Shown piece after piece: positions 1 through 64,000 of a stretch of 64,000 nucleotides of DNA; positions within the stretch are counted from its first letter, which is position 1, and each line of letters begins with the position of its first letter. The stretch spans positions 868,001 to 932,000 of the forward strand of contig NZ_JAFMPM010000006.1 of the NCBI RefSeq assembly GCF_017349355.1. Direction: 5' to 3'. Under the pieces are notes generated by a model. It was not told the origin of the DNA. It did not search any database and saw only the letters and a list, made by a program, of their open reading frames with translations. The position numbers were made by a program, and so were the translations under genes. This DNA comes from Thiothrix fructosivorans (GTDB lineage: Bacteria; Pseudomonadota; Gammaproteobacteria; Thiotrichales; Thiotrichaceae).

Positions 1-1128
1 TACGCAGGTTGGGATGCTAAAGCGAAGGGTGCTGCGGCTGAAGAAGCATGGAACGGCACGTTTGCAGCTTATGCAGCGGCTTACCCAGCAGAAGCGGCTG
101 AATTCAAGCGTCGTATGGCTGGCGAATTGCCTGCTAATTGGGCTGAAGCATCTGCGGCAGCGATTGCAGCTATTGATGCGAAAGCTGAATCTCCGGCTAC
201 CCGCGTGGCTTCCAAAAATGCACTGGATGCGTTTGCACCATTGTTGCCGGAATTCCTCGGCGGCTCGGCTGACCTGACACCTTCCAACAACACTTTCAAC
301 AAGTCCAGCAAGCACATCAGTGCAGGCCACGGCAAAGCGCAAGATTTCAGCGGTAACTACCTGTCTTACGGTGTACGCGAATTCGGTATGAGCGCGATCA
401 TGAACGGTATGGCATTGCACGGCGGTTTGCTGCCTTACGGCGCGACGTTCCTGATGTTCTCCGAATACGCACGTAATGCCCTGCGTATGGCGGCGTTGAT
501 GAAGATTCAAAGCATCTTTGTTTACACCCACGACTCCATCGGTCTGGGCGAAGACGGCCCTACGCATCAGCCAGTTGAGCAAATCCCAACGCTGCGCATG
601 ATCCCGCGTATGTCGGTTTGGCGTGCGTGTGACGCGGTAGAAACTGCCGTTTCTTGGAAACATGCGATTGAATACAAAGGCCCTAGCACGCTGATTTTCT
701 CGCGCCAAAACCTGAAGCATCAGGTACGTGATGCGGCGACGATTGCCAATATCGCTAAAGGCGGCTACGTGTTGAAAGACACCGACGGCACACCTGACGT
801 GATCGTGATTGCTACCGGTTCTGAAGTCGAATTGGCAATGCAAGCAGCGGCGAAATCTGACAAGAAAGTGCGCGTGGTTTCCATGCCTTCTTGTGACGTG
901 TTCGATGCGCAAGATGCGGCGTACAAAGAATCGGTGTTGCCTGCCGCCGTCACTGCTCGCGTTGCAGTCGAAGCAGCCATCGGCGATGCTTGGTACAAGT
1001 ACGTGGGTCTGAACGGCAAGGTCATTTGCATGACCACGTTCGGCGAATCTGCACCGGCGGATCAGTTGTTCAAGCAGTTTGGTTTCACTGTTGACAACGT
1101 TCTGAACGCTATCAACAGCGTCGCGTAA
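1..1128 (+). CDS. tkt: Transketolase, C-terminal part (cut by window edge)
   Basis: Carboxy-terminal 375 residues of transketolase; the frame is open from the first base, so the N-terminal half lies outside the window. The enzyme moves two-carbon ketol units between sugar phosphates with thiamine diphosphate, in the Calvin and pentose phosphate cycles. The sequence shows the diagnostic GEDGPTHQP motif of the pyrimidine-binding domain, preceded by [10 protein letters not shown], and the C-terminal domain with [13 protein letters not shown]. It is followed at short distance by gap, pgk, pyk and fba on the same strand, which fits a carbon-fixation/glycolysis block. Identity is secure; whether it is a specialised cbbT cannot be told from the fragment. 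Confidence 0.95.
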
Positions 1129-1137
1129 GCAAAATGA

Positions 1138-2211
<1,074 letters not shown>

Positions 2212-2222
2212 GGTTCAAGGGT

Positions 2223-2242
2223 GGGCGGGGAATCCCTCGCCC
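2223..2242 (+). terminator. GC-rich hairpin between gap and pgk
   Basis: GGGCG plus GGG pair with CCC plus CGCCC across a three-base loop, with one bulged T. There is no U-run after it, so it is more likely an intercistronic stability or partial-termination hairpin than a strong terminator. Confidence 0.35.
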
Positions 2243-2317
2243 TCCTTCCTAGATCCGTCACATAAATCATCCCGCGCTTTATTTGACTGATTTGATTTCT
2301 GCAAGGAGTTCCACCAC

Positions 2318-3499
2318 ATGGCTTTCATCAAAATGACCGATCTGGATCTGAAGGGTAAACGTGTTCTGATCCGTTCCGACCTGAATGTTCCTGTCAAAGA
2401 CGGCAAAGTCACTTCCGACGCACGTATTACTGCTTCAATGGCGACCATCAAGTTCGCAATGGATGCGGGTGCAAAAGTCATGGTGACTTCTCACTTGGGT
2501 CGTCCGACCGAAGGCGAGTGGTCTGAAGCGGTTTCCCTGAAGCCGGTTGCTGATAATATTGCAGCGCGTTTGGGGTCAGACGTGCGCTTGATCAAGGATT
2601 GGGTTGAGGGTGGTTTTGAGGTAGCTGACGGCGAATTGGTCGTGCTGGAAAACTGCCGCGTTAACAAAGGCGAAAAGAAAAACGTTGAAGAAACCGCCAA
2701 GAAATACGCGGCGCTGTGTGATGTATTCGTGATGGATGCGTTTGGTACTGCGCACCGTGCTGAGGCTTCAACTTACGGCGTAGGCATGTTTGCTCCGGTT
2801 GCAGCAGCAGGTATGTTGTTGACCGAGGAATTGCTGGCGTTGGATAAAGCATTGGCAAACCCGGCGCGTCCAATGGTGGCTATCGTTGGCGGCTCTAAAG
2901 TTTCTACTAAGTTGACCGTGTTGGAAGCGTTGTCTGAGAAATGTGAACAGTTGGTGGTTGGCGGCGGTATTGCGAATACTTTCCTGAAAGCTACCGGTCA
3001 CAACGTGGGCAAGTCTTTGTGCGAAGATGATTTGGTTGACACAGCCAATGCGCTGATCACCAAAATGACCGCACGCGGCGCAATCATCCCCATCGCAGTG
3101 GATGTGGTTTGCGGCAAGAAATTCGACGCTAACGAACCAGCGGTTCTGAAAGACGCGAAAGATGTGGCTGACGACGACATGATTTTCGACATCGGCCCTA
3201 AATCTGCACAAGAACTAGTCGACATTATCATGAACGCTGGCACTGTCGTCTGGAATGGCCCGGTCGGTGTATTCGAGTTCGACCAATTCGGCGAAGGCAC
3301 GAAAGCGATTTCAATGGCAATGGCTGAAACTAAAGCGTTCACATTGGCAGGCGGCGGCGACACTATCGCTGCGATTCAGAAGTACGATATTTACGACAAA
3401 ATCTCCTACATCTCCACTGCGGGCGGTGCATTCCTCGAATACCTCGAAGGCAAAGTCCTCCCTGCGGTTGCCATGTTGGAAAAACGCGCTGAAGGTTAG
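2318..3499 (+). CDS. pgk: Phosphoglycerate kinase
   Basis: 393 residues, typical of bacterial Pgk. It transfers phosphate between 1,3-bisphosphoglycerate and ADP (reverse in the Calvin cycle). Visible are the signature [15 protein letters not shown] near residue 20, the substrate-binding SHLGRPTEG, the GGSKVSTKL segment, and the C-terminal nucleotide-binding loop AGGGDT followed by [13 protein letters not shown]. It has a clear aaggag ribosome site and follows gap in the same direction. Confidence 0.97.
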
Positions 3500-3509
3500 T
3501 ACCTTCCGT

Positions 3510-3535
3510 TAGGGGCAATTCATGAATTGCCCCTA
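3510..3535. repeat. Perfect 26-bp palindrome
   Basis: TAGGGGCAATTCA is followed directly by its exact inverted copy, so the whole 26 bases equal their own reverse complement. It sits between pgk and pyk with no U-run, unlike an ordinary terminator. Palindromes of this GGGGCAATTCATGAATTGCCCC type look like dispersed repeats (inference); no second copy was noticed in this window. It could also act as a bidirectional terminator or mRNA stabiliser for pgk. Confidence 0.6.
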
Positions 3536-3607
3536 CAATCCCACACAAATGACATAAAACAAGCATAAACTTAAGCACTTTACAGCACACAGTTAATAGG
3601 TATTACA

Positions 3608-5050
3608 TTGAGAAGGACTAAAATTGTAGCGACTATGGGGCCAGCTACAGACACGCCGGAAGCGATTGAAGCGATCATTCGGGCGGGTGTGGACGTGGTG
3701 CGGATGAACTTTTCGCACGGTACACATGCTGAACATGCTGCTCGCGCCCAATTAGTACGTGAATTAGCCGCTAAAGTGGGGCGCGTGGTGGCTATCCTTG
3801 GCGACTTGCAAGGTCCTAAATTACGCATTGCCCGTTTTAAAGACGGTAAAATTACCCTGAAAGTCGGTGATTCGTTCATTTTGGATGCGGAACTGGCGAG
3901 TGACGTTGGTGATCAAGAACGCGTCGGCTTAGGCTATAAGGAATTGGTCAACGACGTGAGCGCTGGGGATGAACTCTGGCTGGATGATGGACGCATTGTG
4001 TTGGAAATCGTTGCGGTGAAGGGGCAGGAAATCCATACCCGCGCCATCAACGGCGGTATTCTCTCCAATAACAAGGGCTTGAATCGGCGCGGCGGCGGTT
4101 TGAGTGCTGAAGCGTTGACTGACAAGGACAAGGAAGACATTGCGGCGGCGGCGAGCATTGGCGTGGATTTCTTGGCAGTGTCGTTTCCGCGTTGCGCCGA
4201 TGACATCCACGAGGCACGGCGTTTGGCATTGGAAGCAGGCTGCAAAGCAGCGATTGTTGCCAAAATGGAACGCGCTGAAACGATGGAGGCGGCGGTTCGG
4301 GATGAAATTATCCTTGCCTCTGACGTGATTATGATTGCACGCGGCGATTTGGGCGTGGAAATCGGCGATGCGAAATTGCCGCAAGCGCAGAAATGCTTGA
4401 TCAGCCGTGCGCGTACTTTGAATCGTGCGGTGATTACCGCGACGCAAATGATGGAAACCATGACCGAAAATCCGATCCCGACGCGGGCGGAGGTCTTCGA
4501 TGTGGCAAATGCGGTAATGGATGGCACGGATGCGGTGATGCTATCCGGCGAAACGGCTACGGGGAAACACCCCGCGCTGGTTGTCAAAACCATGGCGGCA
4601 ATTTGCAAAGAAGCGGAAAATTCTAACGAGACTCGTCAATCGGGACACCGTATGAATGAACGCTTTGGACGCATCGACGAAGGCATTGCAATGGCGACCA
4701 TGTACACCGCGAATCACATGGGTGTGCGTGCGATTGCCGCCTTGACTGAATCGGGCGCAACTCCGTTGTGGATGTCGCGGATTCGTTCGGGGATTCCGAT
4801 TTACGCGCTGACTTCCAACGATGAAGCGGCACGGCGGGTGTGCATGTATCGCGGGGTTTATCCGGTGAAATTGCATGAGCCGATGAAAGACCCGAAAATA
4901 GCGAATCGTCAAGCAGTCGAGTTAATGATAGAAGAGGGCATCGTGGAAAACGGTGATCTGGTTATTATTACCAAGGGCGATTTGATGGGCGCGAAGGGGG
5001 GTACGAACCAAATGAAGATCCTGCGCGTCGGCGAACACCAGAACGGTTAA
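3608..5050 (+). CDS. pyk: Pyruvate kinase
   Basis: 480 residues. It makes pyruvate and ATP from phosphoenolpyruvate and ADP. The N-terminus RRTKIVATMGPAT and VVRMNFSHG are the standard ADP/substrate segments; the active-site signature IMIARGDLGVEIG and the following TATQMMETM are present, and a C-terminal regulatory-type domain runs to MKILRVGEHQNG. The only start that keeps the required N-terminal motif is TTG, with a weak ribosome site (aatagg), so translation initiation may be modest. The gene is monocistronic-looking, separated from pgk by a palindrome. Confidence 0.96.
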   Translation: MRRTKIVATMGPATDTPEAIEAIIRAGVDVVRMNFSHGTHAEHAARAQLVRELAAKVGRVVAILGDLQGPKLRIARFKDGKITLKVGDSFILDAELASDVGDQERVGLGYKELVNDVSAGDELWLDDGRIVLEIVAVKGQEIHTRAINGGILSNNKGLNRRGGGLSAEALTDKDKEDIAAAASIGVDFLAVSFPRCADDIHEARRLALEAGCKAAIVAKMERAETMEAAVRDEIILASDVIMIARGDLGVEIGDAKLPQAQKCLISRARTLNRAVITATQMMETMTENPIPTRAEVFDVANAVMDGTDAVMLSGETATGKHPALVVKTMAAICKEAENSNETRQSGHRMNERFGRIDEGIAMATMYTANHMGVRAIAALTESGATPLWMSRIRSGIPIYALTSNDEAARRVCMYRGVYPVKLHEPMKDPKIANRQAVELMIEEGIVENGDLVIITKGDLMGAKGGTNQMKILRVGEHQNG

Positions 5051-5101
5051 GATAAATACTATAGATGTTAATAGTTTAAGCAACATTTCGAGGAGAACAA
5101 C

Positions 5102-6166
5102 ATGGCTCTGATTTCATTACGTCAATTACTGGATCACGCGGCTGAAAACGGCTACGGGATGCCAGCGTTCAACGTCAACAACATGGAGCAAATCCACGCC
5201 ATCATGCAAGCGGCTGATGCGTGCAACTCCCCTGTTATCCTGCAAGGTTCTGCTGGTGCGCGTTCTTACGCAGGCGAACCATTCCTGCGTCACTTGGTAC
5301 TGGCTGCGGTTGAAATGTACCCGCATATTCCAGTGGTTATGCACCAAGACCACGGTTCTGAACCAGCAGTTTGCTTCCGTTCCATCCAGTCTGGCTTCTC
5401 ATCCGTGATGATGGATGGCTCGTTGATGGCGGATGCGAAAACTCCTTCAAGCTACGAATACAACGTTGAAACTACCCGTAAAGTGGTTGAACTGGCTCAT
5501 GCTTGCGGCGTTTCTGTGGAAGGCGAACTGGGTTGCTTGGGTTCACTCGAAACCGGCATGATGGGCGAAGAAGACGGTCACGGTGCAGAAGGTGTATTGG
5601 ATCATTCCCAATTGCTGACTGACCCAGAAGAAGCGGCTGATTTCGTGCGCAAAACTGGCGTTGACGCGCTGGCGATTGCGATTGGTACTTCACACGGTGC
5701 ATACAAGTTCACCAAGAAGCCTACCGGCAATGTATTGCGTATCGACCGTGTGAAAGAAATCCACGCTCGCATCCCTACCGTTCATTTGGTTATGCACGGC
5801 TCTTCTTCTGTGCCAGAAGATTGGCTCGAAATCATCAATAACTACGGCGGCGATATGGGTCAAACCTACGGCGTACCGGTTTCTGAAATTGTTGAAGGTA
5901 TCAAGCACGGTGTGCGTAAAGTTAACATCGACACTGACTTGCGTATGGCATCGACTGGTGCAATCCGTAAGCACTTGTTTGACAACAAGGCTAACTTCGA
6001 CCCACGCAAGTTCCTGAAAGAAGCAACCAAAGCGATGTCAGGCATTTGTAAAGACCGCTTTGAAGCGTTTGGTTGTGCCGGTCAAGCCAGCAAAATCAAA
6101 CCAGTTTCACTGGAAGTCATGTTTAATGAATACAAAGCTGGCAAGCTCGACCCGAAAGTGTCTTAA
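5102..6166 (+). CDS. fba: Class II fructose-1,6-bisphosphate aldolase (CbbA type)
   Basis: 354 residues. It is a zinc-dependent aldolase that cleaves or forms fructose-1,6-bisphosphate (and sedoheptulose-1,7-bisphosphate in autotrophs). Visible are [12 protein letters not shown] near the N-terminus, the metal-binding [11 protein letters not shown], the VEGELG segment with GSLETG, and [12 protein letters not shown] with the second metal histidine. Length and sequence style match the CbbA subgroup of Calvin-cycle bacteria. A strong cgaggag ribosome site precedes the ATG and a factor-independent terminator follows. Confidence 0.96.
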
Positions 6167-6188
6167 TGCCGCTTAACGCATTGCGTTG

Positions 6189-6218
6189 AAAAGGGAGCTG
6201 CGGCTCCCTTTTCGTTTT
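6189..6218 (+). terminator. Rho-independent terminator after fba
   Basis: Ten-base perfect stem AAAAGGGAGC / GCTCCCTTTT with a TGCG loop, followed by cgtttt. It closes the tkt-to-fba block before the hydrogenase operon. Confidence 0.85.
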
Positions 6219-6306
6219 GCCCAGATTGCTTGAGTTAAGTCATACATTGGTTGCAGGGTGGCGTTACAATGTCCATCTAGACACGCAATAAAACGAGTCA
6301 TCTGCC

Positions 6307-8061
6307 ATGCCAAAATCATTATCTTCTGGCGCAGGTCAGCAACCTCACGACCATTTATTACACCGCTTGCATGATTTGCAAAGTCGCTTCTTGCATATCC
6401 CTCCACTGGAAATAGCCCCTCTCGCTACCGAGCTGGATTTACCCGTCAGTCAGGTGGAATCCGTGATTGATTTCTACAGCTTTTTCCACCGCAGCCCACG
6501 CGGGCGTTTCGACATCCTGTTCAGTAATTGCACCAGTTGTGGCGGCCTGACGCTGATGCAGCAATTGTGCGGTTTGCTGGGTGTGCAACCCGGTGTGACC
6601 CGTGCCGATGGCATGGTCAGCATTGACCAGACTTCGTGCGTGGGCATGTGTGATCAGGGTGCTGCTGTGTTGGTCAATGGGCGTACTCTGGTCAGACTGA
6701 CTGCCGCACAATTGCCGCATCTGGCGCAATTGGTGAACACCGCCACACCGCTGGATGAATGGCCTGCCGACTGGTTTGCAGTGCAGGACAATATCCGCCA
6801 CGCCGGTTTGTTGCTCAACGATACCTTGTCCGCTGGCGACGGATTGCGGGCAGCGGTTCAGGCTGGTGCAGATCAGTTACTGGCTGAAATCAGGCAAGCC
6901 AGCCTGCGCGGGCGCGGTGGGGCTGGTTTCCCCACTGCCATGAAATGGCAATTCTGCCGCGATGCCACCGCCCCGGAACATTACGTGGTGTGCAATGCCG
7001 ACGAAGGCGAACCCGGCACCTTCAAGGATCGGGTATTGCTGCACAGTTACGCACAGCAAGTGTTTGAAGGCATGGCGTTATGTGCTTACGTGATCAAGGC
7101 GCAGCATGGTTTCCTCTACCTGCGCGGTGAATACCGCTACCTCGTGCCATCACTGGAAGCCACGCTCGACGCAATGCGAACTGCCAATCTGCTGGGTGAA
7201 AATATCCTCAACCAGCCCGGTTTCAATTTCGACATCAGCATTGTGCTGGGTGCGGGCGCGTACATTTGCGGCGAAGAATCGGCGTTGCTCGAATCGTTGG
7301 AACAAAAGCGCGGTGTGCCACGGGTACGCCCGCCGTTTCCGGTGACGCACGGCTATTTGGGGCAGCCGACGGTGGTGGATAACGTAGAGACACTGGTTGC
7401 CGCTGTACACATTGCGGTGCACGGGGGGGAATGGTTTCGGGCGCACGGCACAGCGCAATCCGCAGGCAGCAAGGTCTTCAGCGTCAGTGGCGACTGCACT
7501 GCACCCGGCATTTACGAATACCCCTTTGGCATTAGCGTGCAAGATTTGCTGGAAGCGTGCGGTGGGCAAGACGCGCAAGCCGTACAAATCGGCGGGCCTT
7601 CTGGCACATTGATCGGGCGGGCGGAATTTGGGCGCAAACTGGCGTTTGAAGACCTCGCCACTGGCGGCTCGATCATGATTTACAGCGCACAGCGCGATTT
7701 GCTGGCGGTGGTGCGCAATTTCACCCATTTCTTTGCCCACGAAAGCTGCGGGTTCTGCACGCCTTGCCGCGTCGGGACACCGTTGTTGCGCAAGTACCTC
7801 GACAAGATCGCGTCAGGGCATGGCACGGTTTACGACCGTGAGGAAATGGCGCGGTTGGGCAAGCTGGTAAAACGCCGTTCGCATTGCGGGCTGGGGCAAA
7901 CCGCCGCCAATCCGCTGCTGGATTTGCTGGCGAAATTCCCGCAAGTCTACGCCGAACGCTTGCTGCATCAGGATTACGAGCCGTTCTTTAATCTGGATGC
8001 GGCACTGACTACTACCCGCGAGTTGACCCACCGCGATGATGCGGAGGCACATTTGTCATGA
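6307..8061 (+). CDS. hoxF: NAD-reducing hydrogenase diaphorase subunit HoxF (NuoE-NuoF fusion)
   Basis: 584 residues. Diaphorase subunit of the bidirectional, soluble group 3d [NiFe] hydrogenase; it carries FMN and exchanges electrons with NAD. Residues 1-165 form a NuoE-like thioredoxin-fold domain with cysteines C75/C78 and C111/C115 for a [2Fe-2S] cluster. From about residue 180 the protein is NuoF-like, with the FMN/NADH glycine loop GRGGAGFP (202-209), the ADEGEPGTFKDR segment, and C481/C484/C487 plus C527 for a [4Fe-4S] cluster. No separate hoxE is needed because of the fused N-terminal domain, as in the Cupriavidus-type enzyme. hoxU overlaps its end by 4 bp (ATGA). Confidence 0.95.
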   Translation: MPKSLSSGAGQQPHDHLLHRLHDLQSRFLHIPPLEIAPLATELDLPVSQVESVIDFYSFFHRSPRGRFDILFSNCTSCGGLTLMQQLCGLLGVQPGVTRADGMVSIDQTSCVGMCDQGAAVLVNGRTLVRLTAAQLPHLAQLVNTATPLDEWPADWFAVQDNIRHAGLLLNDTLSAGDGLRAAVQAGADQLLAEIRQASLRGRGGAGFPTAMKWQFCRDATAPEHYVVCNADEGEPGTFKDRVLLHSYAQQVFEGMALCAYVIKAQHGFLYLRGEYRYLVPSLEATLDAMRTANLLGENILNQPGFNFDISIVLGAGAYICGEESALLESLEQKRGVPRVRPPFPVTHGYLGQPTVVDNVETLVAAVHIAVHGGEWFRAHGTAQSAGSKVFSVSGDCTAPGIYEYPFGISVQDLLEACGGQDAQAVQIGGPSGTLIGRAEFGRKLAFEDLATGGSIMIYSAQRDLLAVVRNFTHFFAHESCGFCTPCRVGTPLLRKYLDKIASGHGTVYDREEMARLGKLVKRRSHCGLGQTAANPLLDLLAKFPQVYAERLLHQDYEPFFNLDAALTTTRELTHRDDAEAHLS

Positions 8062-8789
8062 GTAATACCTTGTTTATTGATGGGCAAGAAATCCCTTTCG
8101 CGCCCGGACAAACCATCATGGATGCTTCATTGGAAGCAGGCATCTACATCCCGCACCTGTGCCACAAACCGGGGCTAACCCCGCACGGCAGTTGCAAGCT
8201 GTGTACGGTGGAAGTGGACGGGCGCAGTGTTTCCGCCTGTACTTTGCCCGCTGCGGCTGGGATGAAAGTCGACAATAACACCCCCGCCTTGCAGGAAGTG
8301 CGCAAGACGCTGGTGCAGATGCTGTTCGTGGAAGGCAACCATTTATGCCCAACCTGTAGCAAAACCGGCGACTGCACCCTGCAAGCCCTCGGCTACCATT
8401 TCGGCATGTTGGACGGGCATTTCCCGCCGTTTTACCCGCGCCGTGAGGTGGATGCTTCCCACCCCGACCTGGTGCTGGATCGTGACCGTTGCGTGCTGTG
8501 CGAATTGTGCGTGCGTGCCAGCCGCGAACAGGACGGTAAAAACGTGTTCGCCATCAGCGGGCGCGGCGCAAGTGCACACATTATCGTCAACACCTCCAGC
8601 GGCAAACTGGGCGACAGCGATTTGACGTTGGACGATGCCGCCGCGCATATCTGTCCGGTCGGGGCAATCCTGCCGAAAAATCATGGCTGTGAAGTCCCGT
8701 TTGGGCGGCGCACCTTCGACCTGCATTCGGTTGCCGAATCCGATGTTGCCCACGTTGGTCTACAAAAAACGGAGCATCACGATGAGTAA
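8058..8789 (+). CDS. hoxU: NAD-reducing hydrogenase subunit HoxU
   Basis: 243 residues. Iron-sulfur relay subunit between HoxF and HoxYH, homologous to the N-terminus of NuoG. The sequence shows the plant-ferredoxin-like [2Fe-2S] pattern (LCHKPGLTPHGSCKLCTVEV with a distal Cys in SACTLP), the His/Cys cluster region GNHLCPTCSKTGDC, and the ferredoxin-type CVLCELCVRAS with a later CP in AAAHICPVGAI. The start overlaps hoxF by 4 bp and the end overlaps hoxY by 8 bp, indicating translational coupling. Confidence 0.95.
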   Translation: MSNTLFIDGQEIPFAPGQTIMDASLEAGIYIPHLCHKPGLTPHGSCKLCTVEVDGRSVSACTLPAAAGMKVDNNTPALQEVRKTLVQMLFVEGNHLCPTCSKTGDCTLQALGYHFGMLDGHFPPFYPRREVDASHPDLVLDRDRCVLCELCVRASREQDGKNVFAISGRGASAHIIVNTSSGKLGDSDLTLDDAAAHICPVGAILPKNHGCEVPFGRRTFDLHSVAESDVAHVGLQKTEHHDE

Positions 8790-9318
8790 GATCCGTATTG
8801 CCACTACCTCACTGGCAGGTTGTTTCGGTTGCCACATGTCGTTTCTGGACATGGATGAGCGGCTGGTCGGCTTGCTGGAATACGTCGAGTTTGACCGCTC
8901 CCCCCTCACCGACATCAAGCATTGCCAGCCCTGTGACATTGGTCTGGTGGAAGGCGGCTTGTGTAATGCCGAAAACGTGCATGTACTGCGCGAATTCCGC
9001 CAGCAATGCAAAATCCTGATTGCGGTTGGGGCGTGCGCCATCAACGGCGGCGTGCCCGCGATGCGCAACCATTACACGGTGCAGGAATGTCTGGAAGAAG
9101 CCTATTTAAACGGCGTGGGGGTGGATAACCCGATGATTCCGTCTGACCCTGAATTGCCGCTGCTGCTGTCCAAGGTTCACCCCCTGCATGAAGTGGTGCG
9201 GGTGGATTACTACCTGCCGGGCTGCCCACCATCGGGCGATGCGTTTTTCACCATTCTGAGCGACTTGTTGGCGGGAAAAGAACCTTCTCTGCCGAAAGCC
9301 ATGCTGCATTACGATTGA
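8782..9318 (+). CDS. hoxY: NAD-reducing hydrogenase small subunit HoxY
   Basis: 178 residues. Small subunit of the hydrogenase module, holding the proximal [4Fe-4S] cluster. The N-terminus SLAGCFGCHMSFLD has the CxxC pair, with further cysteines in GACAINGG and LPGCPPSGD, all typical of group 3 enzymes; there is no Tat signal, so the enzyme is cytoplasmic. An open frame continues 49 codons upstream inside hoxU, but the ATG used here is the one that gives the family N-terminus and has an upstream ggagcatcac site. Overlaps hoxU by 8 bp. Confidence 0.94.
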   Translation: MSKIRIATTSLAGCFGCHMSFLDMDERLVGLLEYVEFDRSPLTDIKHCQPCDIGLVEGGLCNAENVHVLREFRQQCKILIAVGACAINGGVPAMRNHYTVQECLEEAYLNGVGVDNPMIPSDPELPLLLSKVHPLHEVVRVDYYLPGCPPSGDAFFTILSDLLAGKEPSLPKAMLHYD

Positions 9319-9328
9319 GGGTCTGGAC

Positions 9329-10798
9329 ATGGAACACACTGCAAGCAACACGCGCCGCATCGCCATTGACCCTGTATCGCGGGTGGAAGGGCACGGCAAG
9401 ATTACCCTGCTGCTGGATGCCGACAACCATGTGCAGGAAGCGCGTTTGCACATTGTCGAATTTCGCGGCTTTGAGAAATTCATCCAAGGTCGCCCCTACA
9501 CCGAAGTGCCTTATTTTGTGCAACGGCTGTGCGGGATTTGCCCGGTTTCGCATCATCTGGCAGCGGCGAAAGCGGTAGACCAGATTGTTGGGGTGGATGA
9601 ACTGACCCCAACCGCCACCAAGCTGCGCCGCCTGATCCATTTCGGGCAGGTATTGCAATCGCACGCGCTGCATTTCTTCCACCTGTCGTCGCCCGATTTC
9701 CTGTTCGGGTTCGGCTCGAATCTGGCGCACCGCAATATCGTCGGTGTGCTGGAAGATTACCCCGACATTGGTCTGAAAGGCGTAAAACTGCGTAAATACG
9801 GGCAGCAGGTGATTGCTGCAATTGCAGGCAAGCGCATCCACGGCGCGGCGGCTATTCCCGGCGGCATGAACAAAGCCTTGAGCGATGACGAGCGTAAAGC
9901 CCTGCTGGTGGATATTGCCGATATTATCCGCTGGTCGCAGGATGCGGTCACACTCAATGAAACCATCCACCTGCAACACCCGGAAAACCACGCTTTCGCC
10001 ACCCTGTCGACCAACTATCTGGGCATGGTCGGGGCGCAAGGTGAACTGGAGTTGTATCACGGTGGCTTACGCGCCCGACGTGCCGATGGTAGCGATATTT
10101 TCGACCAGTTCGATTACCGCGATTACGGTTCCGCCATCCGCGAAGAAGTGCGCAACTGGTCGTACATGAAATTCCCTTACCTCACTGCGATTGGCAAGGA
10201 CAACGGCTGGTATCGGGTCGGGCCACTGGCGCGGGTCAACCTGTGCGACAGCATTCCCACCCCGCTGGCGGAAGCGGCGCGGGTACGCTTCCGTGCCTTT
10301 GCGGGTGGTGCGTATGTGCATGACACGCTGGCGTTCCATTGGGCACGGATGATCGAAATGCTGCATTGCGCCGAAGCGATTCAGGAACTGCTCAACGACC
10401 CCGATATTACGGGGACGGATTTGGTGGTAACGGGCGCAAAACGGGCGCAAGGGATCGGCGTGATCGAAGCCCCACGTGGCACGTTGTTCCATCACTATCA
10501 GGTCAATGAGCAAGGCTTGATTGAAAAGGCCAACTTGATTGTTTCCACTACCAGCAATAATCAGGCAATGAATGAATCAGTACGTTCGGTGGCTAATCAG
10601 TACCTCGATGGGCATGAGATTACCGAAGGCTTGCTCAATCATCTGGAAGTGGCGGTGCGGGCGTATGACCCGTGTTTGTCGTGCGCTACCCATGCGCTGG
10701 GCAAAATGCCATTACAGGTGGAAGTGGTGAGCGCGACGGGAGAAGTCCTCAATCGTGTCAGCAAAAACATGGATGGCGTGGTGGAGTGCGCATTGTGA
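9329..10798 (+). CDS. hoxH: NAD-reducing hydrogenase large subunit HoxH ([NiFe] site)
   Basis: 489 residues. Catalytic subunit that splits or forms H2. The N-terminal nickel ligand motif RLCGICPVSH (C68, C71) and the C-terminal DPCLSCATH (C449, C452, H455) supply the four cysteines of the NiFe site. About 34 residues follow H455; in the family such a tail is cut off by the dedicated protease once Ni is inserted, and hoxW lies immediately downstream to do this. The start codon is 10 bases after the hoxY stop. No hyp maturation genes are in this window. Confidence 0.95.
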   Translation: MEHTASNTRRIAIDPVSRVEGHGKITLLLDADNHVQEARLHIVEFRGFEKFIQGRPYTEVPYFVQRLCGICPVSHHLAAAKAVDQIVGVDELTPTATKLRRLIHFGQVLQSHALHFFHLSSPDFLFGFGSNLAHRNIVGVLEDYPDIGLKGVKLRKYGQQVIAAIAGKRIHGAAAIPGGMNKALSDDERKALLVDIADIIRWSQDAVTLNETIHLQHPENHAFATLSTNYLGMVGAQGELELYHGGLRARRADGSDIFDQFDYRDYGSAIREEVRNWSYMKFPYLTAIGKDNGWYRVGPLARVNLCDSIPTPLAEAARVRFRAFAGGAYVHDTLAFHWARMIEMLHCAEAIQELLNDPDITGTDLVVTGAKRAQGIGVIEAPRGTLFHHYQVNEQGLIEKANLIVSTTSNNQAMNESVRSVANQYLDGHEITEGLLNHLEVAVRAYDPCLSCATHALGKMPLQVEVVSATGEVLNRVSKNMDGVVECAL

Positions 10799-11256
10799 GT
10801 GCGCTGCCCCCGATTCTGCTATTTGGTTATGGCAATCCGGGGTGTGGCGATGATGCACTGGGGTCGTTGTTGCTGGAAGCAATCGCCGCCCAAGACTTGC
10901 TGGGTGTCGAATGCCAAACCGATATGCAGCTCCACGTTGAGCACATTACCGACTTAGTGGGGCGCGAATACGTGCTGTTCATGGATGCGGATATGAGCTG
11001 TGCTGCGCCGTATGTCGTGGAACAACTCACCGCGCAACAGGATAGCAGTTACACCAGTCATGCGATATCACCTGCGGCGGTGCTTCATGCCTTCCGGCAA
11101 GTGTATGGGGTGGATGCGCCGCCTGCGTATTTGTTGCACATACGCGGTTATGCGTTTGAGCTAGGGGATGCGTTAACGGCACAAGCGGCGGAGAATCTGA
11201 AGGCAGCGCTAGCATGGGTGCAGCATTTTGTTCGTGAAAAAGCAGAGAAAATATGA
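10795..11256 (+). CDS. hoxW: HoxH maturation endopeptidase HoxW
   Basis: 153 residues. Hydrogenase maturation protease (HybD/HycI fold) that removes the HoxH C-terminal peptide. The N-terminal ILLFGYGNPGCGDDALG is the family signature with the metal/Ni-sensing Asp, and MDADMS carries the second acidic ligand region. Translation most likely starts at a GTG sharing GTGA with the hoxH stop; the longer open frame reaching back 41 codons lies in hoxH and lacks family similarity. Last gene of the hox operon. Confidence 0.88.
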   Translation: MSALPPILLFGYGNPGCGDDALGSLLLEAIAAQDLLGVECQTDMQLHVEHITDLVGREYVLFMDADMSCAAPYVVEQLTAQQDSSYTSHAISPAAVLHAFRQVYGVDAPPAYLLHIRGYAFELGDALTAQAAENLKAALAWVQHFVREKAEKI

Positions 11257-11335
11257 TTTTTGTCGCTTATATCGCCTACTGATTCCCCTATGATCAGTGT
11301 GCATCGCAACATTTTTCGGAACAAGGAGCATCACT

Positions 11336-11887
11336 ATGCATAAGATTATGACCGACCTGCATCAAGATCATGTCAATCTGGCAAAGTTGTTGACGTTGCT
11401 TGAGCAACAAGCTGACTTACTCGCTACGGGCGGGGATGCCGACTTACTGTTAATGACCGATATTGCTGATTATATTCGCCGCTATTCCGACCAGATTCAC
11501 CATCCGAAGGAAGACACCATTTATGAGGTGTTTAGTGCCCGTTCTAGCGAAGCGGCAACGGTGATTGCTGGTGTGCTGCTGGAACATCAAGACTTGCCAA
11601 CGATTACGCAAGCCTTCCAAGGGTTGCTGGATAACGTGATCAATGACAGTGCGATCTTGAGCCGCCAAGAGCTACAGGGCAAAATCACGGCATTCATTGA
11701 GGCGCAGAAAGCCCACCTGAACACTGAGGAAGCTGAGCTATTCCCGCTGATTAATAGCACTTTGGAAGCGGCTGATTGGGTTGCCGTCGAACAATCCGTT
11801 GAGGCGCATAGCGACCCGCTGTTTGGGCATCAGCTCATGGAGCGTTATCGCAATGTGCATCACTTGGTGATGCAGCAACAGGCGTAA
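11336..11887 (+). CDS. Hemerythrin HHE domain protein
   Basis: 183 residues. A four-helix hemerythrin-like protein expected to bind a di-iron site and sense, store or scavenge O2 or NO. Candidate iron ligands are the N-terminal LHQDH, the HHPKEDTIYEVF segment, LEHQDL, and AHLNTEEAELFP. An aaggag ribosome site 8 bases upstream supports this ATG rather than one 39 bases earlier. It follows the O2-sensitive hydrogenase operon, which suggests but does not prove a protective or redox role. Its 3' end overlaps the convergent DUF2061 gene by 53 bp. Confidence 0.85.
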   Translation: MHKIMTDLHQDHVNLAKLLTLLEQQADLLATGGDADLLLMTDIADYIRRYSDQIHHPKEDTIYEVFSARSSEAATVIAGVLLEHQDLPTITQAFQGLLDNVINDSAILSRQELQGKITAFIEAQKAHLNTEEAELFPLINSTLEAADWVAVEQSVEAHSDPLFGHQLMERYRNVHHLVMQQQA

Positions 11888-12149
11888 GCTTTTCGCGCCC
11901 TAGATGAAGCCGATTCCAAATGCGTTCATGGGCGTAATACAGGAACATTTTAGTCAGCACTTCCGTCAAGCCAATGGCAATGGCGGTGCTGATATTGCTC
12001 GTAAACAACCACGACAAAATAATGGTGTCGATAGTGCCTGTCACCCGCCACGAAATGGCTTTTACCAAGCTACGAATAGGGCGTTCCCGCCCAGTGTGCA
12101 GAATTTCTTCCGCTGCTTCTTCGGTTTTTAACCAACGATCAAGCAACAT
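11835..12149 (-). CDS. DUF2061 small membrane protein in the cysDN operon
   Basis: 104 residues. Two hydrophobic segments (around TGTIDTIILSWLF and STAIAIGLTEVLTKMFLYY) match the DUF2061 family: a short N-terminal soluble stretch with RPIRSLVKAISWRVTGT, then a helical hairpin ending in YYAHERIWNR. The ATG has an aggag site and overlaps the end of cysN by 11 bp, so it is translationally coupled to sulfate activation. Function is unknown; position suggests a membrane role connected to sulfate or sulfite handling (inference). Confidence 0.8.
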   Translation of the reverse strand: MLLDRWLKTEEAAEEILHTGRERPIRSLVKAISWRVTGTIDTIILSWLFTSNISTAIAIGLTEVLTKMFLYYAHERIWNRLHLGREKLTPVAASPSDAHCDNAP

Positions 12150-13428
12150 AAATATTCTCCTGTAAAATCATTCCCGCACCGACGGTATTATTGGTGCTTT
12201 CATCAATCACGATGAATGCACCTGTGCCACGATTATCCGCATACGCATCTATAAACAACGGTTGCGCCAGTTTGAAAGTGACGTTGGCAATATCGTTCAT
12301 CGCCAATTGGTTCACTGCTTGTTTTTCCAAACTGTTCACGTCCACGCGGTAAGCAATCTCTGCCAGCTTCGCTTTGGTAGCGCGGGTGGTGTGGCGGATC
12401 AGGTAAGTCCGCGCCCGATCCAGCGGGCTTTCCGCCAACCAGCACACGGTTGCTGCCAATTGCTTGGTTTGCGAAGGTAACTCGCCGGTTTTCACGATCA
12501 TGTCACCCCGTGAAATGTCGATTTCATCCGCCAGCAACAGCGTGACCGATTGCTCGGTGGCGGTATCGGCTAATGCTGCGCCGCCGAGTTCAATCGCCTT
12601 CACCGTGCTGCTTAAACCGGAAGGCAACACCGTTACGCTGTCACCCACGGCAATGCTGCCGGATTCGACCCGCCCCATGAAACCTCGGTAGTCATGCAAG
12701 GCGGGATTGCTGGCATCCTGCGGGCGACACACGTATTGCACCGGGAATCGGAACGCAGCGGCATGGCGGCGCTGTGCACTCGGCGTGGTTTCCAGAATCT
12801 CCATCAGGGTTTGGCCTTGATACCAGTTCAGGTTCTCGCCACGATCCACCACCATGTCGCCGTTGAGGGCGGAGAGTGGGATGAATTGCACCTCGCGAAT
12901 CCCCAACTGTCCGGCAAAATCCAGATAATCGCGTTTGATTTCCTCGAAACGTGCCTGACTAAACTCGACCAAATCCATTTTGTTCACCGCCACCAGCAAG
13001 TGCGGAATGCCCACCAAATGCGCCAAATACGAATGGCGACGCGTCTGGGTCAACACACCTTTCCGCGCATCCACCAAGATAATCGCAAGGTTGGCGGTGG
13101 AAGCGGCTGTCACCATGTTGCGGGTGTATTGCTCATGCCCCGGCGCATCGGCAATGATGAATTTGCGCGTGCCAGTGGTGAAATAGCGATACGCCACGTC
13201 AATGGTAATGCCTTGCTCGCGTTCGGCTTGCAAGCCATCGGTGAGCAATGACAAGTCCACCTCCTGCATTCCGCGCCGTTGCGAGGTTTTGGTAATGGCG
13301 CTCAGGGTATCCGCCAGAATCGCTTTAGAATCAAACAGCAAGCGCCCAATCAGGGTGCTTTTGCCATCGTCGACACTGCCGCAGGTCAACAGGCGCAGCA
13401 AGCCGTGGTCTTCAATTGGATGTGTCAT
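12139..13428 (-). CDS. cysN: Sulfate adenylyltransferase subunit 1 (GTPase)
   Basis: 429 residues. The GTPase subunit couples GTP hydrolysis to APS synthesis by CysD. It has an EF-Tu-like G domain: G1 GSVDDGKST (17-25), G3 DAPGHEQY, G4 NKMD, followed by beta-barrel domains. It is shorter than the enterobacterial protein and carries no fused APS kinase, consistent with an APS-reducing pathway. The cysD stop and cysN start share one base (TAATG). Confidence 0.95.
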   Translation of the reverse strand: MTHPIEDHGLLRLLTCGSVDDGKSTLIGRLLFDSKAILADTLSAITKTSQRRGMQEVDLSLLTDGLQAEREQGITIDVAYRYFTTGTRKFIIADAPGHEQYTRNMVTAASTANLAIILVDARKGVLTQTRRHSYLAHLVGIPHLLVAVNKMDLVEFSQARFEEIKRDYLDFAGQLGIREVQFIPLSALNGDMVVDRGENLNWYQGQTLMEILETTPSAQRRHAAAFRFPVQYVCRPQDASNPALHDYRGFMGRVESGSIAVGDSVTVLPSGLSSTVKAIELGGAALADTATEQSVTLLLADEIDISRGDMIVKTGELPSQTKQLAATVCWLAESPLDRARTYLIRHTTRATKAKLAEIAYRVDVNSLEKQAVNQLAMNDIANVTFKLAQPLFIDAYADNRGTGAFIVIDESTNNTVGAGMILQENIYVA

Positions 13429-14354
13429 TAGAAATACCCCTCTTTTTTGCGTTGTTCCATGGCTGCTTCGGAGGCTTGGTCATCCAAGCGGGTCGCGCCG
13501 CGTTCGGTAATGGTGGTGGTCGCCGTTTCCGCAATAATCTTTTCAATCGAATCCGCGTTAGAAATCACTGGCGCAGTACAGGTAATGTCGCCGACGGTGC
13601 GGAAGCGCACTTGCAGGTCGATGATTTCCTCGCCCGCTTTTGCGGGGGTAATGTCGGTCACTGGCACGATGGAACCTTGGCGGTACACAATCGGGCGGTT
13701 GTGCGCGAAGTAAATGCTGGGTAATTCTAGATTTTCGCGCTCGATGTATTGCCACACATCCAGTTCCGTCCAGTTGGAAATCGGGAAAGCGCGGATGTTT
13801 TCACCCTTGTGACTGCGGGCGTTGTACAGATTCCACAGTTCGGGGCGTTGGTTTTTCGGATCCCATTGCCCGAATTCGTCGCGGAAGCTCATGATGCGTT
13901 CTTTGGCACGTGCCTTTTCTTCGTCGCGGCGTGCGCCACCGATGCAAGCGTCAAAACCGTGTTCCTCAATCGCTTCCAGCAAGGTGACGGATTGGTGTTT
14001 GTTGCGTGATTCGCCTGTATGTTTAAGCACGACTGTGCCACGCTGCATGGAATCTTCCACCGAACGCACGATTAGGCGTTCGCCGATTTCAGCGGCTTTG
14101 CGGTCGCGGAAGGCGATGACTTCGGGGTAGTTATGCCCGGTGTCGATGTGCAGTAAGGGAAACGGGAAACGTCCGGGGCGGAAGGCTTTTTCCGCCAAGC
14201 GCAGTAAGCAGATGGAATCTTTTCCGCCGGAAAACAGCAACGCGGGGTTGCTGCATTGCCCCGCCACTTCGCGCAGGATGTGGATAGCTTCGGCTTCGAG
14301 CCAGTCGAGGTGACTGAGAATTCGTTGCTGAGGTTTTAATGCTGTGAACAACAT
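13428..14354 (-). CDS. cysD: Sulfate adenylyltransferase subunit 2
   Basis: 308 residues. The catalytic subunit forms adenosine 5'-phosphosulfate from ATP and sulfate. The PP-loop SGGKDSICLLRLAEKAF, the LLHIDTGHNYPEV segment and the FPISNWTELDVW signature identify it. It begins a three-gene operon with cysN and a DUF2061 gene. Upstream is a promoter/leader element nearly identical to those of cysH and cysJ. Confidence 0.96.
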   Translation of the reverse strand: MLFTALKPQQRILSHLDWLEAEAIHILREVAGQCSNPALLFSGGKDSICLLRLAEKAFRPGRFPFPLLHIDTGHNYPEVIAFRDRKAAEIGERLIVRSVEDSMQRGTVVLKHTGESRNKHQSVTLLEAIEEHGFDACIGGARRDEEKARAKERIMSFRDEFGQWDPKNQRPELWNLYNARSHKGENIRAFPISNWTELDVWQYIERENLELPSIYFAHNRPIVYRQGSIVPVTDITPAKAGEEIIDLQVRFRTVGDITCTAPVISNADSIEKIIAETATTTITERGATRLDDQASEAAMEQRKKEGYF

Positions 14355-14371
14355 AACGTTGCATCCTAGGT

Positions 14372-14448
14372 AAACTTGAATGCAACGCAGTATCCGGTAA
14401 TTGCTTAATTTAAAAAAACGATAAAATTAGATGTTTATATCTTGATAA
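14372..14448 (-). promoter_or_regulatory. cysD promoter and shared cys leader element
   Basis: On the - strand: -35 TTATCA (14443-14448), a 17-base spacer, -10 TTTATC (14420-14425), then a T-run and a leader containing GGATACTGC and CATTCAAG-like blocks. The spacer holds the inverted repeat AGAT-N6-ATCT. Order, spacing and much of the sequence recur before cysH and cysJ, so this is a common control element of the sulfate assimilation genes. A CysB-type activator is the textbook candidate, but a palindrome between -35 and -10 would suit a repressor better. Confidence 0.7.
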
Positions 14449-14462
14449 CAGATTAAGAAGGA

Positions 14463-15002
14463 CTAGATGAGCTTCAGCAACTCGGCACGGAGCTTGTCTG
14501 CCTCGCGCCGCCCGTCTCTCGACCCAGTAATGGCGGTATACCATTCAGAAAATAAGCTGCGAAAGTCGGCGTGGGTTTGTGCATTCTGTAAGCGCCCTAG
14601 CAAGGCGCTAGAGCCAAACGAGCCGACAAATACGCTCAACGTATTACTCATGAAATTACGCACTTGCTGGATGTGTAGTGGGCTATTGGTTGGGGGCAAG
14701 GGTCTGAATTCACCATCAGAAACGGGAACAGTGGCAGGTACTGTTTCAGGTGAGGCAACGGCTGCTGCTGGGGATGGCGTTGGGGTGCGGTTGGTGCTTG
14801 AGGCACGATAGATGTAGCCATCTTGTTCGAGTTGTAATAAGGCTTGTTGGAGATTATCCACTCTGGGTAAGGTTTTTAACTCATCGATATTGCGCTTACC
14901 ATTGACAAAAATAAGCACGCGCCGCAATACCGGAGGTAGCCCTCCGGCTTTGGTTTCCACTTCGTCATAGCCTTTAGCTGTTTTAGTATATAAGGCATCC
15001 AT
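14463..15002 (-). CDS. Conserved hypothetical protein, helix-rich, in cys cluster
   Basis: 179 residues when started at the ATG with a strong gaggag site (an upstream ATG 33 bases earlier lacks one). The first ~75 residues resemble a winged-helix-like domain (AKGYDEVETKAGGLPPVLRR, LIFVNGKRNIDEL, LEQDGYIY); then a Pro/Ala/Thr-rich linker; then a helical C-terminal domain (RNFMSNTLSVF ... SSALLGRLQNAQTHADF). No catalytic motif is recognised. It lies between cysI and cysD on the same strand but upstream of the cysD promoter, so it may be co-transcribed with cysHI. Function unknown. Confidence 0.7.
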   Translation of the reverse strand: MDALYTKTAKGYDEVETKAGGLPPVLRRVLIFVNGKRNIDELKTLPRVDNLQQALLQLEQDGYIYRASSTNRTPTPSPAAAVASPETVPATVPVSDGEFRPLPPTNSPLHIQQVRNFMSNTLSVFVGSFGSSALLGRLQNAQTHADFRSLFSEWYTAITGSRDGRREADKLRAELLKLI

Positions 15003-15080
15003 GATTACGCTCCTCCTCTGTGATGTCGGCGACATCAGCCTGTAACATTCTAGTGTATTCAGGACGGTTTAGCGTAAATT

Positions 15081-16799
15081 CTAGACGAAGTGCAAATAGC
15101 CTTGGCGAACCACGAAATCCCCGAATGGCTCGCTGTCAATGCGCTGGGCGGCAAAGTCAGCAAATAGCCTGTCGAGTGTGCTCAAAATAGCCGCTTCGTC
15201 GAGGTTCTCATGGTACAGCGTATTCAAGCGGTCGCCATTGCTGCTTGCCCCCAGATACAGGTTGTAACGTCCCGGCGACTTGCCAATCAAACCAATTTCA
15301 CCCAGCACCGAACGCCCACAGCCATTCGGACAGCCGGTCATGCGGATTTTGATGTCAGCATCACGCAAGCCGTGTTTATCCAACGATACTTCCAGCTTGC
15401 TGATCAATTCGGGCAAATAACGTTCGGCTTCCGCCATCGCTTGCGGGCAGGTATTGAGCGCGACGCAGGCAATGGAATTGCGCCGCAAGCCGGATAAATG
15501 GCTGGCATCGGCAGCATAGCCGTGCGCTTGCAGCGTATTTTCCACGGTGTCGATGTCGTCTTCGTGCACCCCGGTCAGGATCAAGTTTTGGTTGCCCGTC
15601 ATGCGAAAACCGCACAGGTTTTGCTCGGCAATGCGGCGTAAGGCGGATTTCAGGCGGTGGGTGTCATTGTCCAGCACGCGCCCGTATTCGAGCCGCAAAC
15701 CCAGATGCCACAAGCCATCGGTAGTGGAATGCCAGCCAAAACGGTCGCCCGTGGTTGCAAATTCAAAGGCACGGACTTTGCCCAGCGCAAGGCCTAAACG
15801 TGCGTTGAGTTCTTGCTTAAACCAGTCCAGCCCGTACTGGTCGAGGGTGTATTTGAAGCGTGACAGCTTGCGGTCTTGGCGGTTACCGTAATCGCGTTGG
15901 ATCGCAACGGTGTGGAAACACACATCCAATACCTGTTCCGGTGTACAAAAACCAATCGTCGAGGCCAGCCGTGCGTAAGTGTCGTTACGCCCAAACGTAA
16001 AGCCCAAACCACCGCCTACCGCGACGTTGAAGCCTGCCAGCTTGCCGTTTTCTTCAATCGCAATCAGCCCGATGTCGTTGGCATAGATGTCCATGTCGTT
16101 GAACGGTGGAATCGCAATCGCAATTTTGAATTTACGCGGCAGGTAATGCTTGCCGTACAGCGGTTCGATTGCTTCCGCTTCACCGCCTGCCACCAGCGTT
16201 TTGCCCTCGGCTTCGTCTAACCAGATTTCGTGGTAGGCACGCGAACGTGGCAGCAAATGGTCGCTGATCTTTTGCGCCCACGGGAACACTTCGGCATGGA
16301 AGTTCGACAGGGTGGGGTCGGGTGCACACATCACATTGCGGTTCACGTCGCCACAGCCTGCAATGCTATCCAGCAAGGCAGCATCCATTGCTTGGATGGT
16401 GTTTTTCATGTCGAACTTGATAATGCCGTGGAACTGCAAGGCTTGGCGCGTGGTTATGCGTGACGTGCCATTGCCGTAGCGGTTGCTGATGTCGTCCAGC
16501 TTCACCCATTGGTCGGCGCTTAAATCGCCACCCGCCACGCGCAGGCGGATCATGAAGGAATACGCCGGTTCGAGCTTTTTGTCTTGGCGATGCAGACGCA
16601 CGTCGCGGTCATCCTGCATGTATGAGCCGTGGAATTTCACCAATTGCACATTGTTTTCGCTGATTGCGCCCGTCAGCGGATTGTGGAAATCCTCCACCAG
16701 ATTGCCGCGTAAGTAGTTGCTGCGGTCTTTAATGTGTTCGACCGCAGAACCGTTGGGGGCGAGGGCATTCAAGGGTTTGGGTGTTGCCGTGCGTTCCAT
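15081..16799 (-). CDS. cysI: Sulfite reductase hemoprotein (beta) subunit
   Basis: 572 residues, the length of E. coli CysI. It reduces sulfite to sulfide with six electrons using siroheme coupled to a [4Fe-4S] cluster. The four cluster cysteines are visible in ACVALNTC and TGCPNGC with the expected 6- and 4-residue spacings, and substrate/siroheme arginines lie in SRITTRQALQFHG and GCGRSVLGEIG. The open frame continues upstream, but the ATG used here overlaps the cysH stop by one base (TAATG) and gives the family N-terminus (EHIKDRSNYLRG). Its flavoprotein partner cysJ is 21 kb away. Confidence 0.95.
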   Translation of the reverse strand: MERTATPKPLNALAPNGSAVEHIKDRSNYLRGNLVEDFHNPLTGAISENNVQLVKFHGSYMQDDRDVRLHRQDKKLEPAYSFMIRLRVAGGDLSADQWVKLDDISNRYGNGTSRITTRQALQFHGIIKFDMKNTIQAMDAALLDSIAGCGDVNRNVMCAPDPTLSNFHAEVFPWAQKISDHLLPRSRAYHEIWLDEAEGKTLVAGGEAEAIEPLYGKHYLPRKFKIAIAIPPFNDMDIYANDIGLIAIEENGKLAGFNVAVGGGLGFTFGRNDTYARLASTIGFCTPEQVLDVCFHTVAIQRDYGNRQDRKLSRFKYTLDQYGLDWFKQELNARLGLALGKVRAFEFATTGDRFGWHSTTDGLWHLGLRLEYGRVLDNDTHRLKSALRRIAEQNLCGFRMTGNQNLILTGVHEDDIDTVENTLQAHGYAADASHLSGLRRNSIACVALNTCPQAMAEAERYLPELISKLEVSLDKHGLRDADIKIRMTGCPNGCGRSVLGEIGLIGKSPGRYNLYLGASSNGDRLNTLYHENLDEAAILSTLDRLFADFAAQRIDSEPFGDFVVRQGYLHFV

Positions 16800-17533
16800 T
16801 AAGCTGCCTTTTTCAACGGGTTGTGTGTGCCATCGTGCAAGCCGCATTCTTGGTTGTGGGATTCCCACCACCAGCGTCCGGCACGCTCGTCTTCGCCTTC
16901 GGTAATCGCACGGGTGCACGGGGCGCAGCCGATGCTGGGGAAACCTTGTCCGTGCAGTGGGTTGTAGGGGATGGCGTATTGGCGAATGTAGCCCCACAAT
17001 TGCGCCGAGGTGGCATTCAGCAACGGGTTGAATTTAATCAATTCGCGCTGCGCGTCCGTTTCAAACAAGTTCATGTCGGCACGGAAACTGGATTGTGCCG
17101 CCCGTAAGCCAGTGATCCACACTTGTGCGCCTTTGAGTGCGCGGTTGAGCGGCTCGATCTTGCGGATGGTGCAGCATTCTTTGCGGTTCTCGACCGATTC
17201 GTAAATCGCGTTGATGCCTTTGATGGTGACGTAATGCTCAAGCGCTGCGGTGTCGGGGTAATAAGTTTTGATTTGTTTGCCGTACTTATTGCGGGTGGCA
17301 TCGAGCGTGTCGTAGGTTTCCTTGAAATTGCGTCCGGTATCCAGCGTGAATACCTCGATGTCCAGCCCGTTGCGGAAAATCGCGTCGGTAATCACTTGGT
17401 CTTCCAAGCCGAAACTGGTGGAAAACGTGATCTTGCCCTCGAAACGTTGGCGTAACGCAATTAATGCCTCGTCCAACGTCAGCTCAGCGAAGTCAGCGTG
17501 CAAGGTTTGCAGCGGTGCAGTGTTTAATGTCAT
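16799..17533 (-). CDS. cysH: Assimilatory APS reductase (iron-sulfur type)
   Basis: 244 residues. It reduces adenylyl sulfate to sulfite plus AMP with thioredoxin or a similar thiol. The PP-loop-like SFGLEDQV is followed by two cysteine pairs, C120-C121 (ECCTIRKIEPL) and C203/C206 (GCAPCTR), that bind a [4Fe-4S] cluster in APS reductases and are absent from enterobacterial PAPS reductase. The catalytic cysteine is C230 in ECGLH. No APS kinase is seen nearby, which agrees with direct APS use. It starts the cysH-cysI operon under the shared cys element. Confidence 0.93.
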   Translation of the reverse strand: MTLNTAPLQTLHADFAELTLDEALIALRQRFEGKITFSTSFGLEDQVITDAIFRNGLDIEVFTLDTGRNFKETYDTLDATRNKYGKQIKTYYPDTAALEHYVTIKGINAIYESVENRKECCTIRKIEPLNRALKGAQVWITGLRAAQSSFRADMNLFETDAQRELIKFNPLLNATSAQLWGYIRQYAIPYNPLHGQGFPSIGCAPCTRAITEGEDERAGRWWWESHNQECGLHDGTHNPLKKAA

Positions 17534-17551
17534 GGCTCTGTTACCTCAGGG

Positions 17552-17628
17552 GAAGCTTGAATGAGGGCAGTATCCACGAAATCTTAAAGCGAAAAAAACG
17601 ATATAATTCGATATGGTTATCTTGTAAA
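17552..17628 (-). promoter_or_regulatory. cysH promoter and shared cys leader element
   Basis: On the - strand: -35 TTTACA (17623-17628), spacer of exactly 17 bases, -10 TATATC (17600-17605), then TTTTTTTCGC and a leader with TTTCGTGGATACTG and CATTCAAGCTTCC before the ATG. The spacer sequence AGATAACCATATCG forms an imperfect inverted repeat. The same blocks in the same order occur before cysD and cysJ. Confidence 0.72.
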
Positions 17629-17666
17629 TAGATTTATTGGGTTCTGTTAATTCATAAAATGCTTGC

Positions 17667-17681
17667 TATAATTAACGTTAA
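17667..17681 (+). promoter_or_regulatory. hipB -10 box and adjoining palindrome
   Basis: A consensus TATAAT is followed at once by the perfect 10-base palindrome TTAACGTTAA, 13 bases before the antitoxin start. Position suggests an autoregulatory operator for the HipB-like protein (inference). It faces away from the cysH promoter. Confidence 0.5.
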
Positions 17682-17693
17682 CTAAGATTAGGC

Positions 17694-18035
17694 ATGGTAA
17701 ATATGACAAAGATTCCTAGCTTATCGACTCGCACTCGAACAACGTTGCAAGTTTTTGGCGGCATGATCCGTGCGGCGCGTCTGGAACGCAAAATGCCCCA
17801 GCAGGAGTTGGCAGAACGTTTAGGGGTCAGCCGCCAAACGGTCAGCATCCTTGAAAAGGGCGATGCAAAAGTTGCCATCGGTACGGTATTTGAAGCGGCT
17901 GCCATCGTGGGTATTCCCTTGTTGGCAGATAATGCTCGCGATTTACAGCGCTTGTCGACCACAGTTGCTAGTCTTGCCAGCTTGTTGCCAGAACGGGCAC
18001 GCACACCACCAGTGGAGCTAAATGATGATTTCTAA
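17694..18035 (+). CDS. hipB: HipB-like antitoxin, Xre-family HTH
   Basis: 113 residues; an ATG nine bases downstream is an equally possible start. A helix-turn-helix of the Xre/HipB type spans roughly residues 22-80 (MIRAARLERKMPQQELAERL, GVSRQTVSILEKGD). It would bind its own operator and neutralise the HipA-like kinase, whose gene overlaps its end by 14 bp. The C-terminal tail is longer and more helical than in minimal HipB proteins. Confidence 0.85.
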   Translation: MVNMTKIPSLSTRTRTTLQVFGGMIRAARLERKMPQQELAERLGVSRQTVSILEKGDAKVAIGTVFEAAAIVGIPLLADNARDLQRLSTTVASLASLLPERARTPPVELNDDF

Positions 18036-19257
18036 GCCGCACCATGCCGAGAGCGCTTATGTCTGGGTTTGGCTGCCTGAACAATCTGAACCAGTAGTGG
18101 CTGGTAGGATTATCAGGCAAGGACAACTGCACGCATTTACCTATGGGAGAAGCTATCGTGAGCGGGCAGATGCTATTGCTCTGTCACCGTTTGAATTGCC
18201 TTTGCGTGGCGGCACATTTCAGCCGGAAGGTTTGAATACCATCCATTCCTGCCTGCGGGATGCTGCACCTGATGCGTGGGGGCGGCGGGTTATCAGCTAC
18301 CAGTACGCTAGTTTCACCCCAGATGAACTCGACTATTTATTGCTATCAGGCAGTAACCGTATCGGGGCGCTAGATTTCCAACACAGTGGCACAGAATATC
18401 AACCGCGACAGCTCCAGAAAACCGAACTGCAAGACCTGCTCCTCGCAGCGGGGATGATCGACAGCGGCAAGCCATTGCCTCCAGAACTGGATATTGCACT
18501 GCGGCACGGTACGAGTGTCGGTGGCGCACGCCCTAAAGCCCTGATCAGCGATGGGCAATACAGCTACATTGCTAAATTTAGTATCTCCACCGATCACTAC
18601 GACATAGTGAAAGCTGAGTATGTCGCTATGCAACTGGCTAAACAGATAGGGCTAAGCGTTGCCGACACACAACTGACAACCGCACTGGGCAAAGATGTTT
18701 TATTGGTAAAGCGCTTCGACCGCATTCATCAGACAAACCAGATACATCGCCGTATGTTGCTGAGTGGTTTGAGCCTGTTGGGTTTGAATGAGATGGAAGC
18801 GCGGTATGCCAGCTACCATGACCTCGCCGACCTGATTCGTCAACGGTTTGCTAACCCTACCGCGACTTTGCACGAACTGTTTCAGCGCCTAGTGTTCAAT
18901 ATCCTGATGGGCAATACGGACGATCATGCCCGTAACCATGCCGCTTTCTGGGATGGCAAAACCTTGCAACTCACGCCTGCTTATGATTTGTGTCCACAAC
19001 TGCGATCCGGGCGTGAAGCAACTCAAGCCATGCAGATTGGCGGTTCACAGGGTAACTTCTCAACGCTGGAAAATATCCTGTCAGTTTGCTATGTTTTCCA
19101 ACTGACAACCGCAGCAGCACAGGACAAAATCGACCAGCAAGTTGCCACTATTCGGCGGAACTGGGTGGCAACCTGCGAAGCGGCGGGCATGGGGGAAATG
19201 GAGCGTAAGCGTTTGTGGCAACGTGCGGTGTTTAATCCATTTTGTTTTGGGCAGTAG
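18022..19257 (+). CDS. hipA: HipA-like serine/threonine kinase toxin
   Basis: 411 residues. HipA-family kinases phosphorylate targets such as GltX and slow growth. Visible are the N-terminal beta domain, the flexible P-loop-like GTSVGGARPKALI (about 170-182), the VLLVKRFDR segment, the catalytic TDDHARNH (HipA NxDDHxxN-type loop) and the metal-binding PAYDL. All expected catalytic residues are present, so the protein looks active. It is coupled to hipB by overlap. Two in-frame ATGs begin the gene. Confidence 0.88.
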   Translation: MMISKPHHAESAYVWVWLPEQSEPVVAGRIIRQGQLHAFTYGRSYRERADAIALSPFELPLRGGTFQPEGLNTIHSCLRDAAPDAWGRRVISYQYASFTPDELDYLLLSGSNRIGALDFQHSGTEYQPRQLQKTELQDLLLAAGMIDSGKPLPPELDIALRHGTSVGGARPKALISDGQYSYIAKFSISTDHYDIVKAEYVAMQLAKQIGLSVADTQLTTALGKDVLLVKRFDRIHQTNQIHRRMLLSGLSLLGLNEMEARYASYHDLADLIRQRFANPTATLHELFQRLVFNILMGNTDDHARNHAAFWDGKTLQLTPAYDLCPQLRSGREATQAMQIGGSQGNFSTLENILSVCYVFQLTTAAAQDKIDQQVATIRRNWVATCEAAGMGEMERKRLWQRAVFNPFCFGQ

Positions 19258-19272
19258 CCCTTTTTCGATAGA

Positions 19273-19548
19273 TTATAGAACATTCACCAAATGGTTTTTT
19301 TCCAGAATCTTGTAAATGTTTGTGCTCGATTTAGATAGTTTTTGAATATCGCCAAAGTTGGGAATTTCGCCATTATCCAGCCGCCGCTCCCATTCGGTGA
19401 TTTCCATATCCATGTATTCCAGCAGCTTGATGGAGCAGCCATGACTACAGGTTTCGGCGCATAGCTGTTGCTCGCTCATGGCAAACGGGAAGTTTGCACG
19501 GATTTGCTGGATAATGTTGCGCATTACCACGGTTGTTTTGGGTTTCAT
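19273..19548 (-). CDS. Small hypothetical protein
   Basis: 91 residues, with a modest aggtgag ribosome site. A cysteine-bearing segment (LCAETCSHGCSIKLLEYMD) is followed by a helical, acidic C-terminal half (ITEWERRLDNGEIP). No catalytic motif or membrane segment. It is convergent with hipA, 15 bp from its stop. CxxxCxxxC spacing might bind a metal, but I do not recognise the family. Confidence 0.55.
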   Translation of the reverse strand: MKPKTTVVMRNIIQQIRANFPFAMSEQQLCAETCSHGCSIKLLEYMDMEITEWERRLDNGEIPNFGDIQKLSKSSTNIYKILEKNHLVNVL

Positions 19549-19598
19549 GTCTGCTGCTCACCTCTGCCGCTTTGCTGGGAATATAGCACCAACCTTGA

Positions 19599-19892
19599 AT
19601 GATGAGAATCTGCTGCCTCATTCCGCTGTGGTGGAAAACGCCGGATGCGCTGCAATGGCTGCTGCTGATCAGCATGGGCGCGTTCGGTGCGATTGGGCAT
19701 TTCCTGCTAATCAAGGCGTATACGCTGCTCCCCGCTGCGGAACTGTCACCGTGGCTGAATGCGCAGGTGGTGGCGGCGACGTTGTTCAGCGTGTTCCTGT
19801 TTCAGGATGTGCTGGGGTGGAATTTCTTTCTTGGCACTGGGCTGATTGTGGGCGCGGGAGTTTTGTTGTGGTGGCAGAATCGGCGTGCTTAA
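19599..19892 (+). pseudogene. EamA/DMT-family transporter fragment
   Basis: 97 codons matching only the last three transmembrane helices of a drug/metabolite (EamA) transporter: ALQWLLLISMGAFGAIGHFL, AELSPWLNAQVVAATLF and NFFLGTGLIVGAGVLLWW. A stop codon lies directly before the first ATG and no ribosome site or N-terminal half is found, so this is a remnant of a deleted gene at the edge of the accessory island. Confidence 0.7.
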
Positions 19893-20359
19893 ACATATCG
19901 AAACGGCACATTGATCAGCTTTTCACTCACCAAGCCCAGTCGCTCGTTATTTTTTCATACCTTGCAATTTAAAAGGTTGACTTTTATTTTACAAGGTAAG
20001 TTGACGGGCATTCTGAGATGCAGAAAACACCTGCTGGCAGGCTGATCTATTGCCAAATGCCAAAACACCCTTGTTTTTCATCCAAAAAAAGCTCAAAACT
20101 ACCTTGTGTTTTATACTTTAACGGATAATTTCACGACTATGCATAGGGGTATTGTCGTCGCCACTGTATTTGGCGGGGGAATGCCATCGGGTGGTTGCTG
20201 CGTATGCTGAAACAGCGACGCACATCAAGTCTGTATGAATATCGAAATACCGTCACGTTTAAAGAAGGCGGCGTTAATGCACGCCGTTATTGGCAGTGGC
20301 AAAGCTTGATGCCAAAGTATATACTAATAATATATATTTCAACGTAAGGGAGGAAGCTC
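19893..20359. other. Intergenic stretch upstream of vapBC
   Basis: No credible gene. It is locally AT-rich with a run of direct/inverted short motifs; near its right end atatactaataatatatatt offers candidate -10 sequences for vapBC, and ggaggaag is the vapB ribosome site. A short reading frame around 20200-20335 (AMLKQRRTSSLYEYRN-like) looks like a decayed remnant that I cannot assign. Confidence 0.4.
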
Positions 20360-20596
20360 ATGCAAACCGCAACCTTGTTTCAAAATGGCGCAAGTCAGGC
20401 CGTGCGCATCCCCAAAGAATTCCGTTTTGAAGGTAAGGAAGTTGCCATAAAGAAAATCGGCAACAACCTGATATTGCACCCTATCTGCAATTCATGGGAC
20501 AGCTTGTTCAAGAGCCTTGAGCAATTCTCAGCCGATTTCATGACGGATGGACGCGAACAACCCGCACAACAACAACGCGAAGACCTGTTTGCATGA
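20360..20596 (+). CDS. vapB: VapB-type antitoxin (AbrB/MazE fold)
   Basis: 78 residues. The N-terminal swapped-hairpin DNA-binding domain is recognisable (TATLFQNGASQAVRIPKEFR, VAIKKIGNNLILHP), and the C-terminal tail should wrap the toxin. Strong ggaggaag site. It shares ATGA with vapC, the usual translational coupling of such modules; antitoxin and complex would repress their own promoter. Confidence 0.88.
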   Translation: MQTATLFQNGASQAVRIPKEFRFEGKEVAIKKIGNNLILHPICNSWDSLFKSLEQFSADFMTDGREQPAQQQREDLFA

Positions 20597-20994
20597 ACTA
20601 CCTGCTGGACACCAATATCTGCATCTACCTCATCAAGCGCAAACCGTCCGAAGTGCTCCAGCGCTTTCGGCAACTGCAACCCGGCAGTGTTTTCATTTCA
20701 TCCGTGACCACTTCGGAGCTTTACTACGGTGCGCAGAAAAGCCAGCGGGTACAAACCAATCTGGAAGCCCTGAACAATTTCCTGTTGCCGTTCCGTATTG
20801 TGGATTACGACGAATCCGCCTCTTTCCTGTATGGTGAACTGCGTGCTGATTTGGAAAAACGCGGGCAGCCGATTGGGCCGCTGGATATGATGATTGCCGC
20901 CCATGCGCTGAGTCTGGATGTGCCGCTGGTGACGAATAACACCAAAGAGTTTGAGCGGGTTAAGGGGTTGAAGCTGGAGAACTGGGTGGGCTAG
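20593..20994 (+). CDS. vapC: VapC-type PIN-domain ribonuclease toxin
   Basis: 133 residues, normal length. PIN-domain acidic residues are in place: the first Asp in YLLDTNICIYLIK, a central Glu in TSELYYG, and Asp/Asp in PLDMMIAAHA and the TNNTKEFERV region. VapC enzymes cleave initiator tRNA or rRNA when freed from VapB. It forms a complete module with vapB at the left edge of the AT-rich ABC operon. Confidence 0.9.
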   Translation: MNYLLDTNICIYLIKRKPSEVLQRFRQLQPGSVFISSVTTSELYYGAQKSQRVQTNLEALNNFLLPFRIVDYDESASFLYGELRADLEKRGQPIGPLDMMIAAHALSLDVPLVTNNTKEFERVKGLKLENWVG

Positions 20995-21057
20995 GTGTTT
21001 GAGGAAATACAATAGGGGATAGCTAAACGTCTTTCTAATTACGGTCACTGCAAAATA

Positions 21058-22875
21058 CTAATTTATAGGAAAAAAACCATAACGACCAATATTTTCGTTT
21101 TTGGAAAAATGGATATAATTCATTTCTGAATGAAGGCACTCATCTGGTTCTTGGTTATCGAATATAATAATCTGACTATTTTTATAATAATCGCAAAGAT
21201 CACGATAAAATGCATAAATTAAATCATTAGCCAAGAAAACCTCCTCATCCTTTATTTCAACAGATTCATCTCGTTTGCGATACGTAGTTAGTGGAGAGTC
21301 GAGGATGATAAATCCCGGATGCCGTCCTTTCGGAATAAGATACTCCATCAGGCCAATAATAATTGCCGCAAAACAAATAGCTCTATAACCTTTGCCAAAG
21401 TGACTTCTAGGCTTTCCAGCGACAACTATATCTCTAGTATCAATATCAAAAACAGTATCATTACCATTTGGAAAGCCCCATCGGACTAATATTTTTTTAA
21501 TTTCCTCGGAAAACTGTTTCGTCTCTTTTGAGAAATCATCAAGTTTATAAGTATCTGAAATATCATTATATGCAACTTGTAAGCGCCCAATTTCTTCCAG
21601 TATATTTTGCCGTTTCTTTTCTTGATCTCGTTGCTGCCTAAATTTAGATCGAGTCAAGTCAAGGTCTCGTAAAAGTTTACGATTTACTTTTAGTTTGTTA
21701 CCAACTGTCTCTTCCAGCAATGCATCAATTCTGCCAACCTCATTCATATAAGCAGTGAGTTCTATCTTACGTTTATCTATAAAGTTCTCAGTGTTACGTA
21801 TTGTTGAACGCAAATCCTTAATATGTTTGTCAAGCTTAATAATTTCTGCCATATTTCCCTGAATAATGGTGTCAACATCAATCTCTTTTTCTTCTGTAAG
21901 CTCGCTGCCACACATAGGACAATTTACAATCTTTTGTTGTTCGATATAAACAACCGCTTCAGAATTGGCTTCTAAACGTTCACGATCTGAAAGATATTTT
22001 TTTTCTAGAATCCTAAATCGCCCAATTAAAATATCATCATTAGTAATCATCCGGCTTATTGAATTAGCATTATCCCGGAATTGGTTTCGTTCGGTCACGA
22101 GTAAATTATTAGATGCAATAAGTTGATTGAGTTCTTCTTCGGCTTGTTCATAGGTGATTTCCAATCCTTGAAGTATCTCGTCTAGTTTTATAAGTGATTT
22201 TTTTGCATCTTCTTCGCTTGGGAAAAACTGTCTTAAAAAATCCTCAAGATTATCTAACTTTTGTTTAGCATTCGTCTTTGATATTTTATCTTCTTTTGCA
22301 TCGAGAATTTTTGAATCATCTTCTCCAGTCAACAAGGTTTTTAAAAGTGATAATTCTTGTGTCTTTTCTGTGTTTTGACCTTTCCCTAATGGGGAACTCT
22401 CTGAAATGATACGTGTCTCATCTACCAGAAAAATCTTTTCTAAAATACGTAGTGTCAATGCAGAATGGTTCATTGATTCCTTGCCTTTAGCAAGTACTTT
22501 ATTACCAAGATTAAATTGATCAAGAAAGAATCTAGATAGATTTGGGGATCCTTTATGCGATGGCTTTAGAGTGGTTGCCATATTATTATTGGTTAACTCA
22601 ATGCATGTAATGTCTGATTTTTCCCTAAGCTCCCTTGATAGAGTAAAGCGAGATTTCTTATCATTTGTTTCAAAAGTTACTTCGAGATGTGTATAACCAT
22701 TAGCTTGTTCAATTGGTTTGGGCGGAGCATCTGCGCCAAAAATAAACTGAAAGCATTTTATAATATATGATTTTCCAGTATCAGAAGCACCAGCAACAAC
22801 ATTTAGACTTGCTTCAAATTCAATGATGGCACTTTTCTTTCCTGCACCTTTTACTTCAACTTTCTTTATGATCAT
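21058..22875 (-). CDS. SMC/Rad50-like ABC ATPase of an ABC-three-component system
   Basis: 605 residues. Walker A GASDTGKS (29-36), a long coiled-coil middle broken by a zinc-hook-like CPMC (319-322), an ABC signature region SHFGKGYRA (491-499) and Walker B FIILDSP (522-528) give a Rad50/RecN-like ATPase. With the two upstream genes (a ~140-residue middle component and an endonuclease-like protein) it matches the ABC-3C class of conflict systems described from comparative genomics. The start overlaps the middle-gene stop (ATGA). The region is clearly more AT-rich than its surroundings, suggesting transfer. The gene itself is intact, but the operon is split by an IS, so expression may depend on read-through. 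Confidence 0.8.
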   Translation of the reverse strand: MIIKKVEVKGAGKKSAIIEFEASLNVVAGASDTGKSYIIKCFQFIFGADAPPKPIEQANGYTHLEVTFETNDKKSRFTLSRELREKSDITCIELTNNNMATTLKPSHKGSPNLSRFFLDQFNLGNKVLAKGKESMNHSALTLRILEKIFLVDETRIISESSPLGKGQNTEKTQELSLLKTLLTGEDDSKILDAKEDKISKTNAKQKLDNLEDFLRQFFPSEEDAKKSLIKLDEILQGLEITYEQAEEELNQLIASNNLLVTERNQFRDNANSISRMITNDDILIGRFRILEKKYLSDRERLEANSEAVVYIEQQKIVNCPMCGSELTEEKEIDVDTIIQGNMAEIIKLDKHIKDLRSTIRNTENFIDKRKIELTAYMNEVGRIDALLEETVGNKLKVNRKLLRDLDLTRSKFRQQRDQEKKRQNILEEIGRLQVAYNDISDTYKLDDFSKETKQFSEEIKKILVRWGFPNGNDTVFDIDTRDIVVAGKPRSHFGKGYRAICFAAIIIGLMEYLIPKGRHPGFIILDSPLTTYRKRDESVEIKDEEVFLANDLIYAFYRDLCDYYKNSQIIIFDNQEPDECLHSEMNYIHFSKNENIGRYGFFPIN

Positions 22876-22989
22876 ATTTCGCTCTTCGCCAAATCAATAA
22901 CACTCATATTTATGATCCACTGTTTGTTATCAGACAACCAATTGAGTCGCTCCCAAGCCTTTTTGTAATAATCAGCTTTTAGACATGAA

Positions 22990-22997
22990 ACAAAGTC
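22990..22997. repeat. Target site duplication, left, IS copy 1
   Basis: ACAAAGTC, identical to the 8 bases at the other end of the element. Confidence 0.95.
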
Positions 22998-24637
22998 GTA
23001 ATTGATCACATCCCCACCCCTTGCGGTAAAGCGGGCAGGGCAAAGCCAGCGCGGGCAGCGGTAATAACACTGGCAAGATAAGCCAAGGCAGACTGTCCAC
23101 GTTTGCGGCAAGTACCGATGATGCTGGCCAGCATGGCAAACGCACGGCTCCCCGTAGCACTCTTTGTGCCATGGTTGGTTTTGCGCAGGATCACCCAATG
23201 GCGCAACGCCCGCTCAGCCTCATTATTGGTCAAGGGAAGCCACGGGTGGTCAAGGATTCGGAAAATGGCATCCCAATCATTGATGAACTCTTTCGCCAGT
23301 GCCGCCGTCTTGTCATGGGCAGATACGGCATGGATCAAGCATAATGCCCTGAATTCCAGGAGTTTTGCCTGATGGCGTTGACGGATCACGTCGGTTTGCG
23401 TCCCCACCGTGCCGCCTGCTGCCCGCCAAGCGTAAATGTCGTCCTGTAATACCCTCAGCCAAGCGAGGGTGAAGTTGCCAAACGTCCGCCCGTCTTTGTC
23501 CAGTGATTCTGCCAGCCCACGGGCTTTGCGGATCAGGTGCGCCCAGCAACGCAAGCGTTTGGGGTGGTGGCGGTAAGCGGCATAGCCATCACTCATCAGC
23601 CAGCCCCCAAAGTGGGGGCTAATCACGTTGTCGAGCATTTCAATGGTGCGCTGCCCTACGTAGAAACAAACGCTGAGGGTGGTGACGAATGTCCATAGCC
23701 ACAGGGCTTCGCCACGCTCTTTCCAAGAGGTTTCATCAATATACAGCACCCCGCCGTCAGCGGTGGCTTCTGCCAACAGCCCTTCCACCAAGGCATCTTC
23801 CAATGGAGAAGCACTCGCGGCTGCTTCCTCAAAACATTGCTGCAACACCCCGACACTTAGGGGAATGCCCAACACCTCCCGCAACAGTTCTTGTGTGCCA
23901 CGCAGTGACAAGCGTGAGCGCAGCCGTAGGTGGACAATAAGTGCCGCCAGATTGCCCCCAATCAGCCGCCACTCGCCCACATCAACCTCCGGGTATAACG
24001 GGTCGGGAGCTTGGCGATGCGGGATATGGCGGCTCACATGACCGCAGGTGCATACGCTATCGTGAAGGTGGTGGCGGGTGGTGATGACGGTCAGTCCGGG
24101 GTTCCCATCCGTGCCAAACTGGATGTCCACACTGTCATAGGCGGTATAAATACGGGAGACAGCCGCATCCAGGGACCTGCCACAGGCTTCACATCGGCTG
24201 GGGTAATGGTGTTCGTCTGCATTGATGGGCGGATGCCATACCCGACCATAACCCGGTGCGCCGGGTTGTTTACCCGCTTTGCGTTTGGCTGGTTGGGCTG
24301 GCTTTGTGCCCGCCACAGCTTCTGGTTCCGGGGTTGGCTTTCCTCTGGCTGCACCCACCCCTTCTGTTTCGGGCAAAGCCACCGTTTTGGGTGACGTTTC
24401 CCACGGGAAACCGCTGCTGGGTGGTTTGGAGGAGTTGTTGGAGTTTTGGTTGATCTGTTCCCGCGCTTCTTTCAGGTCATGCAACAACTTGGTCGACAGG
24501 TGCAGCAGTTCCTCCGGCGTGAGCTTGGCAAGGTACTGGCTGTTAAGCTGTTTGAGGCTGTGGTCTTTCAGTTGTTGGGTCATCGGGGGAGTGTCGCAAA
24601 TTTAGTGCGTTTGGGTAAGGGGGGACTGTTCAGTTAC
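22998..24637 (-). mobile_element. IS66-family element (ISBst12-like), copy 1
   Basis: 1640 bp, bounded by imperfect terminal inverted repeats (GTAATTGATCACATCCCC at the left, GTAACTGAACAGTCCCC reading in from the right) and by 8-bp direct repeats ACAAAGTC. Eight-base duplications are the IS66 hallmark. It carries a single transposase gene and no tnpA/tnpB, as in the ISBst12 subgroup. It sits in the ABC-3C middle gene in the same orientation as the operon. Confidence 0.93.
23006..24583 (-). CDS. IS66-family transposase (TnpC-like), copy 1
   Basis: 525 residues. N-terminal coiled/leucine-rich region (LKDHSLKQLNSQYLAKL), the SNNSSKPPSSG linker typical of IS66 transposases, a zinc-binding segment (CEACGRSLD, CTCGHVSRH), and a DDE core with D in LYIDETSWK, D in LMSDGYAAY followed by RLRCWAHLIRKARG, and E in NNEAERALRHWV. 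Identical in every reading frame to copy 2. Confidence 0.95.
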   Translation of the reverse strand: MTQQLKDHSLKQLNSQYLAKLTPEELLHLSTKLLHDLKEAREQINQNSNNSSKPPSSGFPWETSPKTVALPETEGVGAARGKPTPEPEAVAGTKPAQPAKRKAGKQPGAPGYGRVWHPPINADEHHYPSRCEACGRSLDAAVSRIYTAYDSVDIQFGTDGNPGLTVITTRHHLHDSVCTCGHVSRHIPHRQAPDPLYPEVDVGEWRLIGGNLAALIVHLRLRSRLSLRGTQELLREVLGIPLSVGVLQQCFEEAAASASPLEDALVEGLLAEATADGGVLYIDETSWKERGEALWLWTFVTTLSVCFYVGQRTIEMLDNVISPHFGGWLMSDGYAAYRHHPKRLRCWAHLIRKARGLAESLDKDGRTFGNFTLAWLRVLQDDIYAWRAAGGTVGTQTDVIRQRHQAKLLEFRALCLIHAVSAHDKTAALAKEFINDWDAIFRILDHPWLPLTNNEAERALRHWVILRKTNHGTKSATGSRAFAMLASIIGTCRKRGQSALAYLASVITAARAGFALPALPQGVGM

Positions 24638-24645
24638 ACAAAGTC
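24638..24645. repeat. Target site duplication, right, IS copy 1
   Basis: ACAAAGTC, matching the left copy exactly. Confidence 0.95.
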
Positions 24646-24940
24646 TAACGTATACTCATTGCTGCAAAAATAATAACCTGACTTATCAATAAGTAAATCA
24701 ATTATCCCCCTTTTGACAAAAAACTGTATTGCATCAGGTAAAGATTCACGTCGTTGTGCAATTTCTGCAATATGATTAGGCATTGCAGGATGAAGATTTT
24801 CAGGGCCACCAAACTCTTTTGAATATAATAACGCATAATCAAGAAGCACTAAATCATCCAAGTTTAACTTACAGTCTAAGGCTGTCAATATGAGAGATAT
24901 TCGCGTGCCAATTTCTATGGGGTTATTAAATATTGTACGC

Positions 24941-26029
24941 TTATCCATGAGGTTTTCCTCTTACCCATTTGATGCGGCTTTCATTAACAAGTTGATGGCA
25001 TATACCTTTTTTGTCTTGTGTTTTTATGTAATCCTTCAAAGGATGCGAAGAATAGTTAGCAATGGATGCTTGCTCTGTAGTTGAAAGATAACGCTCATAA
25101 CCGTTTTCAAATTTCTTTTTAATCGTAGGAGATATAACTTCATAACACTCATCAATAAGTTCTTGATAAGAGTTATCAGGAAGCCAATCTCTCGAAAATC
25201 TTTCTAAATCTTCTGCTGCATAAAAGTTTTTACGAGCACTTTCATATTCATCCTTATAATCGTCATTATTTGATAGAGAGTAAGTATCGAGCTTTTCTCC
25301 TTCTGCATCGCTGAAAGCACGTAGTAACTCAGATGTGTAAATTATTTCATTATCTGCCAAATTACTGGGGGGAATAGGAATTTTTGGTCTTCTTTTGATT
25401 TGCGATCCAAACAGTGTCACATGAAATGGTGTATTAGAGTGCAAATCTAATATCTCCATAGGAGGAATATGATCAAATATATGAAAATTTACCGATTTTA
25501 TGAAGTTCTGTAAATCATCTGTTAATTCAATATTATTATCTCGCTTGCTTGTTATTTTGCTTCGACATTCGTCATTCCATCGATTAAGCAATGCTGACTT
25601 GAGTTTTTCACTATTTCTTAGATGATTAAGCAAGTCTGTTGATATGCCTAATGGGGTAACAAAATAATATTTTACTGGGACAGTAAGTTCACCCTTGTAT
25701 GCATAATATAAAAGTTTCCCAATTTCTAATAATGCTTGTGCAACGTTTAGCTTACTACTGTAATGTTTACATTGGAAGTTTTCCCATTCTCCAGATGGCA
25801 GGTTAGAGTACGCGATCACGTCGCGTCCCATATCGCCACCACCACCACAACGAACAACTTTTACATATTGTGTTTTCCAGTAATAAACCAACTCTAAGGT
25901 GAAGTCTTCCCAGCGATCAGCATCAAGAATTTTGAGGCGCGATAGTGGAGCGATTTGCTCACCATATGTAATATCTCGTGCGGTAAACAAGACTTCGTCG
26001 GATTTAGGTAATGGTATTTCTATTTCCAT
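24941..26029 (-). CDS. Endonuclease-like component of the ABC-three-component system
   Basis: 362 residues. The N-terminal ~95 residues look like a restriction-endonuclease fold: WEDFTLELVYYWK (acidic E41), GGGGDMGRDVIAY (D66/D70) and ENFQCKHY (Q86, K88), the (E)-D-QxK arrangement used by Mrr-type nucleases. The remainder is helical with no clear motif (C-terminal partner-binding domain, inference). First gene of the operon; its end overlaps the middle component by 8 bp. Low GC like the ATPase. Probably the DNA-cleaving effector switched by the SMC-like ATPase. Confidence 0.72.
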   Translation of the reverse strand: MEIEIPLPKSDEVLFTARDITYGEQIAPLSRLKILDADRWEDFTLELVYYWKTQYVKVVRCGGGGDMGRDVIAYSNLPSGEWENFQCKHYSSKLNVAQALLEIGKLLYYAYKGELTVPVKYYFVTPLGISTDLLNHLRNSEKLKSALLNRWNDECRSKITSKRDNNIELTDDLQNFIKSVNFHIFDHIPPMEILDLHSNTPFHVTLFGSQIKRRPKIPIPPSNLADNEIIYTSELLRAFSDAEGEKLDTYSLSNNDDYKDEYESARKNFYAAEDLERFSRDWLPDNSYQELIDECYEVISPTIKKKFENGYERYLSTTEQASIANYSSHPLKDYIKTQDKKGICHQLVNESRIKWVRGKPHG

Positions 26030-26316
26030 GCTCTTGAGTCAATAACTCACTGTAAAATTAGAAAAGTCATTGATAAATAACAAATTTATCCATTGTGATT
26101 AACAAGTTGTCTCTATAGTTTGGAGTACAAACAGGCGAAAGTTGACAACTTCTTATTTGTTCACAGCCAACCTACACTAATTGCGTGAGTGCCGTTGATA
26201 TGAATCTATCATCAAGTTCACTAATTCGCTAGTACTAAAAAACATGCTATTTTTCCGACTAGAAAAGCAGTCTGTCTTGCAAGAAGGAACTTCAATGAAT
26301 TTTCACTTCCCAATCA

Positions 26317-26730
26317 TCAATGCTTCAATGTTTTCTCCCCATCCAACACCCAGCAACGCGGCATCTGCGTATATCCAATCCGCCCGTAATACGCATTCGC
26401 CGCCGGAGCTGCAATCAGTATCAGCTTGCAATGCCTGCCCAATTGCTGCTGGGTGAGGATTTGCAATTGCTTGCCGATGCCCTGTCGCTGGTAGTCTTGG
26501 TCAACTGCGAGATCAGACAGGTAACAGGCGTAATGGAAGTCGGTCATGGAACGCGCTACGCCCACCAGTTGGTCGCCATCCCATGCTGTCACCAGCAGGT
26601 TGCTGTTGTTGACCATGCCTTCCATGCACTCGCGGTCGTCAATCGGGCGGCGTTCGCCCAGCGTGGAACGCCGCAACACGTCGATGAACTGCTCGACCGC
26701 AACAGGGGCGTTGACCTTGTAGTGGATCAT
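26317..26730 (-). CDS. GNAT-family N-acetyltransferase
   Basis: 137 residues from the ATG with a gaggagg site. The acetyl-CoA binding motif A is clear: LSDLAVDQDYQRQGIGKQL (Q/RxxGxG), preceded by the VGVARSMTDF beta strand and followed by LILIAAPAANAYYGRIGY. Substrate unknown. It starts 7 bases after the glyoxalase gene stop, so the two form an operon. A longer reading frame (11 extra codons) has no ribosome site. Confidence 0.85.
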   Translation of the reverse strand: MIHYKVNAPVAVEQFIDVLRRSTLGERRPIDDRECMEGMVNNSNLLVTAWDGDQLVGVARSMTDFHYACYLSDLAVDQDYQRQGIGKQLQILTQQQLGRHCKLILIAAPAANAYYGRIGYTQMPRCWVLDGEKTLKH

Positions 26731-26737
26731 GCCCTCC

Positions 26738-27133
26738 TCAACCCCGCTGGTGCTTCTCACCAATCAGCTCAATCTGATAACCATCCGGGTCTTCGAGGAA
26801 AGCAATGATGGTCGTACCTGCATTCATCGGCCCGGCTTCGCGGATGATCTTGCCGCCCGCTGCCCGCATTTTGTCGCAGGCGGCGTACACATCCGGCACT
26901 TCCAGCGCGATATGCCCGAAAGCCGTGCCCAGTTCGTACTGGTCCACGCCCCAGTTGTAGGTCAGCTCCAGCACGGTCTGGTCGGTTTCGTCGCCATAAC
27001 CGATGAAGGCAAGGGTGAATTCGCCCGCCGGGTAATCCTTGCGGCGCAGCAGTTGCATACCGAGGACGTTGGTGTAAAACGTAATCGAGCGTTCCAGATC
27101 GCCGACGCGCAACATGGTGTGAAGGATTCGCAT
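26738..27133 (-). CDS. gloA: Lactoylglutathione lyase (glyoxalase I)
   Basis: 131 residues, normal length. It converts the methylglyoxal-glutathione hemithioacetal to S-lactoylglutathione. Family hallmarks: [20 protein letters not shown] (metal His), [15 protein letters not shown], the [10 protein letters not shown] metal Glu, [10 protein letters not shown] (second His) and [13 protein letters not shown] (second Glu), the set for the Ni/Co-type dimer. Good aggag site. Confidence 0.95.
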
Positions 27134-27219
27134 GGTGAAACTCCTGAAAATACGATCCGTCCATTCTGCCCCGATCGGGTCATGGCAGCAAATCTACCTT
27201 GCCTGCACTGGGGGCAAAC

Positions 27220-27819
27220 TCACAGCAGTTTCAGCGCCAGCGCCCTAGCCTTGCGTTGCACCGATTCCGGCAGCTTGAGGTGCGACTCCTGACTGATCAG
27301 CCCGGTAAACAGCTTGCCGACGGGGGCAGCGCCAATGACTTGTGCGGTCTGTTTCAGTTGCGGCAATGTGCCGAACACCCAGCGCCCCAGCAAGCCGGGC
27401 GCGGCAGACGAAGCTACCAACACTGCCTTTTTCCTGGGCAACCCGGCCTTGCGGGTTTTGGGGGCGTATGCACCCCACGGCCAGTAGGCGTACATCACCA
27501 GCCGTTCCATGAAACGCTTGAACAGCGCCGTTACACCACCGAAATTGGTCGGGGAGGCGAAGATGTAGGCATCGGCAGCTTCGATTTTATCCACCAACGC
27601 CTGCATCCCATCGTGCTGGATGCACTGACCCGGCGCTGTCCCCGGCTGTTGGGTACATTCGCGGCAGTTCAGGCAGAACTCAATCGGGTAATCGCGCAAG
27701 TTGATGGTTTCGCTGCTGGCATCATGAGCACGCAGAGTATCTGCCATCAGAGCGAGCGTCTGGTCGGTCACACCGTTGGGGCGGTAAGAACCGTTGATGA
27801 TGAGGATTTGTCGGGGCAT
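27220..27819 (-). CDS. NADPH-dependent FMN reductase / flavodoxin-fold protein
   Basis: 199 residues. A flavodoxin-like fold starts with ILIINGSYRPNGVTDQT (FMN phosphate loop), has a FCLNCREC cysteine cluster, and the typical ASPTNFGGVTALFKRFMER active-site loop of the iron-sulfur-flavoprotein/NAD(P)H reductase group. Likely reduces quinones, flavin or iron with NAD(P)H; the substrate is not determinable. Separate from gloA by about 85 bp. Confidence 0.8.
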   Translation of the reverse strand: MPRQILIINGSYRPNGVTDQTLALMADTLRAHDASSETINLRDYPIEFCLNCRECTQQPGTAPGQCIQHDGMQALVDKIEAADAYIFASPTNFGGVTALFKRFMERLVMYAYWPWGAYAPKTRKAGLPRKKAVLVASSAAPGLLGRWVFGTLPQLKQTAQVIGAAPVGKLFTGLISQESHLKLPESVQRKARALALKLL

Positions 27820-27924
27820 AACACATCCCTCCTGTGTTGATACTGCCAGTGTAAGTCAGCATGGCAGATCAAACGGTGACAAAAGGCATGGAACTTCCTT
27901 GGGGCAAGCTCGCCAGCTATTGGC

Positions 27925-28737
27925 TTACGCCAACCGTGCCATCACCAGCTCCATATTCGCCACCGCCAGCGCCGGTTTGACCTCAAACACCTTGCGGCTG
28001 TCAGGAAACTGCTGGTGCAATTGCGCCAGCGCCGTGAAGTAATCCCATGCTTGGGTGTAGTCATCCGCCCGGTTCAAACCGAGGCTTTCGCTTTCGACAA
28101 AGGTGAGATGCTGGTCGCTCAGCCCGTTGTTGGCGTGCAGGTGGAAATGGAGCCGCACGCCTTTGCCCTCCAGTTCGTGCAGCCATTGCAACCATTGCGG
28201 CAGGCTTTCCGGCGACCAAATCTTGGCATGACCGATGTCGAAACAGCAGTGGACGTAACGCAACTCCAGCCGTTCCACCAGCTCAAACAGCCACCGATAA
28301 AACGCCAGCGAGTGGAACGTATTCTCGATGTGAACCGGATGATCGTATTCCGCACAAAAGCGTTCCAACAAGCGCAATTGCCGCGTCAGATGTTCGCTCA
28401 GTGCGTCACGAAACGCCGGGCGCTGGCTGAGCGAATACTTGTGAGCGTGCATAATCGAATACGTCGAACCGAGGGTTTTGGCGGAGGCAAACTGCTGGTG
28501 CAATGCCTCCTCCTGCCGGTCAAGCCCAAACAGCGTCGCTTGGTAATGGTTGAAATGGGTGTTGACGGGGATCGGCTGGGCAGCTTCGCGCAAGGTGGCG
28601 ACCACGAATTCCCAGATTTCCGCATCGCCCTGATACAGGCCAACCTCCAGCGGGCGTTGCTGGGCAATGGCGGCGTGGACGACCTGTGCCTCCTCCGGCA
28701 GGTTCTTTTTCATGATTTTGAAGCCGAATCGCTGCAT
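27925..28737 (-). CDS. Xylose isomerase-like TIM-barrel protein
   Basis: 270 residues from the ATG behind an aaggaaa site (an upstream ATG would add 8 residues). Metal-binding style motifs of the AP endonuclease 2/xylose isomerase superfamily are visible: PVHIENTFHS (Glu), HCCFDIGHAKIW (Asp and His), HFHLHANNGLSDQHL (His). It could be a sugar isomerase or an endonuclease-IV-like enzyme; context gives no clue. Function unassigned. Confidence 0.7.
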   Translation of the reverse strand: MQRFGFKIMKKNLPEEAQVVHAAIAQQRPLEVGLYQGDAEIWEFVVATLREAAQPIPVNTHFNHYQATLFGLDRQEEALHQQFASAKTLGSTYSIMHAHKYSLSQRPAFRDALSEHLTRQLRLLERFCAEYDHPVHIENTFHSLAFYRWLFELVERLELRYVHCCFDIGHAKIWSPESLPQWLQWLHELEGKGVRLHFHLHANNGLSDQHLTFVESESLGLNRADDYTQAWDYFTALAQLHQQFPDSRKVFEVKPALAVANMELVMARLA

Positions 28738-28802
28738 GGTATTTTCCTTCATAATGATCATGATAAACTATTGGCCACCAAAATATTTTTAAGGAGAAAA
28801 TT

Positions 28803-29057
28803 GTGACGAATGCTATCAAACTTGTATTTGCAACCGCATTAGCGCTTACCTTGAGTGCCTGTAACGAAACCAAACCCAATCCCGTTGCGCCGCCAGTAGT
28901 GGGTGGAGATCGGGATGCGCATGGGTGCATTGGTTCCGCCGGATACACTTGGTGTCAGGCAACTAACCAATGTGAACGCTCTTGGGAATTGGCAAAGCAA
29001 CACCAGTTCGAGTTGACGCCAGAAGCATTCGATACGTTTTGCCAAAACAAAAAATAA
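28803..29057 (+). CDS. Small Cys-rich lipoprotein
   Basis: 84 residues from a GTG start with a taaggag site. A type II signal peptide ends in LTLSAC (lipid-modified cysteine near residue 20). The mature part has the pattern DAHGCIGSAGYTWCQATNQCERSWE, a small disulfide-type module seen in various bacterial envelope proteins; function unknown. Divergent from the TIM-barrel gene. Confidence 0.7.
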   Translation: MTNAIKLVFATALALTLSACNETKPNPVAPPVVGGDRDAHGCIGSAGYTWCQATNQCERSWELAKQHQFELTPEAFDTFCQNKK

Positions 29058-29426
29058 CCACACGCGTTGTTATCCTGACCCCTAGGGCATGAGCCTCAGC
29101 CCACCGTCGGTTTCAAGCGTTCCACCACTTTCGTCGCATATGACAGGTAGAACTCGCCTAGCGCATCGGTTTCATGGTCAAGGGTGATAGGGAGTTTAGC
29201 GCCCAAACTTTCCGCCGTATTGAGCCGGGTTTGGAAAGCGGATTTATGGCGTGCCAACCAGATAAATTCGCGGTGCGTAGGCTCGGTGAACACCATCACC
29301 AATAACGCGGCATGGTCGGCTTGCATCACTGCACACAAGGCGTTTTCAAAATCCTTCATGCGGGTGAGTTCTGCCGCACTGGGCAAGCCTTCGGCGTCGA
29401 GTTCGGTAAACTCCCACAAAATGCTG

Positions 29427-29434
29427 AAGCGTTC
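29427..29434. repeat. Target site duplication, left, IS copy 2
   Basis: AAGCGTTC, identical to the 8 bases after the element. Confidence 0.95.
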
Positions 29435-31074
29435 GTAATTGATCACATCCCCACCCCTTGCGGTAAAGCGGGCAGGGCAAAGCCAGCGCGGGCAGCGGTA
29501 ATAACACTGGCAAGATAAGCCAAGGCAGACTGTCCACGTTTGCGGCAAGTACCGATGATGCTGGCCAGCATGGCAAACGCACGGCTCCCCGTAGCACTCT
29601 TTGTGCCATGGTTGGTTTTGCGCAGGATCACCCAATGGCGCAACGCCCGCTCAGCCTCATTATTGGTCAAGGGAAGCCACGGGTGGTCAAGGATTCGGAA
29701 AATGGCATCCCAATCATTGATGAACTCTTTCGCCAGTGCCGCCGTCTTGTCATGGGCAGATACGGCATGGATCAAGCATAATGCCCTGAATTCCAGGAGT
29801 TTTGCCTGATGGCGTTGACGGATCACGTCGGTTTGCGTCCCCACCGTGCCGCCTGCTGCCCGCCAAGCGTAAATGTCGTCCTGTAATACCCTCAGCCAAG
29901 CGAGGGTGAAGTTGCCAAACGTCCGCCCGTCTTTGTCCAGTGATTCTGCCAGCCCACGGGCTTTGCGGATCAGGTGCGCCCAGCAACGCAAGCGTTTGGG
30001 GTGGTGGCGGTAAGCGGCATAGCCATCACTCATCAGCCAGCCCCCAAAGTGGGGGCTAATCACGTTGTCGAGCATTTCAATGGTGCGCTGCCCTACGTAG
30101 AAACAAACGCTGAGGGTGGTGACGAATGTCCATAGCCACAGGGCTTCGCCACGCTCTTTCCAAGAGGTTTCATCAATATACAGCACCCCGCCGTCAGCGG
30201 TGGCTTCTGCCAACAGCCCTTCCACCAAGGCATCTTCCAATGGAGAAGCACTCGCGGCTGCTTCCTCAAAACATTGCTGCAACACCCCGACACTTAGGGG
30301 AATGCCCAACACCTCCCGCAACAGTTCTTGTGTGCCACGCAGTGACAAGCGTGAGCGCAGCCGTAGGTGGACAATAAGTGCCGCCAGATTGCCCCCAATC
30401 AGCCGCCACTCGCCCACATCAACCTCCGGGTATAACGGGTCGGGAGCTTGGCGATGCGGGATATGGCGGCTCACATGACCGCAGGTGCATACGCTATCGT
30501 GAAGGTGGTGGCGGGTGGTGATGACGGTCAGTCCGGGGTTCCCATCCGTGCCAAACTGGATGTCCACACTGTCATAGGCGGTATAAATACGGGAGACAGC
30601 CGCATCCAGGGACCTGCCACAGGCTTCACATCGGCTGGGGTAATGGTGTTCGTCTGCATTGATGGGCGGATGCCATACCCGACCATAACCCGGTGCGCCG
30701 GGTTGTTTACCCGCTTTGCGTTTGGCTGGTTGGGCTGGCTTTGTGCCCGCCACAGCTTCTGGTTCCGGGGTTGGCTTTCCTCTGGCTGCACCCACCCCTT
30801 CTGTTTCGGGCAAAGCCACCGTTTTGGGTGACGTTTCCCACGGGAAACCGCTGCTGGGTGGTTTGGAGGAGTTGTTGGAGTTTTGGTTGATCTGTTCCCG
30901 CGCTTCTTTCAGGTCATGCAACAACTTGGTCGACAGGTGCAGCAGTTCCTCCGGCGTGAGCTTGGCAAGGTACTGGCTGTTAAGCTGTTTGAGGCTGTGG
31001 TCTTTCAGTTGTTGGGTCATCGGGGGAGTGTCGCAAATTTAGTGCGTTTGGGTAAGGGGGGACTGTTCAGTTAC
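29435..31074 (-). mobile_element. IS66-family element (ISBst12-like), copy 2
   Basis: 1640 bp with the same ends as copy 1 and 8-bp direct repeats AAGCGTTC. All internal open frames translate identically to copy 1, so transposition was recent. Inserted into the DUF695-like gene in the same orientation as that gene. Confidence 0.95.
29443..31020 (-). CDS. IS66-family transposase (TnpC-like), copy 2
   Basis: 525 residues, identical to the transposase of copy 1, with the same DDE residues (YIDETSWK, MSDGYAAY, NEAERALR) and zinc-binding N-terminal region. Intact and probably active. Confidence 0.95.
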   Translation of the reverse strand: MTQQLKDHSLKQLNSQYLAKLTPEELLHLSTKLLHDLKEAREQINQNSNNSSKPPSSGFPWETSPKTVALPETEGVGAARGKPTPEPEAVAGTKPAQPAKRKAGKQPGAPGYGRVWHPPINADEHHYPSRCEACGRSLDAAVSRIYTAYDSVDIQFGTDGNPGLTVITTRHHLHDSVCTCGHVSRHIPHRQAPDPLYPEVDVGEWRLIGGNLAALIVHLRLRSRLSLRGTQELLREVLGIPLSVGVLQQCFEEAAASASPLEDALVEGLLAEATADGGVLYIDETSWKERGEALWLWTFVTTLSVCFYVGQRTIEMLDNVISPHFGGWLMSDGYAAYRHHPKRLRCWAHLIRKARGLAESLDKDGRTFGNFTLAWLRVLQDDIYAWRAAGGTVGTQTDVIRQRHQAKLLEFRALCLIHAVSAHDKTAALAKEFINDWDAIFRILDHPWLPLTNNEAERALRHWVILRKTNHGTKSATGSRAFAMLASIIGTCRKRGQSALAYLASVITAARAGFALPALPQGVGM

Positions 31075-31082
31075 AAGCGTTC
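31075..31082. repeat. Target site duplication, right, IS copy 2
   Basis: AAGCGTTC, matching the left copy exactly. Confidence 0.95.
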
Positions 31083-31313
31083 CGGGTAGTTCCGAAACGG
31101 GAAACTCGCTCCTACATCCAGCACGCGTAACAGGTGCAAACCGTCATCGGTGGCGGCTTGTTGGACAACCGTCCACACGGGTTCGGCGGGGTTGCTAATG
31201 TTATCTGTCATGTTCATTCACCTAGGTTTGCTGCAAACTCGTCATATTAAGCTAAAGCCGCAGATGCACCTACATAACCACAAGTAAAGTTATAAGCGGC
31301 ATTTTCACCTAAT

Positions 31314-31329
31314 AGATACTATAATATCT
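31314..31329 (+). promoter_or_regulatory. Palindrome over the second hipBA -10 region
   Basis: AGATACTATAATATCT is a 16-base inverted repeat with a single mismatched pair, and includes a TATAAT -10 box. It lies 34 bases before the antitoxin start, as expected for a HipB autorepression operator (inference). Confidence 0.5.
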
Positions 31330-31363
31330 GTTATACGCTTTTAATGACTTTAGGGATAATATA

Positions 31364-31654
31364 ATGCCCATTACTTTCCAAGCGCCCGCCACGCTGCTGA
31401 AAACCATCGCCACCCAAGCCAAAGCGCAACGGCTGGCTGCCAACCTTACGCGGCGCACTTTGGCAGAGAAATCCGGTGTTGCCGAAGCCAGCATCAAACG
31501 CTTTGAAACCACCGGGCAAATTAGCTTTCACAGCTTGCTGAAACTCGCGTTCGCCTTGAATTGCATGGATGATTTCAACCGACTGTTTGCGGAAAAGCCG
31601 CCGCAAACCATTACTGATCTGCAAACCACGCAGCGCCAACGGGGGAGTTTATGA
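31364..31654 (+). CDS. hipB: HipB-like antitoxin, Xre-family HTH (second module)
   Basis: 96 residues. A helix-turn-helix lies at about residues 20-60 (AQRLAANLTRRTLAEKSGVA, EASIKRFETTG). Shares ATGA with the downstream hipA-like gene. It has little sequence in common with the first HipB in the window, so the two modules were gained separately (inference). Confidence 0.82.
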   Translation: MPITFQAPATLLKTIATQAKAQRLAANLTRRTLAEKSGVAEASIKRFETTGQISFHSLLKLAFALNCMDDFNRLFAEKPPQTITDLQTTQRQRGSL

Positions 31655-32886
31655 AACACATTACACGTTTGCGGGTGCATATCGCTGATACGACTGTGGG
31701 TGAGCTGGGAACAGATGCGCGGGGGCGGATTTATTTTCAGTATGACCCTGCTTGGCTAAAGACGGGGTTTGATCTGTCACCCGGCACGCTGCCGTTTCAG
31801 GCCAAACCGCAGCTTTCCCCAGAGCCACAGGAATTCGCTGGTTTGCACGGTGTGTTTTACGACTCATTGCCGGATGGCTGGGGTTTGTTGCTAATGGATC
31901 GGGCATTCCGTCAGCAAACGGGCTGGCAAGCGCATGAAATCACTCCGCTGGATCGGCTGGCCTACATCGGTTCACGCGCAATGGGCATACTGGAATTCGA
32001 GCCGGAAATTCCCACCGAAGCCCTGACGGAAACGGTGGATATTGCGCAACTGGCACACTCTGCCGAACAGTTGTTGCAAGGCGAAACGCCGGAAGTGTTG
32101 CAGCAATTGCAGGTGCAGGGTGGTTCTCCCGGTGGCGCACGCCCTAAAGTGACCGTCGCCTTGTCCGATCTGGCGGATGAATGCCTGTCCGGTTTCCGCG
32201 CTGTGCCGCCGGGTTACGCACACTGGATAGTGAAGTTTCGGGCGCGGGAAGATTCTCCCGATATGGGGCGCATCGAACTGGCTTACGCGAAAATGGCGCA
32301 ATTGGCGGGACTGGCAATGCCGGAATGCCGTTTGTTGCGTGTCGGGCAAGATTCAAGCGCGGATGAGTTTTTTGCGGTGCGCCGTTTTGACCGCGACGGC
32401 AATACGCGGCATCACGTCCTCAGTTTGTCGGGCTATATTTACGCCAGCCATCGGCTGCCTTGCATTGGCTACGAAACCGTCATCAACGCCACCCTCAACA
32501 TTACCCGCAGCGTGGCGGAAGCCGAAAAAGCCTTTCGCCTGATGCTGTTCAACGTCCTCACCCACAACAAGGATGATCACGCCAAAAACTTTGCTTTCAT
32601 CCGCCGCGCCCACGGCTGGGAACTGTCACCGGCATTCGATCTGACGTTCAGCAGTGGAATCAACAACCAACACACCACCGACATTGCAGGCAGCGGCAAT
32701 CCACGCCTGAAAGACATTCAGCGTGTGGCGGCAAGTTGCGGGATCAAACGCTGGCGGGAAATGCTGGAACAAGTGCGTTCAGTCACCCGACAATGGCAGG
32801 CGATTGTGGCGCAAGAAGGCGTATCAGGTGCAGAAAGCCAAAAGATTGGGGAGGCGCTGGCGGAGATTGAAGGACGGTTGTGGTAA
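31651..32886 (+). CDS. hipA: HipA-like kinase toxin (second module)
   Basis: 411 residues. Shows the HipA N-terminal domain (GVFYDSLPDGWGLLLMDRAF), the Gly-rich P-loop-like GGSPGGARPKVTV, the catalytic HNKDDHAKNFAF and metal-binding PAFDLTF. All catalytic residues are intact. Coupled to its antitoxin by a 4-bp overlap, and convergent with the LRR-Roc-COR-TIR gene 12 bp away. Confidence 0.88.
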   Translation: MKHITRLRVHIADTTVGELGTDARGRIYFQYDPAWLKTGFDLSPGTLPFQAKPQLSPEPQEFAGLHGVFYDSLPDGWGLLLMDRAFRQQTGWQAHEITPLDRLAYIGSRAMGILEFEPEIPTEALTETVDIAQLAHSAEQLLQGETPEVLQQLQVQGGSPGGARPKVTVALSDLADECLSGFRAVPPGYAHWIVKFRAREDSPDMGRIELAYAKMAQLAGLAMPECRLLRVGQDSSADEFFAVRRFDRDGNTRHHVLSLSGYIYASHRLPCIGYETVINATLNITRSVAEAEKAFRLMLFNVLTHNKDDHAKNFAFIRRAHGWELSPAFDLTFSSGINNQHTTDIAGSGNPRLKDIQRVAASCGIKRWREMLEQVRSVTRQWQAIVAQEGVSGAESQKIGEALAEIEGRLW

Positions 32887-32898
32887 CGTTGCTTGCGG

Positions 32899-35613
32899 TT
32901 AGGCTTGAAGGCGTTTTTTGACCTGATCACGGATGCCTTCTTCCACGCTACCCCAGAATTCATCGGCATCATCCCATTTCGCTAGCGGTTTGCCGTCTTT
33001 GGGCAGGGCGACGATTTGCCCGATTTTGTGGTTACGCCAGCTTGCGGTGTGGCGGATGATGACCGGAATCACCACATTACCTTCATCCTGGTAGCGTTCC
33101 AATGCACGTTCCATTTCTTTGGTGAAGCAGTAGTCGGAATTGATGAAATCCGGGCTGACCAGCAGCAGGACAATATCGGCGGTATTCAATTGCTGGAAGA
33201 TTTGCTCATCCACTGGCTCACCTGCAAACAGATGGCGGTCGCTCCATGCTGTGAGTGGTAAGGTGCGGTTGATGGCTTTCAGGTGTTTTTCCAGCCGCTC
33301 TTTGTGGGCTTCGTCGGCGTGGGAATAGGAGATAAACAGCTTGATGGTTTTGTCTGCGGGTTTGCTTGCGTCCAGTTTGGATGGATGTTGCATGGCTTCG
33401 TCCTTGAATTCGGGTAACAGGGTGCGCTCTGCGCCTGCTTTGCTGAGGTATTCTTGATAGCGGCGGTGCGGGCTGGTTTGTCTGACTAGTTTGCGTAGCG
33501 CGTATACCAAACGTTCAGGCTGGCTGCTACGTAATTGGAAGTGCAAACGCCCTTGGGTGGATTGCTGTTTGTTGGCGTATTCGCATTCCAGCAGCAATTG
33601 ACCTTCGTCGGTTTCGCAGAAAATGCCGGTGCGCCACGGTTCGCCTTCGTAGGTTTCACCGATGCGTAAGATCATGCGCTCGATAATGCTGCGGTGCAGG
33701 AAGGGATATTCGATGTCGAGTTGCCAGTCATCCGGGCGGCTGTTTCCCCATGCGGTTTTGGCTTTGCTGATCAGTGGTAATAGGGCGGGGATGATGAATT
33801 CGCGTTCGGCGAAGGGTTTGTTGTCTAGTAGGTTTTGCAACTGCTTGGTTTCGTAGCAGATACCGCAATTGCGCATGAAATCGACATAAACTTCTTGTTC
33901 TTTGGCTTCAGCGTCTGCCCACAACAGGCTGGCATCTTCACCGATGAAACGTCCGCCCATGCGTTCGATGCGGCGGCGGTGCGGTTTGTTGGGGTCAAAG
34001 ACACGGTAAACTGCATTAATTGCCCAGTTCTGGTCGAGAATGATCTGATCTTGAAACGTACCTTCGCTGTAGAACAATGCGCCGGTTTTGTGAAGATAGT
34101 TTGCGAGCCATTCAGCGTGACTGATTCCGGCTTTGATGCAAAGCTGTTTGAAATGGGGGAGGGGAATGGATTTCTGGTCAAGTTGTTTTAGTTCCCGTTG
34201 TACTTGTAGCCATGAGGTCGGTAATTCCAGACAAATCTTCTGTTTGAGTTCTTCCAGCACGGATTCAATTGCACCCCGCAAAGCAGGCATACCGCGATAT
34301 TGCATCGCTGATATTTTCACTTCCTGCCGGATTTGTTGAACACCGGGCATATCGTCGCTTAATCCCGCTGGTCTGGTGGGCAAACGGTCAGCACGGTCGA
34401 TCTGATTTTTGACGAGAATCACCGGGCTGTTGTTGCCTAAATCATGAATCAACTCCAGCCAATAACTGACTGGGTGGCGGGTTTCGTCCGGGTGTTCTTC
34501 GGTTTCTTCTGCCCACAGCAACAGGTACAGACAATCGTCTGATAGAAACAGGCGGTGGGTGGTGTGGTAAATTTCCTGTCCGCCAAAATCCCATAGTTGC
34601 AGGATGACAGGCTTCTCTTCTCCATCCAATGTTTGCTGAATTTCATTGATGACAATACCGTGGGTGGATTTGAACTGTTCGCTGGGGGTACGTTTGTGTT
34701 CCAGTGCATAAGCCAGTGTGGTTTTCCCAACTCGACCATTGCCAACTAGCTGAACTTTGAGTTGCTGCTGTCTTTCCGAACCTTTGTCGAGGTCTTGCCA
34801 GTAGTTTCTGATATTTTCTAGGCAGTTATCATCATCCCAAAGGTTATCAGCAACCCAAAAGTTCCGAAAAATCCAAGAAGGAATGCCATAGACAGGATTG
34901 CCGTATGCTTTAAGGTATTTAAGATTTTCAGACATAACGAGGTTGTATATCGATTCCAAATGATTGATCTGATTATTGCTACAATCAAGTGATTTCAAGG
35001 CAGATAATCCACTGAGTGGGGATAAGTTACTTATTTTGGTGTTACTACAATCAAGTAATCGCAACTGAAATAAAGCACTGAGTGGCGAAAGGTCACTGAC
35101 ATGATTATGGCTAAAGCAAAGCCATTGCAAGGTTGTTAATCCGCTAAGCGGAGATAGATCGCAGATATTGTTGTCCCCACAATCCAGCGCTTGTAAGGTG
35201 GACAATCCGCTGAAAGGGAATAGGTCGCTGATCTTATTACCCGTACAGAACAGAAATTGCAACGCAGGTAATCCATTGAGTGTTAAGCGGCTGATCTGGT
35301 TATATCGACAGTCCAGCGTTTGTAAGGCAGGCAGCCCGCAGAGTGGGGATAGGTCGCTGATCTGGTTTGTTGCACAATTAAATTCGGTTAGATTTTTGAG
35401 TTTTTTGATAGCTAAAGGGATTTCTTTAATTTCCCCGTATTCGTCCCTTGTATCCCATTCTTCTAAAACATTCAGCTTTTCCAACCATGTCAACTCAAAA
35501 ACTTCTTCTGGTATTTCATCCAAGCCAAGACAGCTCAAATCCAGTTCGGTCGAGCGGGTGCGGCGGCATTCTTCAATGCGCTCAAGGGCGATTTCCAGCG
35601 GGGTCGGTATCAT
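32899..35613 (-). CDS. LRR-Roc-COR-TIR protein (bacterial ROCO with TIR effector)
   Basis: 904 residues in one frame. Residues ~20-240 hold leucine-rich repeats of about 21 residues with the pattern LxxLDCxxNxIxDLSPLSGL. A Roc GTPase domain follows with G1 GNGRVGKTT (291-299), G3 DFGGQE (342-347) and G4 NQID (403-406); then a COR-like dimerisation region (~450-740). A C-terminal TIR domain (757-900) starts LFISYSHAD and keeps the putative NADase glutamate E833 in SDYCFTKEMERAL. By analogy with other TIR proteins it may deplete NAD when the LRR/GTPase part senses a trigger (inference). No signal peptide; cytoplasmic. It lies in an island with toxin modules. Confidence 0.85.
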   Translation of the reverse strand: MIPTPLEIALERIEECRRTRSTELDLSCLGLDEIPEEVFELTWLEKLNVLEEWDTRDEYGEIKEIPLAIKKLKNLTEFNCATNQISDLSPLCGLPALQTLDCRYNQISRLTLNGLPALQFLFCTGNKISDLFPFSGLSTLQALDCGDNNICDLSPLSGLTTLQWLCFSHNHVSDLSPLSALFQLRLLDCSNTKISNLSPLSGLSALKSLDCSNNQINHLESIYNLVMSENLKYLKAYGNPVYGIPSWIFRNFWVADNLWDDDNCLENIRNYWQDLDKGSERQQQLKVQLVGNGRVGKTTLAYALEHKRTPSEQFKSTHGIVINEIQQTLDGEEKPVILQLWDFGGQEIYHTTHRLFLSDDCLYLLLWAEETEEHPDETRHPVSYWLELIHDLGNNSPVILVKNQIDRADRLPTRPAGLSDDMPGVQQIRQEVKISAMQYRGMPALRGAIESVLEELKQKICLELPTSWLQVQRELKQLDQKSIPLPHFKQLCIKAGISHAEWLANYLHKTGALFYSEGTFQDQIILDQNWAINAVYRVFDPNKPHRRRIERMGGRFIGEDASLLWADAEAKEQEVYVDFMRNCGICYETKQLQNLLDNKPFAEREFIIPALLPLISKAKTAWGNSRPDDWQLDIEYPFLHRSIIERMILRIGETYEGEPWRTGIFCETDEGQLLLECEYANKQQSTQGRLHFQLRSSQPERLVYALRKLVRQTSPHRRYQEYLSKAGAERTLLPEFKDEAMQHPSKLDASKPADKTIKLFISYSHADEAHKERLEKHLKAINRTLPLTAWSDRHLFAGEPVDEQIFQQLNTADIVLLLVSPDFINSDYCFTKEMERALERYQDEGNVVIPVIIRHTASWRNHKIGQIVALPKDGKPLAKWDDADEFWGSVEEGIRDQVKKRLQA

Positions 35614-35769
35614 AAGCGTCAGCTAGTCAGGCATAAGGGACAATAGAGCCGATAGTAGCCGGAACAGCAGGGCTATTCAAACCGGATCAATTTGTAGTTG
35701 CCCTGACGGATGCTTGGGCATAATCTGAGCGAATGCTGATAGTTTGTCTAAACGTAGCACCGGAGGCTG

Positions 35770-36546
35770 ATGATGGAAGTAGATGCACTCATTCAAAAAG
35801 TCCTTGAGAAGTTCGCTAAACGCAGCGAAGCACTTAGCGAGTCGGCTGATTATCCCTACCCCTTCGGGGATAATATAGAGCAACGCCTCACCCCCGCGAT
35901 GGATCAATACCGTGACCTCATGCAACGTCATGCAGCAGACCTGCTGCCGCGCCTGAAAGCGTTGACGTGGGTTTTCCGCATGTACATTAACGAGGATTAC
36001 CGCGTCACCTATGCTTTTGATATCAAAAGCCTTGGCACTATCCTGGCCAAGGGTGACTTGGATGCGGACACCTTCGACCCCACCAAAGTCCGGGTGAGCA
36101 CTTACAACGAATACAATTGGAAATGCAATAAGCTGGTCGCGGATGCTTATGCCGTCGGTGCTGGTGTTGGCTTAAGCATTGGCAAGAGTTTAGGCGGAAC
36201 AAAAACCAAAGGTGATGGCTACCCGGCAATGTATGAGTATCAGGGTAATGTTTGTTATTTGTGGGCACCACAGGCCAATGAACTCACCAAGTCAGATCGT
36301 AATCTGAGAAGCCTCACCAATGCCAGAATACCGCGAGTACGGTCTGACGCAAACGCGCTACCGGAAGTAGGCGATATTATGTGTTTCCCTGCCGAAGGTG
36401 GGCTGGGGCACTCATCGCTTTACCTTGGAAAAAAGCTGATCATTAGTGCGAAAACGGACGGGATTGACATCGAAACCGAGGAATTTGAAACCGAGATGCA
36501 CGACGGCAAAGCCAGACTGCGTAAGTTTACTGGCTCCGGTAAGTAA
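35770..36546 (+). CDS. NlpC/P60-like (papain-fold) peptidase or amidase
   Basis: 258 residues, with ggaggctg before a double ATG. A helical N-terminal region (~1-100) is followed by a papain-like core: catalytic-type cysteine C119 in NWKCNKLVADAY and histidine H214 in LPEVGDIMCFPAEGGLGHSS-type context, close to the NlpC/P60 pattern GD...F...HVGIYLG. No signal peptide or membrane segment, so it would act in the cytoplasm or be exported by a dedicated secretion system. It could be an amidase effector like those of type VI systems, or a partner of the divergent TIR gene; neither is proven. Confidence 0.55.
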   Translation: MMEVDALIQKVLEKFAKRSEALSESADYPYPFGDNIEQRLTPAMDQYRDLMQRHAADLLPRLKALTWVFRMYINEDYRVTYAFDIKSLGTILAKGDLDADTFDPTKVRVSTYNEYNWKCNKLVADAYAVGAGVGLSIGKSLGGTKTKGDGYPAMYEYQGNVCYLWAPQANELTKSDRNLRSLTNARIPRVRSDANALPEVGDIMCFPAEGGLGHSSLYLGKKLIISAKTDGIDIETEEFETEMHDGKARLRKFTGSGK

Positions 36547-36577
36547 AGAAGAAACCGTGACACCCTTTCAGCGCTAG

Positions 36578-37147
36578 CTAACCCTCTGCCAGCCGCAAGG
36601 CATGTTCGCGCACGTCTTGTGCCCATGTTGTCGTATGTTCACGAAATGCAGCAAGATCACCCGCAAACAAAGCACGGCTGGCTTCTTCGTAGCCCACTGC
36701 ATTGCCCGCCATCGCCTGCATGAAACGGTAAGTCGCTTCCTGCGTCTGGCGCACGCGATCGGTGTCGCCACTGGCGCGCATCGCCTGTTCCACCAACTTG
36801 CGCAATACCACCGACGCGCTGCCCGGCTGGCTGGCAAGCCATTCCCAATGGCGCGGCAATAGGGTGATTTCTTTCGGCACAACCCCCAACTTAGGGCGAC
36901 CGACAGTACGCGTTTCTGAGGTCGGCTCCAGCGTTGCAGCAGGTGGCAAGCGTGCCAGCACCTCATCCAGCGAGCCGCGCAAGTCGATTTCCACTGGACG
37001 ACTACTGACGGCATCGAACGCCAGCACACTGACTTCAGGTTGTGCATCGGTAAACGTTTTGACAGCGGTGGCAACCTCAATGGGTGTGCCAATAGCAAGG
37101 CAACGGGTTTGCGCGAAAGCAATCCAGCGAATGGGCGTAGGCGACAT
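36578..37147 (-). CDS. DUF2239 family protein
   Basis: 189 residues from the ATG that gives SPTPIRWIAFAQTRCLAIGT; a 20-codon longer frame has no clear site. The middle contains RPVEIDLRGSLDEVLARL and the conserved GRPKLGVVPKEITLLPRHWE-WLASQPGSASVVLRKLVEQA, which are hallmarks of DUF2239. The GRPKLG region looks like a basic binding motif; function unknown. Convergent with the peptidase gene. Confidence 0.82.
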   Translation of the reverse strand: MSPTPIRWIAFAQTRCLAIGTPIEVATAVKTFTDAQPEVSVLAFDAVSSRPVEIDLRGSLDEVLARLPPAATLEPTSETRTVGRPKLGVVPKEITLLPRHWEWLASQPGSASVVLRKLVEQAMRASGDTDRVRQTQEATYRFMQAMAGNAVGYEEASRALFAGDLAAFREHTTTWAQDVREHALRLAEG

Positions 37148-37226
37148 AGTGATGTTTTCCTGTGGAACAAGTCGCGGTATTCTATCCGGGTAAAATGCAC
37201 AATGCAATATTACCCGGATGAAATAC

Positions 37227-37514
37227 TTATGCGTATTTAACCATTCCTGTCGTCATCAGCCACCCGATAACAGCCACATTTACCACCACGGTTACCCAAA
37301 ACACGCGCTGGAATGCCGCTTTGCTGGATTTGTGGCGCAAGACTTTTTGTGCAAGCAATGCACCCGCCCAACCGCCGAGCAATGCCAAACTGTGTAAGGT
37401 ACTTTCTTTAGTGCGCCAACGGTTGTGCTTCGCGGCAGATTTGTCGTGTGCATACACCAGAAACGTAATGATGCTGGCGATTAGGTAAAGGGTGAGGAGG
37501 GTGGTAATGGGCAT
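37227..37514 (-). CDS. DUF1294 small membrane protein
   Basis: 95 residues. Hydrophobic helices at the N-terminus (TLLTLYLIASIITFLVYAHD) and C-terminus (VFWVTVVVNVAVIGWLM) flank the conserved DKSAAKHNRWRTKESTLH and LALLGGWAGALLAQKVLRHK of DUF1294. Inner-membrane protein of unknown role. Divergent from cysJ. Confidence 0.85.
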   Translation of the reverse strand: MPITTLLTLYLIASIITFLVYAHDKSAAKHNRWRTKESTLHSLALLGGWAGALLAQKVLRHKSSKAAFQRVFWVTVVVNVAVIGWLMTTGMVKYA

Positions 37515-37554
37515 CGCTTATCTCATCGTGATGTGGTTCATAAATTATTAGCCT

Positions 37555-37633
37555 TTTTTGAGATATTCATATCGTATAATATCACTTTTTTCGCTCTATG
37601 CTTTCGCGGATACTCTTGCCCATTCATTACTTT
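37555..37633 (+). promoter_or_regulatory. cysJ promoter and shared cys leader element
   Basis: Aligned with cysH: -35 TTTTTG (37555-37560), 17-base spacer AGATATTCATATCGTAT, -10 AATATC (a TATAAT overlaps two bases upstream), then CTTTTTTCGCTCTATG, TTTCGCGGATACT and CATTCA before the ribosome site. The near match to the cysD and cysH upstream regions, 20 kb apart, marks a common control element. Confidence 0.72.
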
Positions 37634-37649
37634 TGAAGGAGTGGCAGAC

Positions 37650-39317
37650 ATGCTGCTAAGTCCGCAACAATTCCAGCAGGTTTCTGGTGCTGTCCGTGAT
37701 CTCACGCCGACGCAATTGGCTTGGGTGAGTGGCTATCTGTCGGGGTTGACCAACCATTCCGTGGTCGTGCCACCACTTGCCGCCGCTAACACGAGCTTAC
37801 CGAGCCTGAAAACCACCGTACTCTACGGCAGTCAGACCGGCAACAGCAAGCGTGTCGCGGCGCAATTGTATGCCCACCTTCAAGAGAGCCATAGTGACGT
37901 GGTGTTGCAGGACATCAAATCTTATCGACCACAAAATCTGAAGCAGGAACAACGCTTGTTCGTGGTGATCAGCACGCATGGCAATGGCGAACCGCCCGAT
38001 GATGCGCGGGCGTTCTTCCAATTTGTGCAGAGCGAACGTGCGCCGACGTTGGACAAGTTGCAGTACGCGGTATTGGCATTGGGTGATGCGAGTTATGAAG
38101 CGTTTTGCGAAACCGGCGTAGTGTTGGATCAGCGTTTGGCAGCCTTGGGCGCAACCCGTTTGTTGCCGCGTGTCGATTGCGACGTGGATTTTAAAGCCGC
38201 CGCTGGCACTTGGCAGCAAGCGGTCTTGCAAGCGCTTCTGGCTGAAAAATCTGACACGTACCAAGCCGAAGTGCTCAGCAATATTGTGTTGACCGATCAA
38301 GGTTCAGCTAAAGAAGTGTTTCATCTGGAATTGTCGCTGGAAGATTCCGGTATCCAATACCAACCCGGCGATATTTTGGCGGTCAACGTACCAAATGCTG
38401 CTGAATTGGTTGAACAAGTTCTGGTATTGAGCGGTTTGTCCGCCGATGACAAGGTGGTATTACACGGGCGGGAATTGCGCCTGTTTCACGCACTTCAAGA
38501 ATACCGTGAATTATCCAGTGTGACGCGTCGCCAATTGCAGATGTATGCGTCGGACTTTGCGCAAACAGTGATACAGGATTGGTTGTGTGCAGCGGATTGG
38601 GTGGATGTGCTGCAAGCATTCCCCGCGCCATTAACCGCACAAGCGTTCGTGGATGTGTTACGCCCGTTGCAGCCACGGCAGTATTCGATTGCATCGAGTC
38701 CGACCGCCCACGCGGATGAAGTGCATTTGTTAATCAAGCGCGTGGTATACGATTTCCAAGGGCGCACGCATTTGGGGACGGCTTCCAATGGCTTGGCGCA
38801 AGTGAAGGCGGGGACGCGGGTGGCGGTAGCGGTGAAGGAAAATCCGCATTTCAAATTACCGCAAGACCCGCAAACGTCCATGATTATGATCGGTGCGGGC
38901 ACAGGTGTAGCGCCGTTTCGTAGCTTTTTGTTTGAACGCGAGGCGCAAGGGATTCGTGGCAAAACCTGGTTATTCTTTGGTGAACAACGTTTCCGTAGTG
39001 ATTTCCTCTACCAAGCCGAATGGCTACAGCTCATGGAAAACGGTACGTTGGAGCGCATGAATGTCGCGTTCTCGCGGGATCAGGCACAAAAGCACTACGT
39101 GCAACACCGCTTGCAGGAGTCTGCCGCCGAACTGTATCAGTGGTTAGCGGCGGGGGCGCATGTGTATGTGTGTGGTGATATGCACGGCATGGCGAAAGAC
39201 GTGCATCAAACCTTGTTAGCGATTGTGCAAGAGCAGGGCGGTTACACTGAGGTGGACGCTAACGCACTGCTGGAGCAGTGGATAGCGGAGCGCCGTTATC
39301 AGCGCGATGTGTATTGA
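37650..39317 (+). CDS. cysJ: Sulfite reductase flavoprotein (alpha) subunit
   Basis: 555 residues from the ATG behind gaaggag; an open frame 39 codons longer upstream covers the promoter. It passes electrons from NADPH through FAD and FMN to CysI. Domains in order: N-terminal tail, FMN-flavodoxin (TVLYGSQTGNSKRVAAQL near residue 55; STHGNGEPPDDA; LGDASYEAFC), connecting domain, and FNR-type module with RQYSIASSP (FAD) and GAGTGVAPFRSFLFERE (NADPH), ending RRYQRDVY. Unusually it is not next to cysI, but carries the same promoter element. Confidence 0.94.
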   Translation: MLLSPQQFQQVSGAVRDLTPTQLAWVSGYLSGLTNHSVVVPPLAAANTSLPSLKTTVLYGSQTGNSKRVAAQLYAHLQESHSDVVLQDIKSYRPQNLKQEQRLFVVISTHGNGEPPDDARAFFQFVQSERAPTLDKLQYAVLALGDASYEAFCETGVVLDQRLAALGATRLLPRVDCDVDFKAAAGTWQQAVLQALLAEKSDTYQAEVLSNIVLTDQGSAKEVFHLELSLEDSGIQYQPGDILAVNVPNAAELVEQVLVLSGLSADDKVVLHGRELRLFHALQEYRELSSVTRRQLQMYASDFAQTVIQDWLCAADWVDVLQAFPAPLTAQAFVDVLRPLQPRQYSIASSPTAHADEVHLLIKRVVYDFQGRTHLGTASNGLAQVKAGTRVAVAVKENPHFKLPQDPQTSMIMIGAGTGVAPFRSFLFEREAQGIRGKTWLFFGEQRFRSDFLYQAEWLQLMENGTLERMNVAFSRDQAQKHYVQHRLQESAAELYQWLAAGAHVYVCGDMHGMAKDVHQTLLAIVQEQGGYTEVDANALLEQWIAERRYQRDVY

Positions 39318-39331
39318 GTCGGTACGTGTGC

Positions 39332-40192
39332 TTATTTGAAAACCACGGTTTTGTTGCCATCCATAAACACACGGCGTTCAATATGCAGGCGCACCGCTTT
39401 AGCCAGCGCACTGTTTTCCAGATCGCGCCCTAACGCGGCGAGGTCTTCGGGCTGGTATGTGTGGTCAACGCGTTCGACGGATTGCTCAATGATCGGGCCT
39501 TCATCCAGATCGGAGGTGACGTAATGCGCGGTTGCCCCGATCAGTTTCACGCCCCGGTCAAACGCTTGGTGGTAGGGGCGTGCACCTTTGAATCCGGGTA
39601 GGAACGAGTGGTGAATATTGATGCACATGCCTGCCAGTTTGCGGCAAGTGTCGTCGGAAAGGATTTGCATGTAACGCGCTAGCACCACCAATTCGGCTTG
39701 GGTTTCGGTGACGATTTCCAACATGCGTGCTTCTTGCTCGGCTTTATTGGTTTTGTCGACAGGGAGACACACGAAGCGAATGCCTTCACGTTCGACCAAA
39801 GAACGTAATTCCATGTGGTTGGAGACGACGCAGACCACATTCATGTTCAAGTCGCCTTTGTTTTTGCGGTACAGCAAGTCGACTAAGCAATGGTCGGCTT
39901 TGGATACCATCAGAATAACACGTGGCGGACGCGTGGCATTGGTGATATGCCATTGCATCTCAAAGCGTTCGGCGATCAGGGCAAAATGGTTGCGGATGGC
40001 GCTAATGTCCGGTGACAGGGCTGCGTTGGGGCGAAACATAATGCGGCAGAAGAATTTCTGGGTCATTTCATCGTCGTACTGCGCCATTTCGGTGATGTAG
40101 CATTGCGATTCAGCGAGAAAACCGGTAACGGCAGCGACGATACCGGTTTTCGCGGGGCAAGTGACGGTAAGAATGTAGGCGTTGGCTTGCAT
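39332..40192 (-). CDS. purU: Formyltetrahydrofolate deformylase
   Basis: 286 residues from the ATG giving MQANAYILTVTCPAKTGIVA. It hydrolyses 10-formyl-THF to formate and THF. The N-terminal ACT domain is followed by a formyltransferase fold with the catalytic region NIHHSFLPGFKGARPYHQAF (His, Asn) and GATAHYVTSDLDEGPII. 14 bases after trmB, last gene of the local - strand run. The ribosome site is weak. Confidence 0.94.
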   Translation of the reverse strand: MQANAYILTVTCPAKTGIVAAVTGFLAESQCYITEMAQYDDEMTQKFFCRIMFRPNAALSPDISAIRNHFALIAERFEMQWHITNATRPPRVILMVSKADHCLVDLLYRKNKGDLNMNVVCVVSNHMELRSLVEREGIRFVCLPVDKTNKAEQEARMLEIVTETQAELVVLARYMQILSDDTCRKLAGMCINIHHSFLPGFKGARPYHQAFDRGVKLIGATAHYVTSDLDEGPIIEQSVERVDHTYQPEDLAALGRDLENSALAKAVRLHIERRVFMDGNKTVVFK

Positions 40193-40206
40193 GATTTTTG
40201 TATCGT

Positions 40207-40896
40207 TTAGGTTATTTTTCGATAGAGCAAATCCCAAACACCATGCCCCAGTTTTAACCCACGATTTTCAAATTTGGTCAATGGGCGCGTCTCTGGGCGC
40301 GGTGAATAAGGCGGTTCGGGCGCAAGGTTAGCAAAGTCTGGGCTGGTTTCCATAACGTCAGCCATATTGTCGGCGTAGTTTTCCCAATCAGTGGCCATGT
40401 GGAACACACCGCCCGTCTGCAAACGTGAGGCAATCAACGCGGCAAATGGCGCTTGCACGATCCGCCGCTTATTGTGCTTTTTCTTGTGCCAGGGGTCAGG
40501 GAAAAACAGTTGCACCCGATCCAGTGAGCCTGCCGGAATCCGCTTTTGCAGGATTTCGACCGCATCGGAATTCATCAAGCGCACATTTTTCAAGCCTTGT
40601 TCGCCGACTAGTTTGAGCAAATGCCCTACACCGGGGGTATGCACTTCGATACCGATGAAATCGCGTTCCGGTGCGGCGGCTGCCATTTGTGCGAGTGAAT
40701 CACCATTCCCAAAGCCAATTTCCAACGTGACGGGGGCAGTGCGCCCGAACAGGCTGGGCAAATCCAGCGGCGTGTCAGCGCTTTCAATGCCAAAGACCGG
40801 CCAGAGGTTTTCCAAAGCTTCTTCTTGTGCTTTGGTGACGCGTCCTTGCCGTAAAACGAAGCTCTTGATCGCGCGATGCGGTGCTGTTGTTTCCAT
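40207..40896 (-). CDS. trmB: tRNA (guanine-N7-)-methyltransferase
   Basis: 229 residues. It methylates G46 of tRNA with SAM. The SAM motif [15 protein letters not shown], the [15 protein letters not shown] segment and the family signature [16 protein letters not shown] are present, as well as [17 protein letters not shown] at the C-terminus. Lies between thiG and purU. Confidence 0.96.
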
Positions 40897-40911
40897 GATG
40901 CTGCCAATGCG

Positions 40912-41694
40912 TTAAAAGAACGTGCCGTCTAGCGGTGATGAGGCGGAAGCGTAGCGTTTGCGCGGCATCCGTCCGGCTAAGAATGCTTCGCGCCCCGCTT
41001 CAATGGCTTTTTTCATCGCCGAAGCCATTAGCACCGGATTTTTTGCACCGGCAATGGCGGTATTCATCAGCACGCCTGCACAGCCCATTTCCATCGCAAT
41101 CGCTGCGTCAGACGCAGTGCCAACACCCGCATCCACAATGATCGGCACTTTAGCGTTTTCAATGATTTCGAGGATATTGTACGGGTTGCGAATGCCTAAA
41201 CCTGAACCAATCGGTGCTGCCAGTGGCATGACGGCGACGCAGCCGATGTCTTCGAGTTGGCGGGCAATGAGTGGGTCATCGCTGGTGTACACCATGACAT
41301 CAAAGCCGTCTTTCACGAGAATTTCAGCGGCTTTCAGGGTTTGGATAGTGTCGGGGTAAAGGGTTTTGGCATCGCCTAGCACTTCGAGCTTGACCAGCTT
41401 GTGACCGTTGAGTAATTCACGCGCTAAACGGCAAGTACGTACCGCATCCTCGACGTTGTAACAGCCTGCGGTATTCGGCAACAGGGTGTATTTATCCAAC
41501 GGAATCACGTCGAGCAAATTGGGTTCATCCTTGTTCTGCCCGATATTGGTACGGCGGATGGCGACGGTGATGATTTGCGCACCGCTGGCTTCGGTGGCGG
41601 CTTTGGTTTCGGCTAAATCTTTATATTTGCCAGTGCCAACTAACAGGCGTGAGGAATATTCCTTGCCTGCAATGGTGAGGGTATCTTGTTGCAT
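40912..41694 (-). CDS. thiG: Thiazole synthase
   Basis: 260 residues. It makes the thiazole moiety of thiamine from 1-deoxyxylulose phosphate, dehydroglycine and ThiS thiocarboxylate. Family features: [39 protein letters not shown], the Schiff-base lysine region [16 protein letters not shown] and the phosphate loop [18 protein letters not shown]. It follows thiS by 15 bases. Confidence 0.96.
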
Positions 41695-41711
41695 TGCGAG
41701 TTCCTTCTGTT

Positions 41712-41912
41712 TTAACCGCCGCCGATGGCGTGAACGATTTCGACCGTATCGTGGGGTTGCAATACGGTGGTGTCAAATTGGCTGCGTGGGATCAATTCTT
41801 GATTGATTTCCAGCGCGAGACGCTTGCCTTGTAATTCGAGAATGACCAGCAGTTGGGCAACGTTGGTGTCTGCCGCCACGAGGTGGGGTGTGCCATTGAC
41901 GAGTATTTCCAT
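41712..41912 (-). CDS. thiS: Sulfur carrier protein ThiS
   Basis: 66 residues. Ubiquitin-like sulfur carrier for thiazole synthesis; it ends in the required Gly-Gly tail (VHAIGGG). The start [15 protein letters not shown] is the family form. Its ATG overlaps the gpmI stop by one base (TGATG), and thiG follows. No other thi genes are in the window. Confidence 0.92.
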
Positions 41913-43486
41913 CACTTATACGCTCCGTCGCTGCTTTGACCTTTGGTAATTTCTTCCAGCAGCAATGATTTGCCGCGCATTCCTTCCGGTTTCGGCAAGC
42001 CCATCAATTGCAACACGGTCGGGGCAAGGTTGCTCAAGCCGCCTTCAGTGGATAAGCGCCAGTTGGATTTGTCCATAATCAAGCAGGGTACGGGGTAAAC
42101 GGTGTGCTGCGTATTCGGTTCACCGGTCAGTGGGTCAATGTATTCGTCGCAGTTGCCGTGATCGGCGGTCATGATCACGGAGTAATCGTGAGCAACAGCA
42201 CTGTCCAGTAAACGCCCGACTTCGCGATCCAAGGCTTCGACCGCTTTGATCACCGCAGCAGGGACGGCGGTATGACCTACCATGTCACCGTTGGCAAAAT
42301 TCACCACGATAAAGCAGTATTTATCCTGTTCGATGGCGTTGATGATGGTATCCGCTACTTCCTTCGCGCTCATTTCCGGCTGATCGTCGTAAGTTTCGAC
42401 CTTGGGGGAAGGGATAACGATGCGTTCTTCACCCGCGTAAGTGCGTTCACGCCCACCGTTGAAGAAGAAGGTAACGTGTGCGTATTTCTCGGTTTCCGCA
42501 CAATGCAATTGCTTCAAACCCGCCAAACTAATGGTTTGTGCCAAATTGGTGGCAGGGCGTTCCGGTGAGAAAATTACCGGGGCAAGCAAGCGTTTGTCGT
42601 ATTCGGTCATGGTGGTGAGGGAAACCGCCTCAAAATCACCGCGATCGAAATCGGTAAAGTCGGGGTCTGCTAAGGCTTTGGCTGTTTGGCGCGGGCGGTC
42701 ATTGCGGAAGTTGAAAAACAGCACCGTGTCATTGCTTTGAATCAGTTCTGCATTCGGCATAATGCGCGGTTTGATAAATTCATCAGTTTCACCTGCCGCA
42801 TACGCATCATCCACCGCTTGCAAGGCGCTGCTAGCAGGCGTGCCGATACCGCGTACCATGGCATTCCACGCCAGTTGGGTGCGTTCCCAACGGTTATCGC
42901 GATCCATCGCGTAGAAACGTCCGGTGACAGTAGCAATTTCACCGCCGGTCATTTCCATCACGTTTTGAATTTGCTGAATGAACTGTTTGGCGACGCGCGG
43001 CGCCGTGTCGCGCCCGTCTGTAATGACGTGGAGTACCGGTTTGACACTGTGTTCCATGCAGGCTTTTAAGAGCGCAATGATATGGGTCATGTGGCTGTGT
43101 ACCCCACCATCGGACACCAAACCGAGTAAGTGCAAGGGGCGTTTGTCCGCTTTAGCACTTTCCAAGGCATTCAACAGGGAATGGTTTTTGAAGAAGCTGC
43201 GGTCATCAATCGCATCTTCGATACGCACTAAATCTTGCCGCAAAATTGAACCACAACCAATGGTCATGTGCCCGACTTCCGAGTTACCCATTTGCCCATC
43301 CGGTAGGCCGACGGAACGCCCCGATGCATTCAATGTCGTGTGGGGGTATTGCCCGAAATAACGGTCAAAGTTGGGGGTATCCGCTTCATGTACGGCATTA
43401 AAACGCTTGCTAGGGTTAACGCCAACGCCGTCAAGAATGACCAAAATGGTTTTCCGACGGGGTACGTTTGAATGTCTTGATTTCAC
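41912..43486 (-). CDS. gpmI: Cofactor-independent phosphoglycerate mutase
   Basis: 524 residues from a GTG start preceded by gatgagg. It interconverts 3- and 2-phosphoglycerate with two metal ions. Alkaline-phosphatase superfamily motifs: VILDGVGVNP (metal Asp), GNSEVGHMTIG (phosphoserine region), the VVNFANGDMVGHTA and MTADHGNCDEY metal sites. An internal HVITDGRDTAP segment is typical. It links the glycolytic set at the left of the window to pyk. Precedes thiS with overlap. Confidence 0.96.
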   Translation of the reverse strand: MKSRHSNVPRRKTILVILDGVGVNPSKRFNAVHEADTPNFDRYFGQYPHTTLNASGRSVGLPDGQMGNSEVGHMTIGCGSILRQDLVRIEDAIDDRSFFKNHSLLNALESAKADKRPLHLLGLVSDGGVHSHMTHIIALLKACMEHSVKPVLHVITDGRDTAPRVAKQFIQQIQNVMEMTGGEIATVTGRFYAMDRDNRWERTQLAWNAMVRGIGTPASSALQAVDDAYAAGETDEFIKPRIMPNAELIQSNDTVLFFNFRNDRPRQTAKALADPDFTDFDRGDFEAVSLTTMTEYDKRLLAPVIFSPERPATNLAQTISLAGLKQLHCAETEKYAHVTFFFNGGRERTYAGEERIVIPSPKVETYDDQPEMSAKEVADTIINAIEQDKYCFIVVNFANGDMVGHTAVPAAVIKAVEALDREVGRLLDSAVAHDYSVIMTADHGNCDEYIDPLTGEPNTQHTVYPVPCLIMDKSNWRLSTEGGLSNLAPTVLQLMGLPKPEGMRGKSLLLEEITKGQSSDGAYK

Positions 43487-43496
43487 AATAGCCTCA

Positions 43497-44528
43497 TCAT
43501 TTATCGTGTTCTTCCTTGCGGAAATTGTCTTCCATGCGCTTGAACTCTACATCCATGCGCTCCAACTCCGCTTCCATTTCCGCATCGGTGAGTGGGCGGA
43601 AGGCTTCGTCATCGGTGGATTGCACGGGTGTGGTTTCCTCGAAAATGTACTGATCATTTTCCCACGCCGTCGCAGCGGCAGCCCCTGTGGCAGCAGCACC
43701 AGCAGCACCAGCGGTAACCGGTAAGTTGCTGTTGTGAATGGTTTGCTCTGCTTCGTGTTCGGCTTTCTCAACCTTAAAGCGCTCCAAATGTTTACCAAAC
43801 ACGCGGCTCAATAACAGACCCAATTCAAACAATAACCAGATGGGAACTGCCATCAGTACTTGTGAAACCACATCCGGCGGTGTTAGGAACATGGCAATGA
43901 CAAAAATGCCAACAATGATATAAGGACGCGATTTTTCGAGTGTTTCGATACTGACAACACCCATGCCAATCAGCAAAATCGTAGCAACCGGCGTTTCAAA
44001 GCTGATACCAAAGGCTAAAAACATCGCTACCGTAAAATCAAGGTAAGCCGCAATATCGGGGGCGGGATTGACATTGCTCGGTGTAAACGCAATGGCAGCT
44101 TGAGAAATGGTCGGAATGACAAGGTAATAAGCAAACGCCATGCCGACATAAAATAGTCCCACACTGGAGATAAGCAAGGGTGTGATCAAGCGTTTTTCAT
44201 GCTGATACAAACCGGGGGCAACGAATCCCCACACTTGGTAAAAGGTATACGGCAAAGTAATAAGAAAGGCGACTAACAACGCCAGTTTGAAAGGGATGAG
44301 AAACGGTGAAGCAACCCCAACCGCAATTAATTTTACGCCGTCAGGTAAATGGCGCATTAAAGGATCAGACAGCCAGTTATACAACTCCTGAGCGAAGGGT
44401 GATAGCACGATGAATACCCCAATAAGGGCAATCACAATACGCATCAAACGGTCACGTAATTCAAACAAATGTTCGAGGAGTGCTTTAAACCCTACCTCTT
44501 GCTCTTTAGTGTCAGTTGGGCTTGTCAT
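43497..44528 (-). CDS. tatC: Sec-independent translocase TatC with long C-terminal tail
   Basis: 343 residues, about 90 more than usual. It is the substrate receptor for twin-arginine signal peptides. Six transmembrane helices span residues ~29-245, with LLEHLFELRDRL at the N-terminus and the SPFL...FETP family segments. After residue 250 comes a charged helix, an Ala/Gly-rich linker (AGAAGAAATGAAAATA) and an acidic coiled tail ending KEEHDK. The tail is likely cytoplasmic; its role is unknown. It overlaps tatB by 17 bp. Confidence 0.94.
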   Translation of the reverse strand: MTSPTDTKEQEVGFKALLEHLFELRDRLMRIVIALIGVFIVLSPFAQELYNWLSDPLMRHLPDGVKLIAVGVASPFLIPFKLALLVAFLITLPYTFYQVWGFVAPGLYQHEKRLITPLLISSVGLFYVGMAFAYYLVIPTISQAAIAFTPSNVNPAPDIAAYLDFTVAMFLAFGISFETPVATILLIGMGVVSIETLEKSRPYIIVGIFVIAMFLTPPDVVSQVLMAVPIWLLFELGLLLSRVFGKHLERFKVEKAEHEAEQTIHNSNLPVTAGAAGAAATGAAAATAWENDQYIFEETTPVQSTDDEAFRPLTDAEMEAELERMDVEFKRMEDNFRKEEHDK

Positions 44529-44811
44529 GCTGTTCCAATTCCTTGCGCACAGTATTGTTCATTGCCTCGGTTTTTTCCTGCATCATGGCACGCATGTTGC
44601 GGAGTTCTTCTTCCTGTTTTTGGAACATCGTGCGCAATTCATCGGTGTGCAATTCGCGGTCAACGTCAGCCCGCGCTTTGGCAATAAAACGGCGAATTTT
44701 ACCCAGCCATTGTCCCAGCGTCCGTGCTACCGTGGGCAAGCGTTCGGGGCCAATCACCAATAAAGCGACTACGCCGACGAGAAGCATTTCAAGAAAACTG
44801 CTTTCAAACAT
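44512..44811 (-). CDS. tatB: Sec-independent translocase TatB
   Basis: 99 residues. N-terminal hinge-type helix SFLEMLLVGVVALLVIGPER-LP with the conserved Glu and GPERLP turn, followed by an amphipathic helix and a charged helical tail. It partners TatC in the receptor complex. Ends inside the tatC start. Confidence 0.93.
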   Translation of the reverse strand: MFESSFLEMLLVGVVALLVIGPERLPTVARTLGQWLGKIRRFIAKARADVDRELHTDELRTMFQKQEEELRNMRAMMQEKTEAMNNTVRKELEQHDKPN

Positions 44812-44824
44812 GGCTTAGTTTATC

Positions 44825-45058
44825 TCACACTTTTTCTTTTTCTTTGGCTTCTGAGTCGATAATGCGTCCACCGTTAGGCGCGGCTTGTTGGTTTACTTGC
44901 ACATCGGGTTTTATTTCCGTTTCGTCGCCATTACTGAGTCCTTTTTTGAAGTTTTTGAGGGCTTCACCTAAATCACCGCCCATGTTGCGCAATTTTTTTG
45001 TGCCAAATAATAAAATGACAATGATCAAAATGAGCGCGAGTTCCCAAATACCAAACAT
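44825..45058 (-). CDS. tatA: Sec-independent translocase TatA
   Basis: 77 residues. One transmembrane helix (IWELALILIIVILLFGTKKL) then the FGTKKLRNMGGDLGEALKNF amphipathic helix that identifies TatA, and a charged C-terminal tail. It forms the variable-size pore. First of the tatABC set, 13 bases before tatB. Confidence 0.94.
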   Translation of the reverse strand: MFGIWELALILIIVILLFGTKKLRNMGGDLGEALKNFKKGLSNGDETEIKPDVQVNQQAAPNGGRIIDSEAKEKEKV

Positions 45059-45093
45059 CAGATGTCTCCTTTCAATGCAATTAAGAAAATAGG

Positions 45094-45417
45094 TTAAGCG
45101 GGGCGATTGGCTTTTTCTTCCAGACCGGATATGCCAAAGCGGCGTGCGAGTTCGTTAAGCACGTCGTCGGGGTGCAGGTTCTGCTGTGCTAGTAACACTA
45201 GGGTATGAAACCATAAGTCGGCAACTTCATACACAATCTTGTCGGGTTCACCATCTTTGGCTGCCATGACGGTTTCGGTCGCTTCTTCGCCAATTTTTTT
45301 AAGAATCGCATCCAAACCCTTTGCATAGAGTTTGGCAACGTAGGAACTGTCCGGTGCTGCTTGTTTGCGGCTTTCCAGCACTTCGGCAAGTTGAGTCAAT
45401 ACGGTATCATTCTTCAT
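45094..45417 (-). CDS. hisE: Phosphoribosyl-ATP pyrophosphatase
   Basis: 107 residues from the ATG (a TTG nine bases earlier is possible). It hydrolyses phosphoribosyl-ATP in histidine synthesis. MazG-like motifs: [17 protein letters not shown] and [14 protein letters not shown] supply the metal-binding acidic residues. It lies between an unknown gene and tatA. Confidence 0.95.
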
Positions 45418-45432
45418 GGGGCGCAAGTATAC

Positions 45433-45954
45433 CTAATTCAATTGGTGTGCGGCGACTGGTGTTTGCATTTCATGGATGCTTGGTAACAATGCGGTCATTT
45501 TCCATTCAGATTGTTGCGCAGCATCATCCAGCAATTTACACAGCAAATGCAGCAAGTCATTGGTTAATGTCAGTTCAATGCCTTTATCGGCGTTATCTTT
45601 GAGTGCCAGTTTGAGCGCACCCTTATCTTGATGCTTAAAGCCTGCCTTGACGACCAGCAACGGGTCGTTACCCAGCGGCAAATGGTCTGATTCGCGGAAT
45701 GGGTGATTGAAAGCTGCTTTGCTTTGCGCCCGCTCGTGTTCAAACGCCATAATTGCTTGGCGAGAATTATAGTCGCTGTGTTGCTTGACCGACGGTGATG
45801 ACATCAGCGCCTCTTGTAGTACTGGCCACAAGCGTGTCAAAAATCGGCGTGTTAGCCAGAAGCGAAATTCTTCTTCTGCCACGGTATTCATGCGCATGAG
45901 AATGCGGTCTTCTTCTTGTATGTAGCGAATTTGGATTTGTGCCGGAGCAGCCAT
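45433..45954 (-). CDS. Conserved hypothetical protein in the his-tat cluster
   Basis: 173 residues. Begins IQIRYIQEEDRILMRMNTVA and contains EEFRFWLTRRFLTRLWPVLQ; no catalytic motif, signal or membrane segment. It occupies the slot between hisF and hisE where hisI (phosphoribosyl-AMP cyclohydrolase) is often found, yet shows none of the HisI cysteines or the SRSR/LW motif. Spacing of 4 bases to hisF and 15 to hisE implies co-transcription. Function unknown. Confidence 0.75.
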   Translation of the reverse strand: MAAPAQIQIRYIQEEDRILMRMNTVAEEEFRFWLTRRFLTRLWPVLQEALMSSPSVKQHSDYNSRQAIMAFEHERAQSKAAFNHPFRESDHLPLGNDPLLVVKAGFKHQDKGALKLALKDNADKGIELTLTNDLLHLLCKLLDDAAQQSEWKMTALLPSIHEMQTPVAAHQLN

Positions 45955-45958
45955 TACA

Positions 45959-46732
45959 TTACAACCTCATCTCGATACCTTGTGCAGCCATGTAGCGTTT
46001 CGCATCGCCCACAGTGTATTCGCCGAAGTGGAAAATACTCGCAGCCAATACCGCATCCGCCCCACCTTTGAGAATACCATCGGCTAAGTGCTGCAAATTG
46101 CCCACGCCACCCGAAGCGATGAGTGGAATGCCAACGCGATCAGTAATCGCACGCGTCAGACCCAAATCGAAGCCGATTTTTGTGCCATCCCGATCCATGC
46201 TGGTTACCAGCAACTCACCCGCGCCAAATTGCGCCATTTTTTCTGCCCATGCGACTGCATCAATGCCCGTGCGTTTGCGTCCACCGTGGGTGAAAACTTC
46301 CCAGCGATCCGGTTCGCCCAGCTCGTTGACGCGCTTGGCATCAATGGCGACGACGATGCATTGCGAGCCGAAATAGTCAGTACATTCGCGCACTAGGTCG
46401 GGGTTAGTAATCGCAGCAGTGTTAATGCCGACTTTATCTGCCCCAGCATTCAACATGCGTCGCACGTCTTCGGGCTTGCGGATACCGCCACCGACGGTAA
46501 GCGGAATGAAGACCTGTGAAGCCACAGCTTCCACCATATGAATAATGGTATCGCGGTTGTCGGAGCTGGCGGTAATGTCAAGAAAGGTGATTTCGTCCGC
46601 ACCCTCGCGATTGTAACGAGCCGCAATTTCCACCGGATCACCCGCATCACGGATGTCAACGAAGTTCACGCCTTTGACAACGCGCCCGTTGTTCACGTCA
46701 AGGCAGGGGATGATGCGTTTGGCTAAACCCAT
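45959..46732 (-). CDS. hisF: Imidazole glycerol phosphate synthase, cyclase subunit
   Basis: 257 residues. The (beta/alpha)8 cyclase forms imidazole glycerol phosphate with ammonia from HisH. Catalytic Asp in [15 protein letters not shown] and Asp in [13 protein letters not shown] are present; phosphate loops VGGGIR and IASGGVG are clear. First gene of the hisF-unknown-hisE-tatABC run. Confidence 0.97.
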
Positions 46733-46900
46733 GAAAGTGACCTATCGTTAAAACTCAAGCCTGTATCCTATGCTGATTGACCGTTGGTAGGCAATGCTTT
46801 GACGCTCATCCTCTTTTGATTAGATTGCTACGTCCATTCTGGAGCAGGATTTGCAGCAGAGGGAAGTGTTAAGTATTGACCTCTTACATTTGTCCTCTGA

Positions 46901-46919
46901 CACTCAGACTTACTGAGTG
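46901..46919 (+). promoter_or_regulatory. Inverted repeat upstream of the Gly/Ser/Cys-rich gene
   Basis: CACTCAG and CTGAGTG form a perfect 7-bp stem with an ACTTA loop, 36 bases before the start codon. A TTGACC hexamer lies 20 bases upstream of it. It may be an operator or a 5'-leader hairpin. Confidence 0.4.
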
Positions 46920-46955
46920 AATAGGGATTTTCAATTGAGTACAAGGAGTTATGTT

Positions 46956-47474
46956 ATGACTATCGGTCTTCTGAGTAATCTTTTCAGCCACACTTCCAAC
47001 ACTTCTTCCTCTAGCACTGGTTGCGGCACTAGCGCTCCAAAACCTAGCACTGGTTCTTGCGGTGGCAGCTTCGGCGGCGGCATGTTGAGCGGTGGTGGTT
47101 CATTGGGTGGTTGCTTGTCCAACATGTTTGGCGGTTTCTCTGGTGGCATCAACGGCGGATCTCATGGCGGATCAAGTTCCAACGGTGGTTCTTCTTGCGG
47201 TACTAGCACGCCAAAACCTAGCACGGGTGGCTCTTGCGGTACTGGTTCTAGCGGCAGCACTGGCGGCACTAGCAACAGCGGCAATCCTTCTTGCGGCACA
47301 AACTCTAACAGCGGCACTAGCGGCAGCAACAGCGGCAATGGTTCTTGCGGTACTGGTTCTACTGGCGGTTCTAACGGTGGCAGCTCAAGCTCCAACGGTG
47401 GTTCTTCTTGCGGTACTGGTTCTAGCTGGAGTGGTTCTTCTAGCTGGGGCGGTAGCAAAGGCGGTCGTTGCTAA
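46956..47474 (+). CDS. Gly/Ser/Cys-rich low-complexity protein
   Basis: 172 residues, with an acaaggag ribosome site. After a short hydrophobic start (TIGLLSNLFSHTS) almost everything is Gly, Ser, Thr, Asn and Cys: nine cysteines, most within SCGTGS-type units, and two copies of the CGTSxPKPSTG block. There is no classical signal peptide. It could be a structural or disulfide-crosslinked surface protein (a sheath or holdfast component is one guess), or a precursor peptide; no modification genes are nearby. It lies alone on the + strand between hisF and hisA and has its own terminator. Confidence 0.7.
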   Translation: MTIGLLSNLFSHTSNTSSSSTGCGTSAPKPSTGSCGGSFGGGMLSGGGSLGGCLSNMFGGFSGGINGGSHGGSSSNGGSSCGTSTPKPSTGGSCGTGSSGSTGGTSNSGNPSCGTNSNSGTSGSNSGNGSCGTGSTGGSNGGSSSSNGGSSCGTGSSWSGSSSWGGSKGGRC

Positions 47475-47498
47475 TTGATTAGCAATGCTTGACTTGTG

Positions 47499-47530
47499 AC
47501 AGGGGGATGTTCGCTCATCCCCCTGTATAC
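47499..47530 (+). terminator. Terminator after the Gly/Ser/Cys-rich gene
   Basis: Perfect 11-bp stem ACAGGGGGATG / CATCCCCCTGT with a six-base loop. Because hisA ends convergently just beyond, it may stop transcription in both directions. Confidence 0.75.
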
Positions 47531-47543
47531 TATTTTGTATGGA

Positions 47544-48278
47544 TTAAGCGTATTGGTCGACGTAGCGTTGGGCTTCTGCCAAATCAATCGTACCTTCGTA
47601 GATCGACCGACCTAAGATTGCACCCATGATTCCCTGATCTTCTACCGCACACAGCGCCTTAATATCATCCATATTGGTGACACCGCCCGAAGCGACGACG
47701 GGAATATTGATGCTAGACGCGAGTTTGGCGGTTTCTTCCACGTTCACACCCGTCATCATGCCGTCACGCGCAATGTCAGTGTAAACAATCGCACTCACGC
47801 CCGCTTGTTCAAACTGCTTTGCCAGTTCTATTGCTGATACAGAAGAGACTTCTGCCCAACCATCCGTTGCCACCATGCCGTTTTTCGCATCAATACCGAC
47901 GATAATGTGACCGGGGAATTGCTGGCACAGGTCGATGACAAATTGCGGCTCTTGCACGGCTTTTGTGCCGATAATGCAATATTGCACGCCCGCTTCTAGA
48001 TACGCGGCAACCGTCGCCGCATCGCGGATACCACCGCCGATTTGCACCGGAACATTCGGGAAACGTGCCGCGACGGCGCGAACGACATCGCCATTCACAG
48101 GTTTACCTTCAAACGCACCGTTTAAATCGACTAAATGCAGGCGGCGTGCGCCCGCGTCTACCCAGCGTTGTGCCATCTCAACGGGGTTGCTGGCAAATAC
48201 GGTGGTGTCGTCCATACGACCTTGGCGCAGGCGTACACATTGACCGTCTTTTAAATCAATGGCGGGAATCAGTAGCAT
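47544..48278 (-). CDS. hisA: HisA, phosphoribosylformimino-AICAR phosphate isomerase
   Basis: 244 residues from the ATG behind aaggatg; a 47-codon longer frame runs back over the msrA start and is not used. It isomerises ProFAR to PRFAR in histidine synthesis. Motifs: [16 protein letters not shown] (catalytic Asp), VQIGGGIRD, and the [14 protein letters not shown] active-site Asp, VVASGGVT. It is divided from hisF by the Gly/Ser/Cys-rich gene and is divergent from msrA. Confidence 0.96.
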
Positions 48279-48339
48279 AATCACATCCTTGGTTGAGTTG
48301 TTGTATGCTACCGTTGAACCACGCAGAAAGGAAAGTGTT

Positions 48340-48840
48340 ATGCAGCAAGCCATGTTTGGATTAGGGTGTTTTTGGGGCGCAGAACGGAAGTTTTGGCAAA
48401 CGTCGGGTGTGCTTCGCACTGCTGTTGGCTACGCGGCGGGGCATACCGCCAACCCGACTTACCGCGACGTGTGTAGCGGCACGACGGGGCATAATGAAGT
48501 AGTGTGGGTAGCATTCGACCCAGAAAAAATCAGCTATGCGGCTTTGCTGACGGTATTTTGGGAAGCGCACAACCCCACGCAAGGAATGCGCCAAGGCAAT
48601 GACGTGGGCGAGCAATACCGTTCGGGCATTTATACTTATTCCCCTGAGCAAATAGCCACGGCAGAAGCGAGTCGGGTACGTTATCAAGTGGCACTCACCG
48701 CAGCGGGATTGGGCAAGATCACCACAGAAATTCTCGAAGCACCGACGTTTTACCCCGCCGAAGAGTACCACCAGCGGTATTTGGAAAAAAATCCACGCGG
48801 GTATTGCGGCTTGGGTGGTACGGGAGTGACATGCGGCTAA
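48340..48840 (+). CDS. msrA: Peptide methionine-S-sulfoxide reductase
   Basis: 166 residues from the ATG after gaaagga. It repairs oxidised methionine. The active site GCFWG (residues 9-13), [18 protein letters not shown]-type segment and GEQYRSGIY are as in the family; a resolving Cys is near the C-terminus ([11 protein letters not shown]). No signal peptide, so cytoplasmic. The next gene queG starts one base after its stop. Confidence 0.94.
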
Positions 48841-48841
48841 T

Positions 48842-49891
48842 ATGCGGTTAGAGCAACTTCAAGCACTGGGGCAATCGCTCGGCTTCAATGCCGTGGGTAT
48901 CAGCAATATCGACCTGTCGCTTGCCGAGCAACGTTTGCTCGATTGGTTGGCGCAAGGCTACCACGGTGACATGGCTTGGATGGCTCATCACGGCACGAAA
49001 CGCAGTCGCCCCGCTGAACTCGTTCCCAACACATTAAGCGTGATCAGTGTGCGCATGGATTATTTGCCGCCGGACAGTGCTGATGCAGTGATGATCCTCA
49101 ATCACCCCGAATGTGCTTACATTTCCCGCTATGCGTTAGGGCGTGATTACCACAAAGTCATCCGGCAGCGGCTGGAAAAGTTTACCCAATTGCTGCAAGC
49201 AGAGATTGGCAGTTTCGGCTACCGTGTCTTCACCGACAGCGCTCCTGTACTGGAAAAGCCGATTGCGGTGAAAGCAGGCTTGGGTTGGATGGGCAAACAC
49301 ACCAATATCCTCAGCCGTGAGGCGGGTTCGTGGTTTTTCCTTGGTGAAATTTATACTGACTTGCCGTTGTCAGAAACAGGCAGCGTGGCGGCGCATTGCG
49401 GGCAATGTACTGCGTGCCTCGACGTATGCCCCACGCAAGCTATTCTTGCCCCGTATACGCTGGATGCGCGGCGCTGCATTTCCTACCTCACTATCGAACA
49501 TCAAGGTAGTATTCCGCTAGCCTTGCGCCCGCTCATGGGTAACCGCATTTATGGCTGTGACGATTGCCAGCTCATTTGCCCGTGGAATCGCTTTGCACAA
49601 ACTTCACCCGAAGCGGATTTTGCGGTGCGTAATGGCTTGGATAGTGCGCGTTTGACTGAGCTGTTCGGCTGGAGTGAGCAAACCTTTATGCGCAAGCTGG
49701 AGGGTTCACCGATTCGGCGCATTGGCTACGCACGTTGGTTGCGCAATATTGCCGTAGCATTAGGGAATGCACCGTTTAGCGGCACGATCCTCACGTTATT
49801 GCAGCAGAAGCGCGCAGAAGTCGATGATGCCTTGGTACAAGAGCATATTCAGTGGGCAATTGAGCAACAAAAACAAGGTGATAGGCGGTAG
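48842..49891 (+). CDS. queG: Epoxyqueuosine reductase
   Basis: 349 residues. It completes queuosine in tRNA using cobalamin and two [4Fe-4S] clusters. The bacterial ferredoxin-like cysteines are clear: CGQCTACLDVCPTQA, and CDDCQLICPWNRF with an upstream RCISYLTIEH. The cobalamin/active-site region has GRDYHKVIRQRLE and the Asp in TDSAPVLEKP. Coupled to msrA. Confidence 0.95.
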   Translation: MRLEQLQALGQSLGFNAVGISNIDLSLAEQRLLDWLAQGYHGDMAWMAHHGTKRSRPAELVPNTLSVISVRMDYLPPDSADAVMILNHPECAYISRYALGRDYHKVIRQRLEKFTQLLQAEIGSFGYRVFTDSAPVLEKPIAVKAGLGWMGKHTNILSREAGSWFFLGEIYTDLPLSETGSVAAHCGQCTACLDVCPTQAILAPYTLDARRCISYLTIEHQGSIPLALRPLMGNRIYGCDDCQLICPWNRFAQTSPEADFAVRNGLDSARLTELFGWSEQTFMRKLEGSPIRRIGYARWLRNIAVALGNAPFSGTILTLLQQKRAEVDDALVQEHIQWAIEQQKQGDRR

Positions 49892-49998
49892 TCTTCACGC
49901 TTTATCTATTATTTTTATCCGAATATCTGCGAATTCTATGAAAGCTGCGTGGTTTTGGGCATGATAGCTCCATCACGAACCCAAACCCAAACAACGCG

Positions 49999-50292
49999 AT
50001 GAAAACAAAAATAGTGAGTGTGTTGTGGACGTTGCTAACGGTGGCTACATTGCCCAGTTGTGCCAGCGTGCAAGAAAATTCTTTGTATAGTATGTGGCAA
50101 GAACACGCCTACAGCGCTTACAGTATGCCCGTTCCCGCTGCGCCGATTAGCCCGTTTATGAGTGCAGTGATGCCCTACAAACCGATGTTGACAAATCCAC
50201 TGGATACGGTTTCCGCATCATTGGTGAACGTGTCACGCACTGTTTCTGCGCAAGAAGATAAATTTATCGCTCAATATTACTCACTGCAATAA
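49999..50292 (+). CDS. Small putative lipoprotein
   Basis: 97 residues. N-terminal signal WTLLTVATLPSC with a lipobox cysteine near residue 21, then a short, proline-containing region (PVPAAPISPF) without recognised domains. No convincing ribosome site. Function unknown. Confidence 0.55.
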   Translation: MKTKIVSVLWTLLTVATLPSCASVQENSLYSMWQEHAYSAYSMPVPAAPISPFMSAVMPYKPMLTNPLDTVSASLVNVSRTVSAQEDKFIAQYYSLQ

Positions 50293-50314
50293 TATAGTAT
50301 GCTATAAACCCTAT

Positions 50315-50386
50315 TTGTTAGCCCCTGGAGTCCAACGCGGACTCCACTTTGACACAAAGGTCTTAGCCCTTCCTTTGTGTCTTTTT
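50315..50386 (+). ncRNA. Possible small RNA with two hairpins
   Basis: An extended -10 (TGC TATAAA at 50300-50308) is followed by hairpin 1 (TGGAGTCC / GGACTCCA, 50326-50346) and hairpin 2 (GACACAAAGG / CCTTTGTGTC, 50351-50381) with a TTTTT tail, the layout of a short terminated transcript. It may instead simply be the end of the upstream lipoprotein mRNA. No known RNA family recognised. Confidence 0.4.
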
Positions 50387-50424
50387 AGCCAGACCCACTA
50401 TTTTGGGTCTGGCTTTTTTATTTT
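50387..50424 (+). terminator. Strong rho-independent terminator
   Basis: Perfect 11-bp stem AGCCAGACCCA / TGGGTCTGGCT with a six-base loop, then TTTTTTATTTT. It follows the two other hairpins directly, so three hairpins are stacked within about 90 bases before pdxH. Confidence 0.85.
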
Positions 50425-50461
50425 CAGGTAAAATCCGCGCAAACCACTCAGGAGTGCGAGA

Positions 50462-51094
50462 ATGGATATTGCATCATTACGCCGCGATTACACCCAATCC
50501 GGCTTAAGCCGTCAAACACTAGACCCCGATCCCTACCAACAGTTCAGTTTGTGGCTTACCCAAGCGATAGACGGTCAGGTGCTCGAACCGACTGCGATGC
50601 AAATCGCCACAGTTGCCGACGGCAAACCTACCTTACGCACGGTATTGCTGAAATCCTTCGACGCGAACGGTTTTGTATTTTTCACCAATTATCACAGCCA
50701 GAAAGCGCAACAGATGGATGCCAACCCCCACGTTGCTTTGCTGTTATTTTGGAAAGAGCTGGAACGTCAGGTAGAAATTACCGGTCGGGCAGAAAAGATC
50801 CCCACTTGGGAATCGTTACGGTATTTTGCGAGTCGTCCGCGTGGCAGTCAGTTGGGAGCTTGGGTATCGGCACAGAGTTCTATCATTACCTCGCGCAAAC
50901 TGCTCGACATCAAGCTGGATGAAATGAAGCGTAAATTCAGCGCGGGTGAAATTCCGTTGCCGGATTTTTGGGGCGGCTACCGTATCGTGCCGGAAACCAT
51001 CGAATTCTGGCAAGGGCGTACCAGTCGTTTGCATGACCGCTTTGAATACCGTCGTAAGGGTGACGGGTGGGAGATCGTGAGATTAGCGCCATGA
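50462..51094 (+). CDS. pdxH: Pyridoxamine 5'-phosphate oxidase
   Basis: 210 residues. FMN enzyme that oxidises pyridoxine or pyridoxamine phosphate to pyridoxal phosphate. Visible are LRTVLLKSFDANGFVFFTNY (FMN), the SRPRGSQLGAWVS-type signature, and PDFWGGYRIVPETIEFWQGR-type C-terminal motif with RLHDRFEYRR. Shares ATGA with the next gene. Confidence 0.95.
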   Translation: MDIASLRRDYTQSGLSRQTLDPDPYQQFSLWLTQAIDGQVLEPTAMQIATVADGKPTLRTVLLKSFDANGFVFFTNYHSQKAQQMDANPHVALLLFWKELERQVEITGRAEKIPTWESLRYFASRPRGSQLGAWVSAQSSIITSRKLLDIKLDEMKRKFSAGEIPLPDFWGGYRIVPETIEFWQGRTSRLHDRFEYRRKGDGWEIVRLAP

Positions 51095-51555
51095 ATACCT
51101 TAAAGCTGAAGATTCCACCTCCGGTTTATTTGCTGGCGTTTGCGGGTTTGATGTGGGCGATACACACGGGCTTGCCGTTGTTGCATCTGATACCCGCGCC
51201 GTGGAATAAGCTGGGATTGGGGCTGATTGCGGTGGCGGTCATCGTGGATTTCTGGTCATTGGGCTTGTTTTTCCGCGCTCACACCACGTTTAACCCGCTC
51301 CACCCCGAACGCACACAAGCTTTGGTGACGACGGGAACTTACCGCTACACCCGCAACCCAATGTACGTGGGAATGCTGATTATCCTCAGCGGTTGGGGCA
51401 TTTGGTTGGGCAGCGTTAGCCCTTTGCTGTTGTTGCCTGTGTTTGTGTGGGTGCTGACGGTACAACAGATTGTTCCTGAAGAAATAATGCTGGAACAAAA
51501 GTTTGGTGATGCGTATCTTGGTTACAAAGCGCGGGTTGTCCGCTGGTTGTGGTGA
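51091..51555 (+). CDS. Isoprenylcysteine carboxyl methyltransferase-like membrane protein
   Basis: 154 residues from the ATG overlapping the pdxH stop. Several membrane helices and the ICMT/PEMT-type segment TTGTYRYTRNPMYVGMLIILSG-W, with EEIMLEQKFGDAYLGYKARV-type C-terminus, place it in the isoprenylcysteine methyltransferase-like family. Bacterial members have unknown substrates (lipids, probably). Confidence 0.8.
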   Translation: MNTLKLKIPPPVYLLAFAGLMWAIHTGLPLLHLIPAPWNKLGLGLIAVAVIVDFWSLGLFFRAHTTFNPLHPERTQALVTTGTYRYTRNPMYVGMLIILSGWGIWLGSVSPLLLLPVFVWVLTVQQIVPEEIMLEQKFGDAYLGYKARVVRWLW

Positions 51556-51565
51556 GGAAACTTTA

Positions 51566-52393
51566 ATGTTAGCAAAAACAACACTCTTAGTAGCAAGTTT
51601 GCTGGCGGTGACCGGCTGTAAGTTGGAACTTCCCAGCATCGGCGGTAGCAATATCAGTGGCCCGTTAAGCGTGGAAACGGTGGAATTCCAACAGGCGGGG
51701 GGGCCGCAATGCCCTGACGCACCCGCAACCACGCCGGACAATGTGCGCTGTGCCAGTTTGCACTTGACCTACCCGAAAGTATTAGCCGCAGGCAATTCGC
51801 AAGCAGCGGCGGCGATTAACCAATTCATTCAAGCGCAATTGCTAGAATACAGCGATAACGAAGGACAACCGCCGACTACACCGGAAGCGTTTGCAGCTTT
51901 GTTTGTGGCTGATTACAACAGCGTGCCGGATGCGACAGGCTTGTGGGAAATGGAGCGCAAGGTCGAGGTAAAATTTGCCTCCGACCATTTGGCGACGTTA
52001 AGTTTTAGCGAGTCGGGGTATACTGGCGGGGCGCATCCGTTTAGTGGGCAACGCTATTTCGTGCTGGATTTGGATAGCGGCAAGCAATTGACCTTGGCTG
52101 ATTTGCTGGCATCCGGTTACGAGACCCCGTTGAATACGGTCGGCGAAGCGGCGTTCCGTGCGGAACGCGGTTTGTCTGCGAGCGCGAGTTTGGAAGAAGC
52201 GGGCTTTTGGTTTGCTAATAATCTCTTCAAAGTAAATACCAATTTTGGCGTGCTGGGGAAGGGGTTAACGTTCAATTTTAACCCTTACGAAGTCGCGCCT
52301 TACGCGATGGGGGCAACCGAATTTACTGTACCATACGGTGAAATTGCTGCTCTTATTCCTGACACTAGCCCCTTGGCAGCCGTAGCACGATGA
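51566..52393 (+). CDS. DUF3298/DUF4163-type lipoprotein
   Basis: 275 residues from the ATG behind gaggaaac. Signal peptide with lipobox AVTGCKLE (Cys near residue 18). The mature protein has RKVEVKFASDHLATLSFSES-GYTGGAHPF and the C-terminal FNFNPYEVAPYAMGATEFTVP-Y that are typical of DUF3298 (RsiV-like) proteins, minus an anti-sigma domain. Probably periplasmic/outer membrane; such domains bind cell-wall or lysozyme ligands in some relatives. Overlaps the next gene by 4 bp. Confidence 0.8.
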   Translation: MLAKTTLLVASLLAVTGCKLELPSIGGSNISGPLSVETVEFQQAGGPQCPDAPATTPDNVRCASLHLTYPKVLAAGNSQAAAAINQFIQAQLLEYSDNEGQPPTTPEAFAALFVADYNSVPDATGLWEMERKVEVKFASDHLATLSFSESGYTGGAHPFSGQRYFVLDLDSGKQLTLADLLASGYETPLNTVGEAAFRAERGLSASASLEEAGFWFANNLFKVNTNFGVLGKGLTFNFNPYEVAPYAMGATEFTVPYGEIAALIPDTSPLAAVAR

Positions 52394-53046
52394 TTAATTT
52401 TTTGCGTGACCCCGAACGGATTCGTCAGCTAAGTGACGCGAGACTGCGGGAACAGGTGGCGTTGGATCTGTTTCCGCTCGAACAGCAGCCCGTGGTTATC
52501 GAAATGGTGCAAGCGTGTGGCGACCCGACTTTGGTGCAGCACCTGCGCTTCAGTCAACACGCACTGAGCGTGGCGCGTAAAGCGATTAAGCAGCGTCACA
52601 ATTTGTTGTTTGATGTGGAACTGGTGAAACATGCCCTCGATACGACGTTGCTCTACCAAGAACCTTTAGGTTTTTTGGGGCGAGCCTCGGTCATTTCCCA
52701 CGCGAAAAGCAATAAACAAACCCGTGCGTTAACGGCGGTGGATTGCTGGAAACCGCATCTGGCGGGCAGCATTGTGCTGATTGGGCAATCGGGAACGGCG
52801 TTATTTCGTTTGTTGGAAATCCTCCAGGACGGTGCGCCGCGCCCTAGTCTGGTGATTGCGGCAGCGCGAGGCTTTGTGAACGCGGAAGCCGCCAAGCAGA
52901 TGTTGTGGCAGCAGCATGAAGCGTTGGGCGTGGAATGCATTGTGGTCAGCGGCACGCGTGGCGGCAGTGTGTTAGCTGCTGCTGCCTTAAACGCCTTGCT
53001 GAAAATGCAGCAAGATGCTTCTGCTAATTTACCGACTGCTGATTAA
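52390..53046 (+). CDS. Precorrin-8X methylmutase-like protein (CbiC/CobH family)
   Basis: 218 residues. The family moves a methyl group from C11 to C12 in cobalamin synthesis. Similarity is clear in the C-terminal half (ARGFVNAEAAKQMLWQQ, SGTRGGSVLAAAALNALL). The usual catalytic histidine segment RMxHACG appears as EMVQACGD, with Gln at 41 where His is expected, and SxxAxxAGxxALxxGAPIxCD is replaced by VARKAIKQRHNLLFDVELV. So enzymatic activity in the standard sense is doubtful. No other cob/cbi genes in the window. Confidence 0.7.
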   Translation: MINFLRDPERIRQLSDARLREQVALDLFPLEQQPVVIEMVQACGDPTLVQHLRFSQHALSVARKAIKQRHNLLFDVELVKHALDTTLLYQEPLGFLGRASVISHAKSNKQTRALTAVDCWKPHLAGSIVLIGQSGTALFRLLEILQDGAPRPSLVIAAARGFVNAEAAKQMLWQQHEALGVECIVVSGTRGGSVLAAAALNALLKMQQDASANLPTAD

Positions 53047-53055
53047 CGCTAGCGC

Positions 53056-55281
<2,226 letters not shown>

Positions 55282-55345
55282 GAGGGGATTGTAATACAGA
55301 ACGGTTTGGTTACAGTACAACGGTTCGTGTATTCAGGGAATTACT

Positions 55346-55804
55346 ATGCAAATCTGGGTTGATGCCGATGCTTGTCCGAATGTGGTCAAGGACATTTTGT
55401 ACCGTGCGGCGGAGCGGCTGCAAATCCGTACCACGTTGGTGGCGAATCAGCCGTTGCGGATTCCGCCGTCGTTGTACATTAAAACCATTCAAGTGCAGGC
55501 TGGGTTTGATGTGGCGGATAACCGCATTGTGCAAGATTTGGAGGCGGGCGATTTGGTGATTACCGCCGATATTCCGTTGGCGGCGGAGGTGATTGAGAAG
55601 AAGGGACATGCGCTTAATCCTCGTGGGCAGTTTTACACACCGGAAAATATCCGCGAACGGCTGCGAATTCGCAATGCGATGGAGGAGATGCGCAGCAGCG
55701 GTATGGTGACAGGGGGGCCGCCTGCGCTGAATCTGGCGGATCGGCAGGCGTTTGCGAATCAATTGGATCGTTTTTTGACACGTTATGGGCGTAAGCCGAC
55801 GTAA
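55346..55804 (+). CDS. yaiI: YaiI/YqxD family protein (DUF188)
   Basis: 152 residues, normal for the family. The N-terminal [20 protein letters not shown] with clustered acidic residues, then [25 protein letters not shown], are characteristic; the fold is PIN-like and is presumed to bind nucleic acid. Function unproven. Divergent from uvrD. Confidence 0.9.
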
Positions 55805-55869
55805 GGAACTTTTTCTCGGTGTGATGGGTCTTTCGCTGTATGAATACCAGCACAACAACGGGGATTGAT

Positions 55870-56445
55870 ATGAAACACCTTTTACTGGCGACTACCCTCA
55901 GCATGGGCTTGCTGAGTGGTTGCATGGCAACTGTACCTGCACTCAACGGGCAAAGCGGGCAGGGCGCAGTCGTGCAACATCCGGCGGCTTCTGCCGAGAG
56001 CTATTTTATCGCGAATCGCGATTTACTCGCGGCTGAAACCAAGTGGCGGCAAAACAAGCCCACGCATTACAGCTATATGTTGCAGCGTTCGTGCTTCTGC
56101 ACGCCGGAATACCGTAAGCCGATTGCTATCGAGGTGTCGGGGAGCACGGTGATGAAATCGACGGTAGACGGTTTTGTGCTGCCGTTGGAACGTCGGGCGG
56201 ATGCGTTGAGCGTGGAGGGTTTGTTTGATGTCGTCCGCAAAGCCATCGACAGCAAAGCGGCGCGGATTGATGTGCAATATGATGCGGTCAATGGGCATCC
56301 GCTTTCCATCAGCATCGACCAGAACGCGCAGATTGCGGATGAAGAGCAATATCTTACCGCGTCTGAATTCGTGAGCATGACCAAAGCTACGCCGAAGCCG
56401 AAAAAGAAAGTGAAAAAGACCGTGAAGAAAGCGGCGAAGAAATAA
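55870..56445 (+). CDS. DUF6174 lipoprotein with lysine-rich tail
   Basis: 191 residues from the ATG that gives a proper lipoprotein signal (GLLSGCMAT, Cys near 18). A DUF6174-like domain follows: WRQNKPTHYSYMLQRSCFCT, VDGFVLPLERRADALSVEGL, IDVQYDAVNGHPLSISID. The C-terminus is strongly basic (KPKKKVKKTVKKAAKK), which is odd for a lipoprotein and could bind nucleic acid, lipid phosphate or peptidoglycan. A hairpin terminator follows. Confidence 0.75.
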   Translation: MKHLLLATTLSMGLLSGCMATVPALNGQSGQGAVVQHPAASAESYFIANRDLLAAETKWRQNKPTHYSYMLQRSCFCTPEYRKPIAIEVSGSTVMKSTVDGFVLPLERRADALSVEGLFDVVRKAIDSKAARIDVQYDAVNGHPLSISIDQNAQIADEEQYLTASEFVSMTKATPKPKKKVKKTVKKAAKK

Positions 56446-56454
56446 GTGGGGGAG

Positions 56455-56482
56455 GGGGGCGGAAGGTTTTTCGCCCCCTTTA
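56455..56482 (+). terminator. Terminator after DUF6174 gene
   Basis: GGGGGCG pairs with CGCCCCC over a ten-base loop rich in T, followed by tttat. Also suited to stop transcription from the convergent AAA gene. Confidence 0.65.
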
Positions 56483-56517
56483 TGTCTGACCCCACGGTCT
56501 TTTCCCCAAGGGGGGTG

Positions 56518-57795
56518 TTATTGAAGCAGCAAGTATTGCCAAGCAGGCACGATAGTAATGCGTTTGCCATCTACCCTTAGCACGTCTTCACGTTCTTGCG
56601 TAACGAGCGTTGCTTCCTCCAAGCCGGTATAACGCATCCCTTCTAGCAAGCCATTGATTTCACGTTCCAATGTCGCAGGTGTGCGAATATCCACACTCAC
56701 ATTGACCAGTTGGGAAGGCTTGCCCGGTACGTAAAAATCCACTTCCTGCGTTTGTTTGTAGTAATACACTTCACGGCTTTGGCGGCGTAAATGCAGGAAC
56801 ACCAGATTCTCATACAATTTGCTGTAATCCGGTGACAGGGAAGTGTGCAACAACGTTTTAAAACCGTTATCCACCGCGTAAATCTTGCGGGGTTGATGCT
56901 GCTCTTCACGGACTGAGTTGCGGAAAATCGGCACATTGAACAAGGTATAGGCATCTTCCAAATAGCCCAAATATTGGTACAGCGTTTCTTTGCTGACTTT
57001 ATGCCCCAGCCCTTTGTATTCATTAAACAGCTTGTTAACGCTAATCAGTGTGCCAATATTGCTCATCGCGTAGCGAATCAGATGACGCAATAACGTGGTG
57101 TTTTTGATGTCATAACGTTCGATCAAATCGCGGTAGATGATTAAATCCAGATAATCACGCCATGTACGTTGCTGAATATCGGGCGTTTCCCCAAAGGTTT
57201 CCGCAAACCCACCCTGATGCAAATAGTTGTTGAAAGCGTGTTGGATGTAGCTGCGGCTATGGGATGAATGCAGGTTTATCTCGATCTGGTGGTAAGCCAA
57301 ATATTCACGGAAGGAAAACGGGAAGACTTCATACGTCAGGGTTCGCCCGCGCAAACTGGTAGCAATTTCTTGGCTCAACAGGCGTGACGATGAACCCGTC
57401 ACAAATAACTGCACATTCAAAGTGTCGTGGATGCGCCGCACATAGCGTTCCCATTCAGGAATGTTCTGGATTTCATCAAGGAACAGATAGACTTTTTCGG
57501 TGCGCTTGTCGGGGTAGAGCGCGTAATAACCTTCCATCAGACTGTCTAAATCTTGCAAGGTTAAGGGATGCAGGCGGTCATCTTCAAAATTCAAGTAGAT
57601 GATATTACGCGGGTTAACGCTGGAGCGTAGTTGATTAATCAACCCATACAGCAAGTAGGTTTTACCGCAGCGGCGCACCCCGATCAGGGAAATGATCTTG
57701 CGGCTATCCACGGGGATCACCTGCTCACGCGCTATCACCTGTTTGGGTGGTGCATCTTGAAAATCGGTAATGAGTCGCTGAAAGAGCGCTTGCAT
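56518..57795 (-). CDS. AAA_14/DUF4143 family ATPase
   Basis: 425 residues. N-terminal ATPase with Walker A LIGVRRCGKTYLLYGL (about 37-52) and Walker B VYLFLDEIQNI, sensor VTGSSSRLLS; C-terminal DUF4143 part (YLDLIIYRDLIERYDI ... KIYAVDNGFKTLL ... YYYKQTQEVDFYV) with a nuclease-like arrangement (E..D...K). Common in mobile and core bacterial regions; function unknown, often suspected in DNA transactions. Good promoter room upstream. Confidence 0.88.
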   Translation of the reverse strand: MQALFQRLITDFQDAPPKQVIAREQVIPVDSRKIISLIGVRRCGKTYLLYGLINQLRSSVNPRNIIYLNFEDDRLHPLTLQDLDSLMEGYYALYPDKRTEKVYLFLDEIQNIPEWERYVRRIHDTLNVQLFVTGSSSRLLSQEIATSLRGRTLTYEVFPFSFREYLAYHQIEINLHSSHSRSYIQHAFNNYLHQGGFAETFGETPDIQQRTWRDYLDLIIYRDLIERYDIKNTTLLRHLIRYAMSNIGTLISVNKLFNEYKGLGHKVSKETLYQYLGYLEDAYTLFNVPIFRNSVREEQHQPRKIYAVDNGFKTLLHTSLSPDYSKLYENLVFLHLRRQSREVYYYKQTQEVDFYVPGKPSQLVNVSVDIRTPATLEREINGLLEGMRYTGLEEATLVTQEREDVLRVDGKRITIVPAWQYLLLQ

Positions 57796-57942
57796 GGCAT
57801 TTCTTTCCTTATGAAAAAGAACAGTATTTATAAATTATAGACGCTTTCAAAAGAACAAACTTAAGATTTTAACCAGCTTGCAGCAATGTGGGAATGATGT
57901 GTTTGGTGCAAATATCGCGTTCGGCGAGGGCGTGTGTTCTGT

Positions 57943-57948
57943 TATAAT
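57943..57948 (+). promoter_or_regulatory. -10 box for the XRE-like regulator gene
   Basis: TATAAT, 39 bases before the start codon; the -35 (ttcggc) is weak. The intervening sequence ggttatcgctaataatcac has a short imperfect repeat that could be an operator. Confidence 0.4.
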
Positions 57949-57987
57949 CCGGTCGGTTATCGCTAATAATCACAACAGAAGCATCCC

Positions 57988-58740
57988 ATGCCGCAAACCA
58001 CCGAACTCATTACCACGCTCAAAAAACTCCTCAAGCGCCACAATAAAACCTACGTGGATGTTGCCGTGTGCCTGCAACTCTCCGAAGCCAGTGTGAAACG
58101 CCTGTTTGCCGACCAAAATCTTTCACTGCAACGCTTGGATGAGATTTGCGCGTTACTGGGCATGGAAATTTCCGATCTCGTCCACGAAATGCGTTCCGAG
58201 CACGCCAAACCGATCAGTGAATTGACCCACGCGCAGGAAAAGGAAATCGCCGACGATTTACACCTGTTGCTCGTCACGGTGCTGGTGCTGAACCGTTGGT
58301 CGTGGCAAGACATTACCAACCGCTACCAATTTAGCGAAGCACAAGTGATCCGCTACCTCGCGCACCTCGACCGCTTGCACATTATCGAATTGCAAGCAGG
58401 CAATCGCATCAAGCTGTTGGTTGCGCCGAATTTCAAATGGCGTGACGATGGCCCGATCATGAAGCTGTTCCTCGCCAAAATCGAAACCGAATTTTTCCGC
58501 ACGCGCTTCACCAAGGATCATGAAAAATTGGTGGTGCTTAACGGCATGTTGAGCAATGCCAGCAATGGCTTGTTTCAGCGCAAAATGGCGCAATTAGCGA
58601 AAGATTTCGACACGCTTAGCAAAGATGATGCCAATTTGCCGATTGGCGAACGCAAAGGTTCGACCGTGTTGCTGGCATTACGCGACTGGGACTACGAACG
58701 CTTATTCGGTGAGCAACGCAAACCGCTACCACGGGCGTAA
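57988..58740 (+). CDS. XRE-family HTH transcriptional regulator
   Basis: 250 residues. An Xre-type helix-turn-helix spans residues 5-70 (TLKKLLKRHNKTYVDVAVCL, QLSEASVKRLFADQ). A central segment WQDITNRYQFSEAQVIRYLA resembles a winged-helix, and the remainder is helical. Likely a cytoplasmic transcription factor; ligand and targets unknown. Confidence 0.8.
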   Translation: MPQTTELITTLKKLLKRHNKTYVDVAVCLQLSEASVKRLFADQNLSLQRLDEICALLGMEISDLVHEMRSEHAKPISELTHAQEKEIADDLHLLLVTVLVLNRWSWQDITNRYQFSEAQVIRYLAHLDRLHIIELQAGNRIKLLVAPNFKWRDDGPIMKLFLAKIETEFFRTRFTKDHEKLVVLNGMLSNASNGLFQRKMAQLAKDFDTLSKDDANLPIGERKGSTVLLALRDWDYERLFGEQRKPLPRA

Positions 58741-58864
58741 TGCCTATCGATCAGTCTATGAAGTCCATTAGTCATTTTTCCTTGAAATTGATTGAGATAC
58801 TCTGTATTTTTAAACCAAAACGTTTTCTTGATTTTACTTTGAGTGTCCTTGGCGCAGACTATTT

Positions 58865-59815
58865 ATGAAACCTATTGCTGTGCTTATAATATTTATTATT
58901 GGCTTGTTTACTGTCTTCCTTGGCTACGCTTTGATCAAAGGCGATAAGCCGCATACTGCCGAAGAAGTGAAAATGCAGTTGCAATTGGACGATGATAAAC
59001 AACAGCATGAAGTTCAAATAAAAGAACTCGATCTGAACCGCGATTTGGCGTTGAGTCAACAGCAGCTCAATTACCAAACTTACCTTCAGCAGCAAACCTT
59101 AAACCATGATGTACAGTTGGAGCAGTTGCGTATTCAACAGCAACTCGCGACGGAACAATGGGAAGTCAGCCGCAAAGCCCAAGCCGAGCAGCAGAAGCAG
59201 CAAGCCGAAATCGCCATTAAACAGCTCGAATCCACCACGAAGTACACGCTTAACCAGCAAAAATTGACTGCCGATAGCACCCAGTTAGGGATGAAACTGA
59301 CGCACGACGCTACCATGCAAAAGCAAACGGCAGAAAGCATCGAGAGCCGTATTTACCTCGTGTCGGGTGCGGGTGTAGCGCTGATTTTGGTATTATCGGG
59401 TGCGGGTGCGGGTTTATTCCTGATTTGGCGGCGTTCTAGGGTGGAAATCATGCACCTCAAGCAATACCACCAATACAATATGGAAGAGCGCCACCTGACG
59501 CATGAAGTGCGCATGAAGGTGCTGGATGTCATCACACAGTTTCCGACCGAAGAACGTGTGGAGATTATTGGGAAAATTGTGAGTGCATCTGCGACGCCGC
59601 CTGCGGATACCACGATTGTCTTGAACCCTATGCAGGCGGAAAAGTCACCACCATCGCAGCCGGTTGCGGACGAGTTTGCCGCAGCTAAAGCGAGCACGCC
59701 TAAATCGACCATACTGAGCCATCACAGCTTACCCACGTTGGCTTTGATGCCTATTCATGACAGTAAGCGGGTGATTGCGGCACAATTGCATAAACTGGCA
59801 GCCTATCGTAAATGA
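58865..59815 (+). CDS. Membrane-anchored coiled-coil protein
   Basis: 316 residues. TM helix 1 (residues 4-24), a Gln-rich coiled coil of ~130 residues (35-160: LDDDKQQHEVQIKELDLNRD, QQQLATEQWE, KAQAEQQKQQAEIAIKQLE), a second TM (163-187), then a cytosolic-looking segment and a disordered tail. No catalytic motif. Its last four bases (ATGA) overlap the downstream methyltransferase gene, so the two are co-expressed. Function unknown; scaffolding or envelope-spanning role conceivable. Confidence 0.65.
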   Translation: MKPIAVLIIFIIGLFTVFLGYALIKGDKPHTAEEVKMQLQLDDDKQQHEVQIKELDLNRDLALSQQQLNYQTYLQQQTLNHDVQLEQLRIQQQLATEQWEVSRKAQAEQQKQQAEIAIKQLESTTKYTLNQQKLTADSTQLGMKLTHDATMQKQTAESIESRIYLVSGAGVALILVLSGAGAGLFLIWRRSRVEIMHLKQYHQYNMEERHLTHEVRMKVLDVITQFPTEERVEIIGKIVSASATPPADTTIVLNPMQAEKSPPSQPVADEFAAAKASTPKSTILSHHSLPTLALMPIHDSKRVIAAQLHKLAAYRK

Positions 59816-60663
59816 TACAACACCGTTTCTACACCCAAGGCTGGGATGATTACGAACTGATCGACGCGGGCAACGGCAAAAAGCTGGAACGCTGGGGCAA
59901 AATCCTCACCATCCGCCCTGAGGTGCAAGCTTATTTCAAGCCGGGTCAAGCCTACAGCGCATGGCGTACCTTGGCGCATTGGGAATTCACTGAAACCGAT
60001 AAGCACTCCGGCGAATGGCACGCTTTACGCGATGCTGCGCCAACAACGTGGGAAATCAGCTACCACAAGCTGCGTTTTCAGTTGGAACTGACGCGCTTTA
60101 AGCATCTGGGTTTATTCCCCGAACAGCGCAGTAACTGGGATTTTATTGCCGAACGTGTGCCTGCTGACGGGCGTTTCCTCAACTTGTTTGCGTACACGGG
60201 GGCGGCATCGTGCATGGCGCGGCAAACGGGTGCAGAAACCTTGCATGTTGATTCCATCAAACCATTGCTAACGTGGGCGCATACCAATATGGAGCGCAGC
60301 AAACTCGCGGATATTAAATGGATACGCGAAGATGCGCTGAAATTTGTGGAACGCGAACTCAAGCGTGGGCGGCATTACGACGGCATTATTATGGATCCTC
60401 CCGCGTGGGGCTTAGGTGCAAAAGGCGAGAAATGGAAACTGGATAATAAGCTCGAAGCCTTGCTGGAAGGTGTGCAGGGTTTGCTTGCCAACAACGGTTT
60501 TCTGATCCTCAACACGTATTCGCCGACGATTAGCTTGGCGGATATGACGCGTTTGGCGCACCAGTATTTCCAGCCGCAACAATGTACGCTGGGCGAATTG
60601 TGGATGCAGACCACGACAGGCAAAGAATTGTACTACGGCAATTTGCTGCGCGTAGTTAAGTAG
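59812..60663 (+). CDS. Class I SAM-dependent methyltransferase (COG1092-like)
   Basis: 283 residues. Rossmann fold with SAM motif I FLNLFAYTGAASCMARQTGA, acidic motif II VDSIKPLLTWAH, the catalytic-type IMDPPAWG (DPPY/W) and a late LILNTYSPTIS. Similar to RlmI/RlmK-type 23S rRNA methyltransferases without an N-terminal PUA domain, so an RNA substrate is likely. Coupled to the membrane coiled-coil gene. Confidence 0.82.
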   Translation: MIQHRFYTQGWDDYELIDAGNGKKLERWGKILTIRPEVQAYFKPGQAYSAWRTLAHWEFTETDKHSGEWHALRDAAPTTWEISYHKLRFQLELTRFKHLGLFPEQRSNWDFIAERVPADGRFLNLFAYTGAASCMARQTGAETLHVDSIKPLLTWAHTNMERSKLADIKWIREDALKFVERELKRGRHYDGIIMDPPAWGLGAKGEKWKLDNKLEALLEGVQGLLANNGFLILNTYSPTISLADMTRLAHQYFQPQQCTLGELWMQTTTGKELYYGNLLRVVK

Positions 60664-60807
60664 CACGATGTAGGGTTGGTAGCGTATAACGCTACTTCAA
60701 GCCTTGCCAGATTCGACTTCACCCGTCAGCGTTGCTTATAGCGCAACCTTCTTCTAATCTTCCTCTCAGAGCATAACAACGGTTAATCGCCAACAGAGGA
60801 ACACCCC

Positions 60808-61080
60808 ATGAACGACAATATCACTCTCCCCAACTCCAGTAGCTGGTTATTCTTCGTCAAACTCACCTTCGGTATTGCGCTGATGGGCATGGCGGCTTTC
60901 ATCTTCTTTCTTGAAGGCAATTTGCTGACCAAAGGCTACCTTGCCTTAAATTCGCTGTTTCTGGTCAGTTCTACCATTATGTTATCGAAAACCTTGCGGG
61001 ACGAGCACGAAGCGCAACGCTTGCTGAACCGAATTAGCGAAGCTAAAACCAACAAAATCTTGAAAGAATACGCTGAGTAA
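60808..61080 (+). CDS. yiaA: YiaA/YiaB-family inner-membrane protein
   Basis: 90 residues. Two helices (SSWLFFVKLTFGIALMGMAA, LALNSLFLVSSTIMLSKTLR) and the conserved W..F and KGYLALNSLFL match the YiaAB two-helix domain. A strong agaggaac site; 14 bases before a PspA-like gene. Function unknown; probably envelope-stress related because of that neighbour. Confidence 0.82.
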   Translation: MNDNITLPNSSSWLFFVKLTFGIALMGMAAFIFFLEGNLLTKGYLALNSLFLVSSTIMLSKTLRDEHEAQRLLNRISEAKTNKILKEYAE

Positions 61081-61094
61081 GGGAGGGCCATCGC

Positions 61095-61769
61095 ATGTTT
61101 TACTTAATCGAAAAACTCGCCACCGCCGTGCGTGGTGGCACACGCGAAGTACTGGAAACTGCCGTGGATGCCAATGCCATCCGCATTTTAGGGCAGGAAA
61201 TGTACGAATGCGAAAGCAGTTTGCGTGAAGCCAAGCAACACCTTGCGCAAGTGATGGCGGATAAATTACGCCTGCAACGCCAACTTGAGGTGCAGAAAAC
61301 CCAATTGGCAGCAAAGGAGAACCTGATTTGTCGCTACCTCGAACAGGGTGATGAGGCCGCTGCGTTGGCGCAGGCTGACGATTTCAGCCAACACGAAGCA
61401 CGTTTGGCACAGCAACAGCGTCAACACGATCAGTTACACGCTTACGAGCAACGCCTGCTGCAAACCCTGAAAAGCACGGCAAATAAGCTGGAACATTACC
61501 GTGCTGAATTACGTATGGCACAAGCCACGCAACACGCCCAGCAAGCCGTTGGTAAATTGTCGCGTCATAGCAATGTTCACAGCGATAAATTTGCGCGGAT
61601 GCAGGATTCGTTGGAGCGCATCCAGCAGCGGCATAACGCTTTTGACGATCAGATGCAGGCGCAGCAAGACATAGCGGCTTACCTCAACGGCGACCTGCCA
61701 CCCGCTCAACAGGTGCGTGAGCAAGCCGCCAAAGTATTGGAACGCTTGCGGAACGCACCGCGTCCCTGA
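61095..61769 (+). CDS. pspA: PspA/IM30-family protein
   Basis: 224 residues, nearly all helical. N-terminal amphipathic helix (FYLIEKLATAVRGGTREVLE) then long coiled coil with QEMYECESSLREAKQHLAQV and RLQRQLEVQKTQL. ESCRT-III-like PspA proteins bind stressed inner membrane. It pairs with the YiaA-like gene (gggagggcc site between them). C-terminal part more divergent. Confidence 0.82.
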   Translation: MFYLIEKLATAVRGGTREVLETAVDANAIRILGQEMYECESSLREAKQHLAQVMADKLRLQRQLEVQKTQLAAKENLICRYLEQGDEAAALAQADDFSQHEARLAQQQRQHDQLHAYEQRLLQTLKSTANKLEHYRAELRMAQATQHAQQAVGKLSRHSNVHSDKFARMQDSLERIQQRHNAFDDQMQAQQDIAAYLNGDLPPAQQVREQAAKVLERLRNAPRP

Positions 61770-61848
61770 CATTTGTCAGCACTTGTTTGCACTGCCTTTG
61801 CTAGCATGAGAGAGTTAATTTTTTGTGAAAAAGTATGTGGAGTGCAGT

Positions 61849-62934
61849 ATGGATAAAGAACAAGTAGAGCAAGCCCCAGCGCAGGATGATGCAGCAGTGA
61901 CGGCACAAGGTGTGGAAACATCAGCGGTATTACAAGCGAGTAACGCGGCGCAAGCGGCGCAAGTCAGTGCGGCAGAAGACATTCTCGACAATATGACACC
62001 GCCGCCGACCGATAGCGAAGCGGCTTTCAAGGCGCTGGAGTCGATTCTGGAAGGCGCGTCGCCGGATGATGCCGCTGCTTTGAAAGCGGCATTGTTACGT
62101 TGGCAGAAGTACGAAGCCAAGATGCCAGTTAGTCCCGATGACGAATTGGTGGATGATTGGCGCAGCGCGGTTTACCCGTACAAAAATCGCTTGTCGCGCA
62201 AGTCGTATGAAAAACAGAAATACCACCTGCAAGTCGAATTACTCAAGCTGCAAGCGTGGGTACGCGAAACGGGGCAACGCGTGGTGATTTTGTTTGAAGG
62301 GCGCGATGCGGCGGGCAAGGGCGGCGCGATCAAACGTTTCATGGAACACCTCAATCCGCGTGGTGCGCGTGTCGTCGCGCTGGAGAAACCGACCGAAATG
62401 GAACGTGGGCAATGGTATTTTCAGCGTTACATTCAACATTTGCCGTCAGCGGGTGAAATCGTGCTGATGGATCGCTCGTGGTACAACCGTGCAGGCGTTG
62501 AGCGCGTCATGGGTTTCTGTAACGAAGCGGAATACCTTGCGTTTATGCGCCAAGCACCCGAATTGGAACGCCATCTGGCGAATAGCGGTATTCACCTGAT
62601 CAAGTTCTGGTTCTCGGTGAGCCGCAAAGAACAGCGTCGCCGTTTCAAAGAACGCGAAATTCACCCGCTCAAGCAGTGGAAACTTAGCCCGATTGACTTG
62701 GCATCCCTCGAAAAATGGGATGAGTATGGCAAGGCGAAAGAGGCGATGTTCTTCCACACCGATACCTCAGAATGCCCGTGGATTATCGTGAAATCGGACT
62801 GCAAAAAACGGGCGCGTCTCAATGCGATGCGTTACGTGCTGAACAAGATGGATTACAAAGGCAAAGACCTGCGTAATATCAGCCAAGCCGACCCACTGAT
62901 TGTGGGTCGTGCCAGCTTTAGCAATAACAGCTAA
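61849..62934 (+). CDS. ppk2: Polyphosphate kinase 2
   Basis: 361 residues from the ATG after tggagtgc. It transfers phosphate between polyphosphate and nucleoside diphosphates. PPK2 core: VILFEGRDAAGKGGAIKRF (Walker A 151-159), KPTEMERGQWYFQRYIQHLP, VLMDRSWYNRAGVERVMGFC (Walker B and lid). An Ala-rich N-terminal tail of ~85 residues precedes the core. Single-domain class I type. Poly-P use fits a bacterium that stores polyphosphate. Confidence 0.93.
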   Translation: MDKEQVEQAPAQDDAAVTAQGVETSAVLQASNAAQAAQVSAAEDILDNMTPPPTDSEAAFKALESILEGASPDDAAALKAALLRWQKYEAKMPVSPDDELVDDWRSAVYPYKNRLSRKSYEKQKYHLQVELLKLQAWVRETGQRVVILFEGRDAAGKGGAIKRFMEHLNPRGARVVALEKPTEMERGQWYFQRYIQHLPSAGEIVLMDRSWYNRAGVERVMGFCNEAEYLAFMRQAPELERHLANSGIHLIKFWFSVSRKEQRRRFKEREIHPLKQWKLSPIDLASLEKWDEYGKAKEAMFFHTDTSECPWIIVKSDCKKRARLNAMRYVLNKMDYKGKDLRNISQADPLIVGRASFSNNS

Positions 62935-62938
62935 ACGC

Positions 62939-63730
62939 TTAGTTGAGTCGCAACACCTGTCCCGCTTGAATCGTATAGGGTGCGGACAGGTTGTTGATCT
63001 TAATAATTTTATTGACATGTACGCCGGTATTGCGCATCGCGGCATACACAGTATCGCCTGCTTTGGCAGTGTACGTGCTTGTCGGCAAATCTGCCCACGG
63101 CAAAGCGGTCGTGCTGGCACTGAGTGTGGTGGCTTTCCATGAGGCTTTGCGGAAGACGGGTTGCTTGGCAACTGTCGTGGTTGTGACGTTAGCAACAAGG
63201 GGTGTTGCGAAGGCTGTTTCGCCTTTGCCGGAAAACTTGCCGTAGGCTTGCATCACTTTGCTGACGTAGTATTTGTTAGGAATGCGTCCAGTGGGTTTGA
63301 TACGCCCTTCGCCTGCATTATAGGCAGCCACGGTACGTTGCACATTGCCGCTGTAACGTTGCAATAAGTAGCTGAGGTAGCGTGCGCCGCCGTTGATATT
63401 TTGTTGGGCGCTGTAGCCGTTGCGGATATTGAAACGCCGTGCGGTGGCGGGCATCAGTTGCATCAAGCCTTTTTCACCGAGCGAGCCACGCGCCTTGCTG
63501 CGGAAACAACTTTCCACCGTAATCACGGCTTTGATCAGGCTAGTGCTAACGCCGTGTTGGCTGGCGGCGGATTGAATGGTGGGTTGGAACGCGCTGGCAC
63601 GTTCCTGCAAATTGTCGCTGCTGAGGGTTTGGCAACCAGCGGCGTGCACGGGGTTGAAGGCTACGTTGATTAACGTAATGAGTGCTGCCGTCAGCGTAAC
63701 GCTAACAGCAGATAAGACACCCTTGTTCAT
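62939..63730 (-). CDS. Lytic transglycosylase (SLT) with LysM domain
   Basis: 263 residues. Signal peptide 1-30 (AALITLINVAFNPVHA). The SLT goose-lysozyme-like domain has catalytic E73 in VITVESCFRSKA, GEKGLMQLMPATARRF, and VAAYNAGEGRI. A LysM repeat at the C-terminus (TYTAKAGDTVYAAMRNTGVH) binds peptidoglycan. Exported and acting on the cell wall. Convergent with ppk2, with 4 bases between stops. Confidence 0.9.
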   Translation of the reverse strand: MNKGVLSAVSVTLTAALITLINVAFNPVHAAGCQTLSSDNLQERASAFQPTIQSAASQHGVSTSLIKAVITVESCFRSKARGSLGEKGLMQLMPATARRFNIRNGYSAQQNINGGARYLSYLLQRYSGNVQRTVAAYNAGEGRIKPTGRIPNKYYVSKVMQAYGKFSGKGETAFATPLVANVTTTTVAKQPVFRKASWKATTLSASTTALPWADLPTSTYTAKAGDTVYAAMRNTGVHVNKIIKINNLSAPYTIQAGQVLRLN

Positions 63731-63798
63731 ATTAGGTTCACTTTGTTGTGGTCGAAGCGAACCTTTTAAGCAAAAATGTTGTGCTGGTCAATCAAAAT

Positions 63799-64000
63799 TT
63801 AAGCTAAAGCGCGGTAGCGTTCCATCAGGGTATTGGTCACTTGTGTGACTAGCGGTTGCGCATCGGGGTCAATTAATTCGTGAATAAAATCCAATTCATC
63901 CAGCACGCGGTCAATCTTGTCGCGGGTGTCATAGCTGGCTAACGCTTCCGAAATTTTCTGCAAATGCTTGTGCGGATTGTCGGCAATGCCAGCAATGCCT
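63799..64000 (-). CDS. Hypothetical protein, C-terminal part (cut by window edge)
   Basis: 66 residues ending LMERYRALA with a TAA; the N-terminus lies beyond the right edge. Helical, charged sequence (DNPHKHLQKISEALASYDTR, KIDRVLDELDFIHELIDPDA). Not recognised. It is in the same direction as the SLT gene, with 68 bases between. Confidence 0.55.
   Translation of the reverse strand, partial: GIAGIADNPHKHLQKISEALASYDTRDKIDRVLDELDFIHELIDPDAQPLVTQVTNTLMERYRALA

Follow-up and report, generated by a model that had tools for sequence, protein, structure and literature searches.

The stretch of Thiothrix fructosivorans DNA analysed here (64,000 nucleotides, hereafter the window) contains a Gly/Ser/Cys repeat gene on the plus strand, at 46956–47474, which encodes a protein of 172 amino acids (MTIGLLSNLF...GGRC) that we refer to as the hisF-slot protein. 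The gene diverges from hisF (45959–46732, minus strand; NCBIfam TIGR00735) and converges with hisA (47544–48278, minus strand; NCBIfam TIGR00007)—by orientation, it lies outside the his transcripts and parts hisA from hisF. An NCBIfam scan of nine neighbours named eight of them, i.e., hisF, hisA, hisE, msrA, queG, tatA, tatB and tatC, and gave no match for the remaining ORF (45436–45954). On the left, hisF is followed on the minus strand by this unnamed ORF, hisE and tatABC, the general Tat genes located ca. 2 kb from the repeat gene; on the right, hisA (minus strand) is followed by msrA and queG (plus strand).

Several signals surround the gene. The good ribosome site claimed in the initial annotation was confirmed by eye as AAGGAG (46943–46948, plus strand), 7 nt 5' of the ATG, and AAGGA likewise precedes the ATG in the counterparts of the gene discussed below. 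The hairpins ascribed to the gene in that annotation held up in part: a strong, intrinsic-terminator-like hairpin lies between the gene and hisA (47499–47526, plus strand; fold z of -4.23, with 1 of 200 shuffles as good), whereas the 7-bp hairpin 5' of the ribosome site (46901–46919, plus strand) does not go beyond chance (fold z of -0.87, 37 of 200 shuffles as good). Between hisF and the gene lies a leader block (46752–46825, core at 46786–46811) that probably harbours divergent promoters; a candidate hisF promoter on its minus strand, TTGCCT-18-TAGGAT, was recognized by eye and falls below the scan threshold. We also noted a 16-base near-repeat (81%) flanking the gene, at 46784–46799 before it and at 47475–47490 just after it, which may be due to chance.

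The protein itself is as first described—low in complexity, with nine cysteines in 172 residues. The frame starts with MTIGLLSNLFSHTSNTSSSSTGCGTSAPKPSTG and ends in GGSKGGRC, and the product consists of 30.8% Gly, 29.7% Ser, 9.9% Thr and 7.6% Asn, with a sole Arg at residue 171. The Cys residues (23, 35, 53, 81, 94, 113, 131, 152 and 172) are spaced by gaps of 12–28 residues, ca. 19 on average, with one of them terminal; six of the nine stand in an SCG[TG] context. The repeats are loose, and Tandem Repeats Finder reported no tandem array at the gene. Searches of the protein against Pfam, NCBIfam, PHROG, PDB and plasmids gave no match, and neither did an Rfam scan of the window. The protein is predicted to be disordered, and AlphaFold2, run on the single sequence, returned no fold (mean pLDDT of 35.7), the models being too poor for a fold search. 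Hydropathy indicates that the protein is not hydrophobic; no Sec-like signal was visible by hydropathy and reading (the best 15-residue hydropathy is 0.73, at residue 40), and the twin-arginine motif is absent.

The frame at 46956–47474 is a real gene, as attested by its codon bias, a conserved N-terminus and same-place counterparts in other genomes. The openness of the frame alone is weak coding evidence (P of ca. 0.002 from base composition). Relative to 22 CDS of the genome's own ribosomal-protein region (L064), the codon adaptation index (CAI) was 0.768 for the gene, 0.648 for hisF and 0.683 for hisA; none of 5000 random recodings, for which codon frequencies were taken from 25 ORFs of the window, reached the value of the gene (mean 0.563, maximum 0.680). 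With another reference of 27 plus-strand ORFs, the CAI was 0.784, and 4 of 61 background ORFs in the window scored higher. Codons 76–172, the repeat part, are more strongly biased (CAI of 0.831) than codons 1–75 (0.692, a value reached in 8 of 5000 draws), and duplication of repeats may therefore account for some of the bias. From these ribosomal-like codons, the gene is probably well expressed; the counterpart in genome G009 has a low CAI of 0.618. The highest ribosome-like codon bias in the window belongs to four other ORFs (115–1128, 1207–2211, 2318–3499 and 5102–6166), which are probably central carbon genes—a guess on our part.

To place the gene in a broader genomic context, we read the regions downstream of hisA and upstream of hisF in all genomes of a 16-member genus sample. 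The two his genes adjoin in five of them (G007, G010, G011, G013 and G015), with 13–14 bases between the aligned ends and, by reading, 1–2 bases from stop to start; measured against these genomes, the window gene does split a his cluster, as had been proposed. A Gly/Ser-rich gene pointing away from hisF—a slot gene—was found in eight genomes (G000, i.e., that of the window, and G002, G003, G004, G005, G006, G008 and G009), five of which carry it between hisA and hisF (G000, G002, G006, G008 and G009). The search for homologues beside the same his genes, suggested at the outset, was thus positive by place. In G002, G006 and G008, a kinase ORF also lies between hisA and hisF; in G005, the slot gene sits 1.8 kb from hisF, with a transposase-like ORF (by eye) in between. 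Other genes occupy the region upstream of hisF in the three remaining genomes (G001, G012 and G014). The 26-base leader core occurs in 6 of the 16 genomes at up to 3 mismatches, with a reversed control giving 0, and looser versions were seen by eye in G006, G003 and G001; the leader is therefore common to all eight slot bearers, six by pattern and two by eye. The window gene, divergent from hisF behind this common leader, belongs to the slot family. The leader block of G001 stands without a slot gene, and part of the block thus probably serves hisF. Slot bearers are scattered on a tree of hisA and hisF (midpoint-rooted, with weak inner support and odd composition, G003 being the longest branch), a distribution compatible with an ancestral gene that was repeatedly lost, or with transfer.

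Comparison of the eight slot proteins revealed a common layout filled with different repeats. The window protein (172 amino acids, 9 Cys) is rich in Gly, Ser, Thr, Asn and Cys; that of G009 (151 amino acids, 11 Cys) in Gly, Ser and Tyr; and that of G003 (184 amino acids, 4 Cys) in Gly and Ser with His and Trp. The proteins of G002 and G008 are identical (129 amino acids, 6 Cys) and built on (KAGSGK)n, those of G004 and G005 (109 and 113 amino acids, 4 Cys each) on Ser, Gly and Lys, and that of G006 (164 amino acids, 5 Cys) on Gly, Ser and Lys. All share with the window protein the place beside hisF, the direction, the leader and a Cys as the last or next-to-last residue (8 of 8); they differ from it in repeat make-up, and repeats and length vary between species. 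A GGRC end is found in G000, G003 and G009. The conservation of the frame in relatives, on which the original proposal depended, is best seen in G003, the most diverged genome, whose protein has both MTIGL[LI]S.L and GGRC in common with the window protein; over the first 75 amino acids the two align with a Smith–Waterman score of 110, unmatched in 2000 shuffles (maximum 101). The G003 gene was missed by both profile searches and found by reading the slot, its product scoring -37.2 bits against the N-terminal profile (its shuffles reached up to 3.7). Against the Lys-type N-terminal profile, 60 of 2000 shuffles scored as high as the window protein, and for the G009 protein the count was 0 of 2000 without composition correction and 633 of 2000 with it. 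The profile thus fails to separate the window protein from its shuffles, and separates the G009 protein only when composition is left uncorrected; place and leader are therefore what underlies the putative homology between the window protein and the Lys-type and G009 ones. A weak match in G057 (E of 2e-4), which has a similar start and W..L.QQQC, is located elsewhere, is not Gly-rich and was set aside.

The Lys-rich type differs further in that, in five genomes, the slot gene is immediately followed by an APH-type kinase ORF (two of the five were scanned), a feature absent beside the window gene and the G009 slot gene. The initial statement that no modifying enzymes are near hence stands for the eight named genes among the nine neighbours in the window and does not extend to these five relatives. 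The APH-family phosphotransferase ORFs include L033 3–932 (minus strand), L035 2045–3025 and L058 3023–3769 (both plus strand), two of the three having been scanned. A G+C-rich, hairpin-like stretch, seen by eye, separates the Lys-rich slot gene from the APH-family ORF.

A second family sharing the MTIGLLS start was identified elsewhere in Thiothrix genomes. Residues 1–83 of the window protein match the profile of eight such proteins with 25.3 bits, a score that was not attained in 2000 whole-sequence shuffles (maximum 5.5) or in 500 shuffles of the first 25 residues (maximum 7.8). The genus copies are L002–L005, L008, L012, L013 and L015, including a paralog in the same genome as the window gene (C6:1480953); named records (L039–L042) come from T. 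lacustris, an uncultured Thiothrix, Thiofilum flexile and T. caldifontis DSM 21228, the last of which carries the same protein as G002. For the order, the sample comprised 63 genomes, identical to those of the taxonomic family; the second family was detected in nine of them at E of 1e-5, eight of the nine belonging to this genus. Like the window protein, its members show MTIGLLS.LFG, an early Cys and a hydrophobic stretch with a Gly-rich part behind it; unlike the window protein, they occupy other genomic places, and five of the eight genus copies carry an in-frame C-terminal domain (..H..AE..ATGLG..F.P.D.A.IHP.LWDPIS..) that is absent from the window protein. The full-length profile A3 (E of 1e-5) finds the paralog and not the window gene. 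Another profile, A2, includes the window protein among its members, which makes its E-value for that protein circular, and the value was disregarded. We considered the window protein to be less likely a recent chimera of a second-family N-terminus and a slot gene, as the G003 slot protein has the same N-terminus. In six of the eight genus genomes with this family (G002, G003, G004, G008, G012 and G013; not in G000 and G009), a same-strand gene for a protein with an IPTL-CTERM-like tail precedes the second-family gene; two of the six preceding proteins were scanned and contained SdrD-B repeats together with IPTL-CTERM (L005 1–1293 and L013 3–1319). This pairing possibly represents a surface locus of Thiothrix. 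Some copies are broken: that of G009 is spread over frames, and that of G008 lies in two parts ca. 1.4 kb from each other, close to a transposase-like ORF recognized by eye. Weak matches L014 and L016 (with an internal stop) were dropped as unrelated. Of eight loci matched in another search, the four of alphaproteobacterial or proteobacterial origin (L043–L046) were also dropped, as they look amidohydrolase-like by eye and have an IHPVLWDP stretch in common.

We regard the window gene as belonging to a family that Thiothrix keeps in a fixed slot beside hisF and whose products are intrinsically disordered and low in complexity. As for the role of its product, our preferred prediction, held tentatively and at somewhat less than even confidence, is a disulfide-cross-linkable surface or matrix material. 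The combination of a short N-terminal hydrophobic segment, a disordered filler with spaced Cys and a terminal Cys suggests, at the level of sequence, a flexible, cross-linkable material. The MTIGLLS.LF segment could act as a targeting or anchoring tag and the Gly/Ser repeat as flexible filler, and, once the protein had left the reducing cytoplasm, the spaced and terminal Cys would pair as disulfides and thereby cross-link the chains into a material of the filament surface, be it mucous sheath, rosette holdfast or matrix. The sheath peptide of Leptothrix and Sphaerotilus is Gly- and Cys-rich, a likeness to the window protein in composition. A mucous sheath and rosettes are described for Thiothrix filaments in PMC8570282, in keeping with this prediction. 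The ribosomal-like codons, the N-terminal profile match, the presence of the slot in 8 of 16 genomes, the Cys end in all eight proteins, the low pLDDT with no fold and the frequent position of the second family behind an IPTL-CTERM-like protein all argue for a surface material. Against it stand the possibly repeat-inflated codon bias, the low CAI in G009 and, for dense cross-linking across the family, the G003, G004 and G005 counterparts with only four Cys; moreover, the Thiothrix sheath is mainly polysaccharide, and the slot gene is missing in 8 of 16 genomes and is thus not needed for a sheath.

Disulfides require an oxidising place and, consequently, export; with no visible Sec signal and no twin-arginine motif despite tatABC lying ca. 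2 kb away, an extracellular location is only putative. The same two absences favour a disordered protein that never leaves the cytoplasm and is thiol-rich or condensate-forming, e.g., a store of persulfides or thiols, as would suit the sulfur-oxidising genus and the lone, spaced Cys, most of them as SCG[TG]. We deem such a role rather unlikely, as a Cys count ranging from 4 to 11 would be odd for a thiol carrier, and the second MTIGLLS family often sits behind a surface-type protein. The free variation of repeats and length, the absence of the gene from half of the genomes and the broken second-family copies would, in turn, be expected if the gene had little function and evolved fast, drifting through slippage of its repeats in a transcribed gap where it is tolerated. 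This scenario, too, appears improbable to us considering that both ends, the ribosome site and the leader are common to the window and G003, that the codons are ribosomal-like and that the first 57 codons of the G004 and G005 genes differ, in admittedly small numbers, at 2 nonsynonymous of 131 sites versus 3 synonymous of 40.

Two known types of protein fit worse than surface or matrix material. Thiothrix makes sulfur globules, and the globule envelope proteins SgpA–D are Gly-rich, as the slot repeats are, and are likewise structural proteins of sulfur bacteria; a Gly-rich coat on sulfur inclusions would be the corresponding role. According to PMC10386293, T. caldifontis has six predicted sgp genes, and the Sgp of A. 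vinosum carry Sec signal peptides, with SgpA–C termed extremely hydrophobic; the window protein, lacking a visible signal and not being hydrophobic, is set apart from this description, and we consider an Sgp-like coat quite unlikely. More improbable by far is a precursor of a heterocycle-type (microcin B17-like) or other modified peptide. Microcin B17-type TOMM precursors are Gly/Ser/Cys-rich, as is the window protein, one YcaO gene exists in the genome, and the APH-type kinase accompanies the Lys-rich slot versions. Yet the window protein is long and repetitive, with no linked synthetase, its 172 residues show no evident split into leader and core, no modifying enzyme was found among the eight named of the nine neighbours scanned, and neither the window gene nor that of G009 has a kinase beside it; the only YcaO gene is ca. 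847 kb away, and its 577-amino-acid frame is about the size of E. coli YcaO.

A bolder extension of the surface-material reading, which we find doubtful, would turn the hisF slot into a site devoted to expressing a surface polymer that is rapidly re-invented; the MTIGLLS tag would then signal export by a non-Sec route or anchoring, in the second family as well. The N-terminal MTIGLLS and the C-terminal Cys would be kept or reshaped and the repeat in between swapped between species (G/S/T/N/C, G/S/Y/C, G/S/H/W and G/S/K), and in one type the repeat would come with a kinase that could modify the slot protein. Genes of low complexity tend to be written off as noise; in this case, a single site with a common leader, common protein ends and swapped repeats offers a testable system for the evolution of bacterial matrix proteins. 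Thiothrix is a cause of sludge bulking, and little is known about its sheath or rosette material, for which the slot genes are candidates. Structural proteins rich in Gly, Ser and Cys are familiar, and what is unusual here is a fixed slot in which the repeats are exchanged. Literature searches with related terms, in which most candidate papers were judged from listings, returned no description attributable to the slot protein, PMC10532065 gave no match to the searched terms, and the second MTIGLLS family is likewise without description as far as we searched. One member of that family in G004 (L012 1501–2472) is a 324-amino-acid protein with GGYSQGS-like repeats and the conserved C-terminal domain at its end, and an identical protein is present in Thiothrix lacustris DSM 21227 (L039).
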